Source of the DNA: Butyricimonas synergistica DSM 23225 | Lineage (GTDB): Bacteria; Bacteroidota; Bacteroidia; Bacteroidales; Marinifilaceae | Assembly: GCF_000379665.1 (NCBI RefSeq) | Contig: NZ_KB903359.1 | Span: 1,641,340-1,705,339, forward strand | Reading direction: 5' to 3' | DNA: 64,000 bases | In this document: positions 1 through 64,000 of the stretch, piece by piece | Layout of the letters: each line of letters begins with the position of its first letter | How positions within the stretch are numbered: the first letter of the stretch is position 1 | The notes under the pieces: generated by a model | Databases searched by the model: none | The model's input: only the letters and a program-made list of their open reading frames with translations | What the model was told of the DNA's origin: nothing | Program-made: the position numbers and the translations under genes

Positions 1-1342
1 TCATTCCTTCCCAAATCAACTCTTCCTTAAAAGAAATTGCTGACACGGTTTCCGAAATATTACGTTTACATCCGCGACCTCCCCGCACTTCTTCAAGATA
101 CGCCACAGCTTCCGCATTACCCGCGGCAGAACCATACGCCGTTTCCGCCAAGATATAACATATCTCACTAAATCTCAACGCTGGAATAAGCGCATACTGT
201 ACCTTTAAGAAACTCTCCGAGGCACCCAGATCCAACCATTTCTGCGACCGATTCGCACCAAGCGTCCAATCAATAAGATATTGACGATAATCATCTCCAT
301 CTCCCCGATCACCAAACATCGTGCTGCCATTCTTCAACAACATCTTGGGCATTCCCGCCTCTTCCGTAAAATCCTCCACGTCTTCCGTCAATTTCTTATT
401 ATAAAATGCGAACAAAATATCATCATACGCCTTCACATATTTATTGCTCCCGGAAGTATTCAGATTCGACGAATGTGTAAAATAAATATTCCATAAATCG
501 GTCTTGGCTTCCACCAAATCATACACGTGCGATGCGTACCGGTTAGCTTCTTCATTCTCTCCGGCATACAGGCACAAACGAGCCAACGTACCGCAAATTG
601 CCAAGTAATTCATACGAGTTCCCCGGAAACTGAAAAAACGATTTCCCGAATCATCTGCAAAAAAACGGTTAGCATACGCAAAATTATCATACAACGTATC
701 ATTCTGCGCAACAAGATCCTTTGCCCGCAACAAATCTTCCTTGGCAAGCCGAAGTACCTCCGTCGTGGGCTGTGCAGACTCGTAATGCGTCGGGTAAACT
801 GTCACGTAAGGAATATACGCCCCGTCATTCCCCGTGGTCGGAGCCGGTGCAAACATCCTTGCTAAATCAAGATGCAAATATCCCCTCAAAGCCAAAGCCT
901 CACCATAGATCAAATTCCGCTCGCGCTCACCCAAAGGAAAAAACGAAGCATCTTTACTTTCTATCTCGGCAATCAATTTATTACAATTAGCGATAGCATT
1001 ATAGGCACCTTTCCAAATCTCAGAAATCAGTTTTTTGACGTCACTTGCATTATAGTCATAAACTACCGCCGCTTTGTAAGCCTTATTTTGACTGACATCT
1101 GCGGCATCATACGTCTGAGCCAAAACACTCAAAAACCCCCATGAAAGTTCCCGTCCGTACATCTCCGGCTCTGACAATTTATAATACACCCCATTCAAGG
1201 CACTCCGGAATCCGGTGTAATCCTTAAACATTTTCTCGTCACTCGCCTGATTATCCGACTCGACATCCAACCAAGCATTACATGCTGCCAGCCCGAACAG
1301 CATCATAAACAACAACAGATATTTATATCGTATCATAACCAT
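1..1342 (-). CDS. RagB/SusD family outer-membrane lipoprotein, C-terminus cut by the window edge
   Basis: Reading the minus strand from 1342 gives an open frame of about 447 codons that runs off the left edge. It starts with a hydrophobic signal ending in a lipobox, LAAC with Cys about residue 21, followed by AWLDVES. Next come SusD-type segments: a RSALNGVY stretch, WGFLSVLAQ and a TPR-like helical body. SusD proteins are surface lipoproteins that cap the SusC channel and bind substrate. Only 4 bases separate it from the SusC stop, so the two are co-transcribed. ATG 1342 and ATG 1336 are both possible starts. The cargo is unknown. It resembles the second SusD at 28 kb. Confidence 0.9.
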   Translation of the reverse strand, partial: MVMIRYKYLLLFMMLFGLAACNAWLDVESDNQASDEKMFKDYTGFRSALNGVYYKLSEPEMYGRELSWGFLSVLAQTYDAADVSQNKAYKAAVVYDYNASDVKKLISEIWKGAYNAIANCNKLIAEIESKDASFFPLGERERNLIYGEALALRGYLHLDLARMFAPAPTTGNDGAYIPYVTVYPTHYESAQPTTEVLRLAKEDLLRAKDLVAQNDTLYDNFAYANRFFADDSGNRFFSFRGTRMNYLAICGTLARLCLYAGENEEANRYASHVYDLVEAKTDLWNIYFTHSSNLNTSGSNKYVKAYDDILFAFYNKKLTEDVEDFTEEAGMPKMLLKNGSTMFGDRGDGDDYRQYLIDWTLGANRSQKWLDLGASESFLKVQYALIPALRFSEICYILAETAYGSAAGNAEAVAYLEEVRGGRGCKRNISETVSAISFKEELIWEGM

Positions 1343-1346
1343 CTCT

Positions 1347-4300
1347 TTAAAAACTTGCATTTAAAGTGAAATTAAAAGTTCTCGCGAAAGGATAATTCAA
1401 TCCCCGTTCCTGCTTCACGCTGGAAATCGTGAATATATCTTTCATATTAAACGATAACCGCAACATACTCATCTTCCATTTCTTCAACAAATCTTGATTG
1501 AAATCATACCCCACCGTCAAAGAATTAAAATTCAACATATTATAATCCTGCACGAAACGAGAAGTTGGCAATGTCACACTATTCCGGTCTTTAATCGACT
1601 TCAAGCGAGTCACTTCCCCCGGCTTTGCCCAACGCTCCGTGAGCACCCGCTTGTCTGCATTCATATCATACAACTTCACGTTCTCCACTTTATCCACCAA
1701 AGTCTGATTATACACTTGTCCCCCGAACTCATACATGAACGTGGCGAACAACGTGAAACGCTTCCACTGGAAATTTACCCCGAAAGATCCCGTTGCATCC
1801 GGTTCAGTATCACCCAAAATAGCCTGCTGACTAGCCGTCCATTCCTGAATCACCTGTCCGCTTCGATCCAAGAACAATTCTTTTCCGTTACTCGGGTTGA
1901 TTCCTAAAGAACGCATCCCGTAAATAGATGTCAAAGAACCACCCTCCTCGTATTTCAACAAAGGTTTGCTATACTTCAAATCCTGTTTGTTGAAAATGTT
2001 TTCGAAATACTCATCAAACTTCTCGTTCACCCGTTCATTATACGCCTTCAAAGATTCCGAAATTTTCAATATCTGGTTCCGGTTATGCGCCAAATTACCG
2101 AACACGGCAAGCATCCAGTCTTTTCTTTGGATAATATTAAAGCGAACATCCAACTCGATCCCTTTATTCTCCACCTCACCCATATTATCCTTATAAGAAG
2201 TAAAACCGGTATGAGTCGGAATCGTCACATCCGTAATCAAATCTTTGGTTGTCTTGTTATACCACGTGAACTTCGTGTAAATCGCATCATCCAACAATCC
2301 TAACTCCAATTTCAAATCCCGGGAGAAAGTCCGTTCCCACTTCAAATCCTCATTCCCCATGTAATGCAAGAAAACACCACCACCCGTGGAATAATATGAA
2401 TTAGTCACATCATAAGTATGTTTGGCAGCGTAAGCAGGGAAATTAGTTTTACCCAACACCCCAAAAGTCCCCGTGACTTTCAACAAACTCACCACATTCT
2501 GACCTTGCATAAACTGGTAATTATGCACGTTCAGTCCTACACCTCCAGAATAAAAAGGAGCGTATTTCTTGGCAGCCCCGAACTCGGACGAACCATCCAA
2601 ACGCCATGAGGCATCAAACAAGTAAATATCATTATACGTGTAATTTAATGAAACAAATGACCCGAACAACCGTTTCTTATTATCCGAATACGTCGGAACA
2701 TCATCCACGTTCTCGGCAAAAGCCGGAGTATTCAATTCTCCCGAGGGAAATCCCAAATATTTCTCTACCGAACTATTCGTACTCTCCGTGTTCGTGTTCA
2801 ATCCCAACGAAAAATTCATATTATGTTTCTTTATCGTCTGCACGTAATTCAACACGAAATTGGTATTCCATTTCACCAGTTTCTTCTTGCTCAAATCCAA
2901 CGAACCTTTCTTGTCATCATCCACATTGTAAAATGAAGAAGAAAGCGGATCTTTGAAAACTTTTGTTTCGGTATCAGTCAAAGTCACCGCTACTTGTCCT
3001 TTAAAATAAAGGCTCTTCGTGATATACCAATTCAAACTCAGATTATTCGTCAAATCCTGTATTTTACTTTTATCGAAACTTTCCAGCATCTTCGCCTCAT
3101 ACAACGGATTCTTCGTACCACTCATACCATTATGCCAAAGTTTTGTCTGCTCAACATAATTTCCGTCTGCATCTTTCAACTCGTCATACGGCAACTTCTT
3201 CGTGTAATCACTAAAAGCACCATAAGGAGAATTTTCCGATTTCGTGACCGTGTAAGCGATCTGATTCTTCAACTGCATCCCACCGATACGATAATCCAAA
3301 TAAAATCCGGCACCCAAACGCTCACGGAAAGATCCTTTCATCACTCCATTCTGGTTATCGTAATTCAAGTCCACGTTAAAACGCATATTCTCGGAACCTC
3401 CCTGAATAGCAAGACTATGTTTATGATTGAATTCATTCTGTAAAGGCTGTGACAACCAATCCGTGTTCACTCCCCGAATAATGTTCGACAACTTCGCCTC
3501 GTACTCACTCAAAAGAGTATAAGACTTGTTAATCTCTAAAGTCGGATCATAATATCCCGCCAAACGTTCAGCCTCAAGCAATTCCCTAGCATTCATTAGA
3601 TTATAATCCGATAAATCCGGAGCCGTAAGCGCTCCCGTAAAATTATACATCACGTTCAACTCTCCCGGTTTCGGAGCCACCGTTTCGATCACCACGACCC
3701 CGTTAGCCGCACGGGAACCGTAAATTGCCGTAGCTGCGGCATCCTTCAAAATCGTGATACTCTCTATACGGTTCGGGTCGAAATCATATACCTTCTGTAC
3801 AGTCACCTCGAAACCATCCATAATAAAAATAGGAGAATTAGGATTATTACTCAAGGCTGATTCCGAAAGATTCTCCTTATCCAAATCCATTACCCCGATA
3901 CCGGAACGTCCCCGGATATAAAACTCCGGTAATGTATTGGGGTCTGCCCCCATTTGATTATTCTTCATGATACGCAAGGAAGGATCGAATACCTGCAACA
4001 CGTCAATCACATTGGTCGGCGACACCTTGAACAACTCCTCTTTTTCTACCTTCACCGAATTTCCTGTAAAACTGGACTTTTTCACGTTAGCGTATCCCGT
4101 CACCACAACCTCTTCCATCTGCTTCACGTCTGGTTTCATCTTCACGGTCAACTCTTTCGTGCTATCCGTTACCACCACTTCCTGAGTTTGGAAACCGATA
4201 AACGAAAACACCAAAGTCACGGGCAACTTTATCGTCAACACACTTTTGAACTTCCCGTCCGTGTCACTGACAAAACCAGTACTTGTTCCCTTAATCATAA

Positions 4301-4745
4301 TCGTTACTCCCGGTAACGGTTCATTCAGATCATCATACACCACGCCACGCACCTCCGGCACTTTCGTGTCCTTCTTCAATTCCCGAATTTCCAAAATCAA
4401 CACGAAATCCTCCTTCTCCTCAAACCGAACCTGCTTTCCCGCGAACACCTGTTTCAGCGCTTCACCGATAGTGGTATTCACCAGTTTCACACTCACCTTT
4501 TCATTCATATCCACTTGCACATTGCTATAAAAGAAATCCTTTCCGAACTCTTTTCCCAGCATACGCAACACCTGATTGATAGGAGTATCCTTCACTTCCA
4601 AGGAAACCCTACGTTCTTGCCCATGTGCTACTTGCACGCTAAACGCAAGACACAACAAACAAAAAAAACTAGCCAAACGCATCATCGATAACATTTTTTT
4701 CTGTCCTAACCGCATAAACCGGTTAGGCTCTCGATTTTTTTCCAT
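1347..4745 (-). CDS. SusC/RagA family TonB-dependent transporter with N-terminal STN signalling domain
   Basis: A TonB-dependent outer-membrane channel that pairs with the SusD next to it. In order: signal peptide (MRLASFFCLLCLAFSVQVAHG), an STN domain (about residues 45-110) of the kind that talks to FecR anti-sigma factors, a carboxypeptidase-like beta-sandwich (about 135-215), a TonB-box-like EEVVVTGYA stretch, a plug with YIRGRSGIGV, then the barrel ending in an aromatic-rich strand (FNFTLNASF). I chose ATG 4745 because MEKNREPNRFMRL gives a normal signal peptide. Upstream ATGs at 4769 and 4802 would add an unusually long basic tail. Substrate unknown. Close paralogue of the gene at 29548-32961. 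Confidence 0.93.
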   Translation of the reverse strand: MEKNREPNRFMRLGQKKMLSMMRLASFFCLLCLAFSVQVAHGQERRVSLEVKDTPINQVLRMLGKEFGKDFFYSNVQVDMNEKVSVKLVNTTIGEALKQVFAGKQVRFEEKEDFVLILEIRELKKDTKVPEVRGVVYDDLNEPLPGVTIMIKGTSTGFVSDTDGKFKSVLTIKLPVTLVFSFIGFQTQEVVVTDSTKELTVKMKPDVKQMEEVVVTGYANVKKSSFTGNSVKVEKEELFKVSPTNVIDVLQVFDPSLRIMKNNQMGADPNTLPEFYIRGRSGIGVMDLDKENLSESALSNNPNSPIFIMDGFEVTVQKVYDFDPNRIESITILKDAAATAIYGSRAANGVVVIETVAPKPGELNVMYNFTGALTAPDLSDYNLMNARELLEAERLAGYYDPTLEINKSYTLLSEYEAKLSNIIRGVNTDWLSQPLQNEFNHKHSLAIQGGSENMRFNVDLNYDNQNGVMKGSFRERLGAGFYLDYRIGGMQLKNQIAYTVTKSENSPYGAFSDYTKKLPYDELKDADGNYVEQTKLWHNGMSGTKNPLYEAKMLESFDKSKIQDLTNNLSLNWYITKSLYFKGQVAVTLTDTETKVFKDPLSSSFYNVDDDKKGSLDLSKKKLVKWNTNFVLNYVQTIKKHNMNFSLGLNTNTESTNSSVEKYLGFPSGELNTPAFAENVDDVPTYSDNKKRLFGSFVSLNYTYNDIYLFDASWRLDGSSEFGAAKKYAPFYSGGVGLNVHNYQFMQGQNVVSLLKVTGTFGVLGKTNFPAYAAKHTYDVTNSYYSTGGGVFLHYMGNEDLKWERTFSRDLKLELGLLDDAIYTKFTWYNKTTKDLITDVTIPTHTGFTSYKDNMGEVENKGIELDVRFNIIQRKDWMLAVFGNLAHNRNQILKISESLKAYNERVNEKFDEYFENIFNKQDLKYSKPLLKYEEGGSLTSIYGMRSLGINPSNGKELFLDRSGQVIQEWTASQQAILGDTEPDATGSFGVNFQWKRFTLFATFMYEFGGQVYNQTLVDKVENVKLYDMNADKRVLTERWAKPGEVTRLKSIKDRNSVTLPTSRFVQDYNMLNFNSLTVGYDFNQDLLKKWKMSMLRLSFNMKDIFTISSVKQERGLNYPFARTFNFTLNASF

Positions 4746-4811
4746 ATATTTGCATTTAAGGTTATACATAGCTTTGTTCTCTCTCAAATAGTGACAAAGC
4801 AATTACCACTC

Positions 4812-4845
4812 AAAATTGAGGAAGTCTAGCCACTTCCTCGATTTT
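4812..4845. terminator. Hairpin between fecR and susC, terminator-like on both strands
   Basis: Arms 4812-4825 and 4832-4845 pair over 14 bp with one G-T pair and a 6-nt loop. The core is GAGGAAGT/ACTTCCTC, with A/T runs at the outer ends. It begins at the last base of the fecR stop codon and lies before susC, so it could attenuate read-through from the sigma-fecR unit into susC. Confidence 0.6.
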
Positions 4846-6005
4846 TATTTTCTAGATATTATAATATTTTCTCCTTTCACACTAAACCGCACAAAACTTG
4901 TAGCCTCGATCATCTCGATCAAATCACTCAACGGACGGAATTTCAACATTGCCCCGGAAAAACGAATCTCTTTTAAGTCATCATCCTCAAAAGATATTTT
5001 CACGTCATACCAGCGGGAAACCTGCCGGGCAATATTTTCCAGACGGGAATTATCAAAACTGAATTTCCCGTTCACCCAAGACGTAACATACGACACATCG
5101 ACATCCTGCACCTCAATTCCCCCCCCTGTGGTCAACGCCTGTTGTCCCGGTTCCAATACTACCGACTCACCTCCACGGGCATCCACTCGCACCGATCCGT
5201 TCACGAGCGTTGTTGCGACACCACGATCTTCCTCGTAAGCCGAAACATTGAACTCCGTACCCAACACACGCACATCAACACGTTCCGTTGCCACGTAAAA
5301 GGGTCTTGACGAATCTTTTTTCACCTTAAAATAAGCCTCTCCGACCAATCGCACCCTTCTCTCTCCCGCGGCAAAACGTTCCGGTATTTCCAGCGTAGAA
5401 GCGGAATTCAACCAAACAATCGACCCATCTTCCAACACCATTCGATACTCCCCTCCATTCGGGATCACCAATTTATGTACCCGTTGCTCCTGTCCTTCAC
5501 TAACATCCCGTCCCTCGTAACGCAACACCCGGTTGGAATCCACCCGTACCATCGCCCCCCCGTCCCCGGTCAGCAAAGTATCTTTCATCGTTTCATCGAT
5601 TGCCACCTGTACCCCGTTCGCCCACACGATATATGCCTGTTCCTTCCCGGGCACTGCCACTTTCGCGAAAACACGATGTCCCTCCTCTTCCTTTTTCCCA
5701 TCATTCCACAACAAGTACCCGCCCACGCTCACGAGTAAAATACCGACGGCAACATAACGCATCCACTCCACGACAAACCGAACCCGCCGTTTTTTATGCT
5801 TTTTAACCGACTGCAAACGTCCTTTCACGTCCGGGTGAAACTCTTCCCGCAACACGGTCAATCGCTGCCGCACCGCTTCAAATTCCCGCAGGACTCGCCC
5901 GTGAGCCTCCGACTCTGCCAACCACCCGGCTAATTCCTTCTCCTCCGCGTCAGAAAGCTCCCCGTCAATTTTTTTGACCAATAATTCTTCTATTCTCTCG
6001 TTCAT
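4845..6005 (-). CDS. FecR family anti-sigma factor
   Basis: A 386-residue inner-membrane regulator. The cytoplasmic N-terminus (1-80) should hold the sigma factor. One membrane helix follows a basic stretch at about 82-100 (YVAVGILLVSVGGYLLW). The periplasmic part carries the FecR domain, with GEYRMVLEDGSIVWLNS, RRVRLVGEAYFKV and RPFYVATERVDVRVLGTEFNV. The C-terminal third matches the extra domain common in Bacteroidetes FecR proteins. It lies between its sigma gene (95 bp upstream) and susC. By family knowledge, the SusC STN domain signals to this protein on substrate binding and releases the sigma factor. Confidence 0.92.
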   Translation of the reverse strand: MNERIEELLVKKIDGELSDAEEKELAGWLAESEAHGRVLREFEAVRQRLTVLREEFHPDVKGRLQSVKKHKKRRVRFVVEWMRYVAVGILLVSVGGYLLWNDGKKEEEGHRVFAKVAVPGKEQAYIVWANGVQVAIDETMKDTLLTGDGGAMVRVDSNRVLRYEGRDVSEGQEQRVHKLVIPNGGEYRMVLEDGSIVWLNSASTLEIPERFAAGERRVRLVGEAYFKVKKDSSRPFYVATERVDVRVLGTEFNVSAYEEDRGVATTLVNGSVRVDARGGESVVLEPGQQALTTGGGIEVQDVDVSYVTSWVNGKFSFDNSRLENIARQVSRWYDVKISFEDDDLKEIRFSGAMLKFRPLSDLIEMIEATSFVRFSVKGENIIISRK

Positions 6006-6100
6006 AAAATGACTCGTTAAGTTCCATTTTTCGAGAGAGGACGCAAAAGAATAAAAAAAGGGTGAAAAGAAAACAGAATATTTTTCAAAAAAATAGGCAA

Positions 6101-6676
6101 CTACCCGTTAAAAACCTCTCCCACATAAAAATAATAGAATAAAACAGAAATCTCTCCCGACGTAAATTTCTTTCTCAACTCCCGATAAGCGATCTTCATT
6201 TGCGTTTTGACCGTGTTGACAGAGATTCCCAGTTTCTCTGCCGCCTCTGCGTACTTCATATCTTCCAGTACTACCAATTTCAAAACAACACGGCACTGCT
6301 CCGGCAAACTTTCCACGGCATCCCACACATACTTCCAATCCTCCGTCAAAATTTCTTCCGTTTCCATCCCCGACAACGTCTCCAATCCCACGTGAGGTCT
6401 TTGCTGGCGTGCATAACTGACACAACCGTTTCGCACCGCCACGTAGAGATAACTATCCAATGAAATATTGCTGTTAATCTTCAAGTTATTCTCCCATATC
6501 CTGACAAAAACATCCTGTACAATATCCTCCGCCACATCATATGATCCCACGAAAGCCCGTGCAAAACGGCACAAGTCCTCGTAACGGGTTGTAAACAGGT
6601 AATCAAAAGCCGGTTCATACCCCTTTTTCAAATCCTGTACTAACTGATTTATATCATATTCAACTCTCTCCGTCAT
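6101..6676 (-). CDS. ECF-type RNA polymerase sigma factor (Bacteroidetes FecI-like)
   Basis: A 191-residue group 4 sigma factor. Region 2 spans about 20-90 (YDVAEDIVQDVFVRIWEN) and region 4 about 125-180, with a helix-turn-helix in MKYAEAAEKLGISVNTVKTQMKIA. It heads the sigma > FecR > SusC > SusD order, the classic signal-responsive layout. A -7-like element TAAATTTG lies on the minus strand at 6708-6701. It should drive the downstream SusC/SusD genes and perhaps itself. Confidence 0.93.
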   Translation of the reverse strand: MTERVEYDINQLVQDLKKGYEPAFDYLFTTRYEDLCRFARAFVGSYDVAEDIVQDVFVRIWENNLKINSNISLDSYLYVAVRNGCVSYARQQRPHVGLETLSGMETEEILTEDWKYVWDAVESLPEQCRVVLKLVVLEDMKYAEAAEKLGISVNTVKTQMKIAYRELRKKFTSGEISVLFYYFYVGEVFNG

Positions 6677-6700
6677 ACTAGCAATCTAAATTCCACATCA

Positions 6701-6708
6701 CAAATTTA
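6701..6708 (-). promoter_or_regulatory. -7-like element of the first sigma gene
   Basis: Minus-strand TAAATTTG fits the Bacteroidetes TAnnTTTG box, 25 bp before the sigma start. I see no clear TTTG at the -33 spacing, which may fit use of an alternative sigma factor. Confidence 0.4.
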
Positions 6709-6882
6709 AAGAAATATATCAATCATCTGCCATTCTCACATATTTAATATTTTCTACCCCGCTTTCTTTTCGGGAAATCACATACACGATTTTCCCCTAA
6801 AAAAAACAGATACTTTAAAATGATCCGAAAACAATAAAATCCACCATATGACGGGAGAAATGCCCCTCGTGTACCAAACGGA

Positions 6883-7257
6883 TTATTTCGGCAATATCTC
6901 AATCCAATAACCGTCGGGATCATTTATAAAATAAAGTCCCATATCGGTATTCTCGTAGCACACGCAGTCCATTTGCTTGTGGTAAGCCCGCACCTCGTCA
7001 TAATCACCTTCCACGCGCATACACAGGTGGAACTCGCCTTCTCCCAAATCATAAGGCTCTTTCCTATCTCTCAACCAAGTTAATTCCAGCAGGAATCCGG
7101 TATGCCCGTCCCCCATGTACACGAGGATAAAAGAACCGTCTTTGGCTTCCTTCCGGCGAACTTCCTTCAGTCCCAAAGCCTGCTCGTAAAAGCGAATACT
7201 CCTATCGAGATCAAGAACATTAAAATTGAAATGATCAAAATGACTTTTAATTTCCAT
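6883..7257 (-). CDS. VOC family (glyoxalase I-like) protein
   Basis: A 124-residue single vicinal-oxygen-chelate domain. It keeps a full metal-ligand set for the glyoxalase I fold: His9 (FDHFNF), Glu58 (FLLELT), His77 (GEFHLC) and Glu120 (YWIEILP). The C-terminal DPDGYWIEI signature is typical of lactoylglutathione lyases, though Bacteroidetes often lack glutathione and the substrate is uncertain. It is the last gene of a likely minus-strand unit with the MBL hydrolase (62 bp upstream) and the permease. Confidence 0.85.
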   Translation of the reverse strand: MEIKSHFDHFNFNVLDLDRSIRFYEQALGLKEVRRKEAKDGSFILVYMGDGHTGFLLELTWLRDRKEPYDLGEGEFHLCMRVEGDYDEVRAYHKQMDCVCYENTDMGLYFINDPDGYWIEILPK

Positions 7258-7319
7258 ACATATCTATAATTTAAAATTTCACGCAATCACAAAATTGGCA
7301 ATCATAAATCACCCAATCC

Positions 7320-8042
7320 TTAAATCATAAAGCCTTCTCCTTTATAATTCAATTCCACGAAACGGACACCCCGGCTTTCAGCGTATTCCCGGAAAGCATT
7401 TGCCTTATCGTACGCATCGTCAAAATGCATCGGGACAAACCTGTCCACGCGGAATTTATCAACAAACTGCTTTGCTCCCAACATATAATCCTCCCCCAAA
7501 CGGGGATCGACAGGGAGCATTACCAAATCCATACGATCCGTTCTCCGGGCTAATGCATCCAACTCATCAAAATAAGCCCGCTCCGCCTCTCGCACTTCCT
7601 CCTCGGTCGATTCCTCCTTCCAATGCCAATTATTCAAATCACCGGCATGAAAAATAGTCTTTCCGTCCCACCGCAACAAAAATGATACTCCCGCATCCGT
7701 GGAACCAAAAGCTTCGACTTCCAACACGCCGTCCGTCCACACGTTCCCCTTATCCAAGTAACAAGCATCCAACAACCCGGCTTTCCCGTTCTCAAGAATA
7801 TCTTTCGAAAACAAATATTGAATATCGGAACGCATCTCCTTCCACGTCAGCACTTCCGGGTTAAAGTGATCCGCATGGACATGGGATGCCAAAACGTACA
7901 ACTTCCCAGGGCGACTCAACAACTCCCCATGCACGACACCCGTCAACGGGCGGTCTGCCGAATCCTTATAATAATCGATAATCACGGTACCCCCCTCGTC
8001 CAAAAGAGCAAAACCGCTATGATAGATATAAATTCCTTTCAT
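7320..8042 (-). CDS. MBL-fold metal-dependent hydrolase, UlaG/YtnP-like
   Basis: A 240-residue metallo-beta-lactamase-fold enzyme. The zinc motif HxHxDH is at His54, His56, Asp58 and His59 (ASHVHADH). A second metal-site segment (IFHAGDLN) follows in the middle. The N-terminal YHSGFALL start is typical of UlaG-type lactonase relatives and of many Bacteroidetes proteins of unknown substrate. Cytoplasmic: no signal. It lies 29 bp after the permease gene, so the two are probably one transcript. Confidence 0.85.
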   Translation of the reverse strand: MKGIYIYHSGFALLDEGGTVIIDYYKDSADRPLTGVVHGELLSRPGKLYVLASHVHADHFNPEVLTWKEMRSDIQYLFSKDILENGKAGLLDACYLDKGNVWTDGVLEVEAFGSTDAGVSFLLRWDGKTIFHAGDLNNWHWKEESTEEEVREAERAYFDELDALARRTDRMDLVMLPVDPRLGEDYMLGAKQFVDKFRVDRFVPMHFDDAYDKANAFREYAESRGVRFVELNYKGEGFMI

Positions 8043-8071
8043 ACACTTTCCTTTCTTTTCCGGTGTATACG

Positions 8072-9361
8072 CTATCCTTGTTGTCCGGGTTTTCTTTTTC
8101 TAAAAATCAAGTGTTCCAAAATCAACACCGTAACCACCCCCATCACGAAACCGTTTCCCACGATCGGGCGGAACAAAGAAGGTATCGAATCCAGCACCCC
8201 GGAAGGAGCGAAAGACAACAACAACGCTACCATCAAGGGCAACCCGACCACGACGCCGCTGTCAAAATCAGTGATCGCCTTCTCCCGAACCAGCATCTGC
8301 ATCCCCGCCGCCAACTGCGTAGCCATCAAATAAAGCAATATCGCCCCCATCACCACACCCGGCAACGTGACCAACACGCCCACGACGGCTGGGAAAAAGG
8401 CACATAAAATCAAACCCAACCCCGCCGGAATTAAAGTATAGCGAGAAGCACATCCCGTGGCGGCAATCACACCCGGGCTCATGGAATAATCCACGGGACC
8501 GATGACACCGAACCACCCGGATAATACATTCGTGATCCCCACGACTCCCACGCCTCGGGTCGTACGGCTATCCAAATGATCGGCTTGCAACATATATCCC
8601 ACGGCTTGAATCGAACCCAACTCGTTCACAATCAACGCCACGTAACAAAACAAGAAAGCGAGAATCGTACCGGGTTCAAAATCCAACGAGAAATTGAACA
8701 AAGCCCCCTTGACGACTTCATCCCCACCCGCGGACGCCAACACGGGAAAACCATACACCAGGTAGTACACCAACGCACCACCCGCAATCCCCCACAGAAC
8801 CGTGGTCGATTTCCATATCCCCCTCAGAAACTTATTCCCAATCACCAGAGCCAACACCATCAACAGCGTGAAAAACAAATTAAACAACGCGTGATCCGTG
8901 TTCCCCAGCACCAGATTGAGAATCACCGGGGTCAGTGTGAAAGCAATCAGTATCAGAATCACCGTAACGATACGGGGTGTAAAAATAAACTGCAACTTCC
9001 CCAGCCAACCGCTGTACGCCAACACGACCAGCACCAATCCCCCGACCATAATACCCGTGTATATCGCGGGAATCCCAGCCGAAACGGTAGAAAGAATCCC
9101 GATCAACAACACAGATGCCGGACCGATCACCAAAGGCAACCGATGCCCCAGCAAAACCTGCACCACCATTGCTACCCCCATCACCCCGAACAACTTCTGC
9201 AAATAAAACGTCTGCTCCGCCACTTCCGTGTAATGCAGCTTCGACACGATAATTCCCATAATCACCACGCAAGGCAGGGAAACCACCCACCACTGCAACC
9301 CGTACATCAACATCGGCAACAGTCCCGGTTTATCATTCAATCCGTATTTCATCTCGTTCAA
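8072..9361 (-). CDS. NCS2 family nucleobase (uracil/xanthine type) permease
   Basis: A 429-residue, very hydrophobic inner-membrane protein with about 12-14 membrane segments. Family markers include GPASVLLIG in the N-terminal third and the central stretch GVVGITNVLSGWFGVIGP, close to the NCS2 signature that lines the substrate site. Such proteins import uracil, xanthine, urate or related bases with protons. Sequence alone does not fix the substrate. It is probably the first gene of a unit with the MBL hydrolase and VOC protein, which could process an imported compound (inference). Confidence 0.9.
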   Translation of the reverse strand: MNEMKYGLNDKPGLLPMLMYGLQWWVVSLPCVVIMGIIVSKLHYTEVAEQTFYLQKLFGVMGVAMVVQVLLGHRLPLVIGPASVLLIGILSTVSAGIPAIYTGIMVGGLVLVVLAYSGWLGKLQFIFTPRIVTVILILIAFTLTPVILNLVLGNTDHALFNLFFTLLMVLALVIGNKFLRGIWKSTTVLWGIAGGALVYYLVYGFPVLASAGGDEVVKGALFNFSLDFEPGTILAFLFCYVALIVNELGSIQAVGYMLQADHLDSRTTRGVGVVGITNVLSGWFGVIGPVDYSMSPGVIAATGCASRYTLIPAGLGLILCAFFPAVVGVLVTLPGVVMGAILLYLMATQLAAGMQMLVREKAITDFDSGVVVGLPLMVALLLSFAPSGVLDSIPSLFRPIVGNGFVMGVVTVLILEHLIFRKRKPGQQG

Positions 9362-9509
9362 TATTTACAACTGTAAAAATAGTACATTACAAGGTGATTT
9401 ACGACATTTATAAAAAAAAGATGACCCTATTTTAAAATATTCTTCCCTCTCATTCGTCTACAACAATAGAAAGGATTGCAATCCGACAATAACTATAAAA
9501 ACAAGTAAT

Positions 9510-9656
9510 ATGAAATACAACTCTAAAATAATAATCCGGGAAGCCAGGGCGTTGGCACCCTTCGTCGTTACTATCGGCGTCATCGCCCTACTTTATTTAT
9601 CCATCCACGTCTTACAAGACTTCACGAAAATATATTACATTTATACAACTTATTAA
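9510..9656 (+). CDS. Small single-pass membrane protein, 48 residues
   Basis: A short open frame from ATG 9510 to TAA 9656, beginning MKYNSKIIIREARALAP. One clear membrane helix (FVVTIGVIALLYLSIHVL) follows a basic N-terminus, giving an N-in, C-out topology. It ends 11 bp before the next membrane protein and reads the same way, so it is probably the first gene of a three-gene unit with that protein and a sigma factor. I recognise no family. Its basic-then-hydrophobic pattern and tight spacing argue that it is real. Confidence 0.6.
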   Translation: MKYNSKIIIREARALAPFVVTIGVIALLYLSIHVLQDFTKIYYIYTTY

Positions 9657-9667
9657 GATTAAATACC

Positions 9668-10057
9668 ATGAAAAATAAAAGACACAGACGAGGCTTACAC
9701 GTGCTATTCATGCTTTTTGCCCTTGCCGCCATTTCGGCGATTATCATGCTGTTATGGAATTGGCTGATTCCCTCCATCATCGGCTGGTCGGCTATCAATT
9801 ACTGGCAAGCCCTCGGACTCTTCATCCTGGGCAGACTATTCTTCGGGGGATTCGGTCACCGCGGTTTCGGTCATCACGGCTTCGGCTTCCCGCACGGGGG
9901 GCATGAACACCCGCACCTTTTCCGGGAAAAATTCAAGAATATGTCACCGGAAGAACGCAAGGATTTCATCCGTCAACGTTTCGAGGAACACCAGGAATTA
10001 TTCAATGACCGCTTTTTCGGCAAAAAAGAACAAACCGACGGGCAAGAACAAGTTTGA
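9668..10057 (+). CDS. Small membrane protein with Gly/His/Phe-rich segment
   Basis: A 129-residue protein with two hydrophobic helices (about 11-31 and 40-58). A glycine, histidine and phenylalanine-rich stretch follows (about 59-85, with repeats such as FGHRGFGHHGFG), then a charged helix MSPEERKDFIRQRFEEHQELF. The tail helix resembles metal-stress proteins of the Spy/CpxP type and the His-rich part could bind metal, but both are inference. It sits immediately before a sigma gene (stop TGA 10055-10057), where an anti-sigma might be expected. No FecR or zinc-binding anti-sigma motif is present. Confidence 0.75.
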   Translation: MKNKRHRRGLHVLFMLFALAAISAIIMLLWNWLIPSIIGWSAINYWQALGLFILGRLFFGGFGHRGFGHHGFGFPHGGHEHPHLFREKFKNMSPEERKDFIRQRFEEHQELFNDRFFGKKEQTDGQEQV

Positions 10058-10080
10058 ACAGATATATACCCTTTTCCGAA

Positions 10081-10623
10081 ATGGACGTATCGACAATCTT
10101 CAAGAAATACCAGTCGCAACTAAAAGGTTTCATAGCCAAACGGGTCGCCGGCAAAGAAGACCGGGAAGACATCTTGCAGGACGTGTTCTACAAACTCCTT
10201 CAAGCTGACCCCGTGGCTCACCCAATCGAGCAGGTTTCGTCGTGGCTATACTCCGTCACCCGCAACCTGATCATCGACAGGAGCCGCAAACACAAGGAAC
10301 AAAAGCTGACTACCCCGTCCGGGGAATACGAAGAACACTTACTATTAAAAGAGGTATCCGAATATCTGTTCAATTCGGATACCTCTCCCGAGAAAGAATA
10401 CACCCGCACCCTCGTGTGGGAGGAACTGGACAAGGCTTTGGCGGAACTCCCCGAGGAACAACGCACCGTATTCGAACTAACCGAATTACAAGGCTTCTCT
10501 TTTAAAGAAATCTCCGAAGCGACCGGAATCCCGGTCAACACCCTCATATCCAGAAAAAGATACGCCGTACTCTACCTGCGGGACAACCTGTACGAACTAT
10601 ACAAAGAGTTGTTGAACGACTAA
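10081..10623 (+). CDS. ECF-type sigma-70 family RNA polymerase sigma factor
   Basis: About 180 residues. Region 2 includes GKEDREDILQDVFYKLL and SSWLYSVTRNLIIDRSRK; region 4 includes LPEEQRTVFELTELQGFSFKEISEATGIPVNTLISRKRYA. I chose ATG 10081. A TTG at 10054 in the same frame overlaps the previous stop and would add nine residues, so it remains possible. The preceding small membrane proteins are likely partners. Unlike the sigma genes at 6 and 25 kb, no SusC or FecR is nearby, so a general stress or envelope role is more likely (inference). Confidence 0.9.
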   Translation: MDVSTIFKKYQSQLKGFIAKRVAGKEDREDILQDVFYKLLQADPVAHPIEQVSSWLYSVTRNLIIDRSRKHKEQKLTTPSGEYEEHLLLKEVSEYLFNSDTSPEKEYTRTLVWEELDKALAELPEEQRTVFELTELQGFSFKEISEATGIPVNTLISRKRYAVLYLRDNLYELYKELLND

Positions 10624-10659
10624 AGCGGCAAAAGCTATGAATCTTCAGTAAAAAAATGT

Positions 10660-10688
10660 ATGTTTGTCAAACAAGTATTGACAAACAT
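10660..10688. promoter_or_regulatory. Perfect 11-bp inverted repeat, possible operator
   Basis: ATGTTTGTCAA at 10660-10670 and TTGACAAACAT at 10678-10688 are exact reverse complements with a 7-bp spacer. The site lies 9 bp before the DUF4261 start and 36 bp after the sigma stop. There is no T-run, so an operator is more likely than a terminator. Confidence 0.5.
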
Positions 10689-10697
10689 TCACGATAT

Positions 10698-11591
10698 ATG
10701 AGTACGGCAGAAAACAAGAACGAGGTGTTCAAACAAGATTTAGATACAAAAGGAGAATTTCAGCGCATATTCCAAATCCATCTGTTATTCAAGGAAAGAG
10801 GAACCCGTCCGCAAGGCAAAGTAATACAAGAAACTTTAAATGCCCGCTTCGGGAAAACAGACATCGTGGCAGACGTGAAAGATTCATTGTCGACTTTTGC
10901 CGTGTGGAAATTTCTTGTAGAATACAAGGACGACCAGAAAGTACCCGCGCAAGTACTCATGTCCGACTTCGAAAATTTTGACGCAAACGCTATCGACCAG
11001 ATGCAACGCAGCCAATTATGGGATTGCCCGAACAACGAAGAAATACTGGCAACCTGCAAATACAAACTCATGCTTTCCGACTTCCTCGCCTCGGGGCTGG
11101 AATATAAAGAACGCTGCGAACTATTGACAGGCTGGCTGGAAACAACACTGGAACTATTCCCGGATTGTATCGCCGTGTGGGTTCCTTCAAGCGGCAAACT
11201 ACTCACCCGGGAACAAGTACTGGATAACCCGTGGAACGAAGAGTGCCGGTTTCTCCATTTCGGAATAAATGTCCGGTTCTTCAACATTCAGGGAACAAAC
11301 GATATGCTGGTCGACTCGCTCGGCTTGTATGCCATCGGTCTTCCCGACGTTCAATACCACTTCCATGAACTTGACCCCAATGCCGTGGTTGACCACGCCT
11401 ATAACGTAGCCGCTTACATCTTTACCCAAGACGACCCGATCCAAGACGACGAAACGATAGCCGGACTCAACGGGCAAAAAATGGATGCAGAAATCCGATG
11501 GAAATGTCAACACGAATCGGCATTAATCCAACCCGAACGGGAAGTCATGGATATATGCCCGGGCGAATATGCCTCGGGAGGCAGGGAATAA
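10698..11591 (+). CDS. DUF4261 domain protein
   Basis: A 297-residue cytoplasmic protein, with the start taken at ATG 10698 (MSTAENKNE) rather than the upstream ATG at 10656, which would read through the inverted repeat. The C-terminal half has the DUF4261 look: DSLGLYAIGLPDVQYHFHELDP followed by NVAAYIFTQDDPI. The function of the family is unknown. The perfect 11-bp inverted repeat directly before the start suggests regulated expression. I see no catalytic motif. Confidence 0.75.
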   Translation: MSTAENKNEVFKQDLDTKGEFQRIFQIHLLFKERGTRPQGKVIQETLNARFGKTDIVADVKDSLSTFAVWKFLVEYKDDQKVPAQVLMSDFENFDANAIDQMQRSQLWDCPNNEEILATCKYKLMLSDFLASGLEYKERCELLTGWLETTLELFPDCIAVWVPSSGKLLTREQVLDNPWNEECRFLHFGINVRFFNIQGTNDMLVDSLGLYAIGLPDVQYHFHELDPNAVVDHAYNVAAYIFTQDDPIQDDETIAGLNGQKMDAEIRWKCQHESALIQPEREVMDICPGEYASGGRE

Positions 11592-11648
11592 CCCAACATT
11601 TACCGGGAACACACGTAAAAAGACACACGAACAACAAAACTCGAACAA

Positions 11649-12284
11649 ATGAAAGTAATCGCGATTAACGGGAGTCCGCACCCGCAAGGCAACACGTTTC
11701 AAGCCCTGAAAGTCATCGGGGAGGAACTAAAGAAAGAAAATATCGAATTTGAAATACTTCAAGTCGGAAGTCAAAAAATACACGGTTGCATGGGATGCAA
11801 TATGTGCTTCAAGAATCACAACGAACGGTGCGTCATCACCGCGGATACCCTCAACGATCTGTTACAAAAAATAAAAGATGTCGACGGGCTCATTCTCGGT
11901 TCTCCCGTTCATTATTCGGGTATCGCCGGAACCATGAAATGCTTCCTCGACCGGGCTTTCTATGTTTCCGGGGCAAATGGTAACTGGTTTCGCCACAAAG
12001 TAGGGGCGGCTGTGGTGGCAGTCCGTCGTTCGGGCGGTTCCGCCACCCTCGACGGCTTGAACCATTACCTCACGTACTCCGAAATGCTCATGCCCACCTC
12101 CAACTACTGGAACATCATCCACGGGCTGAAAGCCGGAGAGGTCATTCAGGACAACGAGGGACTCCAAATCATGCGAACTCTCGGCAAAAACATGGCTTGG
12201 TTGCTGAAAATGAGAGAACAGACCAAAGATACCCTCACCCCACCCGAGGGCGAGAGCAAAATCATGACGAACTTCATCCGGTAA
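11649..12284 (+). CDS. Flavodoxin-fold NAD(P)H-dependent oxidoreductase, iron-sulfur flavoprotein-like
   Basis: A 211-residue protein. The N-terminal INGSPHPQGNTFQAL stretch is the FMN phosphate-binding loop of the NADPH-dependent FMN reductase family. A compact cysteine set follows at Cys47, Cys50, Cys53 and Cys61 (CX2CX2CX7C), the spacing used by iron-sulfur flavoproteins to hold a 4Fe-4S cluster. LGSPVHYSGIAGTMKCFLDR matches the flavin-contacting segment. It probably moves electrons in the anaerobic cytoplasm; the partner is not identifiable. It appears to be a single-gene unit. Confidence 0.85.
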   Translation: MKVIAINGSPHPQGNTFQALKVIGEELKKENIEFEILQVGSQKIHGCMGCNMCFKNHNERCVITADTLNDLLQKIKDVDGLILGSPVHYSGIAGTMKCFLDRAFYVSGANGNWFRHKVGAAVVAVRRSGGSATLDGLNHYLTYSEMLMPTSNYWNIIHGLKAGEVIQDNEGLQIMRTLGKNMAWLLKMREQTKDTLTPPEGESKIMTNFIR

Positions 12285-12397
12285 AAATATCTCCCTCGAA
12301 CCTCCCCTTACACAAGAAAGAGAAACCGCCTGGTAATCACCTCTCCCCCCCGTGTAAGAGCGAGCCGGAGGGGATTGTTCAGATATAAACCACTCCC

Positions 12398-13132
12398 ATG
12401 AAAGAAAACAAATACGACGACGAGAAATTCTTCAACCAATACAGCCAAATGTCCCGTTCCGAGGACGGACTTAAAGGCGCAGGCGAATGGCACGTTCTGC
12501 AAAAAATGCTTCCCGACTTCAAAGGCAAACGGGTACTCGACCTCGGGTGCGGCTTCGGATGGCATTGCCAATACGCCATCGAGCAGGGTGCAGCATACGC
12601 CCTGGGAATCGACATCTCCAAAAAAATGCTGGAAGAAGCCAGGAAACGCAACAACTCGCCGCAAATCGAATATCGATGCATGGCTATCGAAGATTTTGAC
12701 TACACTCCCGAAAGCTACGACGTGGTAATCAGTTCCCTTACCTTCCATTACCTGGAATCTTTTCCGGATATTTGCGCGAAAGTAAAACGTTGCCTCACCC
12801 CCGGCGGCACATTCGTGTTCTCGGTAGAACACCCCGTCTTCACGGCTTACGGCAGCCAGGACTGGTATCACGACAAACAAGGCAACATCCTCCACTGGCC
12901 AGTAGACCGGTATTTCACGGAAGGGAAACGGGAAGCCATCTTCCTCGGCGAAAAAATAACGAAATACCACAAAACCCTTACCACCTACGTGAACGGGCTC
13001 ATCCAAAACGGCTTCGAGATCACGGGACTTATCGAACCCGAACCCGACATGGCACTCCTCGACACCATTCCGGGGATGCGTGACGAACTACGCCGCCCCA
13101 TGATGCTGCTCGTGTCCGCCGTCAAAAAATAA
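12398..13132 (+). CDS. Class I SAM-dependent methyltransferase
   Basis: A 244-residue Rossmann-fold methyltransferase. SAM motif I is VLDLGCGFG at about residues 46-54. The acidic ribose-binding end of strand 2 is LGIDISKKML, and motif II/III covers YDVVISSLTFHYL and LTPGGTFVFSVEHP. It resembles the UbiE/BioC-like Methyltransf_11 group. The substrate cannot be told. No membrane segments, and no obvious operon partners: 113 bp to the gene before and 26 bp to the lipoprotein after. Confidence 0.87.
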   Translation: MKENKYDDEKFFNQYSQMSRSEDGLKGAGEWHVLQKMLPDFKGKRVLDLGCGFGWHCQYAIEQGAAYALGIDISKKMLEEARKRNNSPQIEYRCMAIEDFDYTPESYDVVISSLTFHYLESFPDICAKVKRCLTPGGTFVFSVEHPVFTAYGSQDWYHDKQGNILHWPVDRYFTEGKREAIFLGEKITKYHKTLTTYVNGLIQNGFEITGLIEPEPDMALLDTIPGMRDELRRPMMLLVSAVKK

Positions 13133-13158
13133 TAACACAACCCCATTACCATACAATT

Positions 13159-13893
13159 ATGAAAAAAAACAAAATCACAATTTGCCTGCTCGCAGTCATA
13201 TTATTCTATTCTTGCAGTATTCAAAAAGATATACTAGAACTTGCGCAAAAAAAGTCATTGAAATTTCAATCCTTCCCGGAAGACTATTGTAGCTTATTCC
13301 CGAGTTCAGATATACACCTGTGGGATCAAGACTACAACAAATTCAGGAAGTACCTGACTCCGAAAATCATGAAAACCCAATTAGGCTTAAACTTAACTGA
13401 TGAAAACGGGTACAAAAGTTGGTCTTGCCGTCCTTCTGCCAGTCCTCATGTACAACTAGATACAGCCACATTCATTTATGACAACCAAAAATTACAAGGA
13501 AACTGGAGAATCATCACCAATCGTCAAATCCAATTCATTGACTCCGCTGTATATGCAGATCAAAAAATTTACAGAACAACAACAACCCTTGACAATAACA
13601 CCCAAGATGACGTTATAGCCTCGATAGATGAACAGAAATTCAAATTATACTTCAAACCAGCTAATAAGCCGAACTACAAAGCCGCGGTCAATAAAAACTA
13701 CTCGATCGAGAGTAAAAGATATCTTTTGATTCACGGTCTGTCAAAAACCACCGCGGGAGTATCCCTCGTCGGCATGGATTCCTCGGGTAACCTAATCATC
13801 AATAACTACGGTGTACACGAGCGACAAATACGAGGTATATACATTGTTTATGAAACAGTCATGAATCAAATGATATTCAAAAAAATGGAATAA
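13159..13893 (+). CDS. Hypothetical lipoprotein
   Basis: 244 residues with a type II signal: the basic MKKNK start, a hydrophobic core, then FYSCSI with the lipid-accepting Cys at about residue 19. The rest is a soluble, mixed alpha/beta sequence without a family I recognise. Two Trp/Cys-containing stretches (GYKSWSCRPSAS) and the C-terminal GIYIVYETV lack known motifs. It starts 26 bp after the methyltransferase and could be co-transcribed. Confidence 0.7.
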   Translation: MKKNKITICLLAVILFYSCSIQKDILELAQKKSLKFQSFPEDYCSLFPSSDIHLWDQDYNKFRKYLTPKIMKTQLGLNLTDENGYKSWSCRPSASPHVQLDTATFIYDNQKLQGNWRIITNRQIQFIDSAVYADQKIYRTTTTLDNNTQDDVIASIDEQKFKLYFKPANKPNYKAAVNKNYSIESKRYLLIHGLSKTTAGVSLVGMDSSGNLIINNYGVHERQIRGIYIVYETVMNQMIFKKME

Positions 13894-13967
13894 CACAATA
13901 TAAAAACATTTTCACACAATCCGAACAAAATCATTGCCAATCCACCAGAATAGTATAACTCTACAAC

Positions 13968-14894
13968 ATGATCATCAGTGCCAGCAGAAGAACGGATATT
14001 CCCTCTTTTTACTCGGAATGGTTTGTCAACCGGGTAAAGGAAGGGTACGTACTCGTCCCCAATCCGTTCAACCCGAAACAACTCGGTAAAGTGCGGCTGA
14101 CCCCGGACGTGGTCGATTGCATCGTCTTCTGGACGAAAAATCCAGCCCCGATGCTCCACAAGCTGGAAGCCTTAAAAGATTTCAAATATTACTTCCAATT
14201 CACGTTAAACCCTTACGGGAAAGAAATTGAAGGCAACCTCCCGTCACTCGAACAACGGATAGACACCTTCAAACGCCTCGCCGACAAGATCGGGAAAGAA
14301 AAAGTAATCTGGCGGTACGATCCCATATTAACGAATTCCCAATATGACACGGCATTCCACAAGGAAGCCTTCGCCTCCATTGCCACCCGTCTGAAAGACC
14401 ACACGGAAAAATGCATGATCGGCTTCATCGACCATTACACGCACGTCCGTAATGCTATCGGACAACAAGGCATAAACCCTTTATCCTCGAAAGAAATCCG
14501 GGAAATGGCGACCTCTTTCATACAAACCGTTCCCCGTTCCATACATCTCGACACGTGCACGGTAAAAGTCGACCTCCGGGACATGGGTATCCCAGCCGGA
14601 ATGTGTATTGACAAGGGACTCATCGAAAGAATCATAGGTAGCCCCATCACCACAAGGAAAGACAAAAACCAACGGGACATCTGCCGCTGTATCGAGAGCA
14701 TCGATATCGGCACCTACGACACCTGTCGGAACGGTTGCATCTACTGCTACGCCAACACGGGCAAGACAAAACTATCCCGCAACACGCTACTGCATGACAG
14801 CAACTCGCCCAAACTCATCGGGTTCGTGCAGGACGACGAGGTGATAAAAGAGCGGGAAATGAAAAGCCTACGGAGCAACCCGACCCTATTCTAG
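13968..14894 (+). CDS. DUF1848 family protein with C-terminal cysteine cluster
   Basis: A 308-residue protein starting MIISASRRTDIPSFYSEWF, the hallmark N-terminus of DUF1848. VFWTKNPAPM and the TLNPYGKEIEGN region are also typical. Near the end DICRCIES and DTCRNGCIYCYANTG give a CX3CX2C cluster able to hold a 4Fe-4S centre, as in radical-SAM-like proteins. The family is thought to be radical-SAM-related but its reaction is not established. It stands alone between a lipoprotein and a convergent kinase gene 9 bp away. Confidence 0.88.
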   Translation: MIISASRRTDIPSFYSEWFVNRVKEGYVLVPNPFNPKQLGKVRLTPDVVDCIVFWTKNPAPMLHKLEALKDFKYYFQFTLNPYGKEIEGNLPSLEQRIDTFKRLADKIGKEKVIWRYDPILTNSQYDTAFHKEAFASIATRLKDHTEKCMIGFIDHYTHVRNAIGQQGINPLSSKEIREMATSFIQTVPRSIHLDTCTVKVDLRDMGIPAGMCIDKGLIERIIGSPITTRKDKNQRDICRCIESIDIGTYDTCRNGCIYCYANTGKTKLSRNTLLHDSNSPKLIGFVQDDEVIKEREMKSLRSNPTLF

Positions 14895-14903
14895 ATGCAA
14901 AAC

Positions 14904-15806
14904 TTACAAACGCCCTTTCAACTCGGGCGATAATTCCGGCATTGCCCCCTGACACGTGCAAACATAAGCGGACACCTCCACCGCCAGACGGTGAGCCTCC
15001 CCGAGCGAGCGTCCTTTCAGCAGGGAAGCACAAAAAGCAGCCGTGAAGGAATCACCCGCCCCGACCGTATCCACCACCTCCACCCGCGGGGTCGGCACAA
15101 AGGACTCGAATTCTCCCGAAAACACGTAACTTCCGCAAGCACCTGCGGTCAGAATCAATATTTTCAAATCATAATCATCCAGCAACTTCCGACACCTTTC
15201 CTTCAAATCCAGACCGGAACACCCGAACATCTGCCCGATCACCACCAACTCTTCATCATTCAATTTCAACACATTACTCCGGGAAAGAGATCGACGCAAC
15301 ACATTCCCAGTGTAAAAATTCTGCCGAAGATTGACATCAAACACCCGATATGTCCCCTCACCCTCCGGCATCGCATCCAAAAAACGGTCTATCGTGGCTC
15401 GGGACACTTCTCTCCGTTGTGCCAAAGAACCGAAACACACGCAACGGGTGCGACATGCCAAAGCCTTCAATCCCGGGGTAAACGGTATGTTATCCCACGC
15501 CACATCATTCATAAACTCGTAACAAGGTACACCCCGCTCATCCAACGACACTTGTACCCTTCCCGTCGGGTAGGGCACCCGTGCGATATTGTAACGCAGA
15601 TGTTTACTGTCAAAATTAGACAATATCTCATTCCCCCATTCATCATTCCCTATCGCACTGACCACTCGGCTATCAAAACCGAATTGCGACACGTGATACG
15701 CGAAATTAGCGGGAGCCCCCCCGATCTTTTTCCTTTCCGGGAAAACATCCCAAAGAACTTCACCCAATCCGACAATAACATCATCCATACCGTTTATTTT
15801 AATCAT
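14904..15806 (-). CDS. PfkB family carbohydrate kinase, fructokinase-like
   Basis: A 300-residue ribokinase-fold sugar kinase. The first PfkB signature region is GGAPANFAYHVSQFG (about 29-43). The second, VVDTVGAGDSFTAAF (about 245-260), carries the catalytic Asp and the anion hole. GLGEVLWDVFP at the N-terminus is typical of bacterial fructokinases. ATG 15806 is used; ATG 15788 is also possible. It is convergent with the DUF1848 gene and not next to a sugar transporter, so the substrate is inferred only from similarity. Confidence 0.88.
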   Translation of the reverse strand: MIKINGMDDVIVGLGEVLWDVFPERKKIGGAPANFAYHVSQFGFDSRVVSAIGNDEWGNEILSNFDSKHLRYNIARVPYPTGRVQVSLDERGVPCYEFMNDVAWDNIPFTPGLKALACRTRCVCFGSLAQRREVSRATIDRFLDAMPEGEGTYRVFDVNLRQNFYTGNVLRRSLSRSNVLKLNDEELVVIGQMFGCSGLDLKERCRKLLDDYDLKILILTAGACGSYVFSGEFESFVPTPRVEVVDTVGAGDSFTAAFCASLLKGRSLGEAHRLAVEVSAYVCTCQGAMPELSPELKGRL

Positions 15807-15884
15807 CGAACATACTCTTTATTCAACACATAAATATACGGCAAAATTAAACACACCGACACAAAAAAATACCATTCCTTTCAC

Positions 15885-15892
15885 TACCTTTG
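15885..15892 (+). promoter_or_regulatory. -7 element of the pseudouridine synthase gene
   Basis: TACCTTTG matches the TAnnTTTG box, 33 bp before the start. No clear TTTG stands at the expected -33 spacing. Confidence 0.5.
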
Positions 15893-15925
15893 CAACTTTA
15901 ACAGACTGCAAAAAAACAATTAATC

Positions 15926-16819
15926 ATGAAATCCCATACCTCGACTCCACGAAGCAGAAGCTTCGAGATCAAAGAAGATTGCACACTGATGCCTTTTCTA
16001 TTACAAGCCATGCAGGACAAAAGCAGGAACTCAGTGAAATCCCTGTTGGCACATAAACTGGTGCAAGTAAACAATCGACTGACCACACAATTCGATACCC
16101 CGCTGAAACCAGGGGATACTGTCACCGTCGGCATGAACAAAAGCGCAGCTCCTTTTCACCATTCCATGCTAAACATCGTGTACGAGGACAACGATCTGAT
16201 CGTCGTCGAAAAAGCAAGCGGTCTGCTTTCCATGGGAACAGAACGGGATAAAACGAAAACAGCCTACCATATTCTGAACGACTACGTGAAAAGCAAAAAC
16301 CCTCGAAACCACGTGCTCATCCTGCATCGCCTGGACAAAGAAACATCGGGCATCATGATGTTTGCCAAAAACTTGAAAACACAGGAAATACTACAAAAGA
16401 ACTGGAACGAGATGATCCTGGAACGAAAATACGTGGCAATCCTCGAGGGATGCCCGCGAGAAGAACGGGGACAAGTAAAATCGTATATCACCGAAAATAA
16501 GGCTTTCGTCGTTCATTCCGCCCGTGATGGAAAATTAGCCATCACGAACTACACAGTACTAAAATCCAACCGCCAATACTCGCTTGTCGAGCTGAACCTG
16601 GAAACCGGGCGCAAGAACCAAATCAGGGTGCATATGCAGGAATTAGGCAATCCGGTTGCCGGGGATAAGAAATACGGGGCGACGAAAGACCCAATACGCC
16701 GTTTAGCCCTGCACGCATTCAAACTTCATTTCACCCATCCCATCACCGGAAAAGAGATGAAATTTGAAACGCCCATCCCTTCCAAATTCACATCTTTATT
16801 CAAACAACCGAAAAAATAA
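15926..16819 (+). CDS. RluA family RNA pseudouridine synthase
   Basis: 297 residues. An S4-like RNA-binding segment (about 22-70) is followed by the catalytic domain with the RluA motif HRLDKETSG; Asp137 is the expected nucleophile. RKNQIRVHMQELGNPVAGDKKYG and RLALHAFKLHFTHP are the other conserved blocks. It converts uridine to pseudouridine in ribosomal or transfer RNA. Which site it modifies cannot be decided here. Alone on the plus strand, facing hutU, with a shared terminator between. Confidence 0.92.
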   Translation: MKSHTSTPRSRSFEIKEDCTLMPFLLQAMQDKSRNSVKSLLAHKLVQVNNRLTTQFDTPLKPGDTVTVGMNKSAAPFHHSMLNIVYEDNDLIVVEKASGLLSMGTERDKTKTAYHILNDYVKSKNPRNHVLILHRLDKETSGIMMFAKNLKTQEILQKNWNEMILERKYVAILEGCPREERGQVKSYITENKAFVVHSARDGKLAITNYTVLKSNRQYSLVELNLETGRKNQIRVHMQELGNPVAGDKKYGATKDPIRRLALHAFKLHFTHPITGKEMKFETPIPSKFTSLFKQPKK

Positions 16820-16861
16820 CATCCGTCGCAGAACTTTGCCATGACAGAGAATCAAAAAAGA

Positions 16862-16885
16862 AAGGGGTTGCACGAACAACCCCTT
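16862..16885. terminator. Convergent terminator between the pseudouridine synthase and hutU
   Basis: Perfect 9-bp stem AAGGGGTTG/CAACCCCTT with a 6-nt loop, 20 bp from the hutU stop. The U-tract is poor on either strand. Confidence 0.65.
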
Positions 16886-16905
16886 ATCCATAAATATCAT
16901 TTCAT

Positions 16906-18915
16906 TTAAAATAAAGTATCGATCAGCTTGTCATCTGCCAAGTTTGGAAGCGTCACCTTCAAATTAGGGTTTACCTCCATGGCACGCTTGATAGCGAAAA
17001 TAGCACCTTCATTACGAGCCCAGCTACGACGGGAAATTCCGTTATTCACGTCCCAGAACAGCATACTCTTCAAACGTCTGTCGCTATCGGCAGAGCCATC
17101 CAGCATCATCCCGAAACCTCCGTTAATCACTTCGCCCCAGCCTACACCACCACCATTGTGGATGGATACCCAGGTCGCCCCGCGGAACGAATCGCCGATC
17201 ACGTTTTGGATAGCCATATCGGCTGTAAATCGGGATCCGTCATATATATTGGAAGTTTCACGGTAAGGAGAATCCGTACCGGACACATCGTGATGGTCAC
17301 GTCCCAAGATCACGGGAGCAGAAATCTCTCCGGCAGCAATAGCCTTGTTGAAAGCCTCGGCAATCTTGATACGTCCCTCGGCATCAGCGTACAGGATACG
17401 CGCTTGAGAACCGACAACCAGATGATTTTCCATAGCCGCCTTGATCCAACGGATGTTATCGTCCATTTGCTGTTGTATCTCTTTCGGGGAGTGAGTCTTG
17501 ATCTCTTCCAACACCCGGGCGGCAATCTCGTCGGTCTTTGCCAAATCTTTCGGGTCACCGCTGGAACATACCCAACGGAACGGTCCGAACCCGTAGTCGA
17601 AACACATCGGACCCATGATGTCCTGCACGTAAGACGGATATTTGAAGCCCCCCTCCGGTTTCATGATATCTGCCCCGGCACGGGAAGACTCTAACAAGAA
17701 AGCATTCCCGTAATCGAAGAAATAGGTATCGAAACGAGCCACGCACTTGTTGATAGCAGCCACGTGGCGACGCAAAGACTCTTGTACTTTTTGTTTGAAC
17801 AATTCCGGTTCTTCCGCCATCATGCGGTTAGCTTCCTCGAAGCTGACGCCCACGGGATAATATCCACCAGCCCACGGGTTGTGCAATGAAGTCTGGTCAG
17901 ACCCCAACTCGACGGGGATATCCCCTTCCGCAAAACGTTCCCAAACATCTACAATATTCCCCTGGAAAGCGATAGAAACCACTTCTTTCTTCTCCCGAGC
18001 CACTTTCACACGCTCTACCAATTTATCTAGATCGTCGATCACCTCGTCCACCCAACCTTGAGAATGACGGGTATGTGTCGCTTTCGGGTTAACCTCGGCC
18101 GTGATACTGACACACCCGGCAATATTCGCAGCTTTCGGTTGTGCCCCGGACATACCGCCCAACCCGGCAGTGATAAACAATTTACCCGCTAACCCTTCGC
18201 CATGCTTGGAAATCTTACGACCGGCATTCAACACCGTGATCGTCGTCCCATGCACGATACCTTGCGGTCCGATATACATGAACGACCCGGCTGTCATCTG
18301 CCCGTACTGGGAAACACCCAACGCGTTGAAACGCTCCCAATCATCCGGCTTGGAATAATTCGGGATCACCATACCGTTCGTCACCACCACCCGGGGAGCA
18401 TCCTTGTGCGAGGGGAACAATCCCATCGGGTGACCGGAATACAAGACCAGCGTCTGCTCGTCCGTCATCTCCGACAAGTACTTCATCGCCAAGCGATACT
18501 GCGCCCAGTTCTGGAACACGGCACCGTTTCCCCCGTAAGTAATCAACTCGTGGGGATGTTGCGCCACGGCATAATCCAGGTTATTATTCATCATCAACAT
18601 GATCCCCGCAGCTTGCAAACTCTTGTGCGGGTAATCATTAATATTGTGAGCAAACATCTTGTAATCGGGACGGAAACGATACATATAAATACGCCCGTAT
18701 TTTTCCAACTCTTCGGCAAACTCCGGAGCCAACACGGCATGATGCTTCGGGTCAAAATACCGCAGTGCATTACGAATTGCTAACTTTTTCTCCTCTTTCG
18801 TGAGAATATCTTTCCGCTTGGGAGCATGGTTTATCTCCGGCTCGTACGGTTTGGGAGCCGGTAACTCCGCCGGGATACCTTCCCGGATGGATTGTTGAAA
18901 TTCTTGTAATGTCAT
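16906..18915 (-). CDS. hutU: Urocanate hydratase
   Basis: A 669-residue enzyme of histidine breakdown that adds water to urocanate to give imidazolonepropionate, using tightly bound NAD+. Recognisable blocks: ELITYGGNGAVFQNWAQYRL, TLVLYSGHPMGLFPS, the NAD-binding glycine-rich FITAGLGGMSGAQPKA, FDYGNAFLLESSRAG, and QDIMGPMCFDYGFGPFRWVC, which holds the active-site segment. It is longer than the about 550-residue proteobacterial enzyme, as in other Bacteroidetes. No other hut gene is next to it, so the pathway must be completed elsewhere. Confidence 0.95.
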   Translation of the reverse strand: MTLQEFQQSIREGIPAELPAPKPYEPEINHAPKRKDILTKEEKKLAIRNALRYFDPKHHAVLAPEFAEELEKYGRIYMYRFRPDYKMFAHNINDYPHKSLQAAGIMLMMNNNLDYAVAQHPHELITYGGNGAVFQNWAQYRLAMKYLSEMTDEQTLVLYSGHPMGLFPSHKDAPRVVVTNGMVIPNYSKPDDWERFNALGVSQYGQMTAGSFMYIGPQGIVHGTTITVLNAGRKISKHGEGLAGKLFITAGLGGMSGAQPKAANIAGCVSITAEVNPKATHTRHSQGWVDEVIDDLDKLVERVKVAREKKEVVSIAFQGNIVDVWERFAEGDIPVELGSDQTSLHNPWAGGYYPVGVSFEEANRMMAEEPELFKQKVQESLRRHVAAINKCVARFDTYFFDYGNAFLLESSRAGADIMKPEGGFKYPSYVQDIMGPMCFDYGFGPFRWVCSSGDPKDLAKTDEIAARVLEEIKTHSPKEIQQQMDDNIRWIKAAMENHLVVGSQARILYADAEGRIKIAEAFNKAIAAGEISAPVILGRDHHDVSGTDSPYRETSNIYDGSRFTADMAIQNVIGDSFRGATWVSIHNGGGVGWGEVINGGFGMMLDGSADSDRRLKSMLFWDVNNGISRRSWARNEGAIFAIKRAMEVNPNLKVTLPNLADDKLIDTLF

Positions 18916-19130
18916 TATAATATATTTTACTATCTATTATTATTTCAATCATCGCACGGCAAATCGATTTCGCTCGATCACCTTTCGGTTTGCACCTCTC
19001 ATCTTTTAACTTGCCTATCAGCTCGCTAAATTAATACATTCCAACGATTCTTTTCACCTATTGGGGCATTTTTTTACGATATAACTTGAAATCATTCATC
19101 CCGATACCTCGTAATACAGAGATAAAACAC

Positions 19131-19138
19131 TACTTTTG
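19131..19138 (+). promoter_or_regulatory. -7 element of the DUF2027-Smr gene
   Basis: TACTTTTG fits TAnnTTTG and stands 23 bp before the start codon. The upstream 220 bp, shared with divergent hutU, shows no other clear signal. Confidence 0.5.
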
Positions 19139-19161
19139 TACAGTAAAAACAAAGGAGTATT

Positions 19162-20163
19162 ATGAACGTAAGAATAGGAGATATCGTCCGGTTTATATCC
19201 GAGAAACTGGAAGGAAAAGTAACAGGAATCATAGACGATAAAACGGTAAACGTGTATTGCGACGAATACGGTTTCGAGATTCCGGCTTCAGTAAACGACC
19301 TCGTGGTAATCCACTCGGATTCCGCCCCGGCGAAGACTGTCAAAGAATCGCCCGCGGCACAACAGAAAAACGTAGAGATGCAATCAGCCGACACGCTTTA
19401 CATCGCATTCGTGCCTGAGAAATTCAATGACCTCACGGATAGCCGTTTCGACCTTTACCTCGTGAACGATACCACGCAGACAAGCCTGTACGCTATCTCT
19501 TTTTATGACGGGGAGAAATATACCGGAATCACAGCCGGCAATAGCAACCCGGACACCACGTACCTGATCGGCAATTACTCGCTAAAAGAGTTAGATGGCA
19601 TCAAAGCCATACACGTGCAATCCGTCTTCTACCAGAAAGGTGTTCACCCGTTGAGAAATGCCGTCGACACGCAAATCAAGATCGTACCTGCCAACCTGTG
19701 CAAAACCGGTGCTTACAAGCACACTCGTTGGTTCAACGCTATCACGCTACTTCGCCCGCTCGACAAGGAGAACATCGTCAAAGAAGAAAGCCTGGAAATC
19801 ATCCCGGAACAATTCTTGCAACAGGCATCTCCCAAAGCGGATGATAAACAACACGAACGCCCCCAGAAGCAAATGGTTGGCAACATCCTGGAAGTAGACC
19901 TCCATATCAGCCAATTACTGGAGACAACAACCGGAATGGATAACAAAGATATGCTGGAGTACCAAATGGACGTTTTCCGCAAAACCCTGGAAGAATACAA
20001 ACTACGCCGGGGCATGAAAATCGTGTTCATACACGGTAAAGGCGACGGCGTGTTAAGACAGCGCCTGCTTTGGGAACTGCAAACAAAATACAAGAGATAC
20101 AACCATCAAGACGCTTCATTCAAGCAATACGGCTACGGAGCCACGATGGTCACTATAAAATAA
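19162..20163 (+). CDS. DUF2027 and Smr domain protein
   Basis: 333 residues. The N-terminal part (MNVRIGDIVRFISEKLEGKVTGI) is the DUF2027 SH3-like region. The C-terminus (about 245-333) is an Smr domain: EVDLHISQL, then FIHGKGDGVLR, the conserved HGKG loop linked to nicking activity in MutS2-type proteins. This architecture is common in Bacteroidales. A nucleic-acid processing or ribosome-rescue role is possible but unproven. Soluble, single gene, ending at a bidirectional terminator shared with trxB. Confidence 0.88.
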   Translation: MNVRIGDIVRFISEKLEGKVTGIIDDKTVNVYCDEYGFEIPASVNDLVVIHSDSAPAKTVKESPAAQQKNVEMQSADTLYIAFVPEKFNDLTDSRFDLYLVNDTTQTSLYAISFYDGEKYTGITAGNSNPDTTYLIGNYSLKELDGIKAIHVQSVFYQKGVHPLRNAVDTQIKIVPANLCKTGAYKHTRWFNAITLLRPLDKENIVKEESLEIIPEQFLQQASPKADDKQHERPQKQMVGNILEVDLHISQLLETTTGMDNKDMLEYQMDVFRKTLEEYKLRRGMKIVFIHGKGDGVLRQRLLWELQTKYKRYNHQDASFKQYGYGATMVTIK

Positions 20164-20177
20164 CTAGATATATAAAA

Positions 20178-20209
20178 AAAGCTGTTTAAAGATCACTTCA
20201 AACAGCTTT
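20178..20209. terminator. Bidirectional terminator between the Smr gene and trxB
   Basis: Stem AAAGCTGTTT (20178-20187) with AAACAGCTTT (20200-20209). The loop can extend the stem by three more pairs. A-run before and T-rich tract after serve both converging genes. Confidence 0.8.
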
Positions 20210-20257
20210 CCTATTTTATTTCAAGACTATACTTTTAAAAGCCTTGTTGAAACATAT

Positions 20258-21217
20258 TCACGAGTTCAACTCACCCAGGTAACGCTCCACATCAATAGCA
20301 GCACGGCAACCGGTTCCGGCAGCAGCAATACCTTGACGATACGTCGGGTCCATCACGTCCCCCGCGGCAAACACCCCTGGAACATTTGTCTTACAAGACT
20401 TACCCTCGGTAATTATATATCCTTGCTCGTCCAACTCAATATATTTCTTGAACACGTCCGTGTTCGGGGTATGACCGATAGCCAAGAAGAAGCCGTCAAT
20501 CTTGATTTCTTTGGTAACCTCTTCCGGAGTACCTTTCTTGTACACGAGGCGAGCACCTTCCACACCCATGTCAGAGCCTAATAATTCCAACGTGTTGTGC
20601 TCGAATAACACCTCGATGTTCTTCGTGTTAAACACGCGTTCCTGCATAGCCTTGGAAGCTCTCAAGTAATTTTTACGCACGATCAGGTAAACTTTACGGC
20701 ACAATCCGGCAAGATAAGTAGCCTCCTCGCAAGCGGTATCACCACCACCAACCACGGCAACATCTTTTCCGCGATAGAAAAATCCGTCGCAAGTAGCACA
20801 AGCACTTACCCCTGCCCCACGGAACGCCTCTTCTGACGGCAATCCCAAATATTTGGCTGTAGCACCAGTAGCAATAATAACAGCATCGGCCTCGATTACT
20901 TTCTCCCCATCAACGGTTACTTTATGAGGATGCCCAGAGAAATCCACCTCCGAAACAATACCGAAACGAATATCCGTACCGAAACGTTCAGCTTGTTTTC
21001 TCATATCTTCCATCATCACCGGACCGGTAACTCCTTCCGGATACCCCGGGAAGTTCTCTACCTCTGTCGTGGTTGTCAACTGCCCTCCCATTTGTATCCC
21101 CGTGTAAAGTACCGGGTTCAAATTAGCTCTTGAAGCATATATCGCGGCAGTGTATCCAGCAGGTCCTGAACCTATAATCAAACACTTCACTCTTTCTATT
21201 GCATTTTCTGTAGACAT
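20258..21217 (-). CDS. trxB: Thioredoxin-disulfide reductase
   Basis: A 319-residue flavoenzyme that reduces thioredoxin with NADPH. FAD-binding IIGSGPAGYTAAIYASRA starts at about residue 14. The redox-active pair is Cys140 and Cys143 in ACATCDGFFY. NADPH-binding VVGGGDTACEEA follows, and the C-terminal FAD segment is GVFAAGDVMDPTYRQ. Full length for the low-molecular-weight class. A promoter-like TAACTTTG stands on the minus strand at 21275-21268. Confidence 0.95.
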   Translation of the reverse strand: MSTENAIERVKCLIIGSGPAGYTAAIYASRANLNPVLYTGIQMGGQLTTTTEVENFPGYPEGVTGPVMMEDMRKQAERFGTDIRFGIVSEVDFSGHPHKVTVDGEKVIEADAVIIATGATAKYLGLPSEEAFRGAGVSACATCDGFFYRGKDVAVVGGGDTACEEATYLAGLCRKVYLIVRKNYLRASKAMQERVFNTKNIEVLFEHNTLELLGSDMGVEGARLVYKKGTPEEVTKEIKIDGFFLAIGHTPNTDVFKKYIELDEQGYIITEGKSCKTNVPGVFAAGDVMDPTYRQGIAAAGTGCRAAIDVERYLGELNS

Positions 21218-21267
21218 AAACTATTCCTTTTTTTAATTTACAATTATCTATTCCACGTAATGAATCG

Positions 21268-21275
21268 CAAAGTTA
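21268..21275 (-). promoter_or_regulatory. -7 element of trxB
   Basis: Minus-strand TAACTTTG fits TAnnTTTG, 51 bp before the trxB start. A weak TTGG lies near the -33 position. Confidence 0.5.
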
Positions 21276-21408
21276 CCAAAAATAAATTACACCTCCAATC
21301 TTTTCCCCTTCCACTCTTTTTACTCTTCTCAAATCCCTGAAAACCTATGCCATAAGCGATATTTACATTTTTTTTAGCACCAATTGGTATCATTACAAAA
21401 ATTCTTAC

Positions 21409-21416
21409 TATATTTG
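21409..21416 (+). promoter_or_regulatory. -7 element of tRNA-Pro
   Basis: TATATTTG stands 10 bp before the first base of the tRNA. TTGG at 21384-21387 is a plausible -33 element. Confidence 0.6.
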
Positions 21417-21426
21417 CATCCGAATT

Positions 21427-21500
21427 CGGGATGTAGCTCAGCCCGGTAGAGTCCACGTCTGGGGGGCGTGTTGTCGCAGGTTCAAATCCTGTCATCCCGA
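21427..21500 (+). tRNA. tRNA-Pro, anticodon GGG
   Basis: Full cloverleaf. The acceptor CGGGATG pairs with CATCCCG and A is the discriminator. D stem GCTC/GAGT, anticodon stem CACGT/GCGTG with loop CTGGGGG (anticodon GGG), T stem GCAGG/CCTGT with loop TTCAAAT. CCA is not encoded. A promoter box lies 10 bp upstream and a terminator just downstream. Confidence 0.95.
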
Positions 21501-21520
21501 CTACTGAGTATCAGTTAATT

Positions 21521-21548
21521 AGAGAGGTTTAAACAACCTCTCTTTTTT
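21521..21548 (+). terminator. Intrinsic terminator of tRNA-Pro
   Basis: AGAGAGGTT (21521-21529) pairs with AACCTCTCT (21535-21543), 5-nt loop, followed by a T-run. Confidence 0.85.
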
Positions 21549-21975
21549 ATTGCGATTAAGGTTTTATTAAGGTTTTCGGGTAACTTAATACGAACGAATA
21601 CCAACCACCACGCAAAATCTTTTTGGTATTTATTAGGATCATCACCCGGCTTTATTCAATTTATGGGTTACCGATGACAATTTTTATTGTACCCGTGCCA
21701 TACACTATCCACGTTTTATTACCCCGCCATATTTTCTTTCTACCACGACACGCACAACCAACCTTCCACTCACCCGTTTTTACTCTCTAATAACCTCGCA
21801 TTGCCAATAACAATTGTAGCTGGCTATTATTCCAGCTACAATATTATTTTGTCTATTAGACCCGTAAAACAGGCTTTGTCGTTATAAGGCAAATTTATAA
21901 AATAGGAAAACGTTATCCGTATTAGTACTTTATTGTTTTTCTTCCCTTAAGATAAGTTTCAATTATAAATAACAA
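21549..21975. other. Gene-free stretch after tRNA-Pro, with a tandem 11-bp repeat
   Basis: No coding frame I can support. It begins with two exact head-to-tail copies of ATTAAGGTTTT (21555-21565 and 21566-21576). The rest is AT-rich with little structure. A position just after a tRNA is a common integration site, so this may be one end of an old element. Confidence 0.5.
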
Positions 21976-22647
21976 TCATATTTTATCTTTGGGATTCAAA
22001 GACTGTTTGTCTCTACCAAAATAGGCATATCCCCGTCCAACCCACAAAGCATCCCAGCGTACCGGATAAATATTAACCAAGTCTTTCTCCAAACCATACC
22101 CTTTAATATTCAAGTATTCACTCATACATTGGGTTTGTTCTGTTCTAATTTTTGTATCAATATTATGACGGAAAATACAAACAACCATATCTGATTTAAA
22201 AGCCCGACGCCAATTGGAATATGCATTTAGCCTATACCACATATTTTCTAGTTTGTCTATTTTTAGCATTACTATTCTTAATCCATATAATATAGAAGTA
22301 TAGCTTTTTGATGTAGCTTTACTGCTATCCTTAAACACATTTGTTCTACCCTTATCATAGCGATAAGGCACTGTAACCGAATCCCAAAGTGTATCAACTT
22401 TAACACTTATCCAAATATTTCCACGGTTGGTCGCAAGAACAACTAAAGAATCCCCCAAAAAACCGATCTCTTCTATGTTGACAGGTTCAAACATGGGAAA
22501 GTTTGGACACGATATCATTGCAGACAGTTCAGACATCGCTATTCCATTTTTAGCTGTTGATTCATTAACAACCAAACTACCATCTGATTGTGCATACAAT
22601 CCTATAGACATCATAATAAATAATACAGATAACAATTTCTTTTTCAT
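21976..22647 (-). CDS. Hypothetical secreted protein
   Basis: 223 residues with a Sec signal (MKKKLLSVLFIMMSIGLYAQ, cleavage after AQ). The mature part is a compact alpha/beta sequence with no family I recognise. EEIGFLGDSLVVLATNRGN and SWILYGLRIV-type hydrophobic strands suggest a small periplasmic or exported globular domain. Its codon use is more AT-rich than the neighbours, in keeping with a recently acquired island behind tRNA-Pro. It is preceded by an unusually long structured leader of about 280 nt and a strong promoter. Confidence 0.75.
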   Translation of the reverse strand: MKKKLLSVLFIMMSIGLYAQSDGSLVVNESTAKNGIAMSELSAMISCPNFPMFEPVNIEEIGFLGDSLVVLATNRGNIWISVKVDTLWDSVTVPYRYDKGRTNVFKDSSKATSKSYTSILYGLRIVMLKIDKLENMWYRLNAYSNWRRAFKSDMVVCIFRHNIDTKIRTEQTQCMSEYLNIKGYGLEKDLVNIYPVRWDALWVGRGYAYFGRDKQSLNPKDKI

Positions 22648-22925
22648 GATAAAACATTTTATATCCTAGCCCCAACAGGATTTTATACAAAAAGAAAGCG
22701 TGGGACTGTTAGGATTATCTGTTTTAGAGGTTCTGGACAAACCCATCACACGAGATAAAACGACACCCCACGCGAACCATGTATATAATGAATATATATA
22801 CGGCAAGCATGAACGTTTGTATCGCCAATCCCCGTGTGATTCGAAATTGTCCAGATTTCTAAAAACGGGATAAAGCTAAACGCTTCCTAATAACCAATAT
22901 GTCACCGACAAATTACTTTATCAGC
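22648..22925 (-). promoter_or_regulatory. Long structured 5' leader with predicted pseudoknot
   Basis: Between the promoter at 22960-22930 and the start at 22647 the transcript would carry about 280 untranslated nt. Read 5' to 3' on the minus strand, arm TCTGGACAA (22855-22847) plus ATCACACG (22840-22833) pairs with CGTGTGAT (22752-22745) plus TTGTCCAGA (22740-22732). GCGTGGG in the loop (22773-22767) is complementary to CCCACGC (22704-22698) beyond the stem, giving a pseudoknot. I recognise no named riboswitch. Confidence 0.55.
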
Positions 22926-22929
22926 ACGA

Positions 22930-22960
22930 CAAATATAGTTAATTTTCAACGTTTCACAAA
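22930..22960 (-). promoter_or_regulatory. Consensus promoter TTTG-N19-TATATTTG
   Basis: On the minus strand TTTG (22960-22957) and TATATTTG (22937-22930) are separated by exactly 19 bp, the ideal Bacteroidetes housekeeping arrangement. Transcription should start near 22925. Confidence 0.75.
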
Positions 22961-23673
22961 CGTTTTTAGGGGTGTCGTGGAACAAATTTATATAAAACTT
23001 GACACTCAACAAGATTTTAGGCAAAATACTCCGATGAGGTCTTCAAATTATTTACTTCCTCTTTTGCCAGCCACACCGTTATCACCATACCCCCTGTAAC
23101 AAAACCGCTCACAACAAACTATATACCACACACTTGAAACACTTCCATTCCTTTATTACACTAGCAATATGACGCACATTACCCGCCTCATCACCCACAT
23201 TGTACCATTCATAGACTTGTACCCCCACCATTCTTTCTTTTTAGACACCTACTACAAAAGTATCCATCTCCTTTATTTCCTTGTTATTATAATTCCTCTT
23301 TTAGACTTTATTAGACAAGCATTTTATTCGGGAATGACAACACCATGATAATACCTGTTAATCCCTGTATCGCTCTATTTCACACCTTGATTACCCATAG
23401 CGTTAATGTCATCAAAGCTTAACACAACATTATTAGAAATATTTATGTAAAGATCATACAAATAGAATTAGCCGATAATTTATACAAATAGTCCCTTATG
23501 AATGATAGCACCCCCAAATAAATCACACGTTTTTAATCACGATCATTCATTATAAACACACGCCAAACTATCCCACGGAACCCACTTTCAAGCATAAAAA
23601 TAGGAAGCCGCCCAAACTCCCTTTTTACACTTGTATTTCCTTTATTACCATTATCCATTTATCCCATCATCTT
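22961..23673. other. Gene-free AT-rich stretch
   Basis: No supportable gene on either strand and no tRNA. GGGGTGTCG at 22969-22977 is complementary to CGACACCCC at 22761-22769 inside the leader region. Beyond about 23000 I see only low-complexity AT-rich sequence, which looks like decayed mobile DNA. Confidence 0.5.
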
Positions 23674-24123
23674 TTACATTTTCCAATTGTCAGAGTATCC
23701 TAGGCGTTTGTAGTCTATCATTGCCTGTTCGATCGACAATTCCGGGTCTTGCATCTGATCTAACCGCTCCTTAGCCACCTGTGCCATCCACAATTTAAAC
23801 GGTTCTGCTTTAGGAGAGGGGATTGATTGTATCAACCGGAACAATTGCCCGGTATCAGCGACATCCGTCAGGCGCATCTTACCGTCCGGTGCAGGCATTT
23901 TCAAAGCGTTACAATTTGTAACGGTTTCATTTCCCTCGTCTAACAACCTCTTTTTTAACACTCGCCAATAAGTTGTTGGATTTTTACTGTCTGTCAACAC
24001 AGCCACCACGTCCACGATAGAGAAATACCATTCTTCCTTGTCACGGTCCCACACTGTACGGACTTTCTTTTCCTCGAAAACCTTTATTGTGTTTTGTTTA
24101 CCATAACCCGTCTTTTTTATCTA
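23674..24123 (-). pseudogene. Truncated BRO/DinD-type antirepressor fragment
   Basis: The frame encodes KQNTIKVFEEKKVRTVWD, EEWYFSIVDVVAVLTDS, then KMRLTDVADTGQLFRLIQSIPSPKAEPFKLWMAQVAKERLDQM. This is the Bro-N domain found in phage antirepressors and DinD-like proteins. Homologues start with ATG just before KQNTIKVF, but here no ATG is in frame: the frame opens after a TAG stop and the first usable start is an internal GTG at 24054. The protein also stops at GYSDNWKM, where full-length relatives (about 280 residues) continue. Broken at both ends; probably non-functional. Confidence 0.75.
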
Positions 24124-24510
24124 CCACAAATATATCTATTAGGAATGACTTATCCTAAACTTCCAGGCTCTCGTTTTAGACGATCTTAGCCACCCAATCA
24201 CGCTACCGAATCTTTACTCGCTTTCAATATTATACTAGCCGTACCGCTCTATTTGACGACTGTTTTTATATAATTCAACCTAACAATAACTGAAAGGGGT
24301 AAAACGAACGTGCCAGCGTTTCACTTTTACATTTTTCAATCATTGCCAGGTTGAGTCCTCAAACAAGTCGTTGTAGGGATTCATTCTGCACTTCAATACG
24401 ACAAACAATAAACAATTGATATTAATATTTTTAACAAAAATATTCAATTATCTCCCTGCAATATACTTATGTATTATTTTAATTCATTGATATTATTTAC
24501 ACTTTCAATA
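24124..24510. other. Spacer between the two antirepressor fragments
   Basis: 387 bp of AT-rich DNA with no gene I can support. It probably holds debris of the same decayed element. Confidence 0.4.
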
Positions 24511-24756
24511 TCACTGGATGTCACACTTCCCCTCGTTATAGTTTTCATACACACAACTAACCAAGTAAAACCATGAACGTCCTTTTTTCCAAAAACTCGT
24601 GAGCCAAACAGCTTTTTCAACACGTTCACGCACCCTATTCTCCTCCAATTCTAACCAGGCATTGTCTGAATATCCTATTCGTTTATAGCCTATCATTGCC
24701 TGTTCATTCGACAATTCTGAGCCTTGCATTTGATCTAACCTCTCTTTGGTGTTATA
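24511..24756 (-). pseudogene. Second, shorter BRO-type antirepressor remnant
   Basis: The frame gives TKERLDQMQGSELSNEQAMI followed by GYKRIGYSDN. This is almost the same as the end of the neighbouring fragment (AKERLDQMQDPELSIEQAMI), so it is a partial copy of the same region. Similarity stops upstream at about 24755. After GYSDN the sequence continues AWLELEENRVRERVEKAV, which may be a short genuine continuation or out-of-frame noise. No intact start. Remnant of a duplicated or recombined antirepressor gene. Confidence 0.6.
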
Positions 24757-24790
24757 GGGTCAATAAAGTCCGTATTTCTACCCAAATCAC

Positions 24791-24977
24791 ATGTAAATTC
24801 AGTATCAATAGTGTATGACTCCAGTATGACTTCCGTATATAAAACTTTAAATAGACTATATAAATCCTATACGAACGCTATTATAAATAGCGTTCGTATA
24901 GGGTTCATATAGGGTTCCTATAGCGTTCATGACGGAATTCGTACGGAATTCATACGGAATTTACCCATGATTTATAC
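24791..24977. repeat. Large imperfect palindrome made of 11-bp units
   Basis: From 24791 to 24977 the sequence runs in 11-bp steps with hardly any slippage. Left-half units approach TATAnGAAnCC (examples: GTATGACTTCC at 24824, TATATAAATCC at 24857). Right-half units are their reverse complements (GGGTTCATATA at 24901, GGAATTCATAC at 24945). The two halves mirror each other about 24884, so the whole is a palindrome with arms of roughly 70-90 bp. No gene lies within. Confidence 0.85.
24866..24902. repeat. Perfect 17-bp inverted repeat at the palindrome centre
   Basis: CCTATACGAACGCTATT (24866-24882) and AATAGCGTTCGTATAGG (24886-24902) are exact reverse complements with a 3-bp centre. No T-run follows on either strand, so it is not a normal terminator. 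Confidence 0.9.
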
Positions 24978-25100
24978 TTGACTCGAGTATATCTTCTCAC
25001 TGAATGCCACGTGATAATTTCCCCCCGCACGTGAATCAGGCAACTCCAACTCTACAACACTTTTTAGCTCAAAGATATACGAAATTCAAGTTAGATATTT

Positions 25101-25108
25101 TATATTTG
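25101..25108 (+). promoter_or_regulatory. -7 element of the third sigma gene
   Basis: TATATTTG stands 36 bp before the start codon. No TTTG occurs at the -33 position. Confidence 0.5.
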
Positions 25109-25143
25109 CAATCTATTATTCTTTGGATTAGAAAATTGTACAC

Positions 25144-25719
25144 ATGGATGAGAAGGAACTTTTGAAAATGCTTTCATCAAACCGAAATGAAGCATACGAG
25201 TATTTGTATAATAATTATTATACTCCTCTCGTATTGTTCGCAGATCATTATGTTTCTAATCAAGAGGTTGCCCACGATCTGGTTCAGGAAACTTTTATCG
25301 CCCTGCTAGATGTAAAAACAAAATTTGAAAACCTGTTGCACCTGAAGTCCTACCTGTACAATTCCCTCCGGAACAAATGCCTGAACCACCTGCGCCACGA
25401 GAAGATAAGACAGGAGTTTCTACAAGAAGCACTCTATCAGAGTGACGAGTTTTTCGAACAAAAAGCAATAGAAGAGGATGTGTATTCCATTCTCGTTTCG
25501 GCGATAGAAAGGCTTTCGCCACAAAGCAAGGAAGTGATGTTATTAGCCCTTGACGGACTAAGCAACGGGGATATTGCCGAACATTTAAATCTATCTATCG
25601 AAACCGTGAAATCATACAAGAAAAGTAGCAAAAAGAAAATAGCTGATTACCTCGCAACAAGAGAATATCCCACGTTCTTACTTTTCATGACGTTACTGGA
25701 ATTATATCAAAATATTTGA
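25144..25719 (+). CDS. ECF-type RNA polymerase sigma factor, distal partner of the metalloprotease SusC/D operon
   Basis: A 191-residue FecI-like sigma factor. Region 2 has SNQEVAHDLVQETFIALL and LKSYLYNSLRNKCLNHLRHEK. Region 4 has LSPQSKEVMLLALDGLSNGDIAEHLNLSIETVKSYKKSSKKK. No FecR gene follows. Instead it converges on the PKD-like gene 57 bp away, at the far end of the operon whose first gene is a FecR at 42 kb. I infer that it serves that operon. The palindrome and remnants upstream separate it from older island DNA. Confidence 0.92.
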   Translation: MDEKELLKMLSSNRNEAYEYLYNNYYTPLVLFADHYVSNQEVAHDLVQETFIALLDVKTKFENLLHLKSYLYNSLRNKCLNHLRHEKIRQEFLQEALYQSDEFFEQKAIEEDVYSILVSAIERLSPQSKEVMLLALDGLSNGDIAEHLNLSIETVKSYKKSSKKKIADYLATREYPTFLLFMTLLELYQNI

Positions 25720-25776
25720 ATGAATAAAGAGGAGCCGTCACTGACTCCCCTCGCATTCGTAAAACAAAAAACTAAT

Positions 25777-27351
25777 CTATCTCGGCCAGGCATTACCAGA
25801 CTTGATCCTAAAACGGACATCCACGACCTTACCCACATTCACCTCCGACTCGTACATCACACGTTCATCCTCTGCCGGCATATTACTATTGTTTTCCGTT
25901 GGTATATTCAGCACATAGAACTTTCCATTCTCAAGTCCAACTCCCAAACGAGAACTTGTGTATGTTTCCGCATCCAAAGCTGTAATATTGGCATCGAAAT
26001 GCTTATACAGGGTCACGAATGATGACATATTCGCATTACCGATATTCGCTCGGTCAATCATATACAGGTCCGCCCCGTGAGCAATCAGCATATAGCTGTT
26101 TTCCTTATAAGGAGCCACATAAAACAAAGTATTTTCATCCAAGATATTCCCGATATCGAATTTCACTTGTTTTTCGGGAGTCGCAATCACGGTACTCGTA
26201 CCTGTCATTTTTGCAATCGTGAATTCATGATAATAGTATTCTCCTGCGGGATTTCTTAGCACGGAATGATACCTATTTGTCCCGCTACTATTACTTGAAA
26301 CACGACTATATCCCGTGTACACCACTTCCATATCTCCCAAATCATCTAAAGAAGAAAAACCTGCCGGGTATGTCCCACTAACCGTCAAGGGTAATACCTT
26401 CCCAGCATTACTTTTATCTTTGTCTACCAATGCCAAGTAACGCTGATGTCCTTTCTCACCTTCCACCATCAACGTATAGCCGGGTCCCATGAATGGCGCT
26501 ATCACGAAATCCGTCACGTACAAATCTTCACCCTCATACTGCAAGGGGCTATCCAAGAAGGATCCCGTGAAGAACGACTTGTCCGAAAGCTTGATACGCG
26601 TGTACACTTTATGATCGCTTTTATTGACCACAGCAGACACCCATCTCATTTCCGCCATCGCAAGCGGGGCAAAGTTAGCGGGCAAATGTTCATCCAAGAA
26701 ACTTTCTTTCAAGGTTATATCACGTTTGAACGAGGTAGCACCCAAATCCACCGACTCGGCTCCATCCACTAATACCCAAATATTAGAAGCGTTTGAACCA
26801 TAATAGAAATGTTCCAATAACCCTACCGGTTTTCCCCCAAGTTTGGCATTATTTTCCGACTGATAAACATCGGGATACTCCTCGTAAGTGTAATTACCCG
26901 GTACAGTAGCATCATAAACCTCTTTCATATAAGTCAGACACGACTCTCCGTCTTTTTCCGCCAAAATTAACCACCCCTGGTTATTGAATTTTTCCGTCAA
27001 CTCAAAATTGGTATATGCCATATAAGTAATACCGCTTTTCGTGTCCAACACACGGAAATAGCAATTTTCCTTCAAGATGGTATCCACGTAATAAGACAAG
27101 TTGCGCTCGTTGGAGAGCAATTTGTTGCCCAACTTCCACTCGAATTCCAACCCGGTTTCATTGCTATCCCGCGCAAAAGTCAGCACCGGTTCAATATTTA
27201 TCGTTTGTCCTGCTACTGCCGAATACTGCGTATTGCGCAGATCTATCGTGATTTCATTTGTTTCGGAATAATCATAATTCCCTTTATCATCGTAACACGC
27301 GAAACACGCGAACAACAAAGCGAATAGCCATATTATATTTTTCATTTTCAT
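25777..27351 (-). CDS. PKD-like family lipoprotein
   Basis: About 524 residues, taken from ATG 27351; a TTG at 27369 extends the frame but is a poor choice. Lipoprotein signal ends in LLFACFAC, followed by YDDKGNYDYSE, the opening typical of the Bacteroidetes PKD-like proteins encoded after SusD and DUF4843. An Ig/PKD-like domain (TYSAVAGQTINIEPV, FEWKLGN) is followed by what looks like a beta-propeller body. Probably surface-exposed and involved in binding the substrate handled by the SusC/D pair. Last gene of the operon. Confidence 0.85.
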   Translation of the reverse strand: MKMKNIIWLFALLFACFACYDDKGNYDYSETNEITIDLRNTQYSAVAGQTINIEPVLTFARDSNETGLEFEWKLGNKLLSNERNLSYYVDTILKENCYFRVLDTKSGITYMAYTNFELTEKFNNQGWLILAEKDGESCLTYMKEVYDATVPGNYTYEEYPDVYQSENNAKLGGKPVGLLEHFYYGSNASNIWVLVDGAESVDLGATSFKRDITLKESFLDEHLPANFAPLAMAEMRWVSAVVNKSDHKVYTRIKLSDKSFFTGSFLDSPLQYEGEDLYVTDFVIAPFMGPGYTLMVEGEKGHQRYLALVDKDKSNAGKVLPLTVSGTYPAGFSSLDDLGDMEVVYTGYSRVSSNSSGTNRYHSVLRNPAGEYYYHEFTIAKMTGTSTVIATPEKQVKFDIGNILDENTLFYVAPYKENSYMLIAHGADLYMIDRANIGNANMSSFVTLYKHFDANITALDAETYTSSRLGVGLENGKFYVLNIPTENNSNMPAEDERVMYESEVNVGKVVDVRFRIKSGNAWPR

Positions 27352-27370
27352 ACTCTTTTTAGCTTTCAAA

Positions 27371-28039
27371 TTAATTCACTGGAATGATAATCTCTGCCCC
27401 GTTGTCTGTAATCCCGTTATCCTTGATATATTTCTTCAACTGAATAGCGTATTTTCGCAACACCGGTTCCTCAACGCCCGAGAAATCATTGATTCCGGTA
27501 CACGCTATCAAAGCATCCAATTTTACAGGGGACCAAGGTCCGAAATAAATCCTAAAGGTGGCATCCCACCAGAGAGGCGCAGCATCTTTATCCCCGAAAC
27601 GTATCGTGATGTAGCGTTTACCGACAAATCCCGGGGCAAAGTTTTCGTTCGCCGCCACGGCGATGACGAGCGTCTCTTCCGTATCCTTCAATGCCGCATT
27701 CTTTTTCAACGTTACCGATATCGTGTCCTTGTTCTGGTTCGCCCCAAAATAAGGAGCCGCATCAAAATCATATTGTTCCGGGGAAGCCGTTGTCAAGGAA
27801 TCGACCACTTCCAGTTTAAAAGCCAACGGGGAAGTCAAAAGCTGCCCCATCAGATTCACTTCAAACGACAACTCATGAGCGTCCTTGCCGGGATAATTGG
27901 CAAACGAAAGGACTGTATCCTGTTCCTCGGTCATGGTGAAATAGACGTAACGCTCCAAGTCATAACGCCCGATCTGGTCCTTTTCGCACGAAGCCAAAAG
28001 AAGCGTCAAAAATATGCTGATTATAATCCACTTATTCAT
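27371..28039 (-). CDS. DUF4843 family lipoprotein
   Basis: 222 residues with lipoprotein signal MNKWIIISIFLTLLLASCEK. YVYFTMTEEQDTVLSFANYPGKDAHELSFEVNLMG and the C-terminal WWDATFRIYFGPWSPVKLDALI are characteristic of DUF4843, a family that almost always sits between SusD and PKD-like genes in Bacteroidetes. Probably an accessory surface protein of the SusC/D complex. It is 21 bp from susD and 19 bp from the next gene start, so it lies within the operon. Confidence 0.88.
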   Translation of the reverse strand: MNKWIIISIFLTLLLASCEKDQIGRYDLERYVYFTMTEEQDTVLSFANYPGKDAHELSFEVNLMGQLLTSPLAFKLEVVDSLTTASPEQYDFDAAPYFGANQNKDTISVTLKKNAALKDTEETLVIAVAANENFAPGFVGKRYITIRFGDKDAAPLWWDATFRIYFGPWSPVKLDALIACTGINDFSGVEEPVLRKYAIQLKKYIKDNGITDNGAEIIIPVN

Positions 28040-28059
28040 CTTTCTAAAATTTTATAATA

Positions 28060-29511
28060 TTAAAGACCGATTTCATTTTGCGGTAACGGCAGCACGAAGT
28101 TCGTTTTCGAATTCGGCTTCACGTTGTACTTCTTGTAAAAATGGAAAAGCTGCCCTTCTCCCCAAAATTCTTTTTTAGCATCATTCAATATTAATTCATG
28201 CCATTCATCCATATCGGATGCACTGATACGTCCCACGGTACATCCCCGGGCGCCTCTCACGTTCTCCAATTCCTGCACAGCTTTACCGAAGTCTCCGAGG
28301 CTCGCGTAATATTCACCCCGGATGTAATACATCTCGCTCAAACGGATCACGGGAATCATACGCTTGTTTCCTTCTTTTATATCCGCACTATTATAATATT
28401 TCCGACTAAAGACGAGCTCGTACTCTTCCACGATACGCACCAGTCCTCCATCCTTGGACAAACGCCTATCCCCGGCATCCTCTTCAATCCAATCAAGCCA
28501 ATCCCAATAATCTACTGCCAATTGCCCTTCACTGTCTATCGATTCGTCGTATTTCTCGACATTTTCCGTTAACTTACGCTGGGAAAGAGCAAAAATTAAT
28601 TCATCGTATAACTTCGTTTTCACCGCGTATTCACTTCTCGGGGTAAACGTGAATATTTTAGCACCGGTATCATCCACGAAATCAATCACCTCGGTCGCCA
28701 TTTTAGCGGCATCCTCCAAACGATCGGCATAAAAATACAAACGAGCCAATGCTGCCGTAACCGCCGTGTAATTCATCCGAAAGCCCCGGTAATTAAAAAA
28801 TATATCCGTGGGACCGCCAGTACCTTCATAACGACATGAAGTAGGCAACAAATAAAGCATACCTTCCAATGTATCGGTGGTCGCCAATATGTCACGAGCA
28901 TCCAATAAATCACGCTCTATCTTCTTAATCATATCCGGAACCGAAAGATATGACTCCATCAACGAAGGGAATTTATCGAAATAAGGCATATACAAATCAT
29001 TACCCGCTTCTTTCAGGGACGGGGCAAAATAGCGTAATAGTTCGAAGTGCATGAATCCCCGGCAAGCAATGGCTTCCCCGTGTATCATATCTCGCTCGAT
29101 TCGTTTTTCCTCGAATTTTACCGTGTCCTCCTTGCTGATATTGGCTATCAGGTTGTTGCAATTGGCTATCACGTTATATCCCGTAGACCAAATATTCTGG
29201 ATCAGCGGCTCCAGGTTCATGTCATCATACAGATATTGCACCGCCCGATTATAAGGTTTGTTGGAAGCACCCAAGTTACTCCTGCTATAATATTGAGCCA
29301 CGACATCGGCAAATCCCCACGTCAATTCCTGACCCCACAAGGAGGTGGAAGACATATCTTTATAAATGCCATTCAAGGCAGTCCTGTAACCGCTCCCGGA
29401 ATTAAAGAGATCGCCTTCTTCCACTTCATTACTCGGTTGCACATCCAGCCAATTGCTACAAGCCCCCAGTAATAAAGGCAAAATAACGTACAATATTTTA
29501 ATCTTTCTCAT
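28060..29511 (-). CDS. RagB/SusD family outer-membrane lipoprotein
   Basis: About 483 residues from ATG 29511, which gives a clean lipoprotein signal (MRKIKILYVILPLLLGACSNWL); an upstream ATG at 29544 only adds a charged leader. The SusD core shows DVQPSNEVEEGDLF, YRTALNGIYKDM, WGFADVVAQYY and EAIACRGFMHFELLRYFAP, the TPR-helical scaffold. It ends with the ENVRGARGC and ILNDAKKEFWGEGQLFHFYKKY segments typical of the family. It binds the ligand passed to SusC, whose stop codon is about 36 bp upstream. Homologous to the partial SusD at 1-1342. Confidence 0.93.
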   Translation of the reverse strand: MRKIKILYVILPLLLGACSNWLDVQPSNEVEEGDLFNSGSGYRTALNGIYKDMSSTSLWGQELTWGFADVVAQYYSRSNLGASNKPYNRAVQYLYDDMNLEPLIQNIWSTGYNVIANCNNLIANISKEDTVKFEEKRIERDMIHGEAIACRGFMHFELLRYFAPSLKEAGNDLYMPYFDKFPSLMESYLSVPDMIKKIERDLLDARDILATTDTLEGMLYLLPTSCRYEGTGGPTDIFFNYRGFRMNYTAVTAALARLYFYADRLEDAAKMATEVIDFVDDTGAKIFTFTPRSEYAVKTKLYDELIFALSQRKLTENVEKYDESIDSEGQLAVDYWDWLDWIEEDAGDRRLSKDGGLVRIVEEYELVFSRKYYNSADIKEGNKRMIPVIRLSEMYYIRGEYYASLGDFGKAVQELENVRGARGCTVGRISASDMDEWHELILNDAKKEFWGEGQLFHFYKKYNVKPNSKTNFVLPLPQNEIGL

Positions 29512-29547
29512 ATTTCTAATCTTTAAACTTTTATCTCTGAGCATGAT

Positions 29548-32500
29548 TTAAAAAGTCGCTTTCAATGAAAAATTCATCGTTCTCGCGTAAGGATAACTCA
29601 ATCCTCGTTCTTGTTTCACGGTACAGAAGCGAGCCAAGTCATTCGCGGCAACTTCAAAACGCAACATACTCAAACCCACTTTCTTCAATAACCTTTGCGA
29701 AAAATCATATCCCAAGGTCAAAGAATTTAACGACAAGAGGTTGTAATCTTCCACGAAACGAGTGGATGCACGAGTCATCACGATTGCATTCTTTCCGCTT
29801 TCCAGTTTTTTAAATTTAGCCTTATCTCCCGGTTGTTTCCATCTTTGCGATAGTACACGCTTATCCACGTTATTATCATAGATGTCGGCATTTTCCACTT
29901 TATTCACCAAGGTCTGATTATAACGTTGCCCCCCGTATTCGTACATGAAGGTTGCATACAAAGACAGTTGTTTATACCTGAAATTAAAACCGAAAGAACC
30001 TTGAATATCCGGCTCGGTATCTCCATAATTGATCTGGTCGGCAGAATCCCACTTCGTGGTCAACGTTCCATCTCGTTTCTCCAATATCTCCACTCCTGTT
30101 GCCGGATCGATTCCATGGGATTTCACGACGGAAATCGCCGTGGTAGAAGTTCCTTCCTCGTATTTCTTGTACGGCTTGGCTGATTCGGGATTCGTCGCTT
30201 TCAACTCCTGGTACATTGCATCAACGCGAGCATTGTAATCCCTCAATGAACTGGAGATTTTCGTCAGTTTATTCTCGTTGTGAGCCAAATTGGCGAAAAT
30301 GGAAAAGTTCATATCCCGCTTTTTGATAATATTACTGCGTACACTCACTTCAAAACCGCGATTCTGCATCTCTCCCACGTTATCTTTATACGTGGTAAAA
30401 CCGGTTGAACTCGGGATGGTTACATCATTTACCAAATCTACTGTTTTTTTGTTATACCAGGAAGCCGTCACGTAGAACAACCTGTCAAGGAAACCGAAAT
30501 CTATACCCAGGTCGGTTGAATAGGTAGTTTCCCAACCGAGTTTCTTATTTCCCATGGCAGTCATCGAGGCTCCCATTCCGGTCTCGTACCACTCCTCTCC
30601 ATCCACCGTATACACGGTTTTTGCCGCAAAAGGTTCAAAATTCACTTTACCCGTGGCCCCGTAAGTCCCGCGCAATTTCAGTTCATCAATAAAACCGATA
30701 TTCTTTATAAACTCATAATTGTGCAGGGCAAGACCGGCTCCCAACGACCAAAATAACCCGGTTTTATTGTCCGTCCCGAATTTAGACGACCCATCTACAC
30801 GCAAAGAAGCATCGAAGAGATACACGTTGTTGTAGCTATAGTTCACCATTCCCAGGAATCCGAACAAACGACTCTTATCATCACTATTGGAAGGTTTTTC
30901 GTAAACATCCTGTGCGTAACCGGGAGCACTGAAATCCCCGGAAGGAAAACCCCGGTATATCGTCGACACGCTTTCTCCCGAAGTTGCCGTGGCATTAATA
31001 CCGAGGGAGAAGTTCACGTTATGTTTCTCTATCGAACGATTGTATGCCAGAATCACATTCATATCCCAGCCTAAACTCTCGGAGGTTGACTCCGTCAATT
31101 GTCCCGATACGGAATTAGATATATCCAATTCTTCTTCATTCTTTTTAGACTTCGGGTCAATAAAATTCCGAGTTTTGCTTGATGACTTCGTTACAGTAAA
31201 TTGCCCTTTTACCTGCAAGTAATTATTAATATACCAGTTAGCACTCAAGTTATTAATCAACTCGTGGCTTTCCGTCCGATTGAAACTTTTCAGATTAGCT
31301 TCATACAAAGGATTCCTCAAATCCGAGTCATCCATTCTCGTGTGCCATTGCTCCAATGACCTCATGTAAGTTCCATCACCATTTTTGTACTCGTCATACG
31401 GCAACTTGGTCGTGTAATCGGAGAATGTCCCATAAGGCGAATCGGCACTACGAGTTACCCCGTAAGACACGTAATTCTTCAATTGAAAAGATTTGATACG
31501 ATAATCCAGATACAATCCCATACTGATTCGGTCGCGATAGGATTCTTTCATCACTCCGTCTTCATTATTATATCCCAGATCCACGCCGAAACGAATATCG
31601 TCCGTTCCCCCATCTATATACAAACTATGTTTGTGATTGAACGCCGTACGCAAAGGTTTCGATAACCAATAAGTATCTACTCCGCGTATCACATTGTCCA
31701 ATTTCTTGTTATATTCACGATCCAAAAGAAATTGTTCAGACGCTTTGTCATCTTTGTAAATTCCGGCAGCCACCTCTGTTTCCAATTTCTCTCGTGCGTT
31801 CATCAGGTTATAATCCGTTAAATCTGGCATCGTCACCGTACCCGTCATACTATAGGACACGGAAAGTTTACCGGGAGTCGGAGCCACAGTAGTGATTACC
31901 ACCACGCCGTTTGCCGCACGGGAACCATACATGGCAGTCGCAGCCGCATCCTTCAACAGGGTGATATTCTCGATCCGGTTCATATCCATATCGTATAGTT
32001 TAGTCACTGAAATCTCGAAACCGTCCATGATGAAAAGCGGCAAGTTCGGGTTGTCCTTCAAGTTGGATTTTGACAAGGCATCCACATCCAATTCCTTCAC
32101 CCCAATACCAGAACGACCGCGAATATATAGTTCGGGCACGGCATTCGGGTCGGACCCCCATTCTGTGTTTTCCTGAATGCGAAAAGAAGGGTCAAATGTC
32201 TGTAAAGCAGCTAAAACATTGTTTTTAGATACCTTTAGCAACTCATCCCGATCCACTTTAATTGCATTTCCCGTGAAACTTTTCTTATTGATGTTGGCAT
32301 ATCCCGTGATAACCACTTCTTCCATCTCCTTTTTTTCTTCCTCCAAAGTAATAGCCAACGGTTTCTCGTCACTCTTGAGATCATTGCTTACTTTCACTTC
32401 TTTCGTTACCATACCCACGAACGACACTACCAAAACGGTAGAATCCATCGGTACGAAAGTAAGTTTAAATTCCCCATTAATATCAGAGGCAACACCCACG

Positions 32501-32961
32501 GTAGTACCTTTGATCATAATCGTGGCACCGGGAAGCGGTTCACCTTTTGCATCGGACACCTTTCCTTTGATCGTGCGCTCCTTGATTTCCTTTTTCTCTT
32601 TCTCATCCGGGGCTTTCAATTTTATCACGATAATATTATTCACGATACTATAAGTGTATCTCGTGTTCTTCAGGCAATAGTCCAGGATCTCTTCGACAGT
32701 CGCATCTTTAAATTCTTTCGTCACTGCCGGAATTCTGGCTATTTCCTCGTAGTTATACAAGACATCGTAAGACGTCCGGCTCTTTAGTACATCCAGCACC
32801 TGCTCCATCGTTGAATTCGTAAATTTCAACGATAATTGTTGAGACATCGCAGGCGCCACTTTCATCACACACACGAAACAGATTAAAAATACCCATTTCA
32901 TCAAACGAGTGTGCAAAAAACATTCACGCATCTTTTTTCTAAATTTAAAATTCATATCCAC
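29548..32961 (-). CDS. SusC/RagA family TonB-dependent transporter with STN domain
   Basis: 1137 residues: signal peptide (LMKWVFLICFVCVMKVAPAMSQ), STN domain (about 42-115), carboxypeptidase-like sandwich (RTIKGKVSDAKGEPLPGATI), TonB-box-like EEVVITGYA, plug with YIRGRSGIGV and GSRAANGVVVI, and a barrel ending FSLKATF. The STN domain implies signalling to the FecR encoded at the operon start. Cargo is unknown; three adjacent proteases point to peptides (inference). Clear paralogue of the SusC at 1347-4745, with matching STN, plug and C-terminal YPFAR/YPYAR segments. Confidence 0.94.
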   Translation of the reverse strand: MDMNFKFRKKMRECFLHTRLMKWVFLICFVCVMKVAPAMSQQLSLKFTNSTMEQVLDVLKSRTSYDVLYNYEEIARIPAVTKEFKDATVEEILDYCLKNTRYTYSIVNNIIVIKLKAPDEKEKKEIKERTIKGKVSDAKGEPLPGATIMIKGTTVGVASDINGEFKLTFVPMDSTVLVVSFVGMVTKEVKVSNDLKSDEKPLAITLEEEKKEMEEVVITGYANINKKSFTGNAIKVDRDELLKVSKNNVLAALQTFDPSFRIQENTEWGSDPNAVPELYIRGRSGIGVKELDVDALSKSNLKDNPNLPLFIMDGFEISVTKLYDMDMNRIENITLLKDAAATAMYGSRAANGVVVITTVAPTPGKLSVSYSMTGTVTMPDLTDYNLMNAREKLETEVAAGIYKDDKASEQFLLDREYNKKLDNVIRGVDTYWLSKPLRTAFNHKHSLYIDGGTDDIRFGVDLGYNNEDGVMKESYRDRISMGLYLDYRIKSFQLKNYVSYGVTRSADSPYGTFSDYTTKLPYDEYKNGDGTYMRSLEQWHTRMDDSDLRNPLYEANLKSFNRTESHELINNLSANWYINNYLQVKGQFTVTKSSSKTRNFIDPKSKKNEEELDISNSVSGQLTESTSESLGWDMNVILAYNRSIEKHNVNFSLGINATATSGESVSTIYRGFPSGDFSAPGYAQDVYEKPSNSDDKSRLFGFLGMVNYSYNNVYLFDASLRVDGSSKFGTDNKTGLFWSLGAGLALHNYEFIKNIGFIDELKLRGTYGATGKVNFEPFAAKTVYTVDGEEWYETGMGASMTAMGNKKLGWETTYSTDLGIDFGFLDRLFYVTASWYNKKTVDLVNDVTIPSSTGFTTYKDNVGEMQNRGFEVSVRSNIIKKRDMNFSIFANLAHNENKLTKISSSLRDYNARVDAMYQELKATNPESAKPYKKYEEGTSTTAISVVKSHGIDPATGVEILEKRDGTLTTKWDSADQINYGDTEPDIQGSFGFNFRYKQLSLYATFMYEYGGQRYNQTLVNKVENADIYDNNVDKRVLSQRWKQPGDKAKFKKLESGKNAIVMTRASTRFVEDYNLLSLNSLTLGYDFSQRLLKKVGLSMLRFEVAANDLARFCTVKQERGLSYPYARTMNFSLKATF

Positions 32962-32993
32962 AGGATTTTGTTAGCATATAATTTTCTGTTTTT

Positions 32994-33020
32994 TAGTAGT
33001 CCGGGAATCCCGGACTACTA
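32994..33020. repeat. Perfect 12-bp hairpin between protease 1 and susC
   Basis: TAGTAGTCCGGG (32994-33005) and CCCGGACTACTA (33009-33020) pair perfectly around a 3-nt loop, 9 bp after the protease stop. The minus strand continues with A-rich, not T-rich, sequence, so termination is unlikely; mRNA processing or end protection fits better. Confidence 0.7.
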
Positions 33021-33029
33021 TTCCTATTA

Positions 33030-35642
33030 TTAGATTTTAGGAACATCCTTCCACGAACGAGCCATCAGGAACAATAGATAGTCATAATGAGCACGTGTAG
33101 CCGCATCTCCCGTCAATCGCTGTTTCTTTATCAATTCTTTTATCTTATCATACACGGAATACCACAAATGTTTCTGGTTGTCAGCCGCAATATTTTCCAC
33201 CACCCAGCGGTGCCCGAAAATGCGGTTCTCCAATGCCGCGGCAGCTTCTTCCTCGTCCTCCGGATTTTCATCCAGCCCGGCATTCACGTCCCGGTCTTGC
33301 AGGTAATATTGCCCGTACCATCTTGTCCGACCGTTAATATCCACATCATTACGCACGTTAGAAATAAATTCAGCCTGCATCACTCGTTCCGCATCGGTCA
33401 AAGCTCTACCTTCCATCGTGGGTTTAAACACCAGTTCATATAAATCCTCGATATATTCCTTCGGGCTATAAGATTGCGGATCACGATGATAAGTCAATGA
33501 AATACGTTTTGTCTGGTACAAATCCGTAATCACGTTTTTCTCTTTTACCACGTATGATCTCAAAATCTTCATTGCCTGGGAACCGTTAAAACTAAGATTC
33601 TTAATAACTTCTTCCTTATCCAGCCAGTCCAAATCTTTCAGTTGGGCAATCACGAACTTCAACGAAGCCCGCTGTATATCTTTAGGAACAACCGTGAGCA
33701 CAGGATTCGGATCTCCCACGAATGCCTCGTTCAAATAGAATGAACCAATATTCCGGTACACGTTGAACAAATAGCCTTTCAGTTGCGCCACGATAAAACG
33801 ATACATATCGTTCCGGTAAGAAAAGTCAACGTCTTCCCCATCCATCCACTCATCCATGTGCTCCATGATATATTGCAGATTTTTGATCCCGTAACCGCTC
33901 GCTTTTATCGCATCGTCACCCAAATCATAAGCCAAACCGGAAGGGTCGAAAGTCGTCAATAAATATTGTTCCGGGGCAAAACGATACATCGGGTCACCCG
34001 CTTTTTCAGAAATCCAACCGGAAACGACCTTGTATTCTTCTTCCGGGGTAGCAGCTTCAAACACCGGTTGGTAAGCCACCTTTATCGCATAATAATCATA
34101 AGTACCTAACTTCGGATCCAAAGCGACGCCTTTATCTTCGGGTTGAGCCACGTAATTAAATCCCACGTTATCCATCACGGAAGCCGTAATGCCATATTCC
34201 CGCGTAAATGAAGCAGAACGCAACGAATCTGTCGGGATGGCTGCCGACCCTGCCATATTATTGGTTAACCCCAAAGCGTGCCCAATCTCGTGACGTACTG
34301 CCGCCCGAATGGATTCGCCTTGCAACTCGTCGGACAATTTCAAATGACGGGCTCCTTCATCCACTTGCGAAGTCTGCACGAAACGTTGAATATTATTCCA
34401 TTTCAATAAATCGTGGAACAAGAACAGAGAGGCGTTCTTTATTTCTCCGGAACGAGGATCCACCCAAGAAGCATCTCTCATCATGGTAACCACCCCCGAG
34501 GGTACATAACGAATCGTATTGTACTTCATATTATCCGGGTCAAATTCGGCATCATCCGTCGGGTATTCCTTCACCTGTATGGCATTCTTGAACCCGATCG
34601 CTTCAAAAGCCTTATTCCAATCACATACACCTTCCGCAATATAAGTCCTCCATGCCCGTGGGAAATTCGGGTCTAAATAGAACACGATAGGCTGTGTCGG
34701 TTCCGTCAATTTACCTTGTTTGTAAGCCTCCACATCCGAAGGTTGCAAATTCCAACGCTCCATGTAATGAGTTTCCACGGAACGGTCAACTTTTGTCGTT
34801 ATATTCTCCCGAACAGAAGTAGCAATCCCGATTCTCGGGTCTGCCAAACGGGGACGCATAGCCGGTTCTTCCGGTAACAGCATGAACGTACGGTTTACTT
34901 TTGCCGTCAAAGGTTCATCTTTAGAGATAACATATTGACCCCCGAGCACGAGGTCAAACCAGTATCCCAGGCAGGAAACGATAGAAACATTGTCATCAAA
35001 CGCCTTGGTACTTACCAGATAGGACAACTCCTTCTTGAAATTCACGTATTGTCCGGCACGCCCGTACTCCTGGGCACGTTTTCCGTAGCAGAACGGGGTC
35101 ATATCTTCATCATGTCCCACCAGGAAATCGGTCATATCGAACACGACAGCCGTACTGTCCGCATTATAAGCCATCACGGGGAACGACTTGATAATCGGGT
35201 GAATACTATTGATGCGAATAGCCTCCTGCACTCCATCTTCCTTTGAATCGGAATACAATGGTACTTGTCCGTTGCGGCTCACTTCCCGCATCATCAGCAT
35301 ACTGTCCTGCAACATGAACGTGAAATGCTTGGGAGCCGATCCCATCAATCCTACGATACCGCTCCCCATATCCGAGGTTTCCACGATCTTAGACCCCAAC
35401 AGAAATTCCCTTCCCAACAATGCCACCGGCATCTCGAAATAGATCTTACCGTCCACCATATGCAGCGTCAAAAAGCCTTTCTTCGTGTCAACTTTTTTAT
35501 TTTTAAAAAGCTTATCATATTTGCTCAGCTTTTCCGTTTTTTCCGCCTGCACCTTCTTTTTATCCTTTTTTCCGGCAGCAGAAACATCCATGAAAGCCGC
35601 CAGTCCAAGGACTATCATGAATAAAATAAAACCTCTCTTCAT
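33030..35642 (-). CDS. Zinc-dependent metalloprotease (DUF5118/DUF5117 type) with an altered zinc site
   Basis: 870 residues: signal peptide (MKRGFILFMIVLGLAAFMDVSA), a lysine-rich linker, DUF5118-like and DUF5117-like N-terminal domains (about 40-290), then a metzincin-like catalytic domain. The zinc motif reads HEIGHALGLTN: His451, Glu452 and His455 are present, but position 461, the third ligand His in the two neighbouring paralogues (HCLGLMH), is Asn. The downstream Met-turn also differs (ASVMDN rather than PSIMDY). Third and most divergent protease of the tandem; it may bind rather than cleave, or use a different metal geometry. Confidence 0.9.
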   Translation of the reverse strand: MKRGFILFMIVLGLAAFMDVSAAGKKDKKKVQAEKTEKLSKYDKLFKNKKVDTKKGFLTLHMVDGKIYFEMPVALLGREFLLGSKIVETSDMGSGIVGLMGSAPKHFTFMLQDSMLMMREVSRNGQVPLYSDSKEDGVQEAIRINSIHPIIKSFPVMAYNADSTAVVFDMTDFLVGHDEDMTPFCYGKRAQEYGRAGQYVNFKKELSYLVSTKAFDDNVSIVSCLGYWFDLVLGGQYVISKDEPLTAKVNRTFMLLPEEPAMRPRLADPRIGIATSVRENITTKVDRSVETHYMERWNLQPSDVEAYKQGKLTEPTQPIVFYLDPNFPRAWRTYIAEGVCDWNKAFEAIGFKNAIQVKEYPTDDAEFDPDNMKYNTIRYVPSGVVTMMRDASWVDPRSGEIKNASLFLFHDLLKWNNIQRFVQTSQVDEGARHLKLSDELQGESIRAAVRHEIGHALGLTNNMAGSAAIPTDSLRSASFTREYGITASVMDNVGFNYVAQPEDKGVALDPKLGTYDYYAIKVAYQPVFEAATPEEEYKVVSGWISEKAGDPMYRFAPEQYLLTTFDPSGLAYDLGDDAIKASGYGIKNLQYIMEHMDEWMDGEDVDFSYRNDMYRFIVAQLKGYLFNVYRNIGSFYLNEAFVGDPNPVLTVVPKDIQRASLKFVIAQLKDLDWLDKEEVIKNLSFNGSQAMKILRSYVVKEKNVITDLYQTKRISLTYHRDPQSYSPKEYIEDLYELVFKPTMEGRALTDAERVMQAEFISNVRNDVDINGRTRWYGQYYLQDRDVNAGLDENPEDEEEAAAALENRIFGHRWVVENIAADNQKHLWYSVYDKIKELIKKQRLTGDAATRAHYDYLLFLMARSWKDVPKI

Positions 35643-35684
35643 CTGTTTATATTTTAATTTTCTGTTTTTACAATAAATCTTTAC

Positions 35685-38270
35685 TTACTTCCAATTACGC
35701 ACGTCTTCAATCTTTTCCAACAAAAAGCCATAGTGATTCCGGGTTTCGAACGAACTTCCATTCATTTTCGACTCCATCAGTTTCTGCACACGCACGAGTA
35801 AGGCGTGCCACAAATGAGCCTGATTATCGTTTGACACGTTCGTCACGTAATATTGGAACCCGAAACCTTGCACAGGAGCCAACGGGGATACCTCCTTTGC
35901 CAATGTCTCCACTTGCCTCGGCTTTTTTCCACGCCCGCCACCTTCCAGATGATTGGGAATCTTGATTTTCCTCATGATCTCGCACACGACCTCGTATTGC
36001 AACATTCGCTCGGCTTTTGTCAGATTCCTTCCTTTCAGCGTGGAAGCCCACACGTGCGCATATATATCATCCAAGTATTCCTTCGGGGAATAGCTGTTGT
36101 TATCCCGGTAATACCCTAAAGACACCCGTTTCGTGTTTACCAAAGCCTTGGCAAACATTTTCACGATCTTTTCCGACTTGGGCGTTCCCACAGTCAGATT
36201 CTTCGTCACTTCCGGGGCATCAATCCAATCTAACGTTCGCAATTGATCCATCACAAAAGCGGCTGAACGTTTCTGCATATTTTTCGGAACCACGCTAAAT
36301 GTAGTTCTCCCGTCCCCCACGAAGCTCTCGTTCAGGTAATACCCCCCGATATTCCGGTAAGCATTTTTCAAGTAGCCGACAAATTGGTCAACAATATTCT
36401 TGTAAATCTCGATACGATAATCGTAATTGTGATCCACTCCATCTAGCCAACCATTCATATGTTTCAATATATATTGCAAATTCTTGATCCCGTAAGTCCC
36501 GGCTTTCACCGCATCATCCCCCAAATCTTCCATCAGGGCGCTCGGGTCGTACTCATCGTACGGTTGTTGTTTCCCGTACCGGTACATCGGGTCATTTGAC
36601 TTCTCCGCTATCCAACCTTGAACGACCTTCAATTCTTCTTCAGCTGTTTTGGCTTCCGGAACAGGTTTATATCCCACGGCAATAGCGTAATAATCATACA
36701 CACCCAAATCCGGAGGAGTCAATTTCACTCCTTTATCACCTGGCTGAGCCACATAATTATAGCGGGCATAATCCATGATCGAAGGTGTTGTCCCATACTT
36801 TTGCGTGAAAGCCGCATTTCGCAACGAATCGACCGGATAAGCTGCCGAGGCTGCCATATTATGCATTAATCCCAGGCAATGCCCCACTTCATGAGATATA
36901 ATATAACGCAGACTCTCGTACATCACATCCTCCGGTAGTTTATTCGTACGCACCCGCTCGTCCAACTGGGAAGTCTGCACGAAACGCATATCGTTCACTA
37001 ATTTGATAATATCATGATATACAAACACCGAAGCATTCATAATCTCTCCCGTGCGAGGGTCTATCCAAGAGGGCCCCATGGCATTCTCGATACCGATCGG
37101 GGCATAACGCACGCAAGAATACTTCAGGTTCTCCGGGTCAAATTCCGGATCGTCCGTCGGGAAATCCCGTACTTGCACGGCATCTTTAAAACCGATCTTC
37201 TCGAAAGCCTGATTCCATACCAGAATACCTTCGCGAATGGCTCCTTTCCAAGATTCCGGGAACAAATTATCCACGTAAAAAACAATCGGCTTTACCGGAG
37301 CCACGAGTTCTCCCCGTTGATATTTTTCCATGTCTGAAGGTTGCAAATTCCACTTGTGGATAAAATAAGTCCGGTTACTCCGGTCTATCTCCATCCCGAA
37401 ATGCTGAAACGAGGAAACAAAATACCCTACCCGGGGGTCGGCAAGACGCCAACGCATCTTGTCTTTCTCCTCCGGCAACATGATGATCGAACGGGTAACT
37501 TTCATCGTCACCTGTTCCTCGTGCCGGTAAGCAGAATTTTTACGGGTCAACACTTCATGATAAGTCAACACGGAAGTGATAGAAACATTATCCTCGAAAG
37601 CCTTAAAAGAATCCAAGTAAGACAATGCCTTGTTCAGCGTTGCCTTCCGCTCCAGATTCCCGAACCCAGCAGTCAACCCATAAGGATCGAAAGGATCCAG
37701 CCTTTTATAATCCCCCAGAAAGATATTAGTCACCTCAAACACCACGGTCGTCGTATCCCGGTTATAAGCCGCTATTTTAAAGGATTGCATGATCGGGGTC
37801 AACGTGCTTTTTTCCACGGCTTCTTTCATTCCGGCTTCATCCGCATACACGTTCGGGCGACTTGCGTTCGTCACCTCCTGCATGTACAATGTACTGTCAA
37901 TAATATTAAATTTCACGTGCAAAGGATCAGATGCTTTCTGTCCCACCAGCACATTACCGTTATTACTGATCTCAGCAACAGCCGTCCCGATCAGAAATTC
38001 CCGGTTCAGCAAGTTCATCGGCAATTCAAAGTACAACTTCTTCCCGATCTTGTGAATCGTGACCAGTCCTTTTTTCGTTTCCACCTTCTTGCCCCGGAAA
38101 AGACGATCGTATTTCACGGAACGTTTCCGAACCACGGGAGCCTCCGTCTTTCCCTTCTCTTCTTTCTTTTTTTCCCTAGCGGCAACCGTATCGGTTCCCA
38201 CCCCGGCTGTCAGAAAAAAGAGCCCGATCGACCAGACTAAAACCCTGTATATATTTATCTTCATCTTCAA
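35685..38270 (-). CDS. Zinc-dependent metalloprotease (DUF5118/DUF5117 type)
   Basis: 861 residues with a signal segment ending near TAGVGTDTVAA, then a basic linker, DUF5118/DUF5117-like domains and a catalytic metzincin-like domain. The full zinc motif is HEVGHCLGLMH, with His460, Glu461, His464 and His470, followed by the Met-turn SIMDYARYNYVAQ. Predicted periplasmic or surface endopeptidase. It lies 42 bp from protease 1 and 36 bp from protease 3. All three are full length and share about the same domain order, so they look like successive tandem duplications. Confidence 0.93.
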   Translation of the reverse strand: MKMKINIYRVLVWSIGLFFLTAGVGTDTVAAREKKKEEKGKTEAPVVRKRSVKYDRLFRGKKVETKKGLVTIHKIGKKLYFELPMNLLNREFLIGTAVAEISNNGNVLVGQKASDPLHVKFNIIDSTLYMQEVTNASRPNVYADEAGMKEAVEKSTLTPIMQSFKIAAYNRDTTTVVFEVTNIFLGDYKRLDPFDPYGLTAGFGNLERKATLNKALSYLDSFKAFEDNVSITSVLTYHEVLTRKNSAYRHEEQVTMKVTRSIIMLPEEKDKMRWRLADPRVGYFVSSFQHFGMEIDRSNRTYFIHKWNLQPSDMEKYQRGELVAPVKPIVFYVDNLFPESWKGAIREGILVWNQAFEKIGFKDAVQVRDFPTDDPEFDPENLKYSCVRYAPIGIENAMGPSWIDPRTGEIMNASVFVYHDIIKLVNDMRFVQTSQLDERVRTNKLPEDVMYESLRYIISHEVGHCLGLMHNMAASAAYPVDSLRNAAFTQKYGTTPSIMDYARYNYVAQPGDKGVKLTPPDLGVYDYYAIAVGYKPVPEAKTAEEELKVVQGWIAEKSNDPMYRYGKQQPYDEYDPSALMEDLGDDAVKAGTYGIKNLQYILKHMNGWLDGVDHNYDYRIEIYKNIVDQFVGYLKNAYRNIGGYYLNESFVGDGRTTFSVVPKNMQKRSAAFVMDQLRTLDWIDAPEVTKNLTVGTPKSEKIVKMFAKALVNTKRVSLGYYRDNNSYSPKEYLDDIYAHVWASTLKGRNLTKAERMLQYEVVCEIMRKIKIPNHLEGGGRGKKPRQVETLAKEVSPLAPVQGFGFQYYVTNVSNDNQAHLWHALLVRVQKLMESKMNGSSFETRNHYGFLLEKIEDVRNWK

Positions 38271-38306
38271 ATTCTTAAAGAATTAATCATTCAAAAACAA
38301 CACGCA

Positions 38307-41006
38307 TTACTTCGACTTCATGAAATCATTCACAATAGAAAGCAGATAAGCGTAGTGGGCACGAGTTTCATACGAACCGCTATTCTTCCTTTTTTCCATT
38401 ACGTCCTTCACCTTTGTCAACAACTGGTAATACAAATGATGATTATTATTCGTCGACGTATTAAATACATAGAAAATATAGTCAAACCCGGCACGCTCAT
38501 TCAATTCTTTATTCCAACCTAACGTGTTGAAGTAATTCAACATATCTTTAGGGTAATTGCCAGACACGGCAGGGGTATTACCCAGCCAGTTGAACATATT
38601 CCATTGCTCGTATTTCGGCATTGGCAATGAGGCACAACAAGAACAAGTAGTCAACGAATGCATACTATGATCCATCTCGGCAGCCAACACCTCATCCATT
38701 TCACTTCTCGGGGTCAACGGATCGGCACCTTTTATCACGTTCTTCAAAATCTCCGTTTGCAGAATCCGCTCGCTCTCGGTCGGGTTAGTTCCCTTGATAG
38801 CCGAAGACCACACGCTCTCGTACAAATCCGTCAGGTATTCTTCCGGGGAATAAGCATTTTTATCCCGGTACACGGCTAACGACAATCGTTTCGTGTTCAA
38901 CAGGGAAGCGGCTTGATTTTTCAAAATCAAACGAGCCATTGATCCATCCAGCGGAAGATTCTTCACGACCTCGATATTATCCAACCAATCCATATCTTTC
39001 AATTGCTCGAACACGAACTTGGCAGAACGTTTTTGAATTTCTCTCGGGACAACTGCCGAAGTGGAATAAGGGTCACCCACCATGTGCTCATTAATATAGA
39101 AACCACCGATATTAATCTTAGCATTATAAATATAGCGGGCATATTGTGATGCTATCGCCTTGTAAATATTATACCGATAAGTATAGTCCGTATCCTGTCC
39201 GTCCAACCACTCGTTCAAGTGATTCATAATGTATTTCAAATTCTTGATTCCGTACTCCCCGGCTTTTACCGCATCGTCACTCAAGTCTTCCGTCAAAGAA
39301 GTCGGGTCGAATATACCGTAATACAATTGTTGTTTCCCGTAGCGATACATGGGATCACCCATCTTATCGGCAATAATTTTATTCAAATAAGGGACTTCAT
39401 CTTCCGATGTTTTTGCATCCGGGAAGAAACGATACCCCCAATCGATAGCATAGAAATCGTACACGCCTAAACGAGGAGGAGTCAACGCTATACCTTCATC
39501 TTCCGGTTGCGCAATATAATTGTAACGCGCGTAATCCATGATGGACGGGGTCGTCCCGTACTTCGCCATAAACTCTTTATCCCGGTATTTTTCCGTAGGA
39601 ATCGAAGCCGAAGAAGCCATATTGTGCATCAGTCCCAGGCAGTGCCCCACTTCATGAGCCACGATATAACGCATACTCTCTTCCAACACGTCTTCCGGCA
39701 TCTTCATCGTGCGCACCCGAGGATCCACTTGGGAAGTCTGTACAAAACGCATATCATTCACCAACTGAATCACATCATGATACACAAATACAGATGCTTG
39801 AATAATCTCGGCATTACGTGGATCGACCCAAGAGGGTCCCATGGCATTCGCAATCCCGATAGGAGCGTAATAAATACAATTGTATTTCAGGTTAGCAGGA
39901 TCAAATTCCGGATCATCCGTCGGAAAATCCTTAGCAGCCATCACATTTTTAAACCCAATTTTCTCGAAAGCCTTATTCCACTCCAAAACAGCTTCACGAA
40001 TCGGTTGCTTCCAAGCCTCCGGGAATTTATTATCCACGTAGAAAACAATCTGTTTCACGGGTTCAACCAATTCACCCCGTTTATACGCTTCCACATCTTT
40101 CGGGCGCACATCCCATTTATTGGCAAAAGTAATTGTCTTCACTTCGTCCGCATCTTTCGTCAACTTCTCTTGCGAAGAAGTAAAATACCCGATACGAGGG
40201 TCAGCAACACGGGCGTGCATGACAGGTTTTTCCGGTAATAAAACAAACGACCGATTCACTTTTATCGTCACGGGTTCCTGGTAAGCCACCACCACGATTC
40301 CCATGTACAACAAATCCTGCACGTAACTCAAACTAGAAGTAATAGACATATTATCTTCAAACGATTTAAGCTGATCGACATAGGATAAATCTTTTTTGAA
40401 AGCAGCCCGCCGGGCACAAGCCCCATACATCGCTTTCTTACCGTTCGGGTCAAACGGATCGAGCCGCTTGTTATCACTTACCAAGAAATCGGTCATATCG
40501 AACACAACCGCCGAACTATCGGCATTATACGCCATCACCTTATAGCCCTCCATCACGGGACATCCCACTCCCTGAGCCAAAGCGTTCAGCACCCCTTCTT
40601 CCGTGTAATCCGTGTATATCTGGCGGCGAGCCCTGTTGGTCACTTCCCGCATCTCCACTGTACTATCCCGCAACGTGAACTTTATATGCAAGGGTTGTTT
40701 TACCTTCTGTCCAACTAAAGCATTACCATTATCACTAATCTCCGAAACCGTAGAACCCAACAACATATCCCTTCCCATCAATTTCATGGGAAACTCGAAG
40801 TAGACCTTTCCGTCCACCTTGTGAAGGGTTACCATACCGCATACAGTTTCCACCTTCTTCCCTTGAAATAGCTTCTCGTAAGGGGTTACTTTCTTCTCTT
40901 CTACCTTCTTCTTCTTTCTCGTTCCGGCATTCAGCGGCTCTGCCAATGCAAGAACAACAAAACAGGTAATAATAAAACCAAAAGTTTGTCTCATAACTTT
41001 CATCAT
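38307..41006 (-). CDS. Zinc-dependent metalloprotease (DUF5118/DUF5117 type)
   Basis: About 899 residues from ATG 41006, which gives signal MMKVMRQTFGFIITCFVVLALAEPL; ATG 41042 only adds a non-signal leader. The zinc motif HEVGHCLGLMH is complete (His451, Glu452, His455, His461 from this start), with Met-turn SIMDYARYNYIAQ. Near the C-terminus an insertion absent from its sisters carries a His/Cys group (MDHSMHSLTTCSCCASLP), perhaps an extra metal or disulfide site. First protease gene after fecR. Confidence 0.92.
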   Translation of the reverse strand: MMKVMRQTFGFIITCFVVLALAEPLNAGTRKKKKVEEKKVTPYEKLFQGKKVETVCGMVTLHKVDGKVYFEFPMKLMGRDMLLGSTVSEISDNGNALVGQKVKQPLHIKFTLRDSTVEMREVTNRARRQIYTDYTEEGVLNALAQGVGCPVMEGYKVMAYNADSSAVVFDMTDFLVSDNKRLDPFDPNGKKAMYGACARRAAFKKDLSYVDQLKSFEDNMSITSSLSYVQDLLYMGIVVVAYQEPVTIKVNRSFVLLPEKPVMHARVADPRIGYFTSSQEKLTKDADEVKTITFANKWDVRPKDVEAYKRGELVEPVKQIVFYVDNKFPEAWKQPIREAVLEWNKAFEKIGFKNVMAAKDFPTDDPEFDPANLKYNCIYYAPIGIANAMGPSWVDPRNAEIIQASVFVYHDVIQLVNDMRFVQTSQVDPRVRTMKMPEDVLEESMRYIVAHEVGHCLGLMHNMASSASIPTEKYRDKEFMAKYGTTPSIMDYARYNYIAQPEDEGIALTPPRLGVYDFYAIDWGYRFFPDAKTSEDEVPYLNKIIADKMGDPMYRYGKQQLYYGIFDPTSLTEDLSDDAVKAGEYGIKNLKYIMNHLNEWLDGQDTDYTYRYNIYKAIASQYARYIYNAKINIGGFYINEHMVGDPYSTSAVVPREIQKRSAKFVFEQLKDMDWLDNIEVVKNLPLDGSMARLILKNQAASLLNTKRLSLAVYRDKNAYSPEEYLTDLYESVWSSAIKGTNPTESERILQTEILKNVIKGADPLTPRSEMDEVLAAEMDHSMHSLTTCSCCASLPMPKYEQWNMFNWLGNTPAVSGNYPKDMLNYFNTLGWNKELNERAGFDYIFYVFNTSTNNNHHLYYQLLTKVKDVMEKRKNSGSYETRAHYAYLLSIVNDFMKSK

Positions 41007-41105
41007 TAATTTTATATTAAAACATACAATACTCCCACACAACGAGTTTTCACACTCGAGGCAATTACTTAATCATATAGAAACTATAATTTCACTCCAC
41101 TAGCA

Positions 41106-42326
41106 TCATTTGCTTTCCCTCGTACCATCCTTCATCACAACTACCGTATTTCCTTTTATTTGAAATTTAATATCCGTTGTCTGCTCCAGCAAACCTAAAA
41201 CATCACTCAAATTCGTGTATTTTGGAAGAGTTCCCTTGAAATGATAATTTTTCACACTCTCGTTCATGTAAAAAATATGCACATCATACCAACGGGCGAT
41301 CTTTCTTAAGATAACATCTATATTCTCTTTATCAAACTTGAATACATTTCCCATCCAAGCCGTGTAAACATCGATATCCACTTTCTTCACTCTCGTTTGA
41401 TAATTCCTATAAAACGCCTGTTCCCCTGGCACTAACAAGACTTTCTGTCTATCAGACGTTACTTCTACCTTTCCGGTCTTTAACGTGGCATGAGAAAAAT
41501 CATCATCCGCATAATTCATCACATTGAACGACGTCCCCAGCGCCCGCACAGAAAAATCCTTTGTTTTCACAATAAACGGTTTGCCAGGATTCTTCGCCAC
41601 GTCAAAGAATGCCTCTCCTTCCAGATAAACTTCTCTCGTCTTTCCCTTGAAATTTACAGGGTATTTCAGGCGGGAACGAGCCCCGATCCATACCTTTGTC
41701 CCGTCGGAAAGTTGCATATAAAACTCTCCTTTCGTGGGAACATACAATGTATTATAAATTAATTCCTTTGTATTATCATCAATGCCATTTTGATAAATCA
41801 ACCCGCTATCCTTGCTTGAAATCAGCATCCCGTTCCGCTCATTCAGCATCACGTTCGATTTATCCAGGTCAACCGTACTCCCGTCAGACAAATGCAACAC
41901 AGCTTTCCGCTCGCCATGCGAAATCACGGTTGCTATATCCAGCTCCTTCTTCTCCTCGAAAAGCAACTGATTCAAGAGATACACGCCCCCGACCAGCAAA
42001 GGCAATATTAAAATAGCGGCATATTTCAACACTCGTCCGAAACGAAGACGCCGATGTCGTTCCTCTAGCATTGCCTTTTCCTTCAAAAATTCGTTGAATG
42101 CAGCCTGTTTGTCAATCGTTTGGTAAATTCTCACCTTACGAGCCAATAATCCTTCTTCCTGCAAACGTCCAAACAATCGCTTGTTCTCCTCCGAAGCATT
42201 CAGCCACCCGTCCACCGCCTCACGTTCCGTGTCGGACGCTTCCCCTGAAAGCACACGAGAAATTGCCAAGGATATTTTGAATACTTTTCTATTTGACTGC
42301 TCCATAATTTTATTATTTATATCCAT
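41106..42326 (-). CDS. FecR family anti-sigma factor
   Basis: 406 residues: an N-terminal cytoplasmic part with AISRVLSGEASDTEREAVDGWL, one membrane helix at about 98-116 (YAAILILPLLVGGVYLLN), and a FecR domain with GEFYMQLSDGTKVWIGARSRLKYP, REVYLEGEAFFDV and FIVKTKDFSVRALGTSFNVMNY. First gene of the protease-SusC/D operon. No sigma gene precedes it, the usual arrangement elsewhere; the likely partner lies 16 kb away at 25144. ATG 42305 is an alternative start. Confidence 0.9.
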   Translation of the reverse strand: MDINNKIMEQSNRKVFKISLAISRVLSGEASDTEREAVDGWLNASEENKRLFGRLQEEGLLARKVRIYQTIDKQAAFNEFLKEKAMLEERHRRLRFGRVLKYAAILILPLLVGGVYLLNQLLFEEKKELDIATVISHGERKAVLHLSDGSTVDLDKSNVMLNERNGMLISSKDSGLIYQNGIDDNTKELIYNTLYVPTKGEFYMQLSDGTKVWIGARSRLKYPVNFKGKTREVYLEGEAFFDVAKNPGKPFIVKTKDFSVRALGTSFNVMNYADDDFSHATLKTGKVEVTSDRQKVLLVPGEQAFYRNYQTRVKKVDIDVYTAWMGNVFKFDKENIDVILRKIARWYDVHIFYMNESVKNYHFKGTLPKYTNLSDVLGLLEQTTDIKFQIKGNTVVVMKDGTRESK

Positions 42327-42333
42327 TATACAC

Positions 42334-42359
42334 TTAATATCCCCAAAAGGGGGTATTAA
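42334..42359. repeat. Hairpin just upstream of the second fecR
   Basis: TTAATATCCCC (42334-42344) pairs with GGGGGTATTAA (42349-42359) around AAAA, 11 bp with one G-T pair. It would sit in the fecR leader, 8 bp before the first start codon, and could affect translation. Confidence 0.5.
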
Positions 42360-42593
42360 TTCTCAAGTTTTTTTTATCTCTCGAAGTTTTTTTTGTTTTT
42401 CCCTTCTCAGAATCAGCGAAAATGGCAAAAAAACTTATCTATTGCGATTCTACGCAACGCAAGTCACGCAATAAATAAAATATCCACGAACACGCAAAAA
42501 CATTTGCAAGTATCGCAGTCAGTAAGCTTGGCTTCCACTCCCCAAAAGACAATTAAAGAGAATTAACAAGAGATATAGACCCAGGAAAATATT

Positions 42594-43586
42594 TTACAGA
42601 TCCCGAAAGAATCGGGCTGTCTCTTCCAAAGTATGAAAACGAAAATCAGGTAATGCCTTCAATAATTTGGCACTCGAGTAACGGGATTTATTCTGGGAAG
42701 AACGGGCAGTTTCCCGGGTAAAGGCAGGCTTCTTTCGGGTAAACCAAGAAACGAAAGCCAACAAACGCCAGGCAAGCGAAGTCATCCAAGGCGCCATACG
42801 AATATAAGGCACTCGCTTTCCCGCAGCACAGGCGATCACCGTGAACAACTCCTTGTAAGAATAATTCCCCCCGCAAAGCACGAACCGCTCTCCCCGGATG
42901 GAAGAAGTTTCCGTCAAGCGGATCATTGCCTCGCAAACATCCCTCACGTCCACGTACCCGTTCACGCCATCGGTATAAAACGGCATCCCTTTCCGGACTT
43001 GTTCAAACAATTTGGCACTACTGCGTCCCCGAAGCCCCGTACCTAATATAATAGCCGGATTCACGATAACGGCATTCAATCCTCTCCCCACGTATTCCCA
43101 TACGATCTTCTCGGAAGCCCCCTTGCTACCCGAATAGAGCGAATGCACGGAACCCGGAATCTCGGGCGTATTCTCGTCAATGGCCACACTCTCGTCAGGA
43201 GCATCCCCTAGAGCAGCAATAGAACTCACGAAACACAAACGCACGCCCCATTGCAGGCAAAGGGCACATATATTCTCCGTTCCCCGAATATTTGTCTGCA
43301 TCAAAGTATGCCGGTCACTACCATTAAAAGAAACCATTGCGGCACAATGGTACACGGTGTCGACCTTCTCCACGCACGAAAGTAAAGATCCCTCATCCAG
43401 CACATCACCGACAACCCACGTCACCCGTGATGCAGCCTCTTCCGGCGAAGAAAAATAACGAGAGAAGAGAGCCATAGTCTCCTCGATACGGCTCTCTTCC
43501 CTTTTTAATGCTATAATCGCCTCGCCCGGACGAGCCAGGTGGCATAACAAATGGCTACCCACTAACCCGGTAGCCCCGGTAACCAT
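42594..43586 (-). CDS. NAD-dependent epimerase/dehydratase family protein
   Basis: About 330 residues, extended SDR fold. MVTGATGLVGSHLL is the Rossmann TGxxGxxG motif. Active-site YSGSKGASEKIV provides the YxxxK pair, and FVSSIAALGD is the SDR serine segment. It is close to dihydroflavonol reductase-like and 3-beta-HSD-like SDRs; the substrate is unknown. I chose ATG 43586, whose A is the last base of the osmC stop (TAATG), implying translational coupling. An in-frame TTG at 43595 is less likely. Confidence 0.88.
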   Translation of the reverse strand: MVTGATGLVGSHLLCHLARPGEAIIALKREESRIEETMALFSRYFSSPEEAASRVTWVVGDVLDEGSLLSCVEKVDTVYHCAAMVSFNGSDRHTLMQTNIRGTENICALCLQWGVRLCFVSSIAALGDAPDESVAIDENTPEIPGSVHSLYSGSKGASEKIVWEYVGRGLNAVIVNPAIILGTGLRGRSSAKLFEQVRKGMPFYTDGVNGYVDVRDVCEAMIRLTETSSIRGERFVLCGGNYSYKELFTVIACAAGKRVPYIRMAPWMTSLAWRLLAFVSWFTRKKPAFTRETARSSQNKSRYSSAKLLKALPDFRFHTLEETARFFRDL

Positions 43587-43993
43587 TACTGCCAATTAAA
43601 TACGAAGTTTTGTTTCACATCAGGATGCAAGCTCAAATGCACAGGACAAGTATCTGCCACACGCTCGAGAATCTTTTTCTCTTTTGCCGTGTATTCTTTG
43701 GCGGGGAAATTAAAAATCACATCAATTTCAGCAATACGGCGAGGTTCTGCCGCCATCTTCTTGGTAATCTCGATTTCAGTACCCGTCAGGTCAATCCCGT
43801 TATTCTTGGCATAAATTCCCATGATTGTCATGGCGCAAGCTGCCAATGAAGTTGAACACAAATCAGTCGGGGAAAAAGCCTCTCCCTTGCCATTATTATC
43901 TGTCGGCGCATCCGTGATAATAGTTGTTCCACTCTGTAAATGCGTGCATTCCAAACGCAAATCTCCTAAATATTTTGCTTTTACTGTTGCCAT
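43586..43993 (-). CDS. OsmC family protein
   Basis: A 135-residue thiol-dependent peroxidase-fold protein. The redox pair expected of OsmC/Ohr proteins is Cys53 (LAACAMTIMG) and Cys116 (ADTCPVHLSL). EAFSPTDLCSTSLAAC is the family signature. It probably reduces organic hydroperoxides; it belongs to the broader OsmC group rather than strict Ohr. First gene of a two-gene unit overlapping the epimerase, with a promoter-like TACCTTTG 27 bp upstream. Confidence 0.9.
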   Translation of the reverse strand: MATVKAKYLGDLRLECTHLQSGTTIITDAPTDNNGKGEAFSPTDLCSTSLAACAMTIMGIYAKNNGIDLTGTEIEITKKMAAEPRRIAEIDVIFNFPAKEYTAKEKKILERVADTCPVHLSLHPDVKQNFVFNWQ

Positions 43994-44019
43994 AATCTGC
44001 TTTTTTATAATTAATCTCC

Positions 44020-44027
44020 CAAAGGTA
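44020..44027 (-). promoter_or_regulatory. -7 element of osmC
   Basis: Minus-strand TACCTTTG matches TAnnTTTG; TTGT stands 19 bp further upstream as a near-match -33 element. Confidence 0.6.
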
Positions 44028-44280
44028 ATAAATTCCCGACAGCTTTACAACGGGGAAGTCTTTTTATCTTCATCAAATCGGCAATTACAGAATCACGGAA
44101 CAAGGGCTACCTTGCCGGGTTAAAATTCAATATTTAAAATTATAAATCCACACCTGATCTTTTCTCGATTGGATAATTTTTGAATTAATTCCCTAAATTA
44201 TCAAGATTTACTCTACAATTCTCGATTTCTAGCACAATTTTTGATATAAGGTTAATATCCCTATTGACACTTTTCTTATG

Positions 44281-44333
44281 CCGGGTGGCGTTCATATTCC
44301 TACCACACCACACACACGACAGAAGCCACCCGG
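44281..44333. terminator. Long-looped hairpin after yraN
   Basis: CCGGGTGGC (44281-44289) and GCCACCCGG (44325-44333) pair perfectly over 9 bp around a 35-nt loop, 5 bp after the yraN stop. No clean T-run; termination is a guess. Confidence 0.5.
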
Positions 44334-44338
44334 TTCTT

Positions 44339-44689
44339 TCAAAACAAATCGATCACCTCCCGAACATACTCGATATGCATCTCGGCTCCCGTGACAAGCA
44401 CCAAATCGAAACGTATTTCCCGTTGAATATTCTTTCTCGTGAGATAGGCAGCCCCGGCGGCTTGCAAACTTTTCTTCTTTTTATAATCCAATAACTCGAA
44501 AATATCCACTTTCTCGCTTCCTCTCGTCTTTACCTCGACCACGACAAGCACCTCCCCGTCCAGGCACACGAAATCCAATTCCCGGTGACCGATTCGCCAG
44601 TTACGTTCCAATACGGTATATCCCAAATCCAATAAATAAAAATATACCTTATCTTCTCCGAACTTACCAAATTCATTATGCCAAGCCAT
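44339..44689 (-). CDS. YraN family (UPF0102) putative endonuclease
   Basis: About 116 residues from ATG 44689 (MAWHNEFGKFGED), where family members start; ATG 44743 would add 18 unrelated residues. Restriction-endonuclease-like fold: the ELDFVCLDGEVLVVVEVKTR segment supplies the Asp and the ExK of the PD-(D/E)xK site. The cellular role is not settled. Monocistronic, divergent from the glycosyltransferase-like gene. Confidence 0.88.
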   Translation of the reverse strand: MAWHNEFGKFGEDKVYFYLLDLGYTVLERNWRIGHRELDFVCLDGEVLVVVEVKTRGSEKVDIFELLDYKKKKSLQAAGAAYLTRKNIQREIRFDLVLVTGAEMHIEYVREVIDLF

Positions 44690-44844
44690 AGTGCAGTTTT
44701 TTCCCAATTTACAGGCTAAAAAGAGTTTTGCAATGTTATACAAATCTTTGAAAAATGCAAAATTTTTGACACGGAAAACCTTAAAAGATCGTTATTTTAG
44801 CATTTCAAGTGGTTTATTGTGAGCAAGATTTATCGAGTGTAAGT

Positions 44845-44875
44845 TTTGAATTCTAATCGGAAATGCCTACCTTTG
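44845..44875 (+). promoter_or_regulatory. Consensus promoter TTTG-N19-TACCTTTG
   Basis: TTTG 44845-44848 and TACCTTTG 44868-44875 with an exact 19-bp spacer, 26 bp before the start of the GT5-like gene. One of the clearest housekeeping promoters here. Confidence 0.8.
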
Positions 44876-44901
44876 TAAGGTTTTTGGGAAAAGTAGTAGT
44901 T

Positions 44902-45708
44902 ATGGCTAAAAAAAGAGTTTTATTTATATCTCAAGAGATTGTACCTTATCTTCCTGATTCCGAAATGGCTAATATCGGAAGATATTTACCTCAAGGGATT
45001 CAAGAAAAAGGTAAAGAAATCAGAACGTTCATGCCACGTTACGGCTGCATTAATGAAAGGCGCAACCAATTGCACGAGGTCATCCGGCTTTCCGGAATGA
45101 ACCTAATCATTAATGATTCGGACCACCCTTTAATTATCAAGGTTGCATCCATTCAATCTGCCAGAATGCAGGTTTACTTCATTGACAATGATGATTATTT
45201 CCAACGCAAACACACGATCGTTGACGAGGATGGAACATTTTTCCCCGACAATGACGAACGTTCCATATTTTTTGCCCGGGGAGTATTCGAAACAGTACGC
45301 AAGCTGAGATGGGCCCCGGACTTGATCTATTGCCAAGGATGGTTTACCGCACTAGTTCCACTTTACCTCAAGAAAGAATACCATGACGATCCGGTGTTCT
45401 CCAAGACGAAAGTGGTATACTCCACCTACAACGATAAATTCGAGGGGAAACTGGATTCCAAATTCGATGAAAAAGCAATCACCGAGGGTGTTTCCCGCAA
45501 GGACGTGGCTCTTCTGAAAGACCCGACGCACACCAATATCAATAAATTGGCATTCCAATACGCGGACGGAATCATTTTCAATCACAAGGACGTAGACGAC
45601 GAACTTCGTAGCTTCGCCAATGATTTGAAAAAACCGACCCTGGAATACCCGGGAGAACAATGCTACATAGAGGCTTACTCCGACTTTTTCGACAAAATCA
45701 TAGAATAA
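44902..45708 (+). CDS. Glycogen/starch synthase-like protein (GT5 N-terminal domain only)
   Basis: About 268 residues from ATG 44902 (MAKKRVLFISQEIVPYLP); ATG 44863 overlaps the promoter. It matches only the N-terminal half of GT5 glycogen synthases, which are usually about 475 residues. The KxGG ADP-glucose loop expected after the first strand is absent: PDSEMANIGRYLPQGI stands in its place. WAPDLIYCQGWFTALVPLYL matches the family's domain. Half-size forms like this occur across Bacteroidetes; whether they make glycogen is doubtful. Ends at a strong terminator. Confidence 0.8.
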   Translation: MAKKRVLFISQEIVPYLPDSEMANIGRYLPQGIQEKGKEIRTFMPRYGCINERRNQLHEVIRLSGMNLIINDSDHPLIIKVASIQSARMQVYFIDNDDYFQRKHTIVDEDGTFFPDNDERSIFFARGVFETVRKLRWAPDLIYCQGWFTALVPLYLKKEYHDDPVFSKTKVVYSTYNDKFEGKLDSKFDEKAITEGVSRKDVALLKDPTHTNINKLAFQYADGIIFNHKDVDDELRSFANDLKKPTLEYPGEQCYIEAYSDFFDKIIE

Positions 45709-45717
45709 AATTAAAAC

Positions 45718-45749
45718 AAGCGGCAATGGTTGTTATGCCGCTTATTTTT
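45718..45749 (+). terminator. Intrinsic terminator after the GT5-like gene
   Basis: AAGCGGCA (45718-45725) pairs with TGCCGCTT (45736-45743), followed by ATTTTTT. Confidence 0.88.
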
Positions 45750-45781
45750 TATTAATAATCATATAAAACACGACAAACATT

Positions 45782-47620
45782 ATGTGTGGTATTGTGGGAT
45801 ACATCGGACCAAAGGAAGCTTGTCCGATCTTAATTAATGGTCTGAAACGCCTGGAATACCGGGGATACGATTCTGCCGGGATCGCGTTGATTCACAACAA
45901 CGACATCAAAGTTTACAAATGCAAAGGACGAGTGCTCGACCTGGAGCACCACATGGAACTCGAAGACACGAGTGCCACGATCGGGATGGGACACACGCGT
46001 TGGGCTACCCACGGGGAGCCGAATGACTCGAACGCCCACCCGCATACATCCATGAACGGTCTTTTCTCCATCGTGCACAACGGTATTATCGAGAATCACG
46101 CCCTCCTGAAAGAAAAATTGCAGGCAAGGGGCTACTTGTTCAAGAGCGAAACCGACACGGAAGTACTGGCAAACCTCATCGAGTACATTTACCTGAAAGG
46201 GCAGATTAATGCGGAAAACGCAGTCCGACTCGCTTTGACCAAGGTGATCGGCGCCTACGGGTTAGTGGTCTTGTGCAAAGAAGAACCGGATCAACTCGTG
46301 GTGGCACGTAAAGGCAGTCCTCTGGTAATCGGGGTAGGGCAAGGCGAATACTTCGTGGCATCGGATGCCACACCTATCGTGGAATTCACGAAAAACGTGA
46401 TTTACCTGAACGATGATGACGTCGCCATACTGAAAAGAGATGAGATGATCTTGAAAACAATCAAGAATACCCCGGTCTCCTTGAGTATACAACACGTGGA
46501 CATTGACATCGAGAAAATCGAGAAAGGCGGATTCCCGCATTTCATGTTGAAAGAGATTTTCGAACAGGTAAACTCCATTTATGATACCATCCGGGGACGC
46601 GTAAACGTGGATGCCTCGGAAATATACCTGGGCGGCATCTCGGAAATCATCCCAAAAATGGTAAATACCCACCGGATCATCATCATCGGTTGCGGCACCT
46701 CATGGCACGCCGGACTGGTCGGTGAATATATGCTGGAAGAATTTACCCGCATCCCGGTGGAAGTGGAGTACGCTTCCGAATTCCGTTACCGCAACCCGGT
46801 TGTGAATGAAAACGACATCGTAATCGCTATCTCCCAAAGTGGTGAAACTGCCGACACCTTGGCAGCTATCAAGTATGCCAAAGCACACGGGGCAACCGTG
46901 ATCGGCATATGCAACGTGGTCGGGTCAAGCATCGCCCGCGAAACAGACGCCGGAGTTTACACGCACGCCGGACCGGAGATCGGGGTAGCATCCACTAAGG
47001 CATTCACGGCACAAATCTCCGTGCTCGCCATGATGGCTCTGCAAATCGGTCACCGCAAGGGTACACTTGCCGACGAGATATACAAAAAATATATCCACGA
47101 ACTGTACAACTTGCCGGACAAAATAAAAGCTATCCTGGAAAAAGATAATATTATCAAGGAAATCTCCGCCATATACAAAGACTCCACGAACGCCATTTAC
47201 CTGGGAAGAGGTTGTCAATTCCCCGTGGCACTGGAAGGAGCGCTGAAATTGAAAGAAATTTCCTACATCCATGCGGAAGGCTATCCGGCAGCAGAGATGA
47301 AACATGGTCCTATTGCCTTGATAGACGAGAATATGCCGGTATTTGCCATCGCCACGAAGGACAATTATTACGACAAAATCGTTTCCAATATTAAAGAGGT
47401 ACAATCCCGCAAGGGTCACGTCATCGCTCTAGTAAACGAGAAAGATACACAAGTAACCAAATTGGCGGAACACGTGATAGAAATTCCCGAAACCTTGGAA
47501 TTCCTGTCCGCACTGCTAAACGTGATTCCGTTACAATTAATTTCCTACCATATCGCCGTAATGCGAGGTTGCAACGTGGATATGCCGCGCAACCTGGCAA
47601 AATCGGTTACCGTGGAATAA
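45782..47620 (+). CDS. glmS: Glutamine-fructose-6-phosphate aminotransferase (isomerizing)
   Basis: 612 residues. It makes glucosamine-6-phosphate from fructose-6-phosphate and glutamine, the first step to UDP-GlcNAc. The nucleophile is Cys2 (MCGIVGYIG), with glutaminase-domain blocks RLEYRGYDSAGIA and GHTRWATHGEPND. Two SIS sugar-isomerase domains follow (about 290-420 and 460-600), with GCGTSWHAGL, AISQSGETADTLAA and ALEGALKLKEISYIHAEGY; the C-terminal DMPRNLAKSVTVE is standard. No glmS ribozyme is visible in the 73-bp leader, as expected outside Firmicutes. Confidence 0.97.
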   Translation: MCGIVGYIGPKEACPILINGLKRLEYRGYDSAGIALIHNNDIKVYKCKGRVLDLEHHMELEDTSATIGMGHTRWATHGEPNDSNAHPHTSMNGLFSIVHNGIIENHALLKEKLQARGYLFKSETDTEVLANLIEYIYLKGQINAENAVRLALTKVIGAYGLVVLCKEEPDQLVVARKGSPLVIGVGQGEYFVASDATPIVEFTKNVIYLNDDDVAILKRDEMILKTIKNTPVSLSIQHVDIDIEKIEKGGFPHFMLKEIFEQVNSIYDTIRGRVNVDASEIYLGGISEIIPKMVNTHRIIIIGCGTSWHAGLVGEYMLEEFTRIPVEVEYASEFRYRNPVVNENDIVIAISQSGETADTLAAIKYAKAHGATVIGICNVVGSSIARETDAGVYTHAGPEIGVASTKAFTAQISVLAMMALQIGHRKGTLADEIYKKYIHELYNLPDKIKAILEKDNIIKEISAIYKDSTNAIYLGRGCQFPVALEGALKLKEISYIHAEGYPAAEMKHGPIALIDENMPVFAIATKDNYYDKIVSNIKEVQSRKGHVIALVNEKDTQVTKLAEHVIEIPETLEFLSALLNVIPLQLISYHIAVMRGCNVDMPRNLAKSVTVE

Positions 47621-47625
47621 TACAC

Positions 47626-47655
47626 CAAGGGGCTGTGTAAAAACACAACCCCTTG
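47626..47655. terminator. Convergent terminator between glmS and galE
   Basis: CAAGGGG-C-TGTGT pairs with ACACA-A-CCCCTTG around AAAA, one mismatch, with short A/T runs on both sides. Confidence 0.75.
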
Positions 47656-47658
47656 TTT

Positions 47659-48672
47659 CTATCTTAAAGATTGTTGCCACTTCCAGACATTCTTCATGGT
47701 TTCCTCAATCGGGGTAGCAGCCTTCCATCCCAACTCTGTGTTTGCCAGCGTAGTATCAGCCCACACCTTTTCTATATCACCGGCACGGCGTCCCACGATT
47801 TTGTAGTTCACTTTTACTCCAGTAGCGTTCTCGAAAGCGTGAATAATTTCCAACACGGAAAGCCCCTTTCCCGTGCCGATATTAAAGAACTCGTAATTCG
47901 CTTTATTTTTCCCTTCCAACAACCGACGGATCGCTACCACGTGAGCCTTCGCCAGATCTACCACGTCGATATAATCCCGCAAGGGAGAACCATCCGGTGT
48001 ATTGTAATCGTCCCCGAACACGCTCAATTGCTCCCGGATTCCGATAGCCGTCTGCGTCAGGTAAGGGATCAGGTTATTCGGCACCCCGTTGGGCAATTCC
48101 CCAATATAAGCACTCGGGTGCGCCCCAATCGGGTTGAAATAACGCAAAGCCAACGCATTCATCTTCGATTCCACCTTCATCAAATCCCGAATAATATCCT
48201 CGCTCATCACTTTGGTATTCCCATAAGGAGACTCTGCTTCGTGACGAGGGGTCTTTTCCGTCACGGGAAGGACATCTGCCTGCCCGTAAACCGTACAAGA
48301 AGACGAGAACACCAGGTTCGGCACCTGGAACTCACGCATCGAGTCAAGCACGTTCATCAATGAATTCAGATTATTGAAGTAATACTCCAACGGCTTATGC
48401 ACGGATTCCCCCACTGCCTTCAACGCCGCGAAATGAATCACAGCCTTGATATCCGAATGGCGAACAAAAAAATCCCTCGTCGCCGCCCGGTCGGTGAGAT
48501 CGATTTCTTCGAATTCGGGACGAATACCCGTGATCTTCTCGATCCCGTCCAGCACGTCAATGCTTGAATTCACCAGGTTATCGGCGATAATCACGTCATA
48601 ACCACTCTGCTGGAGTTCCACCACCGTGTGGGACCCGATATACCCAGTACCTCCTGTCACAAAAATTTTCAT
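47659..48672 (-). CDS. galE: UDP-glucose 4-epimerase
   Basis: About 337 residues from ATG 48672 (MKIFVTGGTGYIGSHTVV); the upstream ATG 48693 adds MRKNYWC with no homology. NAD-binding TGGTGYIGSH, catalytic Ser region FSSSCTVYG and the YGNTK YxxxK pair are all present. ALRYFNPIGAHPSAYIGE and YNTPDGSPLRDYIDVVDLA are typical GalE signatures. It interconverts UDP-glucose and UDP-galactose for envelope polysaccharide. Convergent with glmS, divergent from the HU-like gene. Confidence 0.95.
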   Translation of the reverse strand: MKIFVTGGTGYIGSHTVVELQQSGYDVIIADNLVNSSIDVLDGIEKITGIRPEFEEIDLTDRAATRDFFVRHSDIKAVIHFAALKAVGESVHKPLEYYFNNLNSLMNVLDSMREFQVPNLVFSSSCTVYGQADVLPVTEKTPRHEAESPYGNTKVMSEDIIRDLMKVESKMNALALRYFNPIGAHPSAYIGELPNGVPNNLIPYLTQTAIGIREQLSVFGDDYNTPDGSPLRDYIDVVDLAKAHVVAIRRLLEGKNKANYEFFNIGTGKGLSVLEIIHAFENATGVKVNYKIVGRRAGDIEKVWADTTLANTELGWKAATPIEETMKNVWKWQQSLR

Positions 48673-48765
48673 ACACCAATAATTTTTTCTCAATTTATAA
48701 CAATCTGTGTGTCTGTCATAGACAGAACAAAGTAAATAATAATAATCCGAAATGCCTAAAATGAG

Positions 48766-48796
48766 TTTGACAACCTTGCGTTTTTTCTTACCTTTG
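48766..48796 (+). promoter_or_regulatory. Consensus promoter abutting the HU-like gene
   Basis: TTTG 48766-48769 and TACCTTTG 48789-48796 with an exact 19-bp gap. The start codon is at 48801, only 4 bp after the box, so the transcript may have no leader. Confidence 0.8.
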
Positions 48797-48800
48797 CTGC

Positions 48801-49508
48801 ATGAACAAATACGTTGAACACATAGAAGAACTGCTCTATCTGCATGATTGCGTGATAGTTCCCGGACTAGGAGGATTTATATGCGACTATTCCGGTGCAA
48901 CCATCAATGAGAAGACGGGAATGATTACTCCTCCCGCCAAAAGAGTCGTGTTCAACAAACACCTAAAACAGAATGACGGGTTGCTGATCGATTGGATTGC
49001 CCGTAAGGAACAGATTGATTACGAGAAAGCACAACGCCGGCTGGCTTTGTTCTGCGAAGAAGTGAAAGTACGGTTGAACCAGAAACAAAAAGTCGACTTC
49101 GGGAAGATCGGGAGTTTCAGCGTAGACCGCCGTTTCAATATCCTTTTCGAGTCCAGCAACCATAATTTCCTACCCGATGTTATCGGTATGGAAGCTATGC
49201 CCGTGGTAACGGCAAACGGTAAAAAGGCAAAAAATACCGACGGAGAATATATCAACACCGAATCCGGCAACCTCGTGACCCGCTTGTTTAAATTCGGACT
49301 CTCGGCAGCCATGATCGCGGGAATCGTGGTGCTCTCGCAACAAGACATTTTCCAAGGCGACAGCACTGCCAACCTCAGTAATATGCAACCCGCATCCATG
49401 AAAAGCAAATGGATCCAAACGGAAGAAACGGCAAAGATTTCTCCCTCCTGCGACTTCGTGGATTATGACCCCGTTATTGACTTGCCCGACCAGTCAATCT
49501 CACGATAA
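48801..49508 (+). CDS. HU-CCDC81 domain membrane protein
   Basis: 235 residues. The N-terminus MNKYVEHIEELLYLHDCVIVPGLGGFICDY and FGKIGSFSVDRRFNILFES form the HU-like fold of the bacterial CCDC81-type family (about 1-130). One membrane helix follows at about 165-182 (GLSAAMIAGIVVLSQQ), with a short tail. Many Bacteroidetes relatives end in a peptidoglycan-binding SPOR domain; this one stops without it. Its last 35 bp overlap the convergent pssA. Confidence 0.85.
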   Translation: MNKYVEHIEELLYLHDCVIVPGLGGFICDYSGATINEKTGMITPPAKRVVFNKHLKQNDGLLIDWIARKEQIDYEKAQRRLALFCEEVKVRLNQKQKVDFGKIGSFSVDRRFNILFESSNHNFLPDVIGMEAMPVVTANGKKAKNTDGEYINTESGNLVTRLFKFGLSAAMIAGIVVLSQQDIFQGDSTANLSNMQPASMKSKWIQTEETAKISPSCDFVDYDPVIDLPDQSISR

Positions 49509-50316
49509 TAACGATCAGACAGGCAGGCACGACCATATATAACGCCTCGATTCCCTGCAACCCGATCAGCACAAGTTGAATAATCCCAAACACCCAATTT
49601 ATCTTTTTCCCAAAATTATAGCAGGAAATCAGGATATACACGGGTATCATACAAGTCAAGGCTTTCACACCCCACACGGCAAAGCCGATCACGACCATTC
49701 CCAGGAAACAATACAAAAGGCGATTCTCCTTCCACGAGAAATCAGTCAGTTTCAAAGAAAACATCGGCACCTCGCTAATCAAAAGAATTGCCAACACCAG
49801 GGAGTAAACCGCCAAAAGCCATGGATTACCCCACATCATCCTAAAAAACTCCGGCTGATAATACAAACAGAAGACGAGCATTACCCAAAACAAGGCATTC
49901 GAGGGAGTCGGCAACCCGATAAACGAATGCGTCTGCCGCACGTCGAGATTAAACTTCGCCAGGCGGTAAGCCGAAAAGGCAGGCACCAACAAGGGTACTC
50001 CCGACAGGATACGCTCCACCCAATAATGCGTTTCCCCGGCATAGAACATACCAAACGATTCACATATCAGGAAATACGCCATCACTCCGGGCATCACGCC
50101 AAAACTCACCATATCCGCCAACGAGTCAAGTTCCTTTCCCACATCGGACTTCACGTGCAAAAGGCGGGCAGCAAAACCGTCAAAAAAGTCAAACACCATG
50201 GCGAGAATCACCAGCCATGCCGCCAAAAGCAAGTTACCGTTAAACGCCATATAGATAGCCAACGCCCCCGAAGTAACATTCAGGCACGTGATCAGATTAG
50301 GAATATGTTTTTTCAT
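49474..50316 (-). CDS. pssA: CDP-diacylglycerol-serine O-phosphatidyltransferase
   Basis: 280 residues, multi-pass inner-membrane enzyme that makes phosphatidylserine, the precursor of phosphatidylethanolamine. The CDP-alcohol phosphotransferase motif is DFFDGFAARLLHVKSDVGKELDSLAD, with the expected DG, AR, G and two Asp spacing. MKKHIPNLITCLNVTSGALA is the usual start. Longer at the C-terminus than many homologues (about 235-245 residues), and that extra tail produces the overlap with the convergent HU-like gene. Confidence 0.93.
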   Translation of the reverse strand: MKKHIPNLITCLNVTSGALAIYMAFNGNLLLAAWLVILAMVFDFFDGFAARLLHVKSDVGKELDSLADMVSFGVMPGVMAYFLICESFGMFYAGETHYWVERILSGVPLLVPAFSAYRLAKFNLDVRQTHSFIGLPTPSNALFWVMLVFCLYYQPEFFRMMWGNPWLLAVYSLVLAILLISEVPMFSLKLTDFSWKENRLLYCFLGMVVIGFAVWGVKALTCMIPVYILISCYNFGKKINWVFGIIQLVLIGLQGIEALYMVVPACLIVIIVRLTGRASQ

Positions 50317-50382
50317 GGGTCATATTTTTACGATTCAAACACGAAAATACTTCTTTTTACAATAGGTAAACTACATTTTTAT

Positions 50383-50390
50383 TACTTTTG
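50383..50390 (+). promoter_or_regulatory. -7 element of the family 9 glycosyltransferase
   Basis: TACTTTTG fits TAnnTTTG, 19 bp before the start codon. No good -33 match. Confidence 0.5.
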
Positions 50391-50409
50391 TTGCAAAATA
50401 GTTTTCGAC

Positions 50410-51429
50410 ATGGCTAAATTTCTCATCATCAGATTCAGTTCCATCGGAGATATCATCCAATGCATGAACGTGGTGAACGGAATCAAGAATCATTTCTCTG
50501 ACGCGGAGATTCACTGGATTGCCCGCAAAGACATGGGCTCTTTCCTCAACATGGACAAGCGGATCGACCGGGTATGGGGATTTGACAAAAAAGCGGGCTT
50601 TCGAGGATTGCTGCATATGGCAAAGGAACTAAAAGCCGAGAAATTCGATTATATCTACGACGCACATAGCAATATCCGCTCCAACATTTTGAAAGCCGTG
50701 TTGCTACCTTCTTTTTACTCGTTATTCCCCAGGGGACCGCACTACACGCTGCGGAGCAAAGACCGCTGGAAACGTTTCTTACTTTTCAAACTCGGGATTA
50801 ACAAATTCGACAACCCCTTCCGGGGAATCATCTCCTACCGGAAACCTTTGGCAAAATGGGGTATCATGAATTTTGAATCGGACTACTCCGACTGGTATTT
50901 CCCGGAGGAATTCAAAGAACGCTTTGCCCGCATCTTTACCCCGAAGACAATCACACTCGTGCCTTCCGCCAACTGGGAGATGAAACGCTGGCCTGTCAGC
51001 CATTGGCAACAAGTCATCCAACTCATGCCGGAATACCGTTTCATTATACTCGCCGGACCAACCGACACGTTCTGCGAAACAATCAAAGCCATCGCACCGG
51101 AGCGAGTGAACAACCTCGCCGGAAAGACTTCCTTGTTGGAATCCTGCTATCTCGTGAAGCAATCTAACCTCGTCATCAGCGGGGACACGGGTTTCCTGCA
51201 CGCCGCAGACTTATTCCACACCCGGTCTATCGCCTTGATGGGACCCACTGCTTTCGGATTTCCCTCCGGGAAAGAAGCTGAAATCATGGAAGTTAACTTA
51301 CCTTGTCGTCCCTGCACCAAAGACGGCAGAGGCAAGTGCAAACAACCTGTCTGGCAAAAATGCATGATCGACATCACCCCTCAAGCAGTTGTCCAAAAAG
51401 CCAGAGCCATTTTAGATTTTAAATTTTAG
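50410..51429 (+). CDS. Glycosyltransferase family 9 (lipopolysaccharide heptosyltransferase-like)
   Basis: 339 residues from ATG 50410 (MAKFLIIRFSSIGDII), the normal start of the family. The same frame stays open upstream to 49576, but that part is antisense to pssA and is not coding. GT-B fold: LIIRFSSIGDIIQ at the N-terminus, VPSANWEMKRWPVSHW and NLAGKTSLLESCYLVKQSNLVISGDTGFLHAADL form the sugar-nucleotide site. It probably adds a core sugar to lipopolysaccharide on the inner membrane. Confidence 0.92.
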   Translation: MAKFLIIRFSSIGDIIQCMNVVNGIKNHFSDAEIHWIARKDMGSFLNMDKRIDRVWGFDKKAGFRGLLHMAKELKAEKFDYIYDAHSNIRSNILKAVLLPSFYSLFPRGPHYTLRSKDRWKRFLLFKLGINKFDNPFRGIISYRKPLAKWGIMNFESDYSDWYFPEEFKERFARIFTPKTITLVPSANWEMKRWPVSHWQQVIQLMPEYRFIILAGPTDTFCETIKAIAPERVNNLAGKTSLLESCYLVKQSNLVISGDTGFLHAADLFHTRSIALMGPTAFGFPSGKEAEIMEVNLPCRPCTKDGRGKCKQPVWQKCMIDITPQAVVQKARAILDFKF

Positions 51430-51459
51430 AGGGGGTAGTTCGGAAATGAAAACTCATTT

Positions 51460-54400
51460 TCAATTATTCTCGTCTTTATCGTGCCTCAACGTCACGTAGA
51501 AAGTCGTCCCCTCGTTCTCCTCGCTCTCGAAAGAAACTGTTCCTCCCATACTCTCGATGATTTTATAAGACATCGCCAATCCCAGACCGGTACCTCCCGA
51601 TTTAGTCGTGAAATTCGGTTCGGAAATCCTATCTTTTATACTTTCCGGGATCCCGCAACCATTATCCCGCACGAGTAAAATAATCTTTCCCAAAGCCGTC
51701 TTCAACTGTACGAAAACGTGCCCCTCCCGATCCTCCGGGATACTCTGCTCCGCATTCTTCAACAGATTCACGATCACCCGGTTCACCTGCTCCCGATCAC
51801 CATACACGAAAACACCCGGTTCTATATCACACGTCATATTCGTCACATTCTCGTTAAACAACTTGGCACACCCGCCCACGAGTTCACTCAAATCAAACCA
51901 TTCGTTATTCGCTACTTGCAATTTAGCGAAATCGGAAAATGCCGAAGCGATGGACGCCATATGATCGATCTGCTCGATCAATACAGAAGATATATCCTTA
52001 AAACGTTGTCGTACTTCCTCGATATCCCCCTTCTGCAAAGTACGCTGCATAAATTGCAAATTCAACTTCATCGGGGTCAACGGGTTCTTGATCTCGTGGG
52101 CAATCTGGCGAGCCATTTCCCTCCAGGCACTCTCCCGCTCGGACTTCGCCAATTGCTTGACATTCGCGTCCAGCTTATCCACCATCTCGTTATACTCCTT
52201 CACGAGTAACCCAATCTCATCTCTCTGGTTATAAATAATTTTCTCGTTCCTTCCCCCCACACGCATCCGCCTCAACTTCTCGTTCACTATTTGCAGCGGC
52301 TTCGTGATTCGCTCCGCCACCACGCTCGACAGGATAAATGCCAATACCATCACGATCATCGCAATATTCACAGCAACAATCACGATCAGGAAAATATCTT
52401 TATTCAACTCCTCCCCTTTCGTGAAATAAGGAATACTCAACACGTACTTCTCCCCCGTCTCCAACACCAACGGCATATAAACCGCCATGTAGACCATCTC
52501 GGCAATTCGCTCGTCTTGCACGAAACTCATCTGTTCCTTCCGGACGATCTCCTTGAACGCCTCGGGATTCAACAACGTCCCGTCGAACCCTTTCTCGAAA
52601 ATCATCGGTCGGGAAGTTGCTACCAGCTCCCCGTTCCAACCATAAATGTTGATATCCACCCAAAGCACATCAGCCATTCTCTTTAAAGCAGTTTCAATCT
52701 CGGGGCACTTGTCCGCATCCACGCAATTATAGCGTTCCAACTCGCTCGTGATATATTTCGACACCTGAATCACCGCCTCGCTATGCCGTCGCTCAAAACT
52801 CTTGGCGTTCCCCACGATAATCATAAGAGTCATGAGTATAAACAACCCCGCTACCAACGAGATAATATTACTCTTGATTCTGGACTTCAAGCTTGTTTGC
52901 CGGAAATTGCCCCACCCGCCGTCAAAGCGGAAAAACATCCCGTAGGAAGTCAGAATAGCACTGACAAAAATAGCGTACAGCAAATTCATGTAATACAACG
53001 AGAACACGTCATCCGCCAAGCTAACAATACATACTCCCTCATCCCCCACGGGCACGATCATGTGGGAATACCCGTCGATATTAACAGTACGAGCGTGCGC
53101 ACGTGACCCGAAACGGTCTACCGTACGCGGGTAATTAAAACTTCCCTTGGCTTCGACCAACACTCCTTTCCGGTATTTGGCATAAGAATACGGGTAAACG
53201 AACTCGTTCTCGAGAGCCGTCTCGCGCGACAAAACCTGCACGTACCCTATCCCCTCGTGTCCTTTTTTAGAAGCGAAACGGATATACAGGCAAATTCCTT
53301 CATACGGCAGCATAAAACGTCCCAGGTAAACATTCTGCCCGTCAAACTGGTCAATACTATAGAAAGAGGTACTTCCCACCTGATTTCCTAACGTATCGAT
53401 CATCCCGTCGTAATAATCGTAACAACCGAACTTCACGTACGGCGGCGTTACCAGTATCGTATCCCGCCCGTTACATATAATTGCCTCGCAATCATAGTAG
53501 AACCCGGTCATATCCAACAATTCCTCCGAAATGTAAGTAGCCAACACCTTCTCATTCCCCACCTTTACCAACGAATCGACCACCGTGCTCTTCTTGATCT
53601 CGTCGTTTATCTCTATCAACTTCTCCTCGAATACCGGATCGACCTCCTTCACAATCTCCACTACGTAACTGGAACGGATCTTCTGTTCCCGTTGCATCTC
53701 GCTACTCTTCGCCAAAAATATGATATAAACACAAACCACGAGAAGTGCCATCATGAATATACTCTTCTGGGTATCCATCTTCATCAAGTAAATTCCCAGG
53801 ATAAACAACAAGAAAAGCGACAAGGTAAACAAACACTCGAGGGGCGTCAACGAGAAATTGAAGAAATAGCAAAGTGCCGCACAAAAAGCAATCACGACCA
53901 TTACCCCCAGCAATGCCTGTTTCATCGTGAAAAGATTCCGGAAATACCGGACAGAACTATTAATCAGCACGATAAAACCCATCCCGGCAATAATCAGGGT
54001 GACAAACGCCACCACGGACGAAAAGTCGACATTAATCAACCGGGCAATATTCAAACTGACCGATGTACTCTCTATCAACATATTAATAGAGAAATGCAAC
54101 ATATTCGTGTAAAAAAATGCCGCCAACACGAAACCGACCAGGAAAACAAACCGATAACGCATCAGGCGGGGTTCATTGTATTTTATCCGCAACTTGTTGA
54201 ACGTGATGAAAAGATAATGCGCCAGACAGAACATCGACACGAACAAGTCGCCCACGGACACGATGACTGAGCCACTCCCCCCGACCTTGCTATTCGCAAA
54301 AATCGACAAATGGTACAACGTGTACGGCACCTGATAGCGCACCATAACATATCGCAAAAGGATCAGTAGGACAGAGAATCCCAACACGTACCACAATTGT

Positions 54401-55098
54401 TCCCTGAAACATGACGCCCGATCCAACGAAATCTCGTAAGCGTAAAACAAGAGATAAAGGAACACGAAGTAAAGTACCAACAGGAAATAATTCGGCAAAG
54501 TATCACCGTACCCCACGTTGCTCTCGATCTTGAACAAAGCCTTTCCGTCTCGGTTATAGATAGTATATCCCCCTTCTTCCCATACATTTTTAATTGTCAC
54601 CTTGGTGGCATCATCCAGGTTTCCCCCGAACCGCGGGTTGAAATGATTCTTCACGTAAGTACTGGAATACGGGTAATCCTCCTTGATAAACAGGAGGGCA
54701 TAATACTCCATATCCCCGATAAAACGTTTACGGACATCAAAATACAAATTATTCACCTTCACCAGCTCGCCCCCATCCCTCAACCGCTCGTACAAATTAG
54801 GAGATCCCGCCCGTTCGTCGCTCCAAAACACCAACTTCCCGTCCCTGAACCCCAGCAGGATAGAATTTCTCATTCGCCAATGCGTCTTGGGAATTTGATT
54901 ATTCTCATCCAATTTCTGCAATTGCTCATCCAGGTATTTCTCCTCTGCGTGCAAACGCTCCTGAAAGAAACCGATCTGGGAATCCACAGACCAATCACTC
55001 AAAGAATATTCCCACAGCGACGCCACCAGGAGGCACCCCATGGCTAAGGCTAACACGAGCCAGAACTTTCTCATTCTCCTAATCCTCGTTTTACTCAT
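51460..55098 (-). CDS. Very large NtrY-like sensor histidine kinase
   Basis: 1212 residues. The N-terminal two-thirds hold many membrane helices in several groups (first at about 11-30; a bundle at about 200-450) with extracytoplasmic stretches between. A HAMP linker follows (VAERITKPLQIVNEKLRRMR), then the dimerization domain with phospho-accepting His1001 (IAHEIKNPLTPMKLNL), the N box VNLLKNAEQSIP, and the G boxes RDNGCGIPES and TGLGLAMSYKIIESMGG. No response regulator is adjacent. It overlaps rlmH by 8 bp, so the two are coupled. Confidence 0.92.
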   Translation of the reverse strand: MSKTRIRRMRKFWLVLALAMGCLLVASLWEYSLSDWSVDSQIGFFQERLHAEEKYLDEQLQKLDENNQIPKTHWRMRNSILLGFRDGKLVFWSDERAGSPNLYERLRDGGELVKVNNLYFDVRKRFIGDMEYYALLFIKEDYPYSSTYVKNHFNPRFGGNLDDATKVTIKNVWEEGGYTIYNRDGKALFKIESNVGYGDTLPNYFLLVLYFVFLYLLFYAYEISLDRASCFREQLWYVLGFSVLLILLRYVMVRYQVPYTLYHLSIFANSKVGGSGSVIVSVGDLFVSMFCLAHYLFITFNKLRIKYNEPRLMRYRFVFLVGFVLAAFFYTNMLHFSINMLIESTSVSLNIARLINVDFSSVVAFVTLIIAGMGFIVLINSSVRYFRNLFTMKQALLGVMVVIAFCAALCYFFNFSLTPLECLFTLSLFLLFILGIYLMKMDTQKSIFMMALLVVCVYIIFLAKSSEMQREQKIRSSYVVEIVKEVDPVFEEKLIEINDEIKKSTVVDSLVKVGNEKVLATYISEELLDMTGFYYDCEAIICNGRDTILVTPPYVKFGCYDYYDGMIDTLGNQVGSTSFYSIDQFDGQNVYLGRFMLPYEGICLYIRFASKKGHEGIGYVQVLSRETALENEFVYPYSYAKYRKGVLVEAKGSFNYPRTVDRFGSRAHARTVNIDGYSHMIVPVGDEGVCIVSLADDVFSLYYMNLLYAIFVSAILTSYGMFFRFDGGWGNFRQTSLKSRIKSNIISLVAGLFILMTLMIIVGNAKSFERRHSEAVIQVSKYITSELERYNCVDADKCPEIETALKRMADVLWVDINIYGWNGELVATSRPMIFEKGFDGTLLNPEAFKEIVRKEQMSFVQDERIAEMVYMAVYMPLVLETGEKYVLSIPYFTKGEELNKDIFLIVIVAVNIAMIVMVLAFILSSVVAERITKPLQIVNEKLRRMRVGGRNEKIIYNQRDEIGLLVKEYNEMVDKLDANVKQLAKSERESAWREMARQIAHEIKNPLTPMKLNLQFMQRTLQKGDIEEVRQRFKDISSVLIEQIDHMASIASAFSDFAKLQVANNEWFDLSELVGGCAKLFNENVTNMTCDIEPGVFVYGDREQVNRVIVNLLKNAEQSIPEDREGHVFVQLKTALGKIILLVRDNGCGIPESIKDRISEPNFTTKSGGTGLGLAMSYKIIESMGGTVSFESEENEGTTFYVTLRHDKDENN

Positions 55099-55564
55099 GA
55101 TGATAAGGTTCTCCTTTCAATATGGTCATTGCCCTGTACAACTGCTCCGTGAAAATCATTCGCACCATCTGGTGGGAGAATGTCATCTTGGATAATGATA
55201 TTTTCATATTCGCACGTTTATAAACTTCTTCGGAAAACCCATAGGGTCCCCCGATCACGAAAACCATTCGTTTAATACTTGTCAGCATCTTCTGTGCCAA
55301 AAACTCCGCGAACGCCTTAGAAGTGTACTCGTTTCCCCGTTCATCCAGCAAAACCACGAAATCCGACGCCTCCAATTGCGCCAATATCAACTCCCCCTCC
55401 CGCTCTTTCTGCTGCACCTCGTTCATGTTCTTCGTGTTCCGCACATCCGGGATCACCTTCATCTCGTATGGAATATAATATTTCAACCGCTTCTCGTACT
55501 CGGCAATCCCCGCCCGTACAAACTCGGCATCTGTCTTTCCTATCACTAGCAAACAAACTTTCAC
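55091..55564 (-). CDS. rlmH: 23S rRNA (pseudouridine1915-N3)-methyltransferase
   Basis: 157 residues from GTG 55564 (VKVCLLVIGKTDAEF), the length and start normal for RlmH; the frame extends upstream to an ATG at 55609 that I consider non-coding. SPOUT/knot fold: FVVLLDERGNEYTSKAFAEF, FVIGGPYGFSEEVY and the C-terminal LSKMTFSHQMVRMIFTEQLYRAMTILKGEPYHHE that binds SAM. A -7-like TACATTTG lies on the minus strand at 55614-55607. Confidence 0.95.
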   Translation of the reverse strand: MKVCLLVIGKTDAEFVRAGIAEYEKRLKYYIPYEMKVIPDVRNTKNMNEVQQKEREGELILAQLEASDFVVLLDERGNEYTSKAFAEFLAQKMLTSIKRMVFVIGGPYGFSEEVYKRANMKISLSKMTFSHQMVRMIFTEQLYRAMTILKGEPYHHE

Positions 55565-55606
55565 ACCACAATTTTTTTCTATTACACTAAAATGTTCATC
55601 TACACG

Positions 55607-55614
55607 CAAATGTA
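55607..55614 (-). promoter_or_regulatory. -7 element of rlmH
   Basis: Minus-strand TACATTTG fits TAnnTTTG, 43 bp before the GTG start. No -33 match. Confidence 0.4.
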
Positions 55615-55664
55615 GATAAAAATACCATATCTACCGCGTATCGTTAAAAAAAAGCACACCAATA

Positions 55665-55696
55665 TTTGCCCGAATTTCAAGAAAACACTATATTTG
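55665..55696 (+). promoter_or_regulatory. Promoter of the tRNA with anticodon CAT
   Basis: TTTG 55665-55668 and TATATTTG 55689-55696 separated by 20 bp, 39 bp before the tRNA. Confidence 0.65.
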
Positions 55697-55735
55697 CACC
55701 CGTTAAAGCTAACCACTTTAGCACACGCAAGTGTA

Positions 55736-55809
55736 GGTCCTATAGCTCAGCTGGTTAGAGCACCTGACTCATAATCAGGGAGTCCTTGGTTCAAGCCCAA
55801 GTGGGACCA
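55736..55809 (+). tRNA. tRNA with anticodon CAT (elongator Met or Ile2)
   Basis: Acceptor GGTCCTA pairs with TGGGACC, discriminator A, no CCA encoded. D stem GCTC/GAGC, anticodon stem CCTGA/TCAGG with loop CTCATAA, T stem CTTGG/CCAAG with loop TTCAAGC. G1-C72 pairing excludes initiator tRNA. Whether it carries Met or, after lysidine modification, Ile cannot be settled from sequence alone. Confidence 0.93.
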
Positions 55810-55821
55810 CTCCTTAAAAAT

Positions 55822-55853
55822 AAAGCAGTTACGAATCCAATCGTAGCTGCTTT
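55822..55853 (+). terminator. Intrinsic terminator of the tRNA(CAT)
   Basis: AAAGCAGTTACGA (55822-55834) pairs with TCGTAGCTGCTTT (55841-55853), 13 bp with one G-T, followed by TTTCTTTT-like sequence. Confidence 0.85.
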
Positions 55854-56251
55854 TTCTTTTGCTTTGAACACAAATCTGAACACAACTCCGCGCCAACTCA
55901 TTTCGGGTTCCTATGGCATACACCTGTGTTCATGCTCTTGTGATCAAATTTTGTAACTGAGGATTTGGAAATCGACGAGTTTCTTCTAAAACAAACGATG
56001 ACGAGTCAAAAGAAAATAACAGGAGAGAATGCTTTTTCTTTTGCCCAGCCATATATAATAGGTTTAGGTTTAGTCGGGCATATATAAAGCCCGAACCAAA
56101 CCAAACTGCTTAACCGCCGGGGCGTGGTCAGGGGGGCAAAGGTCATGATGACTGGGGAAAAGAAACTGCATTATCCGCATTTTTATGGTGGCAGCCGTGG
56201 AGATGCGGATTTTTCTTGCCCTATTATCACCGAGTTACGAAAAATTTGTTG

Positions 56252-56259
56252 TAACTTTG
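56252..56259 (+). promoter_or_regulatory. -7-like element at the head of the cargo operon
   Basis: TAACTTTG ends 3 bp before ATG 56263. If used, the mRNA would be leaderless or nearly so. Confidence 0.45.
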
Positions 56260-56262
56260 CGT

Positions 56263-57033
56263 ATGGCTACTCTCTCTAAAATATTGGTTTTTTGTGTTGG
56301 CTTTGCTCTTTCCTGTAACCTATGGGCGCAAAGTCAGTTAACTGATTGCAAAAAACAATCTGAACTTGACTCTATAATTTCTGAAACGGAGCGTCATTTT
56401 GGATGGAACGATGGCGCTTATTCTGCCAAGATTGCGAAGGATAAATGGCAATCCGGTGAAACGAAGCTATTATTGCTGGGTGGTATTGCTCCGGTTGTGT
56501 ATGTTGGGCAAGAGCAATTCAACAGAAAATTTGGAGTTGATTACGAAGACTTCGGGTGCATGGCATATTGTTCCGATAGACAAATGTCCGAATACAACAC
56601 CGTCATTATGGATTATCTCACTGTAAATTATGGCAGTGAATGGAGGAAGTACATCAGAAAAGACGTGCCGGGAGTTGATAAATATGGCACCGAAGCCTTC
56701 AAGGGAATGAAGTATGGCGAAAACGGAGTAGCTACTATAACGCTACCGGTTATATATATAGCATTAGGCAAAGCTGTTGAACAGAGCGACAAAGACGAAA
56801 TAGTTATAAAGGAACTGATTGGCTGCACCTCATCGACATCACTTGAATTCCTGTATCGTGGAAACAAATATTACATTCCGTTATCATGTAATAACGATAT
56901 TGAGGTAACTCCGGCAGAAAATGAACTGATTGAGGTAACAATCCGGGTATTTAACCCGAAAGTGTTTCACTACTCTAAAAAGACAATACCTTATCCGTAT
57001 TGCATTGTCGAATCCATTAATCTACTCAGATGA
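56263..57033 (+). CDS. Hypothetical exported protein, cargo gene 1
   Basis: 256 residues from ATG 56263 with a Sec signal (MATLSKILVFCVGFALSCNLWAQ). The upstream ATG at 56185 adds sequence with no signal character. The mature part is alpha/beta with no family I recognise; HFGWNDGAYSAKIAKDKW and ITLPVIYIALGKAVEQ are its most ordered stretches. Codon choice is unlike the chromosomal genes before the tRNA. First gene of a plus-strand run that continues to 61331. Confidence 0.7.
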   Translation: MATLSKILVFCVGFALSCNLWAQSQLTDCKKQSELDSIISETERHFGWNDGAYSAKIAKDKWQSGETKLLLLGGIAPVVYVGQEQFNRKFGVDYEDFGCMAYCSDRQMSEYNTVIMDYLTVNYGSEWRKYIRKDVPGVDKYGTEAFKGMKYGENGVATITLPVIYIALGKAVEQSDKDEIVIKELIGCTSSTSLEFLYRGNKYYIPLSCNNDIEVTPAENELIEVTIRVFNPKVFHYSKKTIPYPYCIVESINLLR

Positions 57034-57036
57034 GTT

Positions 57037-57276
57037 ATGAAAAAGTGGCATAAAATAATAGGCGTAGTCGCTTTCTGTTTAATTGGCGTGTTATTGGCAT
57101 ATTCAATATTTGAAATTGAACTTGCCTACATGTGGTATGACATCATATGCGATGCAAATCGGGGATTTTGGGATGCTCATCCCTTCTTTATCACATTGGA
57201 ATGCGCAGCTGTCAGTCTGTATTTCATTGTTCTTGCTCTGTTCATTTGCCTTTGGCGGAAAGGAGGCAGGCAATGA
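57037..57276 (+). CDS. Small two-helix membrane protein, cargo gene 2
   Basis: 79 residues: helix 1 at about 7-25 (IIGVVAFCLIGVLLAYSIF), a short extracytoplasmic loop with FWDAHPF, helix 2 at about 52-71 (LECAAVSLYFIVLALFICLW), then a basic tail RKGGRQ. That tail is encoded by an AGGAGG-containing stretch that also acts as the ribosome site of the next gene. The stop overlaps the next start as ATGA. Unknown family. Confidence 0.7.
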   Translation: MKKWHKIIGVVAFCLIGVLLAYSIFEIELAYMWYDIICDANRGFWDAHPFFITLECAAVSLYFIVLALFICLWRKGGRQ

Positions 57277-58586
57277 AGCAGATTTGGTACATAATAGGTG
57301 TGGCGTGCGTCATGATTTCGTCAATCGTGAGAATGGCTGATTCCCTTACGGATGTGCTGATTGCTGTCGGTGCAATTGCTGTTGTCGCATTGGTTATATG
57401 GCTGTTTGAGACAGGTAAAATCAGACTTAACGAACGCTTTGGCAAGATATTAAAGAAGATTGGTGTCGGCATTTTCGTAGTTGTTGGCATAGCCTACCTC
57501 GTGGCTATGGCAGGATTTGTCACATATAAAGTCGCAACGGAAGGTGACCGGCAGGGAATCATGCTGCTGGGTATTGCCTCCATAGCATTCGGTATTTCTT
57601 GGTATATCAGCAGATGGCGCAGACGGTGGGTGAAAATCCTTAAAACTTTTATGCCCAAAGACAAGATACGTCATGGTGACTGGAAGATACGAGAAAAGTA
57701 TTTCCAGACATTTGACTATGCCACCAATGCCCTGTATGGACTGCGAACCGCTGACGGCATTTTTGACGGACAGGCGAGAGTGTGGCTCGACCCGTCGGAC
57801 GTCGATAAAGATGCTTCTGCACGATTGGATGCGTTTGAGGCGATATTAGCAAGGCGTGGCATTAAAGCCAACTGCGCTCTGACACACATCCCCGGATGTA
57901 TCTACGCCGATATAGTTGCTGAAACCAATTACAAGTCAATGAACGGCAGCGGTATGGCTGCGTTCCGCGACGCGTTCCACGAACTTGACGGCATGAACTA
58001 TCAGGGTATATATTATGCCGAGTATCATGGAGAGTTGGGCACAATCTTTTTTGAAAGCAATGCCGGAAATGTTATAATCCGTGCGATAAGGACTGAGCCG
58101 AGAGAAGAATGTTATATTGACAACGACTGCGGGTTCCAATCGGAAGAAGCCCATTATTTCATTGAGCGCGGTGTCGATTGGACCGAGGGTACATACTCTT
58201 TGATTTCAGCCAAGGAGTTTTTCACGCTTTGGCGTGAGCGACTTGAATATAACGATAAAGACGACGCATATTCTTTCTTTGAGCAAGCATCGCTGATGTA
58301 TTTTGCTGCGGTAGCCAATGGCGACAAGAAAGAACAGACCAATAGCAGATGGGACATTGAAAACTCCGCCAAATATCTCATAATTCATGACGCAATAGAC
58401 GAAATGATTGAACTCATGACAATTTATGAACAGTCGATGTATTGGGCTTCACGACTGTTTGTAGATGTCATTCCGGAATATGCCCATGATACAGCCAATC
58501 GGTTGGTTGAATACAGCGACAATCCTGTGATTGTCTCGCGCACCAAAAGACTAATAGCACAATGGAAGAAAGGAGGCAAGCAATGA
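57273..58586 (+). CDS. Membrane protein with large soluble domain, cargo gene 3
   Basis: 437 residues from ATG 57273, chosen for the ATGA overlap with the previous stop and an AGGAGG 7 bp upstream. Three or four N-terminal membrane helices (to about 115) precede a cytoplasmic domain of about 310 residues (QTFDYATNALYGLRTADGIFDG; HELDGMNYQGIYYAEYHGELG). No recognised family. It ends in KKGGKQ, nearly the same tail as gene 2, again because the codons double as a Shine-Dalgarno sequence for the next gene. Confidence 0.75.
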   Translation: MKQIWYIIGVACVMISSIVRMADSLTDVLIAVGAIAVVALVIWLFETGKIRLNERFGKILKKIGVGIFVVVGIAYLVAMAGFVTYKVATEGDRQGIMLLGIASIAFGISWYISRWRRRWVKILKTFMPKDKIRHGDWKIREKYFQTFDYATNALYGLRTADGIFDGQARVWLDPSDVDKDASARLDAFEAILARRGIKANCALTHIPGCIYADIVAETNYKSMNGSGMAAFRDAFHELDGMNYQGIYYAEYHGELGTIFFESNAGNVIIRAIRTEPREECYIDNDCGFQSEEAHYFIERGVDWTEGTYSLISAKEFFTLWRERLEYNDKDDAYSFFEQASLMYFAAVANGDKKEQTNSRWDIENSAKYLIIHDAIDEMIELMTIYEQSMYWASRLFVDVIPEYAHDTANRLVEYSDNPVIVSRTKRLIAQWKKGGKQ

Positions 58587-59152
58587 AACTGACTGATAAA
58601 CGATATAGCAATCAGATTTTTAAGGGCACCTCATTTTGTAATGGAGGTGTTGCCGTGTGGTGGACTAAAAAGAGATTTGAGCGATGTCGATTTCTTGGAT
58701 GTGATTTTTCCGATGTCCTTGCAAGAGGGTGTCGATTTATAGAATGTGTTTTCAAAGGAGGTAAGTTACAGCATTTCTCTATGGGTGGACGGACTTCAGT
58801 CTTGTTGAGGAAAACTGTCTATATAGGTTGCACGTTTGAAAATGTCAAATTAAGAAGTCTCGGAATTGCAGATTTCATTGGTTGTACGTTTATTAACTGC
58901 GACTTCAATACCACATTCATTACCGCGGCATTTTCAAAGTGCAAATTTGTCGGAAAGATTTATGGATGCGTGTTTTGCGGGCCGAAGTTCGACAGCTATT
59001 ATTATGGGAATAAATTATCATTTTTAGTGTCTAATAAAGGACGATTGGAGGATGTTGACTTTTCCGAAGCCAGTCTTACTGACGTAGATTTTCGCGGAGG
59101 TATTGATTTATCAAAGGTTCTGATGCCTCATACTACCATAAACAGGATGTGA
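58583..59152 (+). CDS. Pentapeptide-repeat-like protein with MKLTD start, cargo gene 4
   Basis: 189 residues from ATG 58583, overlapping the previous stop as ATGA. Repeated aromatic-Cys-x-F/Asp units (FERCRFLGCDFSDV, CRFIECVFKGG, FIGCTFINCDF, LEDVDFSEASLTDVDF) form a right-handed pentapeptide beta-helix. Cys is unusually common at stacked positions. Such proteins bind other proteins or mimic DNA, with varied roles. It begins MKLTDKRY, the shared start also seen at 59820 and 60975. Confidence 0.8.
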   Translation: MKLTDKRYSNQIFKGTSFCNGGVAVWWTKKRFERCRFLGCDFSDVLARGCRFIECVFKGGKLQHFSMGGRTSVLLRKTVYIGCTFENVKLRSLGIADFIGCTFINCDFNTTFITAAFSKCKFVGKIYGCVFCGPKFDSYYYGNKLSFLVSNKGRLEDVDFSEASLTDVDFRGGIDLSKVLMPHTTINRM

Positions 59153-59154
59153 TT

Positions 59155-59823
59155 ATGAAGATACAGGACGTTAAAAAACAAATTTTCTCCACCTTGGAGC
59201 CCTTCGCTTCCGCTAATGGTTTTAAGATTCTCAAAGGTCGATTTGCATTGAGTCGAAAAGTCGGCAGTCGTACTGATGAAATATTCTTAACTTATTGTTC
59301 ATGGGGTTTTGAGATAAACATATTTCCGTATGTCAGTGTGGACTATGGAGAGATAACCACAATATGCAATGAATGTGGCTTCACTCTGAACCATTCTGCA
59401 TTTATCAATCTTTTATTGCTTCAAAGAATAAAACTGCAAGGATTTAATCCGGATTTAAGATGGAAAATGCAGGTAGCCAAAACAGACCGCTTTATTCTTT
59501 CAGACAATGAGTATGACGACTACAATCGGCTTGATATGGGGCTGTCTCCATTACTTCCTATTGCATTGGATTTTCTCTCTCAATATGACAGTATTGATTC
59601 AATAGACCGGCTATTCAATACTATGCCAATAGAACAATATAGTCCATATTGTTCCGGTCTTGATACTCATTGTATGGTTGGACTAATTTCTGCCAGACAC
59701 TCCAATAACGCTGATTACGAAAACGTTAAACGAATGTACCAACGAATCGTGAAAAAAGAAGATTTCACAAGCGAGATGAAGTCCTCTTTTTCACGAGTTG
59801 TTGCTTATCTTGAACAAATATGA
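59155..59823 (+). CDS. Hypothetical cytoplasmic protein, cargo gene 5
   Basis: 222 residues from ATG 59155; a GTG at 59149 overlaps the previous stop and is also possible. KIQDVKKQIFSTLEPFASANGFKILKGRF, then EIFLTYCSWGFEINIFPYVSV, suggests a small alpha/beta domain of the size and type seen among immunity proteins, but I recognise no family. Its stop overlaps the next start as ATGA (59820-59823). Confidence 0.7.
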   Translation: MKIQDVKKQIFSTLEPFASANGFKILKGRFALSRKVGSRTDEIFLTYCSWGFEINIFPYVSVDYGEITTICNECGFTLNHSAFINLLLLQRIKLQGFNPDLRWKMQVAKTDRFILSDNEYDDYNRLDMGLSPLLPIALDFLSQYDSIDSIDRLFNTMPIEQYSPYCSGLDTHCMVGLISARHSNNADYENVKRMYQRIVKKEDFTSEMKSSFSRVVAYLEQI

Positions 59824-60896
59824 AGCTGACTGATACAAAATATGTGATTATCTGTGGGTTGATGCTGTTGGTGTGCATAAGTATTTATGCTCGTAATGTC
59901 AGTGTCTGCGGACGTGTGGTTGACAAATATAATGGCGAGCCGCTGATAGGGGCTTGCGTATATGCCGCTTATACCGATAAAAAAGACAGTCTAATGGCAG
60001 TAGCGGATACTGTGGGATCGTTCACGGTGTCAGTTCCGGAGAATCAGCTATTACGATTTCAATATATGGGTTACAAGGATACATTTGCTCTCGCAAAGTC
60101 AAACCTACTAATTGAACTGGCAGATGGTGGAGAGTGGAAAAATCCATTGTGGATTATTGACAGCGTAATCGCTGACGTGAACTACCCGGATATATGGTAT
60201 CAATCGCCATTTGGTGATATCACATTGGAATCATTAGTCTGTGAAGCGATGCCTGTGTTGCGGGAGGATGATATAGAAAAAGTACATTTGATAGATTCGA
60301 CTATATGCTTCGGAAACATTCTATACACCGGATTATGTCGGGTAGATACAAAACCGACCACCGTGCAGGTAATTGTTGACGGTGAAAATTGTGGCATAAT
60401 AACGGAACGAGCTGGGCGATTGGCAGGAGAAACCGGGGCTATAAAATATGCCTCGAATATCCTGAGGATAGACAGTGTAGTAGATGCCGTAGCCATTGAC
60501 ACCAAGAAACTTTTACTTATACCCACTGAGTATTATAAAAAGGCTGAGAAAATGTTGGTCGTGACTACGGATCACCATTACCCCTCTGTGGCTGAATCTG
60601 GTTTTCTGCCATATCAATATGACAATGGCGATGATTATGTCTCTGATGGACGGTATCGAATTGTGGATAGTGATGGAAGAATAGGATATGCCACAGCAAA
60701 CAATGCGGTGATAATACCTCCTCGTTTTGCATTTGGTTTTCCTTTTCATAATGGCCTTGCAAGGGTTACGAACAGCGGTCATCTTGAAACTGTAATCGGA
60801 AGTGATGGAGAATACCACTATTGGGTAAGCAATAGCTGGTATTGGATTGATAAAATGGGCAACCGACTTGGAATGGAAGATGAAACCGAACGATAA
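59820..60896 (+). CDS. WG-repeat-like protein with carboxypeptidase-like domain and MKLTD start, cargo gene 6
   Basis: 358 residues. MKLTDTKYVIICGLMLLVCISIYA combines the shared MKLTD start with a signal or anchor helix. A carboxypeptidase-regulatory-like beta-sandwich follows (VSVCGRVVDKYNGEPLIGACVYA, FQYMGYKDTF). Near the C-terminus RYRIVDSDGRIGYATANNAVIIPPRFAFGFPFHNGLARV is a WG-type repeat, with a second, weaker one after it. Probably exported; role unknown. Translationally coupled to gene 5. Confidence 0.75.
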   Translation: MKLTDTKYVIICGLMLLVCISIYARNVSVCGRVVDKYNGEPLIGACVYAAYTDKKDSLMAVADTVGSFTVSVPENQLLRFQYMGYKDTFALAKSNLLIELADGGEWKNPLWIIDSVIADVNYPDIWYQSPFGDITLESLVCEAMPVLREDDIEKVHLIDSTICFGNILYTGLCRVDTKPTTVQVIVDGENCGIITERAGRLAGETGAIKYASNILRIDSVVDAVAIDTKKLLLIPTEYYKKAEKMLVVTTDHHYPSVAESGFLPYQYDNGDDYVSDGRYRIVDSDGRIGYATANNAVIIPPRFAFGFPFHNGLARVTNSGHLETVIGSDGEYHYWVSNSWYWIDKMGNRLGMEDETER

Positions 60897-60974
60897 AAAT
60901 TCCGAGATAAGAATCTACCAAGGCGTATGGAAAAATACGTTTTACGACAAATCTAATCACTTGCACATTGAATA

Positions 60975-61331
60975 ATGAAACTGACTGATAAACGATTTTG
61001 GATATGGTGGCTTGTGCTTCTCATCTTGGCGATTGTGTGTTGTATGGCAGGAGGTTGGAACGAGGATACAGCGTTGCTCGGTGCAGCTTATGCGCTGTCG
61101 CTGCTATCGACATGGCTATGTCACAGAGTCAGACCGAGAGCTGCGTTTGGCAACCTGATTGTGATGATATCCTATAATGCCATATTGAGTTACAATCTTG
61201 TCTTCAATAGCCACTATGGAGCCGGATTGACATGGTGGCTTTTCATACTGCTGCTGAACACCATCCATTCAATCTGTTTGCTGATTTTTATCCTCATATC
61301 CTCTAAAAAAACGGAAAACTGCCGAGAGTGA
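60975..61331 (+). CDS. Small multi-pass membrane protein with MKLTD start, cargo gene 7
   Basis: 118 residues: about four membrane helices after MKLTDKRFWIWW (LVLLILAIVCCMAGG; LLGAAYALSLLSTWL; FGNLIVMISYNAILSYN; WWLFILLLNTIHSICLLIFILI) and a basic tail. 78 bp separate it from gene 6, so it is not overlapped like the others. Its stop codon lies within the left arm of the terminator. Unknown family; the MKLTDKRF start is shared with genes 4 and 6. Confidence 0.72.
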   Translation: MKLTDKRFWIWWLVLLILAIVCCMAGGWNEDTALLGAAYALSLLSTWLCHRVRPRAAFGNLIVMISYNAILSYNLVFNSHYGAGLTWWLFILLLNTIHSICLLIFILISSKKTENCRE

Positions 61332-61351
61332 ATGTTGACTCTCGGCAGTTT
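61316..61351. terminator. Strong bidirectional terminator between cargo and mob genes
   Basis: AAACTGCCGAGAGT (61316-61329) and ACTCTCGGCAGTTT (61338-61351) pair perfectly over 14 bp with an 8-nt loop. An A-run stands before and T-rich sequence after. It serves both the cargo operon and the converging mobilization operon. Confidence 0.92.
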
Positions 61352-61356
61352 GGAAA

Positions 61357-62100
61357 TTATTTTTCAGTCGGGTTGAAATAGAGGAAGGTTTCTTCTATGT
61401 GTCGGGATTTTTCGAGCTGGCGGGTGCGGTTCTTTATTGAATCCTGTTCCTGCGGTGTGCCGACTGCAAATGTTTTTTCTCGGCGGAGCATATCTTCCTG
61501 TTCCTTGCCTTCCCACCAGAGCCTTTCGTAACGGTAGAGCCATTCGACATCTTTTAGCTTTGAGTTTTCTTTGAGCATGTAGAAGAATCCGTAGCCGAAT
61601 CCTCCGGCGGCGAGGACTGCGATTACGAAGATGATGTATGACCACTTGGGGATTGCCGCCCAGACTGCACCGTTGACAAGATTGTAGATGCGGTGCATCG
61701 CGGTGTCTGCGGTTGCATCTAATTTCTCGTAACGCTTGTTGACTGCTTTGTCGGCTGCTTTCTGTGCAATTTTTTCTATCTGTTCATCCGATATTTCCGA
61801 GGCAGGATTAGGTGATTTTTGAGGTGGATTTTCTGTATATAGTTTTGTCACAACCTCTGCCACATAGTCAGTCATAAGATGTAGAGCCTTGTTTACCACT
61901 CCGACGATATTCTCCTTTGTTGCGATATTGTCCGGAAGCACAACCTTGAACTCTGACGGCATCGCCTGTGCTTGTGGCGGCGGCGTTGCCTTCGCCTTGG
62001 TTTCGAGGGTCTCAATGCGCGTGCCGTGGTTGGTAACTGTCTTTTGCAGGTCGTCAATCTGCTCACCTTGTTTCTTGACGTCATCATATAGCTTTGACAT
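61357..62100 (-). CDS. Coiled-coil membrane protein downstream of the relaxase
   Basis: 247 residues. An N-terminal coiled coil (MSKLYDDVKKQGEQIDDLQKTV, heptad pattern to about 35), a Pro-rich linker, a helical middle, one membrane helix at about 155-175 (YIIFVIAVLAAGGFGYGFFYML), and a charged C-terminal helix. It starts 2 bp after the relaxase stop, so it is part of the mob operon. Probably a mobilization accessory that ties the relaxosome to the membrane (inference). No coupling-protein ATPase motif. Confidence 0.7.
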   Translation of the reverse strand: MSKLYDDVKKQGEQIDDLQKTVTNHGTRIETLETKAKATPPPQAQAMPSEFKVVLPDNIATKENIVGVVNKALHLMTDYVAEVVTKLYTENPPQKSPNPASEISDEQIEKIAQKAADKAVNKRYEKLDATADTAMHRIYNLVNGAVWAAIPKWSYIIFVIAVLAAGGFGYGFFYMLKENSKLKDVEWLYRYERLWWEGKEQEDMLRREKTFAVGTPQEQDSIKNRTRQLEKSRHIEETFLYFNPTEK

Positions 62101-62102
62101 AT

Positions 62103-63059
62103 TCAGATTCTTCTTGATTTGCGTTTACGTTTGGCTTCTTCTTTCTTGATGGTGTTTTGAAACGCCTGTTCCTCCGGGTCGAAGCCGGGGCCGAGAGTGA
62201 ACAGATTTCCGATTGCCCCGACGGTGGCTTCAATCACATCTTCCACAAGTGAGGACTTCTGCGTCGGTGTATATTCGACTGTTACTTTGGGGCGCGTCGT
62301 AGTGTAATCAGACTGTTGTTGCCCATGTCTGCGGTTAAACTCAAAGAGGTTGTTCAGGCGGCGATATGTGAACGCACGGTCTATTTTAGACCCGTTGACC
62401 GTTATATCACCGTCTGTAAATTTCACGCCGATGTGTTTGCCTGTGTTGTGATCGTCATGAAATTTTACCTCAATTCCGGCACAGGCGAGGCGTCGCAAGA
62501 ACTCATCCCACGACTTACAGCCATAAATCGCCTGACTGATCCGCTCCTTAAATACCGGAATTATGTCCTCGTATTTCTGTTTCAGCGGCGAGTATGTGAG
62601 TCCGTATTTGTCCTTGATAGCCTTTACAACACGGTCGCTGCGCCTGAAATTGTTGCGTTCGTTGACTGCCTTGCCTGACATATCCACACGGTTATAGACG
62701 ATATGAAAATGCGGATGTTCGGTTTCCAGATGGCGCACGACAAGATACTGGGTGTTCTTTATTTCCATGCCTTCCATATACTCTTTTGCGAGCTGAGCCA
62801 TGAATTCATCGGTCAGTCTTGACGCATCGGCGGTGTCAAAACTGATGGAAATATGTCCTGCCGGATTCTCCTTGTCGGGCATAAATCCATGTATCGCTTC
62901 AAATGACTGCACCATTTTCGCATAGCCGGAGGTGAAAATATTTTCGCTTCCGATGATGCGCCATGTGTCGGGGGTATATTCTTTGGGGTCGTGGAACTGG
63001 CGCGTCACATACCCCACGACATCGTGAAACGTGCCGCTTTTAAGTATTCTTGCAAACAT
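62103..63059 (-). CDS. Relaxase/mobilization nuclease (MobB-like)
   Basis: 318 residues. MFARILKSGTFHDVVGYVTRQ is the N-terminal strand carrying the catalytic Tyr region. HPHFHIVYNRVD is the His-rich metal motif of MOBP-type relaxases, and GHISISFDTADASRLTDEFM is also typical. It nicks one strand at oriT and stays attached to the 5' end during transfer. Its start overlaps the end of the upstream mob gene by 20 bp. Full length for the Bacteroidetes MobB group. Confidence 0.9.
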   Translation of the reverse strand: MFARILKSGTFHDVVGYVTRQFHDPKEYTPDTWRIIGSENIFTSGYAKMVQSFEAIHGFMPDKENPAGHISISFDTADASRLTDEFMAQLAKEYMEGMEIKNTQYLVVRHLETEHPHFHIVYNRVDMSGKAVNERNNFRRSDRVVKAIKDKYGLTYSPLKQKYEDIIPVFKERISQAIYGCKSWDEFLRRLACAGIEVKFHDDHNTGKHIGVKFTDGDITVNGSKIDRAFTYRRLNNLFEFNRRHGQQQSDYTTTRPKVTVEYTPTQKSSLVEDVIEATVGAIGNLFTLGPGFDPEEQAFQNTIKKEEAKRKRKSRRI

Positions 63060-63435
63060 AGTCAGTCTCTTTATTAGGTCTCAATTTTTTGAGAATGTCA
63101 AACATCTTATCGATGACGGCGGCTAATTTATTGGCCGCATTGCGAAGTTTGAGCTGATGAAAACAGGTCATTGCCTGATTGAAATCGGAACTGAGATTTA
63201 GTATTCCTTTGGCAATTTCCTTTTCAATCTCGCTTAGGCGACTGACGATAGTGAGACGGAAAGCACCGTGTCTGACATACTCCGCCATCTTTACTCCGGC
63301 GGCTTTTGACCGCTCCAGAAGGTCGGAGTATTCTGCATCGTTCAGTTTAATTGTCACCACATGGGTGCGCTTCTCATCGGTCGGTTTTGAGGGACGACCG
63401 CCCTTTCTGACAGTTGGTTTACTCATAGTAGACAT
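63040..63435 (-). CDS. Relaxosome accessory protein (MobC family; MobA in Bacteroides naming)
   Basis: 131 residues. A ribbon-helix-helix-like N-terminus (RTHVVTIKLNDAEYSDLLERSKAAGVKMAEYVR) is followed by a helical tail with LNQA-type motif (SSDFNQAMTCFHQL). Such proteins bind oriT and help the relaxase open the duplex. First mob gene after a 174-bp region with nested inverted repeats that I take as oriT. ATG 63426 is an alternative start. Confidence 0.87.
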   Translation of the reverse strand: MSTMSKPTVRKGGRPSKPTDEKRTHVVTIKLNDAEYSDLLERSKAAGVKMAEYVRHGAFRLTIVSRLSEIEKEIAKGILNLSSDFNQAMTCFHQLKLRNAANKLAAVIDKMFDILKKLRPNKETDYVCKNT

Positions 63436-63448
63436 TGTTGTGGTTTAT

Positions 63449-63547
63449 GTGAATTGGGAGGTAAAGAGCGGCTTATGCTGCGCAGTTTCGGGAAGCATTT
63501 TCGGAGAAAAAGAAATCCCGAAACATATCCTTGCCTTCCCAATTCAC
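63449..63547. other. Candidate origin of transfer (nested inverted repeats)
   Basis: Outer arms GTGAATTGGGA (63449-63459) and TCCCAATTCAC (63537-63547) and inner arms GTTTCGGGA (63485-63493) and TCCCGAAAC (63516-63524) are both exact reverse complements. The region is non-coding and directly upstream of the mob genes, where oriT normally lies. The nick site is not identified. Confidence 0.6.
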
Positions 63548-63609
63548 TACGTTCATCGGGAAGCTGCCCCACGATGTACCCGGTGCAGTGGTATCCCGAC
63601 ATTATCATC

Positions 63610-64000
63610 TCAGAGTTTACGCCATATTTCGATGTCGTCGGCATAGAGATTGAGATGCTCCAAGAGGACGGCGTTGATGTAGCTGCCGACTGTGGTATCA
63701 CGGTCGCCGAGGATGCGGGCGATGCGTTCAAGCTTCTCCCATACGCTGTCCTCTATGTTGACCGGATGACGCTTCTCCAGCTTTGCCGGCGTGAGATAGG
63801 TAGCCTTGAAATCGGCGTAATCCGATTTGCGCTGCTGCTTTCCGATACGCTGTTGCTTCGGTAGCTCGGTAGTGTGGATTACGGCTGTTGCCTCCGTTGC
63901 CGTCTGTTCGTTGCCAAACAGATTGTCTGTGTTGGCAGGAGAAGTGCTGTTGACAGCGTTGTCGCTGTTGACTGCAGGAGTGGAGTTGGTAGAGTTATCG
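63610..64000 (-). CDS. DUF3408 protein, N-terminus beyond the window
   Basis: The minus strand is open from the right edge to TGA 63612-63610, 129 codons. A Ser/Thr/Asn-rich stretch is followed by YADFKATYLTPAKLEKRHPVN and ERIARILGDRDTTVGSYI, ending DDIEIWRKL. This is the DUF3408 C-terminus: a ribbon-helix-helix-like DNA-binding family encoded next to mob genes in Bacteroidetes mobile elements. Probably a relaxosome or partition factor. It confirms that the element extends past 64 kb. Confidence 0.85.
   Translation of the reverse strand, partial: DNSTNSTPAVNSDNAVNSTSPANTDNLFGNEQTATEATAVIHTTELPKQQRIGKQQRKSDYADFKATYLTPAKLEKRHPVNIEDSVWEKLERIARILGDRDTTVGSYINAVLLEHLNLYADDIEIWRKL

Follow-up and report, generated by a model that had tools for sequence, protein, structure and literature searches.

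A shared 30-bp gene start as an apparent joint for gene exchange in probable immunity gene arrays on a Bacteroidales mobile element

In integron arrays, interchangeable genes are held at a repeated recombination site, which is noncoding and located 3' of the cassette gene. The Bacteroidales carry recombinase-associated acquired interbacterial defence (rAID) islands, reported by Ross et al. (2019) and described in PMC12247911, where the mechanism of their biogenesis is referred to as an area of active research. For the orphan immunity arrays of Vibrio cholerae, homologous and homology-facilitated illegitimate recombination has been proposed, without specific integration sites according to PMC5361080. 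Here, we describe an array from Butyricimonas synergistica DSM 23225 and its relatives in which the joints are visible base by base, and which bears on the way in which gut Bacteroidales acquire and rearrange the genes of their orphan immunity islands.

The window, by which we mean the whole 64-kb stretch of DNA that was analysed, contains an array of seven genes in the same direction in the list of open reading frames, four of which have a GC content below 41%. The first (56263..57033, forward strand like the others) codes for 256 amino acids with the start MATLSKILVF, has a GC content of 0.40 and gave no match in PADLOC. It is followed by the gene for a 79-residue membrane-like protein (57037..57276), with a second recurrent start, MKKWHKIIGV, and the end KGGRQ-stop, and by a gene for 437 residues (57273..58586), which ends with KGGKQ-stop and overlaps the next ATG with its own stop codon. 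The shared-start genes are located at the end of the array and encode a pentapeptide-repeat protein of 189 residues (58583..59152; Pfam PF00805, 1.7e-10), a 358-residue protein (59820..60896) and, as the final cassette, a small membrane-like protein of 118 residues (60975..61331) without a Pfam family above cut-off. The second of these, called a WG-repeat protein in the preliminary description, has a CarboxypepD_reg-like match at 3.2e-07 and one WG repeat at 4.6e-04, both under curated cut-offs. That description missed the gene at 59155..59823 (222 residues, a candidate immunity protein of family F13), which lacks the shared start and sits between two genes that have one.

The starts of the three genes are ATGAAACTGACTGATAAACGATAT at 58583, ATGAAGCTGACTGATACAAAATAT at 59820 and ATGAAACTGACTGATAAACGATTT at 60975, with the first and last copies identical at 23 of 24 bases. 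The full copies extend over 58583..58612, 59820..59849 (variant GATACAAAATAT) and 60975..61004, in agreement with the positions claimed for them. A degenerate 24-base pattern, composed from these three starts themselves and allowing three mismatches, matched the window exactly three times, at the three starts, as compared to no match in any of 100 dinucleotide-preserving shuffles. In the whole genome it matched five times (the three starts and two in one array on another contig), and its backwards control had no match. A chance origin is thus excluded by the shuffles and the backwards control. The bodies behind the starts proved unrelated, as had been proposed: in blastp comparisons among the array proteins, the 58583 and 60975 proteins share only residues 1-8, and the 59820 protein has no significant match to either. 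Chance frequency and full-length homology had been named as outcomes that would speak against the idea; both were tested and neither occurred.

A sequence of about 30 bp, ATGAAACTGACCGATAAACGATTTTGGATA, begins 114 of the 490 array genes compared, at a limit of 8 mismatches in 27 positions (93 of the 114 have at most 4), with genes called by a longest-ORF heuristic at loci picked for carrying the motif, from which near-identical loci were only partly removed. These 114 genes represent 22 protein-level groups of bodies, the initial count of 41 DNA clusters being an overstatement of the number of unrelated bodies. Further recounts gave 19 groups for 116 distinct bodies and 14 for the 96 with at most 4 mismatches, while a looser limit of E 1 merged nearly all bodies, which we read as chance links. 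A stricter pattern was found in 36 of 297 genomes of the family taken as Muribaculaceae versus 6 of 393 drawn order-wide. The 66 co-oriented runs with a motif gene have a median of 7 genes (maximum 25, counting same-direction flanking backbone genes) and a median product of 192 residues. A GC content below 41% was observed for 82% of 124 motif-started genes and 61% of 547 genes in array runs, versus 19% of 699 others.

The motif is conserved as DNA, with an exact start at the ATG. Its left edge is sharp (1.80 bits at the A of the ATG versus 0.18 one base earlier), its signal fades past about +29 (112 sites for both), and the GATAA at its centre is nearly invariant. Leucine is encoded by CTG in 73 of 90 cases (background 0.15, p = 4e-43) and arginine by CGA in 70 of 81 (background 0.20, p = 7e-38). 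The motif also usually holds the stop codon of the preceding gene: among the 102 upstream frames that are open into it (102 sites), 38 stop at +14, 27 at +1, 9 at +11 and 2 at +7; each of these stops lies within the motif.

Comparison of the arrays shows that adjacent genes are exchanged at this shared start of about 30 bp, which thus acts as a joint. Most multi-member upstream clusters (20 of 25) are joined to more than one protein-level body group, and 14 of 16 multi-member body groups to more than one upstream cluster; counted by DNA clusters, the numbers with more than one partner are 21 of 25 and 17 of 21. Cassette families were built by single linkage, and F0 and F5 each merge different bodies. 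With a mismatch ratio of 0.72 (p = 0.0015), motif columns 3-13 track the upstream gene and not the downstream gene (0.91, p = 0.14); with protein groups, the upstream-half test gave 0.76 (p = 0.005) and 0.95 (p = 0.30). Columns 16-29 track the downstream gene (0.35, p = 0.0005, the floor of the test) versus 0.90 (p = 0.15) for the upstream gene, all on 98 sites and with permutations that treat sites as independent. Variation thus follows the upstream gene in the left half and the downstream gene in the right half, which places the crossovers inside the motif. Against a clean division into two halves, column 4 tracks the downstream gene and column 17 tracks the upstream gene, with column 3 tracking both.

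Individual loci display the same pattern. Homology blocks to gene 57273 stop at 58587 in two loci (L074 and L096) and at 58604 in L081, and some alignments of cassette one extend beyond the motif, to 59860-59870 (L090, L094 and L108). Cassette two is exactly absent from L026. Two elements, L111 and L112, are 96-98% identical outside and differ in their inner cassettes; here, the crossover may lie in the tail of the upstream gene. Modular swapping at the 5' end, which the preliminary description had suggested, is thus borne out by the different partners of the motif halves and by homology blocks that break in the motif. Rearrangement is also seen at junctions without this adaptor (for 26 of 62 and 44 of 66 clusters with more than one member), so the adaptor is not required.

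Joints were observed at other sequences too, namely at the second start, at a 3' adaptor and at a relic; body counts for the other starts refer to DNA clusters rather than protein-level groups, and some of these bodies look homologous. The 3' adaptor, GAAGAAAGGAGGCAAGCA followed by ATGA (58565..58586), is a shared gene end (KGGKQ-stop) with an overlapping start. This recurrent end, previously overlooked, precedes 58583 and also closes gene 57037. It occurs at 23 of the 490 array junctions (at most 4 mismatches in 18) over 12 upstream DNA clusters, with no match at either of two offset controls. Likewise overlooked was a fourth, degenerate start at 60880, which contains the TAA stop of gene 59820 and heads a relic of 31 codons (60880..60975) made of fragments from two further cassettes. 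Positions 60880-60944 correspond to the first 65 nt of cassette F24 (93.8% identity to L112, L084 and L085), and from 60945 on the relic is the 3' tail of a third cassette, F68 (100% identity to L069:10133-10178).

The array is carried by an integrative mobilizable element of about 16 kb at a tRNA-Met gene (CAT; 55736..55810, forward strand, ARAGORN, L014:7076-7150; Rfam tRNA at 55736-55809, 68.8 bits). The 3' end of the tRNA gene contains the left attachment repeat of 30 bp (55782..55811), and an identical copy at L153:8197-8226 lies close to the element's integrase (Phage_int_SAM_5, 3.9e-11). By coordinates, the outer ends of the repeats are about 16.1 kb apart, and the element extends past the window. 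On the reverse strand, it encodes a MobA/VirD2-type relaxase (62103..63059; PF03432, 1.9e-30) and a NikA-like mobilization protein (63040..63435; PF21983, 2e-10). Integrase, relaxase, NikA-like protein and flanking repeats at tRNA-Met are thus all present; no type IV secretion genes were noticed among the open reading frames listed for the element. The location of such cassette arrays on mobile elements, which the preliminary description had raised as a point to check, is supported. Carriage by phages or plasmids was also considered and rejected, with no exact match to a narrower motif pattern in IMG/VR and no blastn match to 58583-61331 in PLSDB.

With some immunity-like families among its cassettes, and two whose distant relatives lie next to Rhs-like toxin modules, the array probably consists of orphan immunity genes and is similar to the rAID islands. 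Array families matched Imm32 (1.8e-19), DUF4304 (6e-20) and DUF2750 (1.8e-15), the latter two being families that we take to be immunity-associated, and Imm32 was found fused behind an MKKWQ start. Distant relatives of family F13, that of gene 59155, were identified (6.9e-8 and 8.9e-7) in locus L151 with Rhs-like C-terminal modules, and a distant relative of F46, a family absent from the window, overlaps the end of such a module at L173:685-1494. The Rhs label of these modules is presumed from core motifs, and the L151 module has no Pfam match. An immunity system, proposed earlier, is therefore plausible in view of these families. A scan of 10 proteins against NCBIfam gave matches in two, all far under cut-off, profiles of the 59155 family found no match in the PDB, and the B. 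synergistica genome gave a single match for F13, with no second copy.

The most serious alternative is that the array shuffles as described but that its cargo serves other ends, such as modification of the envelope or of phage receptors, or functions of the element itself. Many array products resemble small membrane proteins or lipoproteins, no Pfam match over cut-off was obtained for 16 of 22 scanned array-family proteins, and PADLOC gave no match for 10 proteins. The three shared-start proteins also matched no Pfam immunity model. The immunity-associated families and the relatives beside Rhs-like modules speak against this alternative, which we consider unlikely while granting it a real share of the probability.

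A dedicated site-specific recombinase that uses the start motif of about 28 bp as its recombination site, as in integrons or as the name rAID implies, is less likely still. The motif is about as long as the two-armed core of a tyrosine recombinase site, with its nearly invariant centre, and the relatives of type I have a tyrosine recombinase upstream of the array and co-oriented with it. However, the bounds of the crossover point span column 3 to column 29, which, blurred as they are by mutations, do not support one fixed point. Moreover, the same cassettes occur near recombinases that fall in clusters below 50% identity, and joints exist at other sequences. The integrase of the window element, located at the far end opposite the array rather than upstream of it, has a match to a single one of 25 others, at 22%. 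Its own repeat, a tRNA end, does not resemble the motif, so the motif was rejected as its attachment site. The recombinases scanned match the general models Phage_int_SAM_5, Phage_integrase and Arm-DNA-bind_5. Given unrelated integrases on the carriers and a crossover point that varies, recombination over short homology is favoured rather than the action of a dedicated recombinase.

That the shared start is a signal under selection in each gene (a target of a small RNA or protein, or a translation ramp), with an appearance of swapping that arises secondarily when operons are shuffled at gene borders, seems improbable. The motif starts exactly at the ATG, and the overlap of stop and start suits coupled translation (PMC6728339). 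Yet 376 of the 490 co-arrayed genes lack the motif, and selection on each gene leaves unexplained why its left half tracks the upstream gene. The common translation signal proposed earlier is thus unsupported as sole cause, because of these 376 genes and the codons fixed as DNA; the overlap with the preceding stop codon agrees with it. The idea of full-length homology between three proteins that have since diverged, to which their common MKLTD might point, can be dismissed at the sequence level given an alignment of eight residues between two of them, no significant match with the third and different domain matches.

Taken together, we favour, with reasonable though not strong confidence, the reading that the cassettes of an integrative mobilizable element are shuffled at the adaptor joint by ordinary recombination, and that they are most likely orphan immunity genes directed at polymorphic toxins delivered by contact. 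The joint starts the downstream gene while usually holding the upstream stop, and differences between arrays derive from crossovers in it, so that upstream genes gain new downstream bodies with stop, start and frame kept. Such crossovers would take place by homologous recombination, or by illegitimate recombination facilitated by homology, when transfer of the elements brings arrays together; at 27-30 bp, the motif is short for RecA against the 40-70 nt needed in other bacteria, as cited in PMC9484751. A gene landing behind the adaptor may become exchangeable, by which the adaptor would spread over unrelated bodies. The overlapping stop and start could couple translation, and selection by the toxins of neighbours may keep the repertoire changing. 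More tentatively, with the balance somewhat against it, the 5' adaptors (MKLTDKRFW and MKKWQKIxGV) and the 3' adaptor (KGGKQ-stop) at overlapping junctions may be standard parts that render unrelated immunity genes interchangeable between mobile elements and between families of bacteria without a dedicated recombinase, the adaptor spreading by making its bearers exchangeable. The joint suggests a possible way for bacteria to reshuffle their sets of protective genes, and the model makes clear predictions about RecA dependence, about the spread of crossovers and about whether new genes are tolerated behind the adaptor. The motif is also a simple probe for more candidate immunity genes in Muribaculaceae and their neighbours.

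Like integrons, the arrays hold interchangeable genes at a repeated site, but here the repeat is coding and begins at the ATG. A search with SUKH_6 for a reference rAID island gave a SUKH-gene cluster in the B. synergistica genome (L130) and nothing identifiable as rAID, and the arrays are likened to these islands by description. As far as the islands are described in PMC12247911, both comprise co-oriented arrays of short genes in Bacteroidales with conserved joint sequences, and a tyrosine recombinase precedes the array (here in type I elements); low GC content and immunity-like genes may be further common traits. Unlike in that description, the joint is coding, placed at the start codon and usually combined with the stop of the previous gene, and the window integrase is at the far end of its element with a tRNA end as its repeat. 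The Vibrio cholerae arrays, as portrayed in PMC5361080, are similarly mosaic immunity arrays, but sit in T6SS clusters behind effector genes, whereas here a short adaptor is common to unrelated genes and no effector was recognised among the array families scanned. In the tandem esaG and tipC immunity paralogues of Firmicutes, the account in PMC9484751 likewise places recombination at conserved blocks, some of them at the 5' and 3' ends; there, the recombining genes are paralogues from a single family, with esaG blocks of about 55-100 nt, whereas here blocks of 18-30 nt join unrelated families. Compared to these systems as described, the adaptor joint is a new feature, in arrays whose role would be immunity.

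Three genes of the window, with starts at 58583, 59820 and 60975, share a stretch of about 30 bp at the ATG, encoding MKLTD. The sequence and the open reading frames bore out these positions, as noted in the preliminary description. A degenerate 24-base pattern (up to 3 mismatches), derived from the three starts themselves, matched three times in the window and never in 100 shuffles. In the complete genome (4.77 Mb, 16 contigs), the pattern matched five times, at the three window starts and at two sites of contig C2, and a backwards control pattern gave no matches. The array on C2 is small and partly decayed, with three motif-like starts heading ORFs of 46, 13 and 19 residues. In this second array (L013:8013-10791), the adaptor starts have decayed and a gene of the Imm32 family is present; a gene for a tyrosine recombinase lies a few kb away. 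Another immunity-like cluster, on contig C10 (L130:6902-10053), consists of co-oriented low-GC genes, one of them for a SUKH_6 protein (1.5e-24), and lacks the adaptor. The three window proteins are unrelated, as had been claimed: full-length homology was ruled out by protein comparison, which revealed no homology, and by differing domain matches.

Conservation was profiled over 112 distinct sites with at most 6 mismatches. It begins at the A of the ATG (1.80 bits vs 0.18 one base before) and fades after about +29, with the consensus ATGAAACTGACCGATAAACGATTTTGGATA. Across 102 sites, leucine was encoded by CTG in 73 of 90 cases and arginine by CGA in 70 of 81, as compared to 0.15 and 0.20 in gene bodies, and aspartate by GAT in 92 of 93 (0.67 in gene bodies). 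This skewed codon choice shows that the shared start is kept as DNA. We also followed the 102 upstream frames that are open over 90 nt, where one site may count more than once or never. These end at +14 (TAA; 38 frames), +1 (ATGA; 27), +11 (9) and +7 (2), while 24 stop at the ATG or upstream of it and 2 run on without a stop. Thus, the motif usually terminates the preceding gene and starts the next. The starts at 58583 and 59820 use ATGA, and the stop of gene 59820 is a TAA within a fourth, degenerate motif copy at 60880.

We compared 490 array-gene start sites: 114 carry the motif (at most 8 of 27 mismatches) and the other 376 lack it. The motif sites group into 50 DNA clusters upstream and 41 downstream, paired in 98 combinations. 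Two or more downstream clusters were seen with 21 of the 25 multi-member upstream clusters, and the converse applied to 17 of 21. Because diverged homologues may split into several DNA clusters, the bodies were recounted as protein-level groups (first 12 residues cut, E at most 1e-3), which reduced the 41 clusters to 22 groups. Even so, 20 of the 25 upstream clusters precede bodies from two or more groups, and 14 of the 16 multi-member groups follow at least two upstream clusters. Counted by DNA clusters, starts without the motif rearrange as well (26 of 62 and 44 of 66).

The two halves of the motif follow different neighbours (98 sites). In columns 3-13, sites sharing an upstream gene resemble one another more closely (mismatch 0.72 relative to shuffling, p 0.0015), and those sharing a downstream body do not (0.91, p 0.14). 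In columns 16-29, it is a shared downstream body that goes with greater similarity (0.35, p 0.0005), not a shared upstream gene (0.90, p 0.15). Requiring different protein groups in the upstream comparison gave 0.76 (p 0.005) and 0.95 (p 0.30). The exceptions are column 4, which follows the downstream body, column 17, which follows the upstream gene, and column 3, which follows both. These results support the proposed modular swapping at the 5' end, with the shared start acting as the joint. A single fixed crossover point is unsupported, since the single-crossover bounds from close pairs, blurred by mutations, range from column 3 to column 29.

Shuffling by the recombinase of the carrier element was considered as well. 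At 50% identity, the 25 tyrosine recombinases of the loci plus the window integrase form 11 clusters, and the window integrase matches just one other recombinase (22%). In this comparison of element-encoded enzymes, the same cassettes are thus found close to unrelated integrases, which speaks against an element recombinase as the shuffler.

Individual cases illustrate the shared start as a joint. One small protein has five motif-less copies that match the copy in locus L075 at 97.8-100% identity from nt 21 on; the first 20 nt of the L075 copy, a poor motif with 8 mismatches, differ from theirs (MTHKLDVFWI in the five vs MQENNKQFWI). A cleaner, more distant case is MKPVYRIFWI (L093) vs MKLTDKQFWI (L079), 78.6% identical from nt 21 on. 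On rechecking, these first-codon cases were given less weight, and the principal tests stood. In L026, L074, L082 and L111, cassette one (58583-59835) has different neighbours, and the homology breaks off each time at column 15 of the motif that follows; for L090, L094 and L108 the alignments extend to 59860-59870. In L026, cassettes one and three are joined with cassette two exactly missing, and the joint combines ATGAAG, as at 59820, with the right half of the third gene's start, with C, not T, at column 11. On either side of differing inner cassettes, L111 and L112 share 96-98% identity as elements; here the joint may lie in the tail of the upstream gene. Between cassettes two and three, positions 60880-60944 match the head of a cassette of family F24 (93.8% to L112, L084 and L085) and 60945-60990 the tail of an F68 cassette plus the next motif (100% to L069). 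We read this stretch as a relic, left by three or more joins within about 100 bp. The same relic is present at 99% in L073, from family f26, which also carries 59820-61109 at 98%. At L094:6120, an Imm32-family start runs into a different cassette, F60.

Other adaptors were also found. A second start, resembling MKKWQKILGV, was seen at 22 sites, ahead of bodies from 9 DNA clusters; a third, resembling MKTSLRYKIV, heads bodies from 5 clusters at 7 sites. Some of these bodies look homologous. A common 3' end, GCGGAAAGGAGGCAAGCA followed by ATGA and as a rule encoding (R/K)KGG(K/R)(Q/R) and a stop, was present at 23 of the 490 junctions, in 12 upstream DNA clusters, and at none of them at either of two offset controls; one copy precedes 58583.

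The sequence features indicate an integrative mobilizable element that starts in the window and reaches beyond it; its length by coordinates is about 16.1 kb, and the array occupies its left end. A 30-bp repeat at the 3' end of tRNA-Met (55736-55810) spans 55782-55811, and its second copy lies outside the window, at L153:8197-8226, near an integrase (L153:6596-7945; Phage_int_SAM_5 3.9e-11, Phage_integrase below cut-off). Between the repeats are the seven co-oriented array genes (56263-61331), a relaxase (1.9e-30), a NikA-like gene (2e-10), a Toprim/primase-like gene and a weak AAA_25 match. The first array gene (region 56185-56350) begins MATLSKILVFCVGFALSCNLWAQS, a leader also carried by family F47, whose body is different (e.g. 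L073:4967). Immediately 5' of its start is TTTGCGT, which we take to resemble a Bacteroidales promoter element, nearly leaderless. Among the other carriers, type I elements have the order tyrosine recombinase, RhuM/Fic-like gene, array, DUF6043, DUF3987 and relaxase; type II elements differ in layout. At the array ends of L070 and L073, similarity of the 60975 family to the window breaks off at 61109, and the copies in L070, L075, L079 and L112 have 62-67 aa. Type I arrays terminate in such a shortened copy (L070 and L073, and probably L075, L079 and L112).

The distribution was searched with a 27-base version of the motif (at most 2 mismatches). Among relatives, 3 of 96 genomes had the motif: the window's own, one of the same genus and one of f26, a family distinct from that of the window genome and taken to be Muribaculaceae. 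Within f26, it was present in 36 of 297 genomes, spanning 13 of 30 genera. Only 6 of 393 genomes drawn from the order had it: the window's own, two of f26, those of L155 and L156, where it heads related membrane-like proteins, and that of L154, which looks like a chance match. The backwards control gave 0, 0 and 1 matches in the three sets. IMG/VR contained no exact match of a narrower motif pattern, and PLSDB no blastn match to 58583-61331.

Motif-started genes have a median GC of 0.385, as compared to 0.477 for genes outside array runs in the same loci. Of 30 proteins scanned against Pfam, 22 were from array families; 16 of these had no match over the cut-off, and six matched Imm32 (F5), DUF4304 (F25), DUF2750 (F67), DKNYY (F58), CarbopepD_reg_2 (F6) and, barely, a TPR model (F73). 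DUF4304 and DUF2750 are associated with toxin immunity. A chimeric cassette (L084:2356-2835) has an Imm32 domain fused behind an MKKWQ membrane start. Gene 59155, single-copy in its own genome, has two distant relatives (6.9e-8, 8.9e-7) in L151, beside a C-terminal module, which we presume from core motifs to be Rhs-like, and further similar pieces; no Pfam Rhs model matched in L151. In L173, a relative of F46 (3.1e-14) and an Rhs-like module overlap at the end of the module. The region L151:7008-14498 contains repeated pieces of the C-terminal module with interspersed small genes, one piece with a Matrixin-like metallopeptidase match barely over cut-off. Because of the immunity-like families and the relatives of 59155 and F46 near Rhs-like modules, orphan immunity would be the likeliest cargo function. 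The suggested immunity system is plausible, with the function itself inferred.

In the literature searched, which covered few subscription papers, we found no paper with the string MKLTDKRFW and no mention of an adaptor common to unrelated genes that overlaps the previous stop. According to PMC12247911, rAID islands resemble these arrays: their genes are co-oriented, short and low in GC, with immunity-like products, and their joints have conserved sequences; the mechanism of their biogenesis is still under study. Unlike in the rAID islands as described there, the recombinase of the window is not at the array head, and the window array is not classed here as rAID. For the immunity arrays of V. 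cholerae, PMC5361080 proposes homologous and homology-facilitated illegitimate recombination, and for immunity paralogues, PMC9484751 shows recombination at conserved blocks. We conclude that the window holds an orphan-immunity-type array with short stop/start adaptors serving as shuffling joints, and that, relative to these systems, the adaptor joint is what is new.
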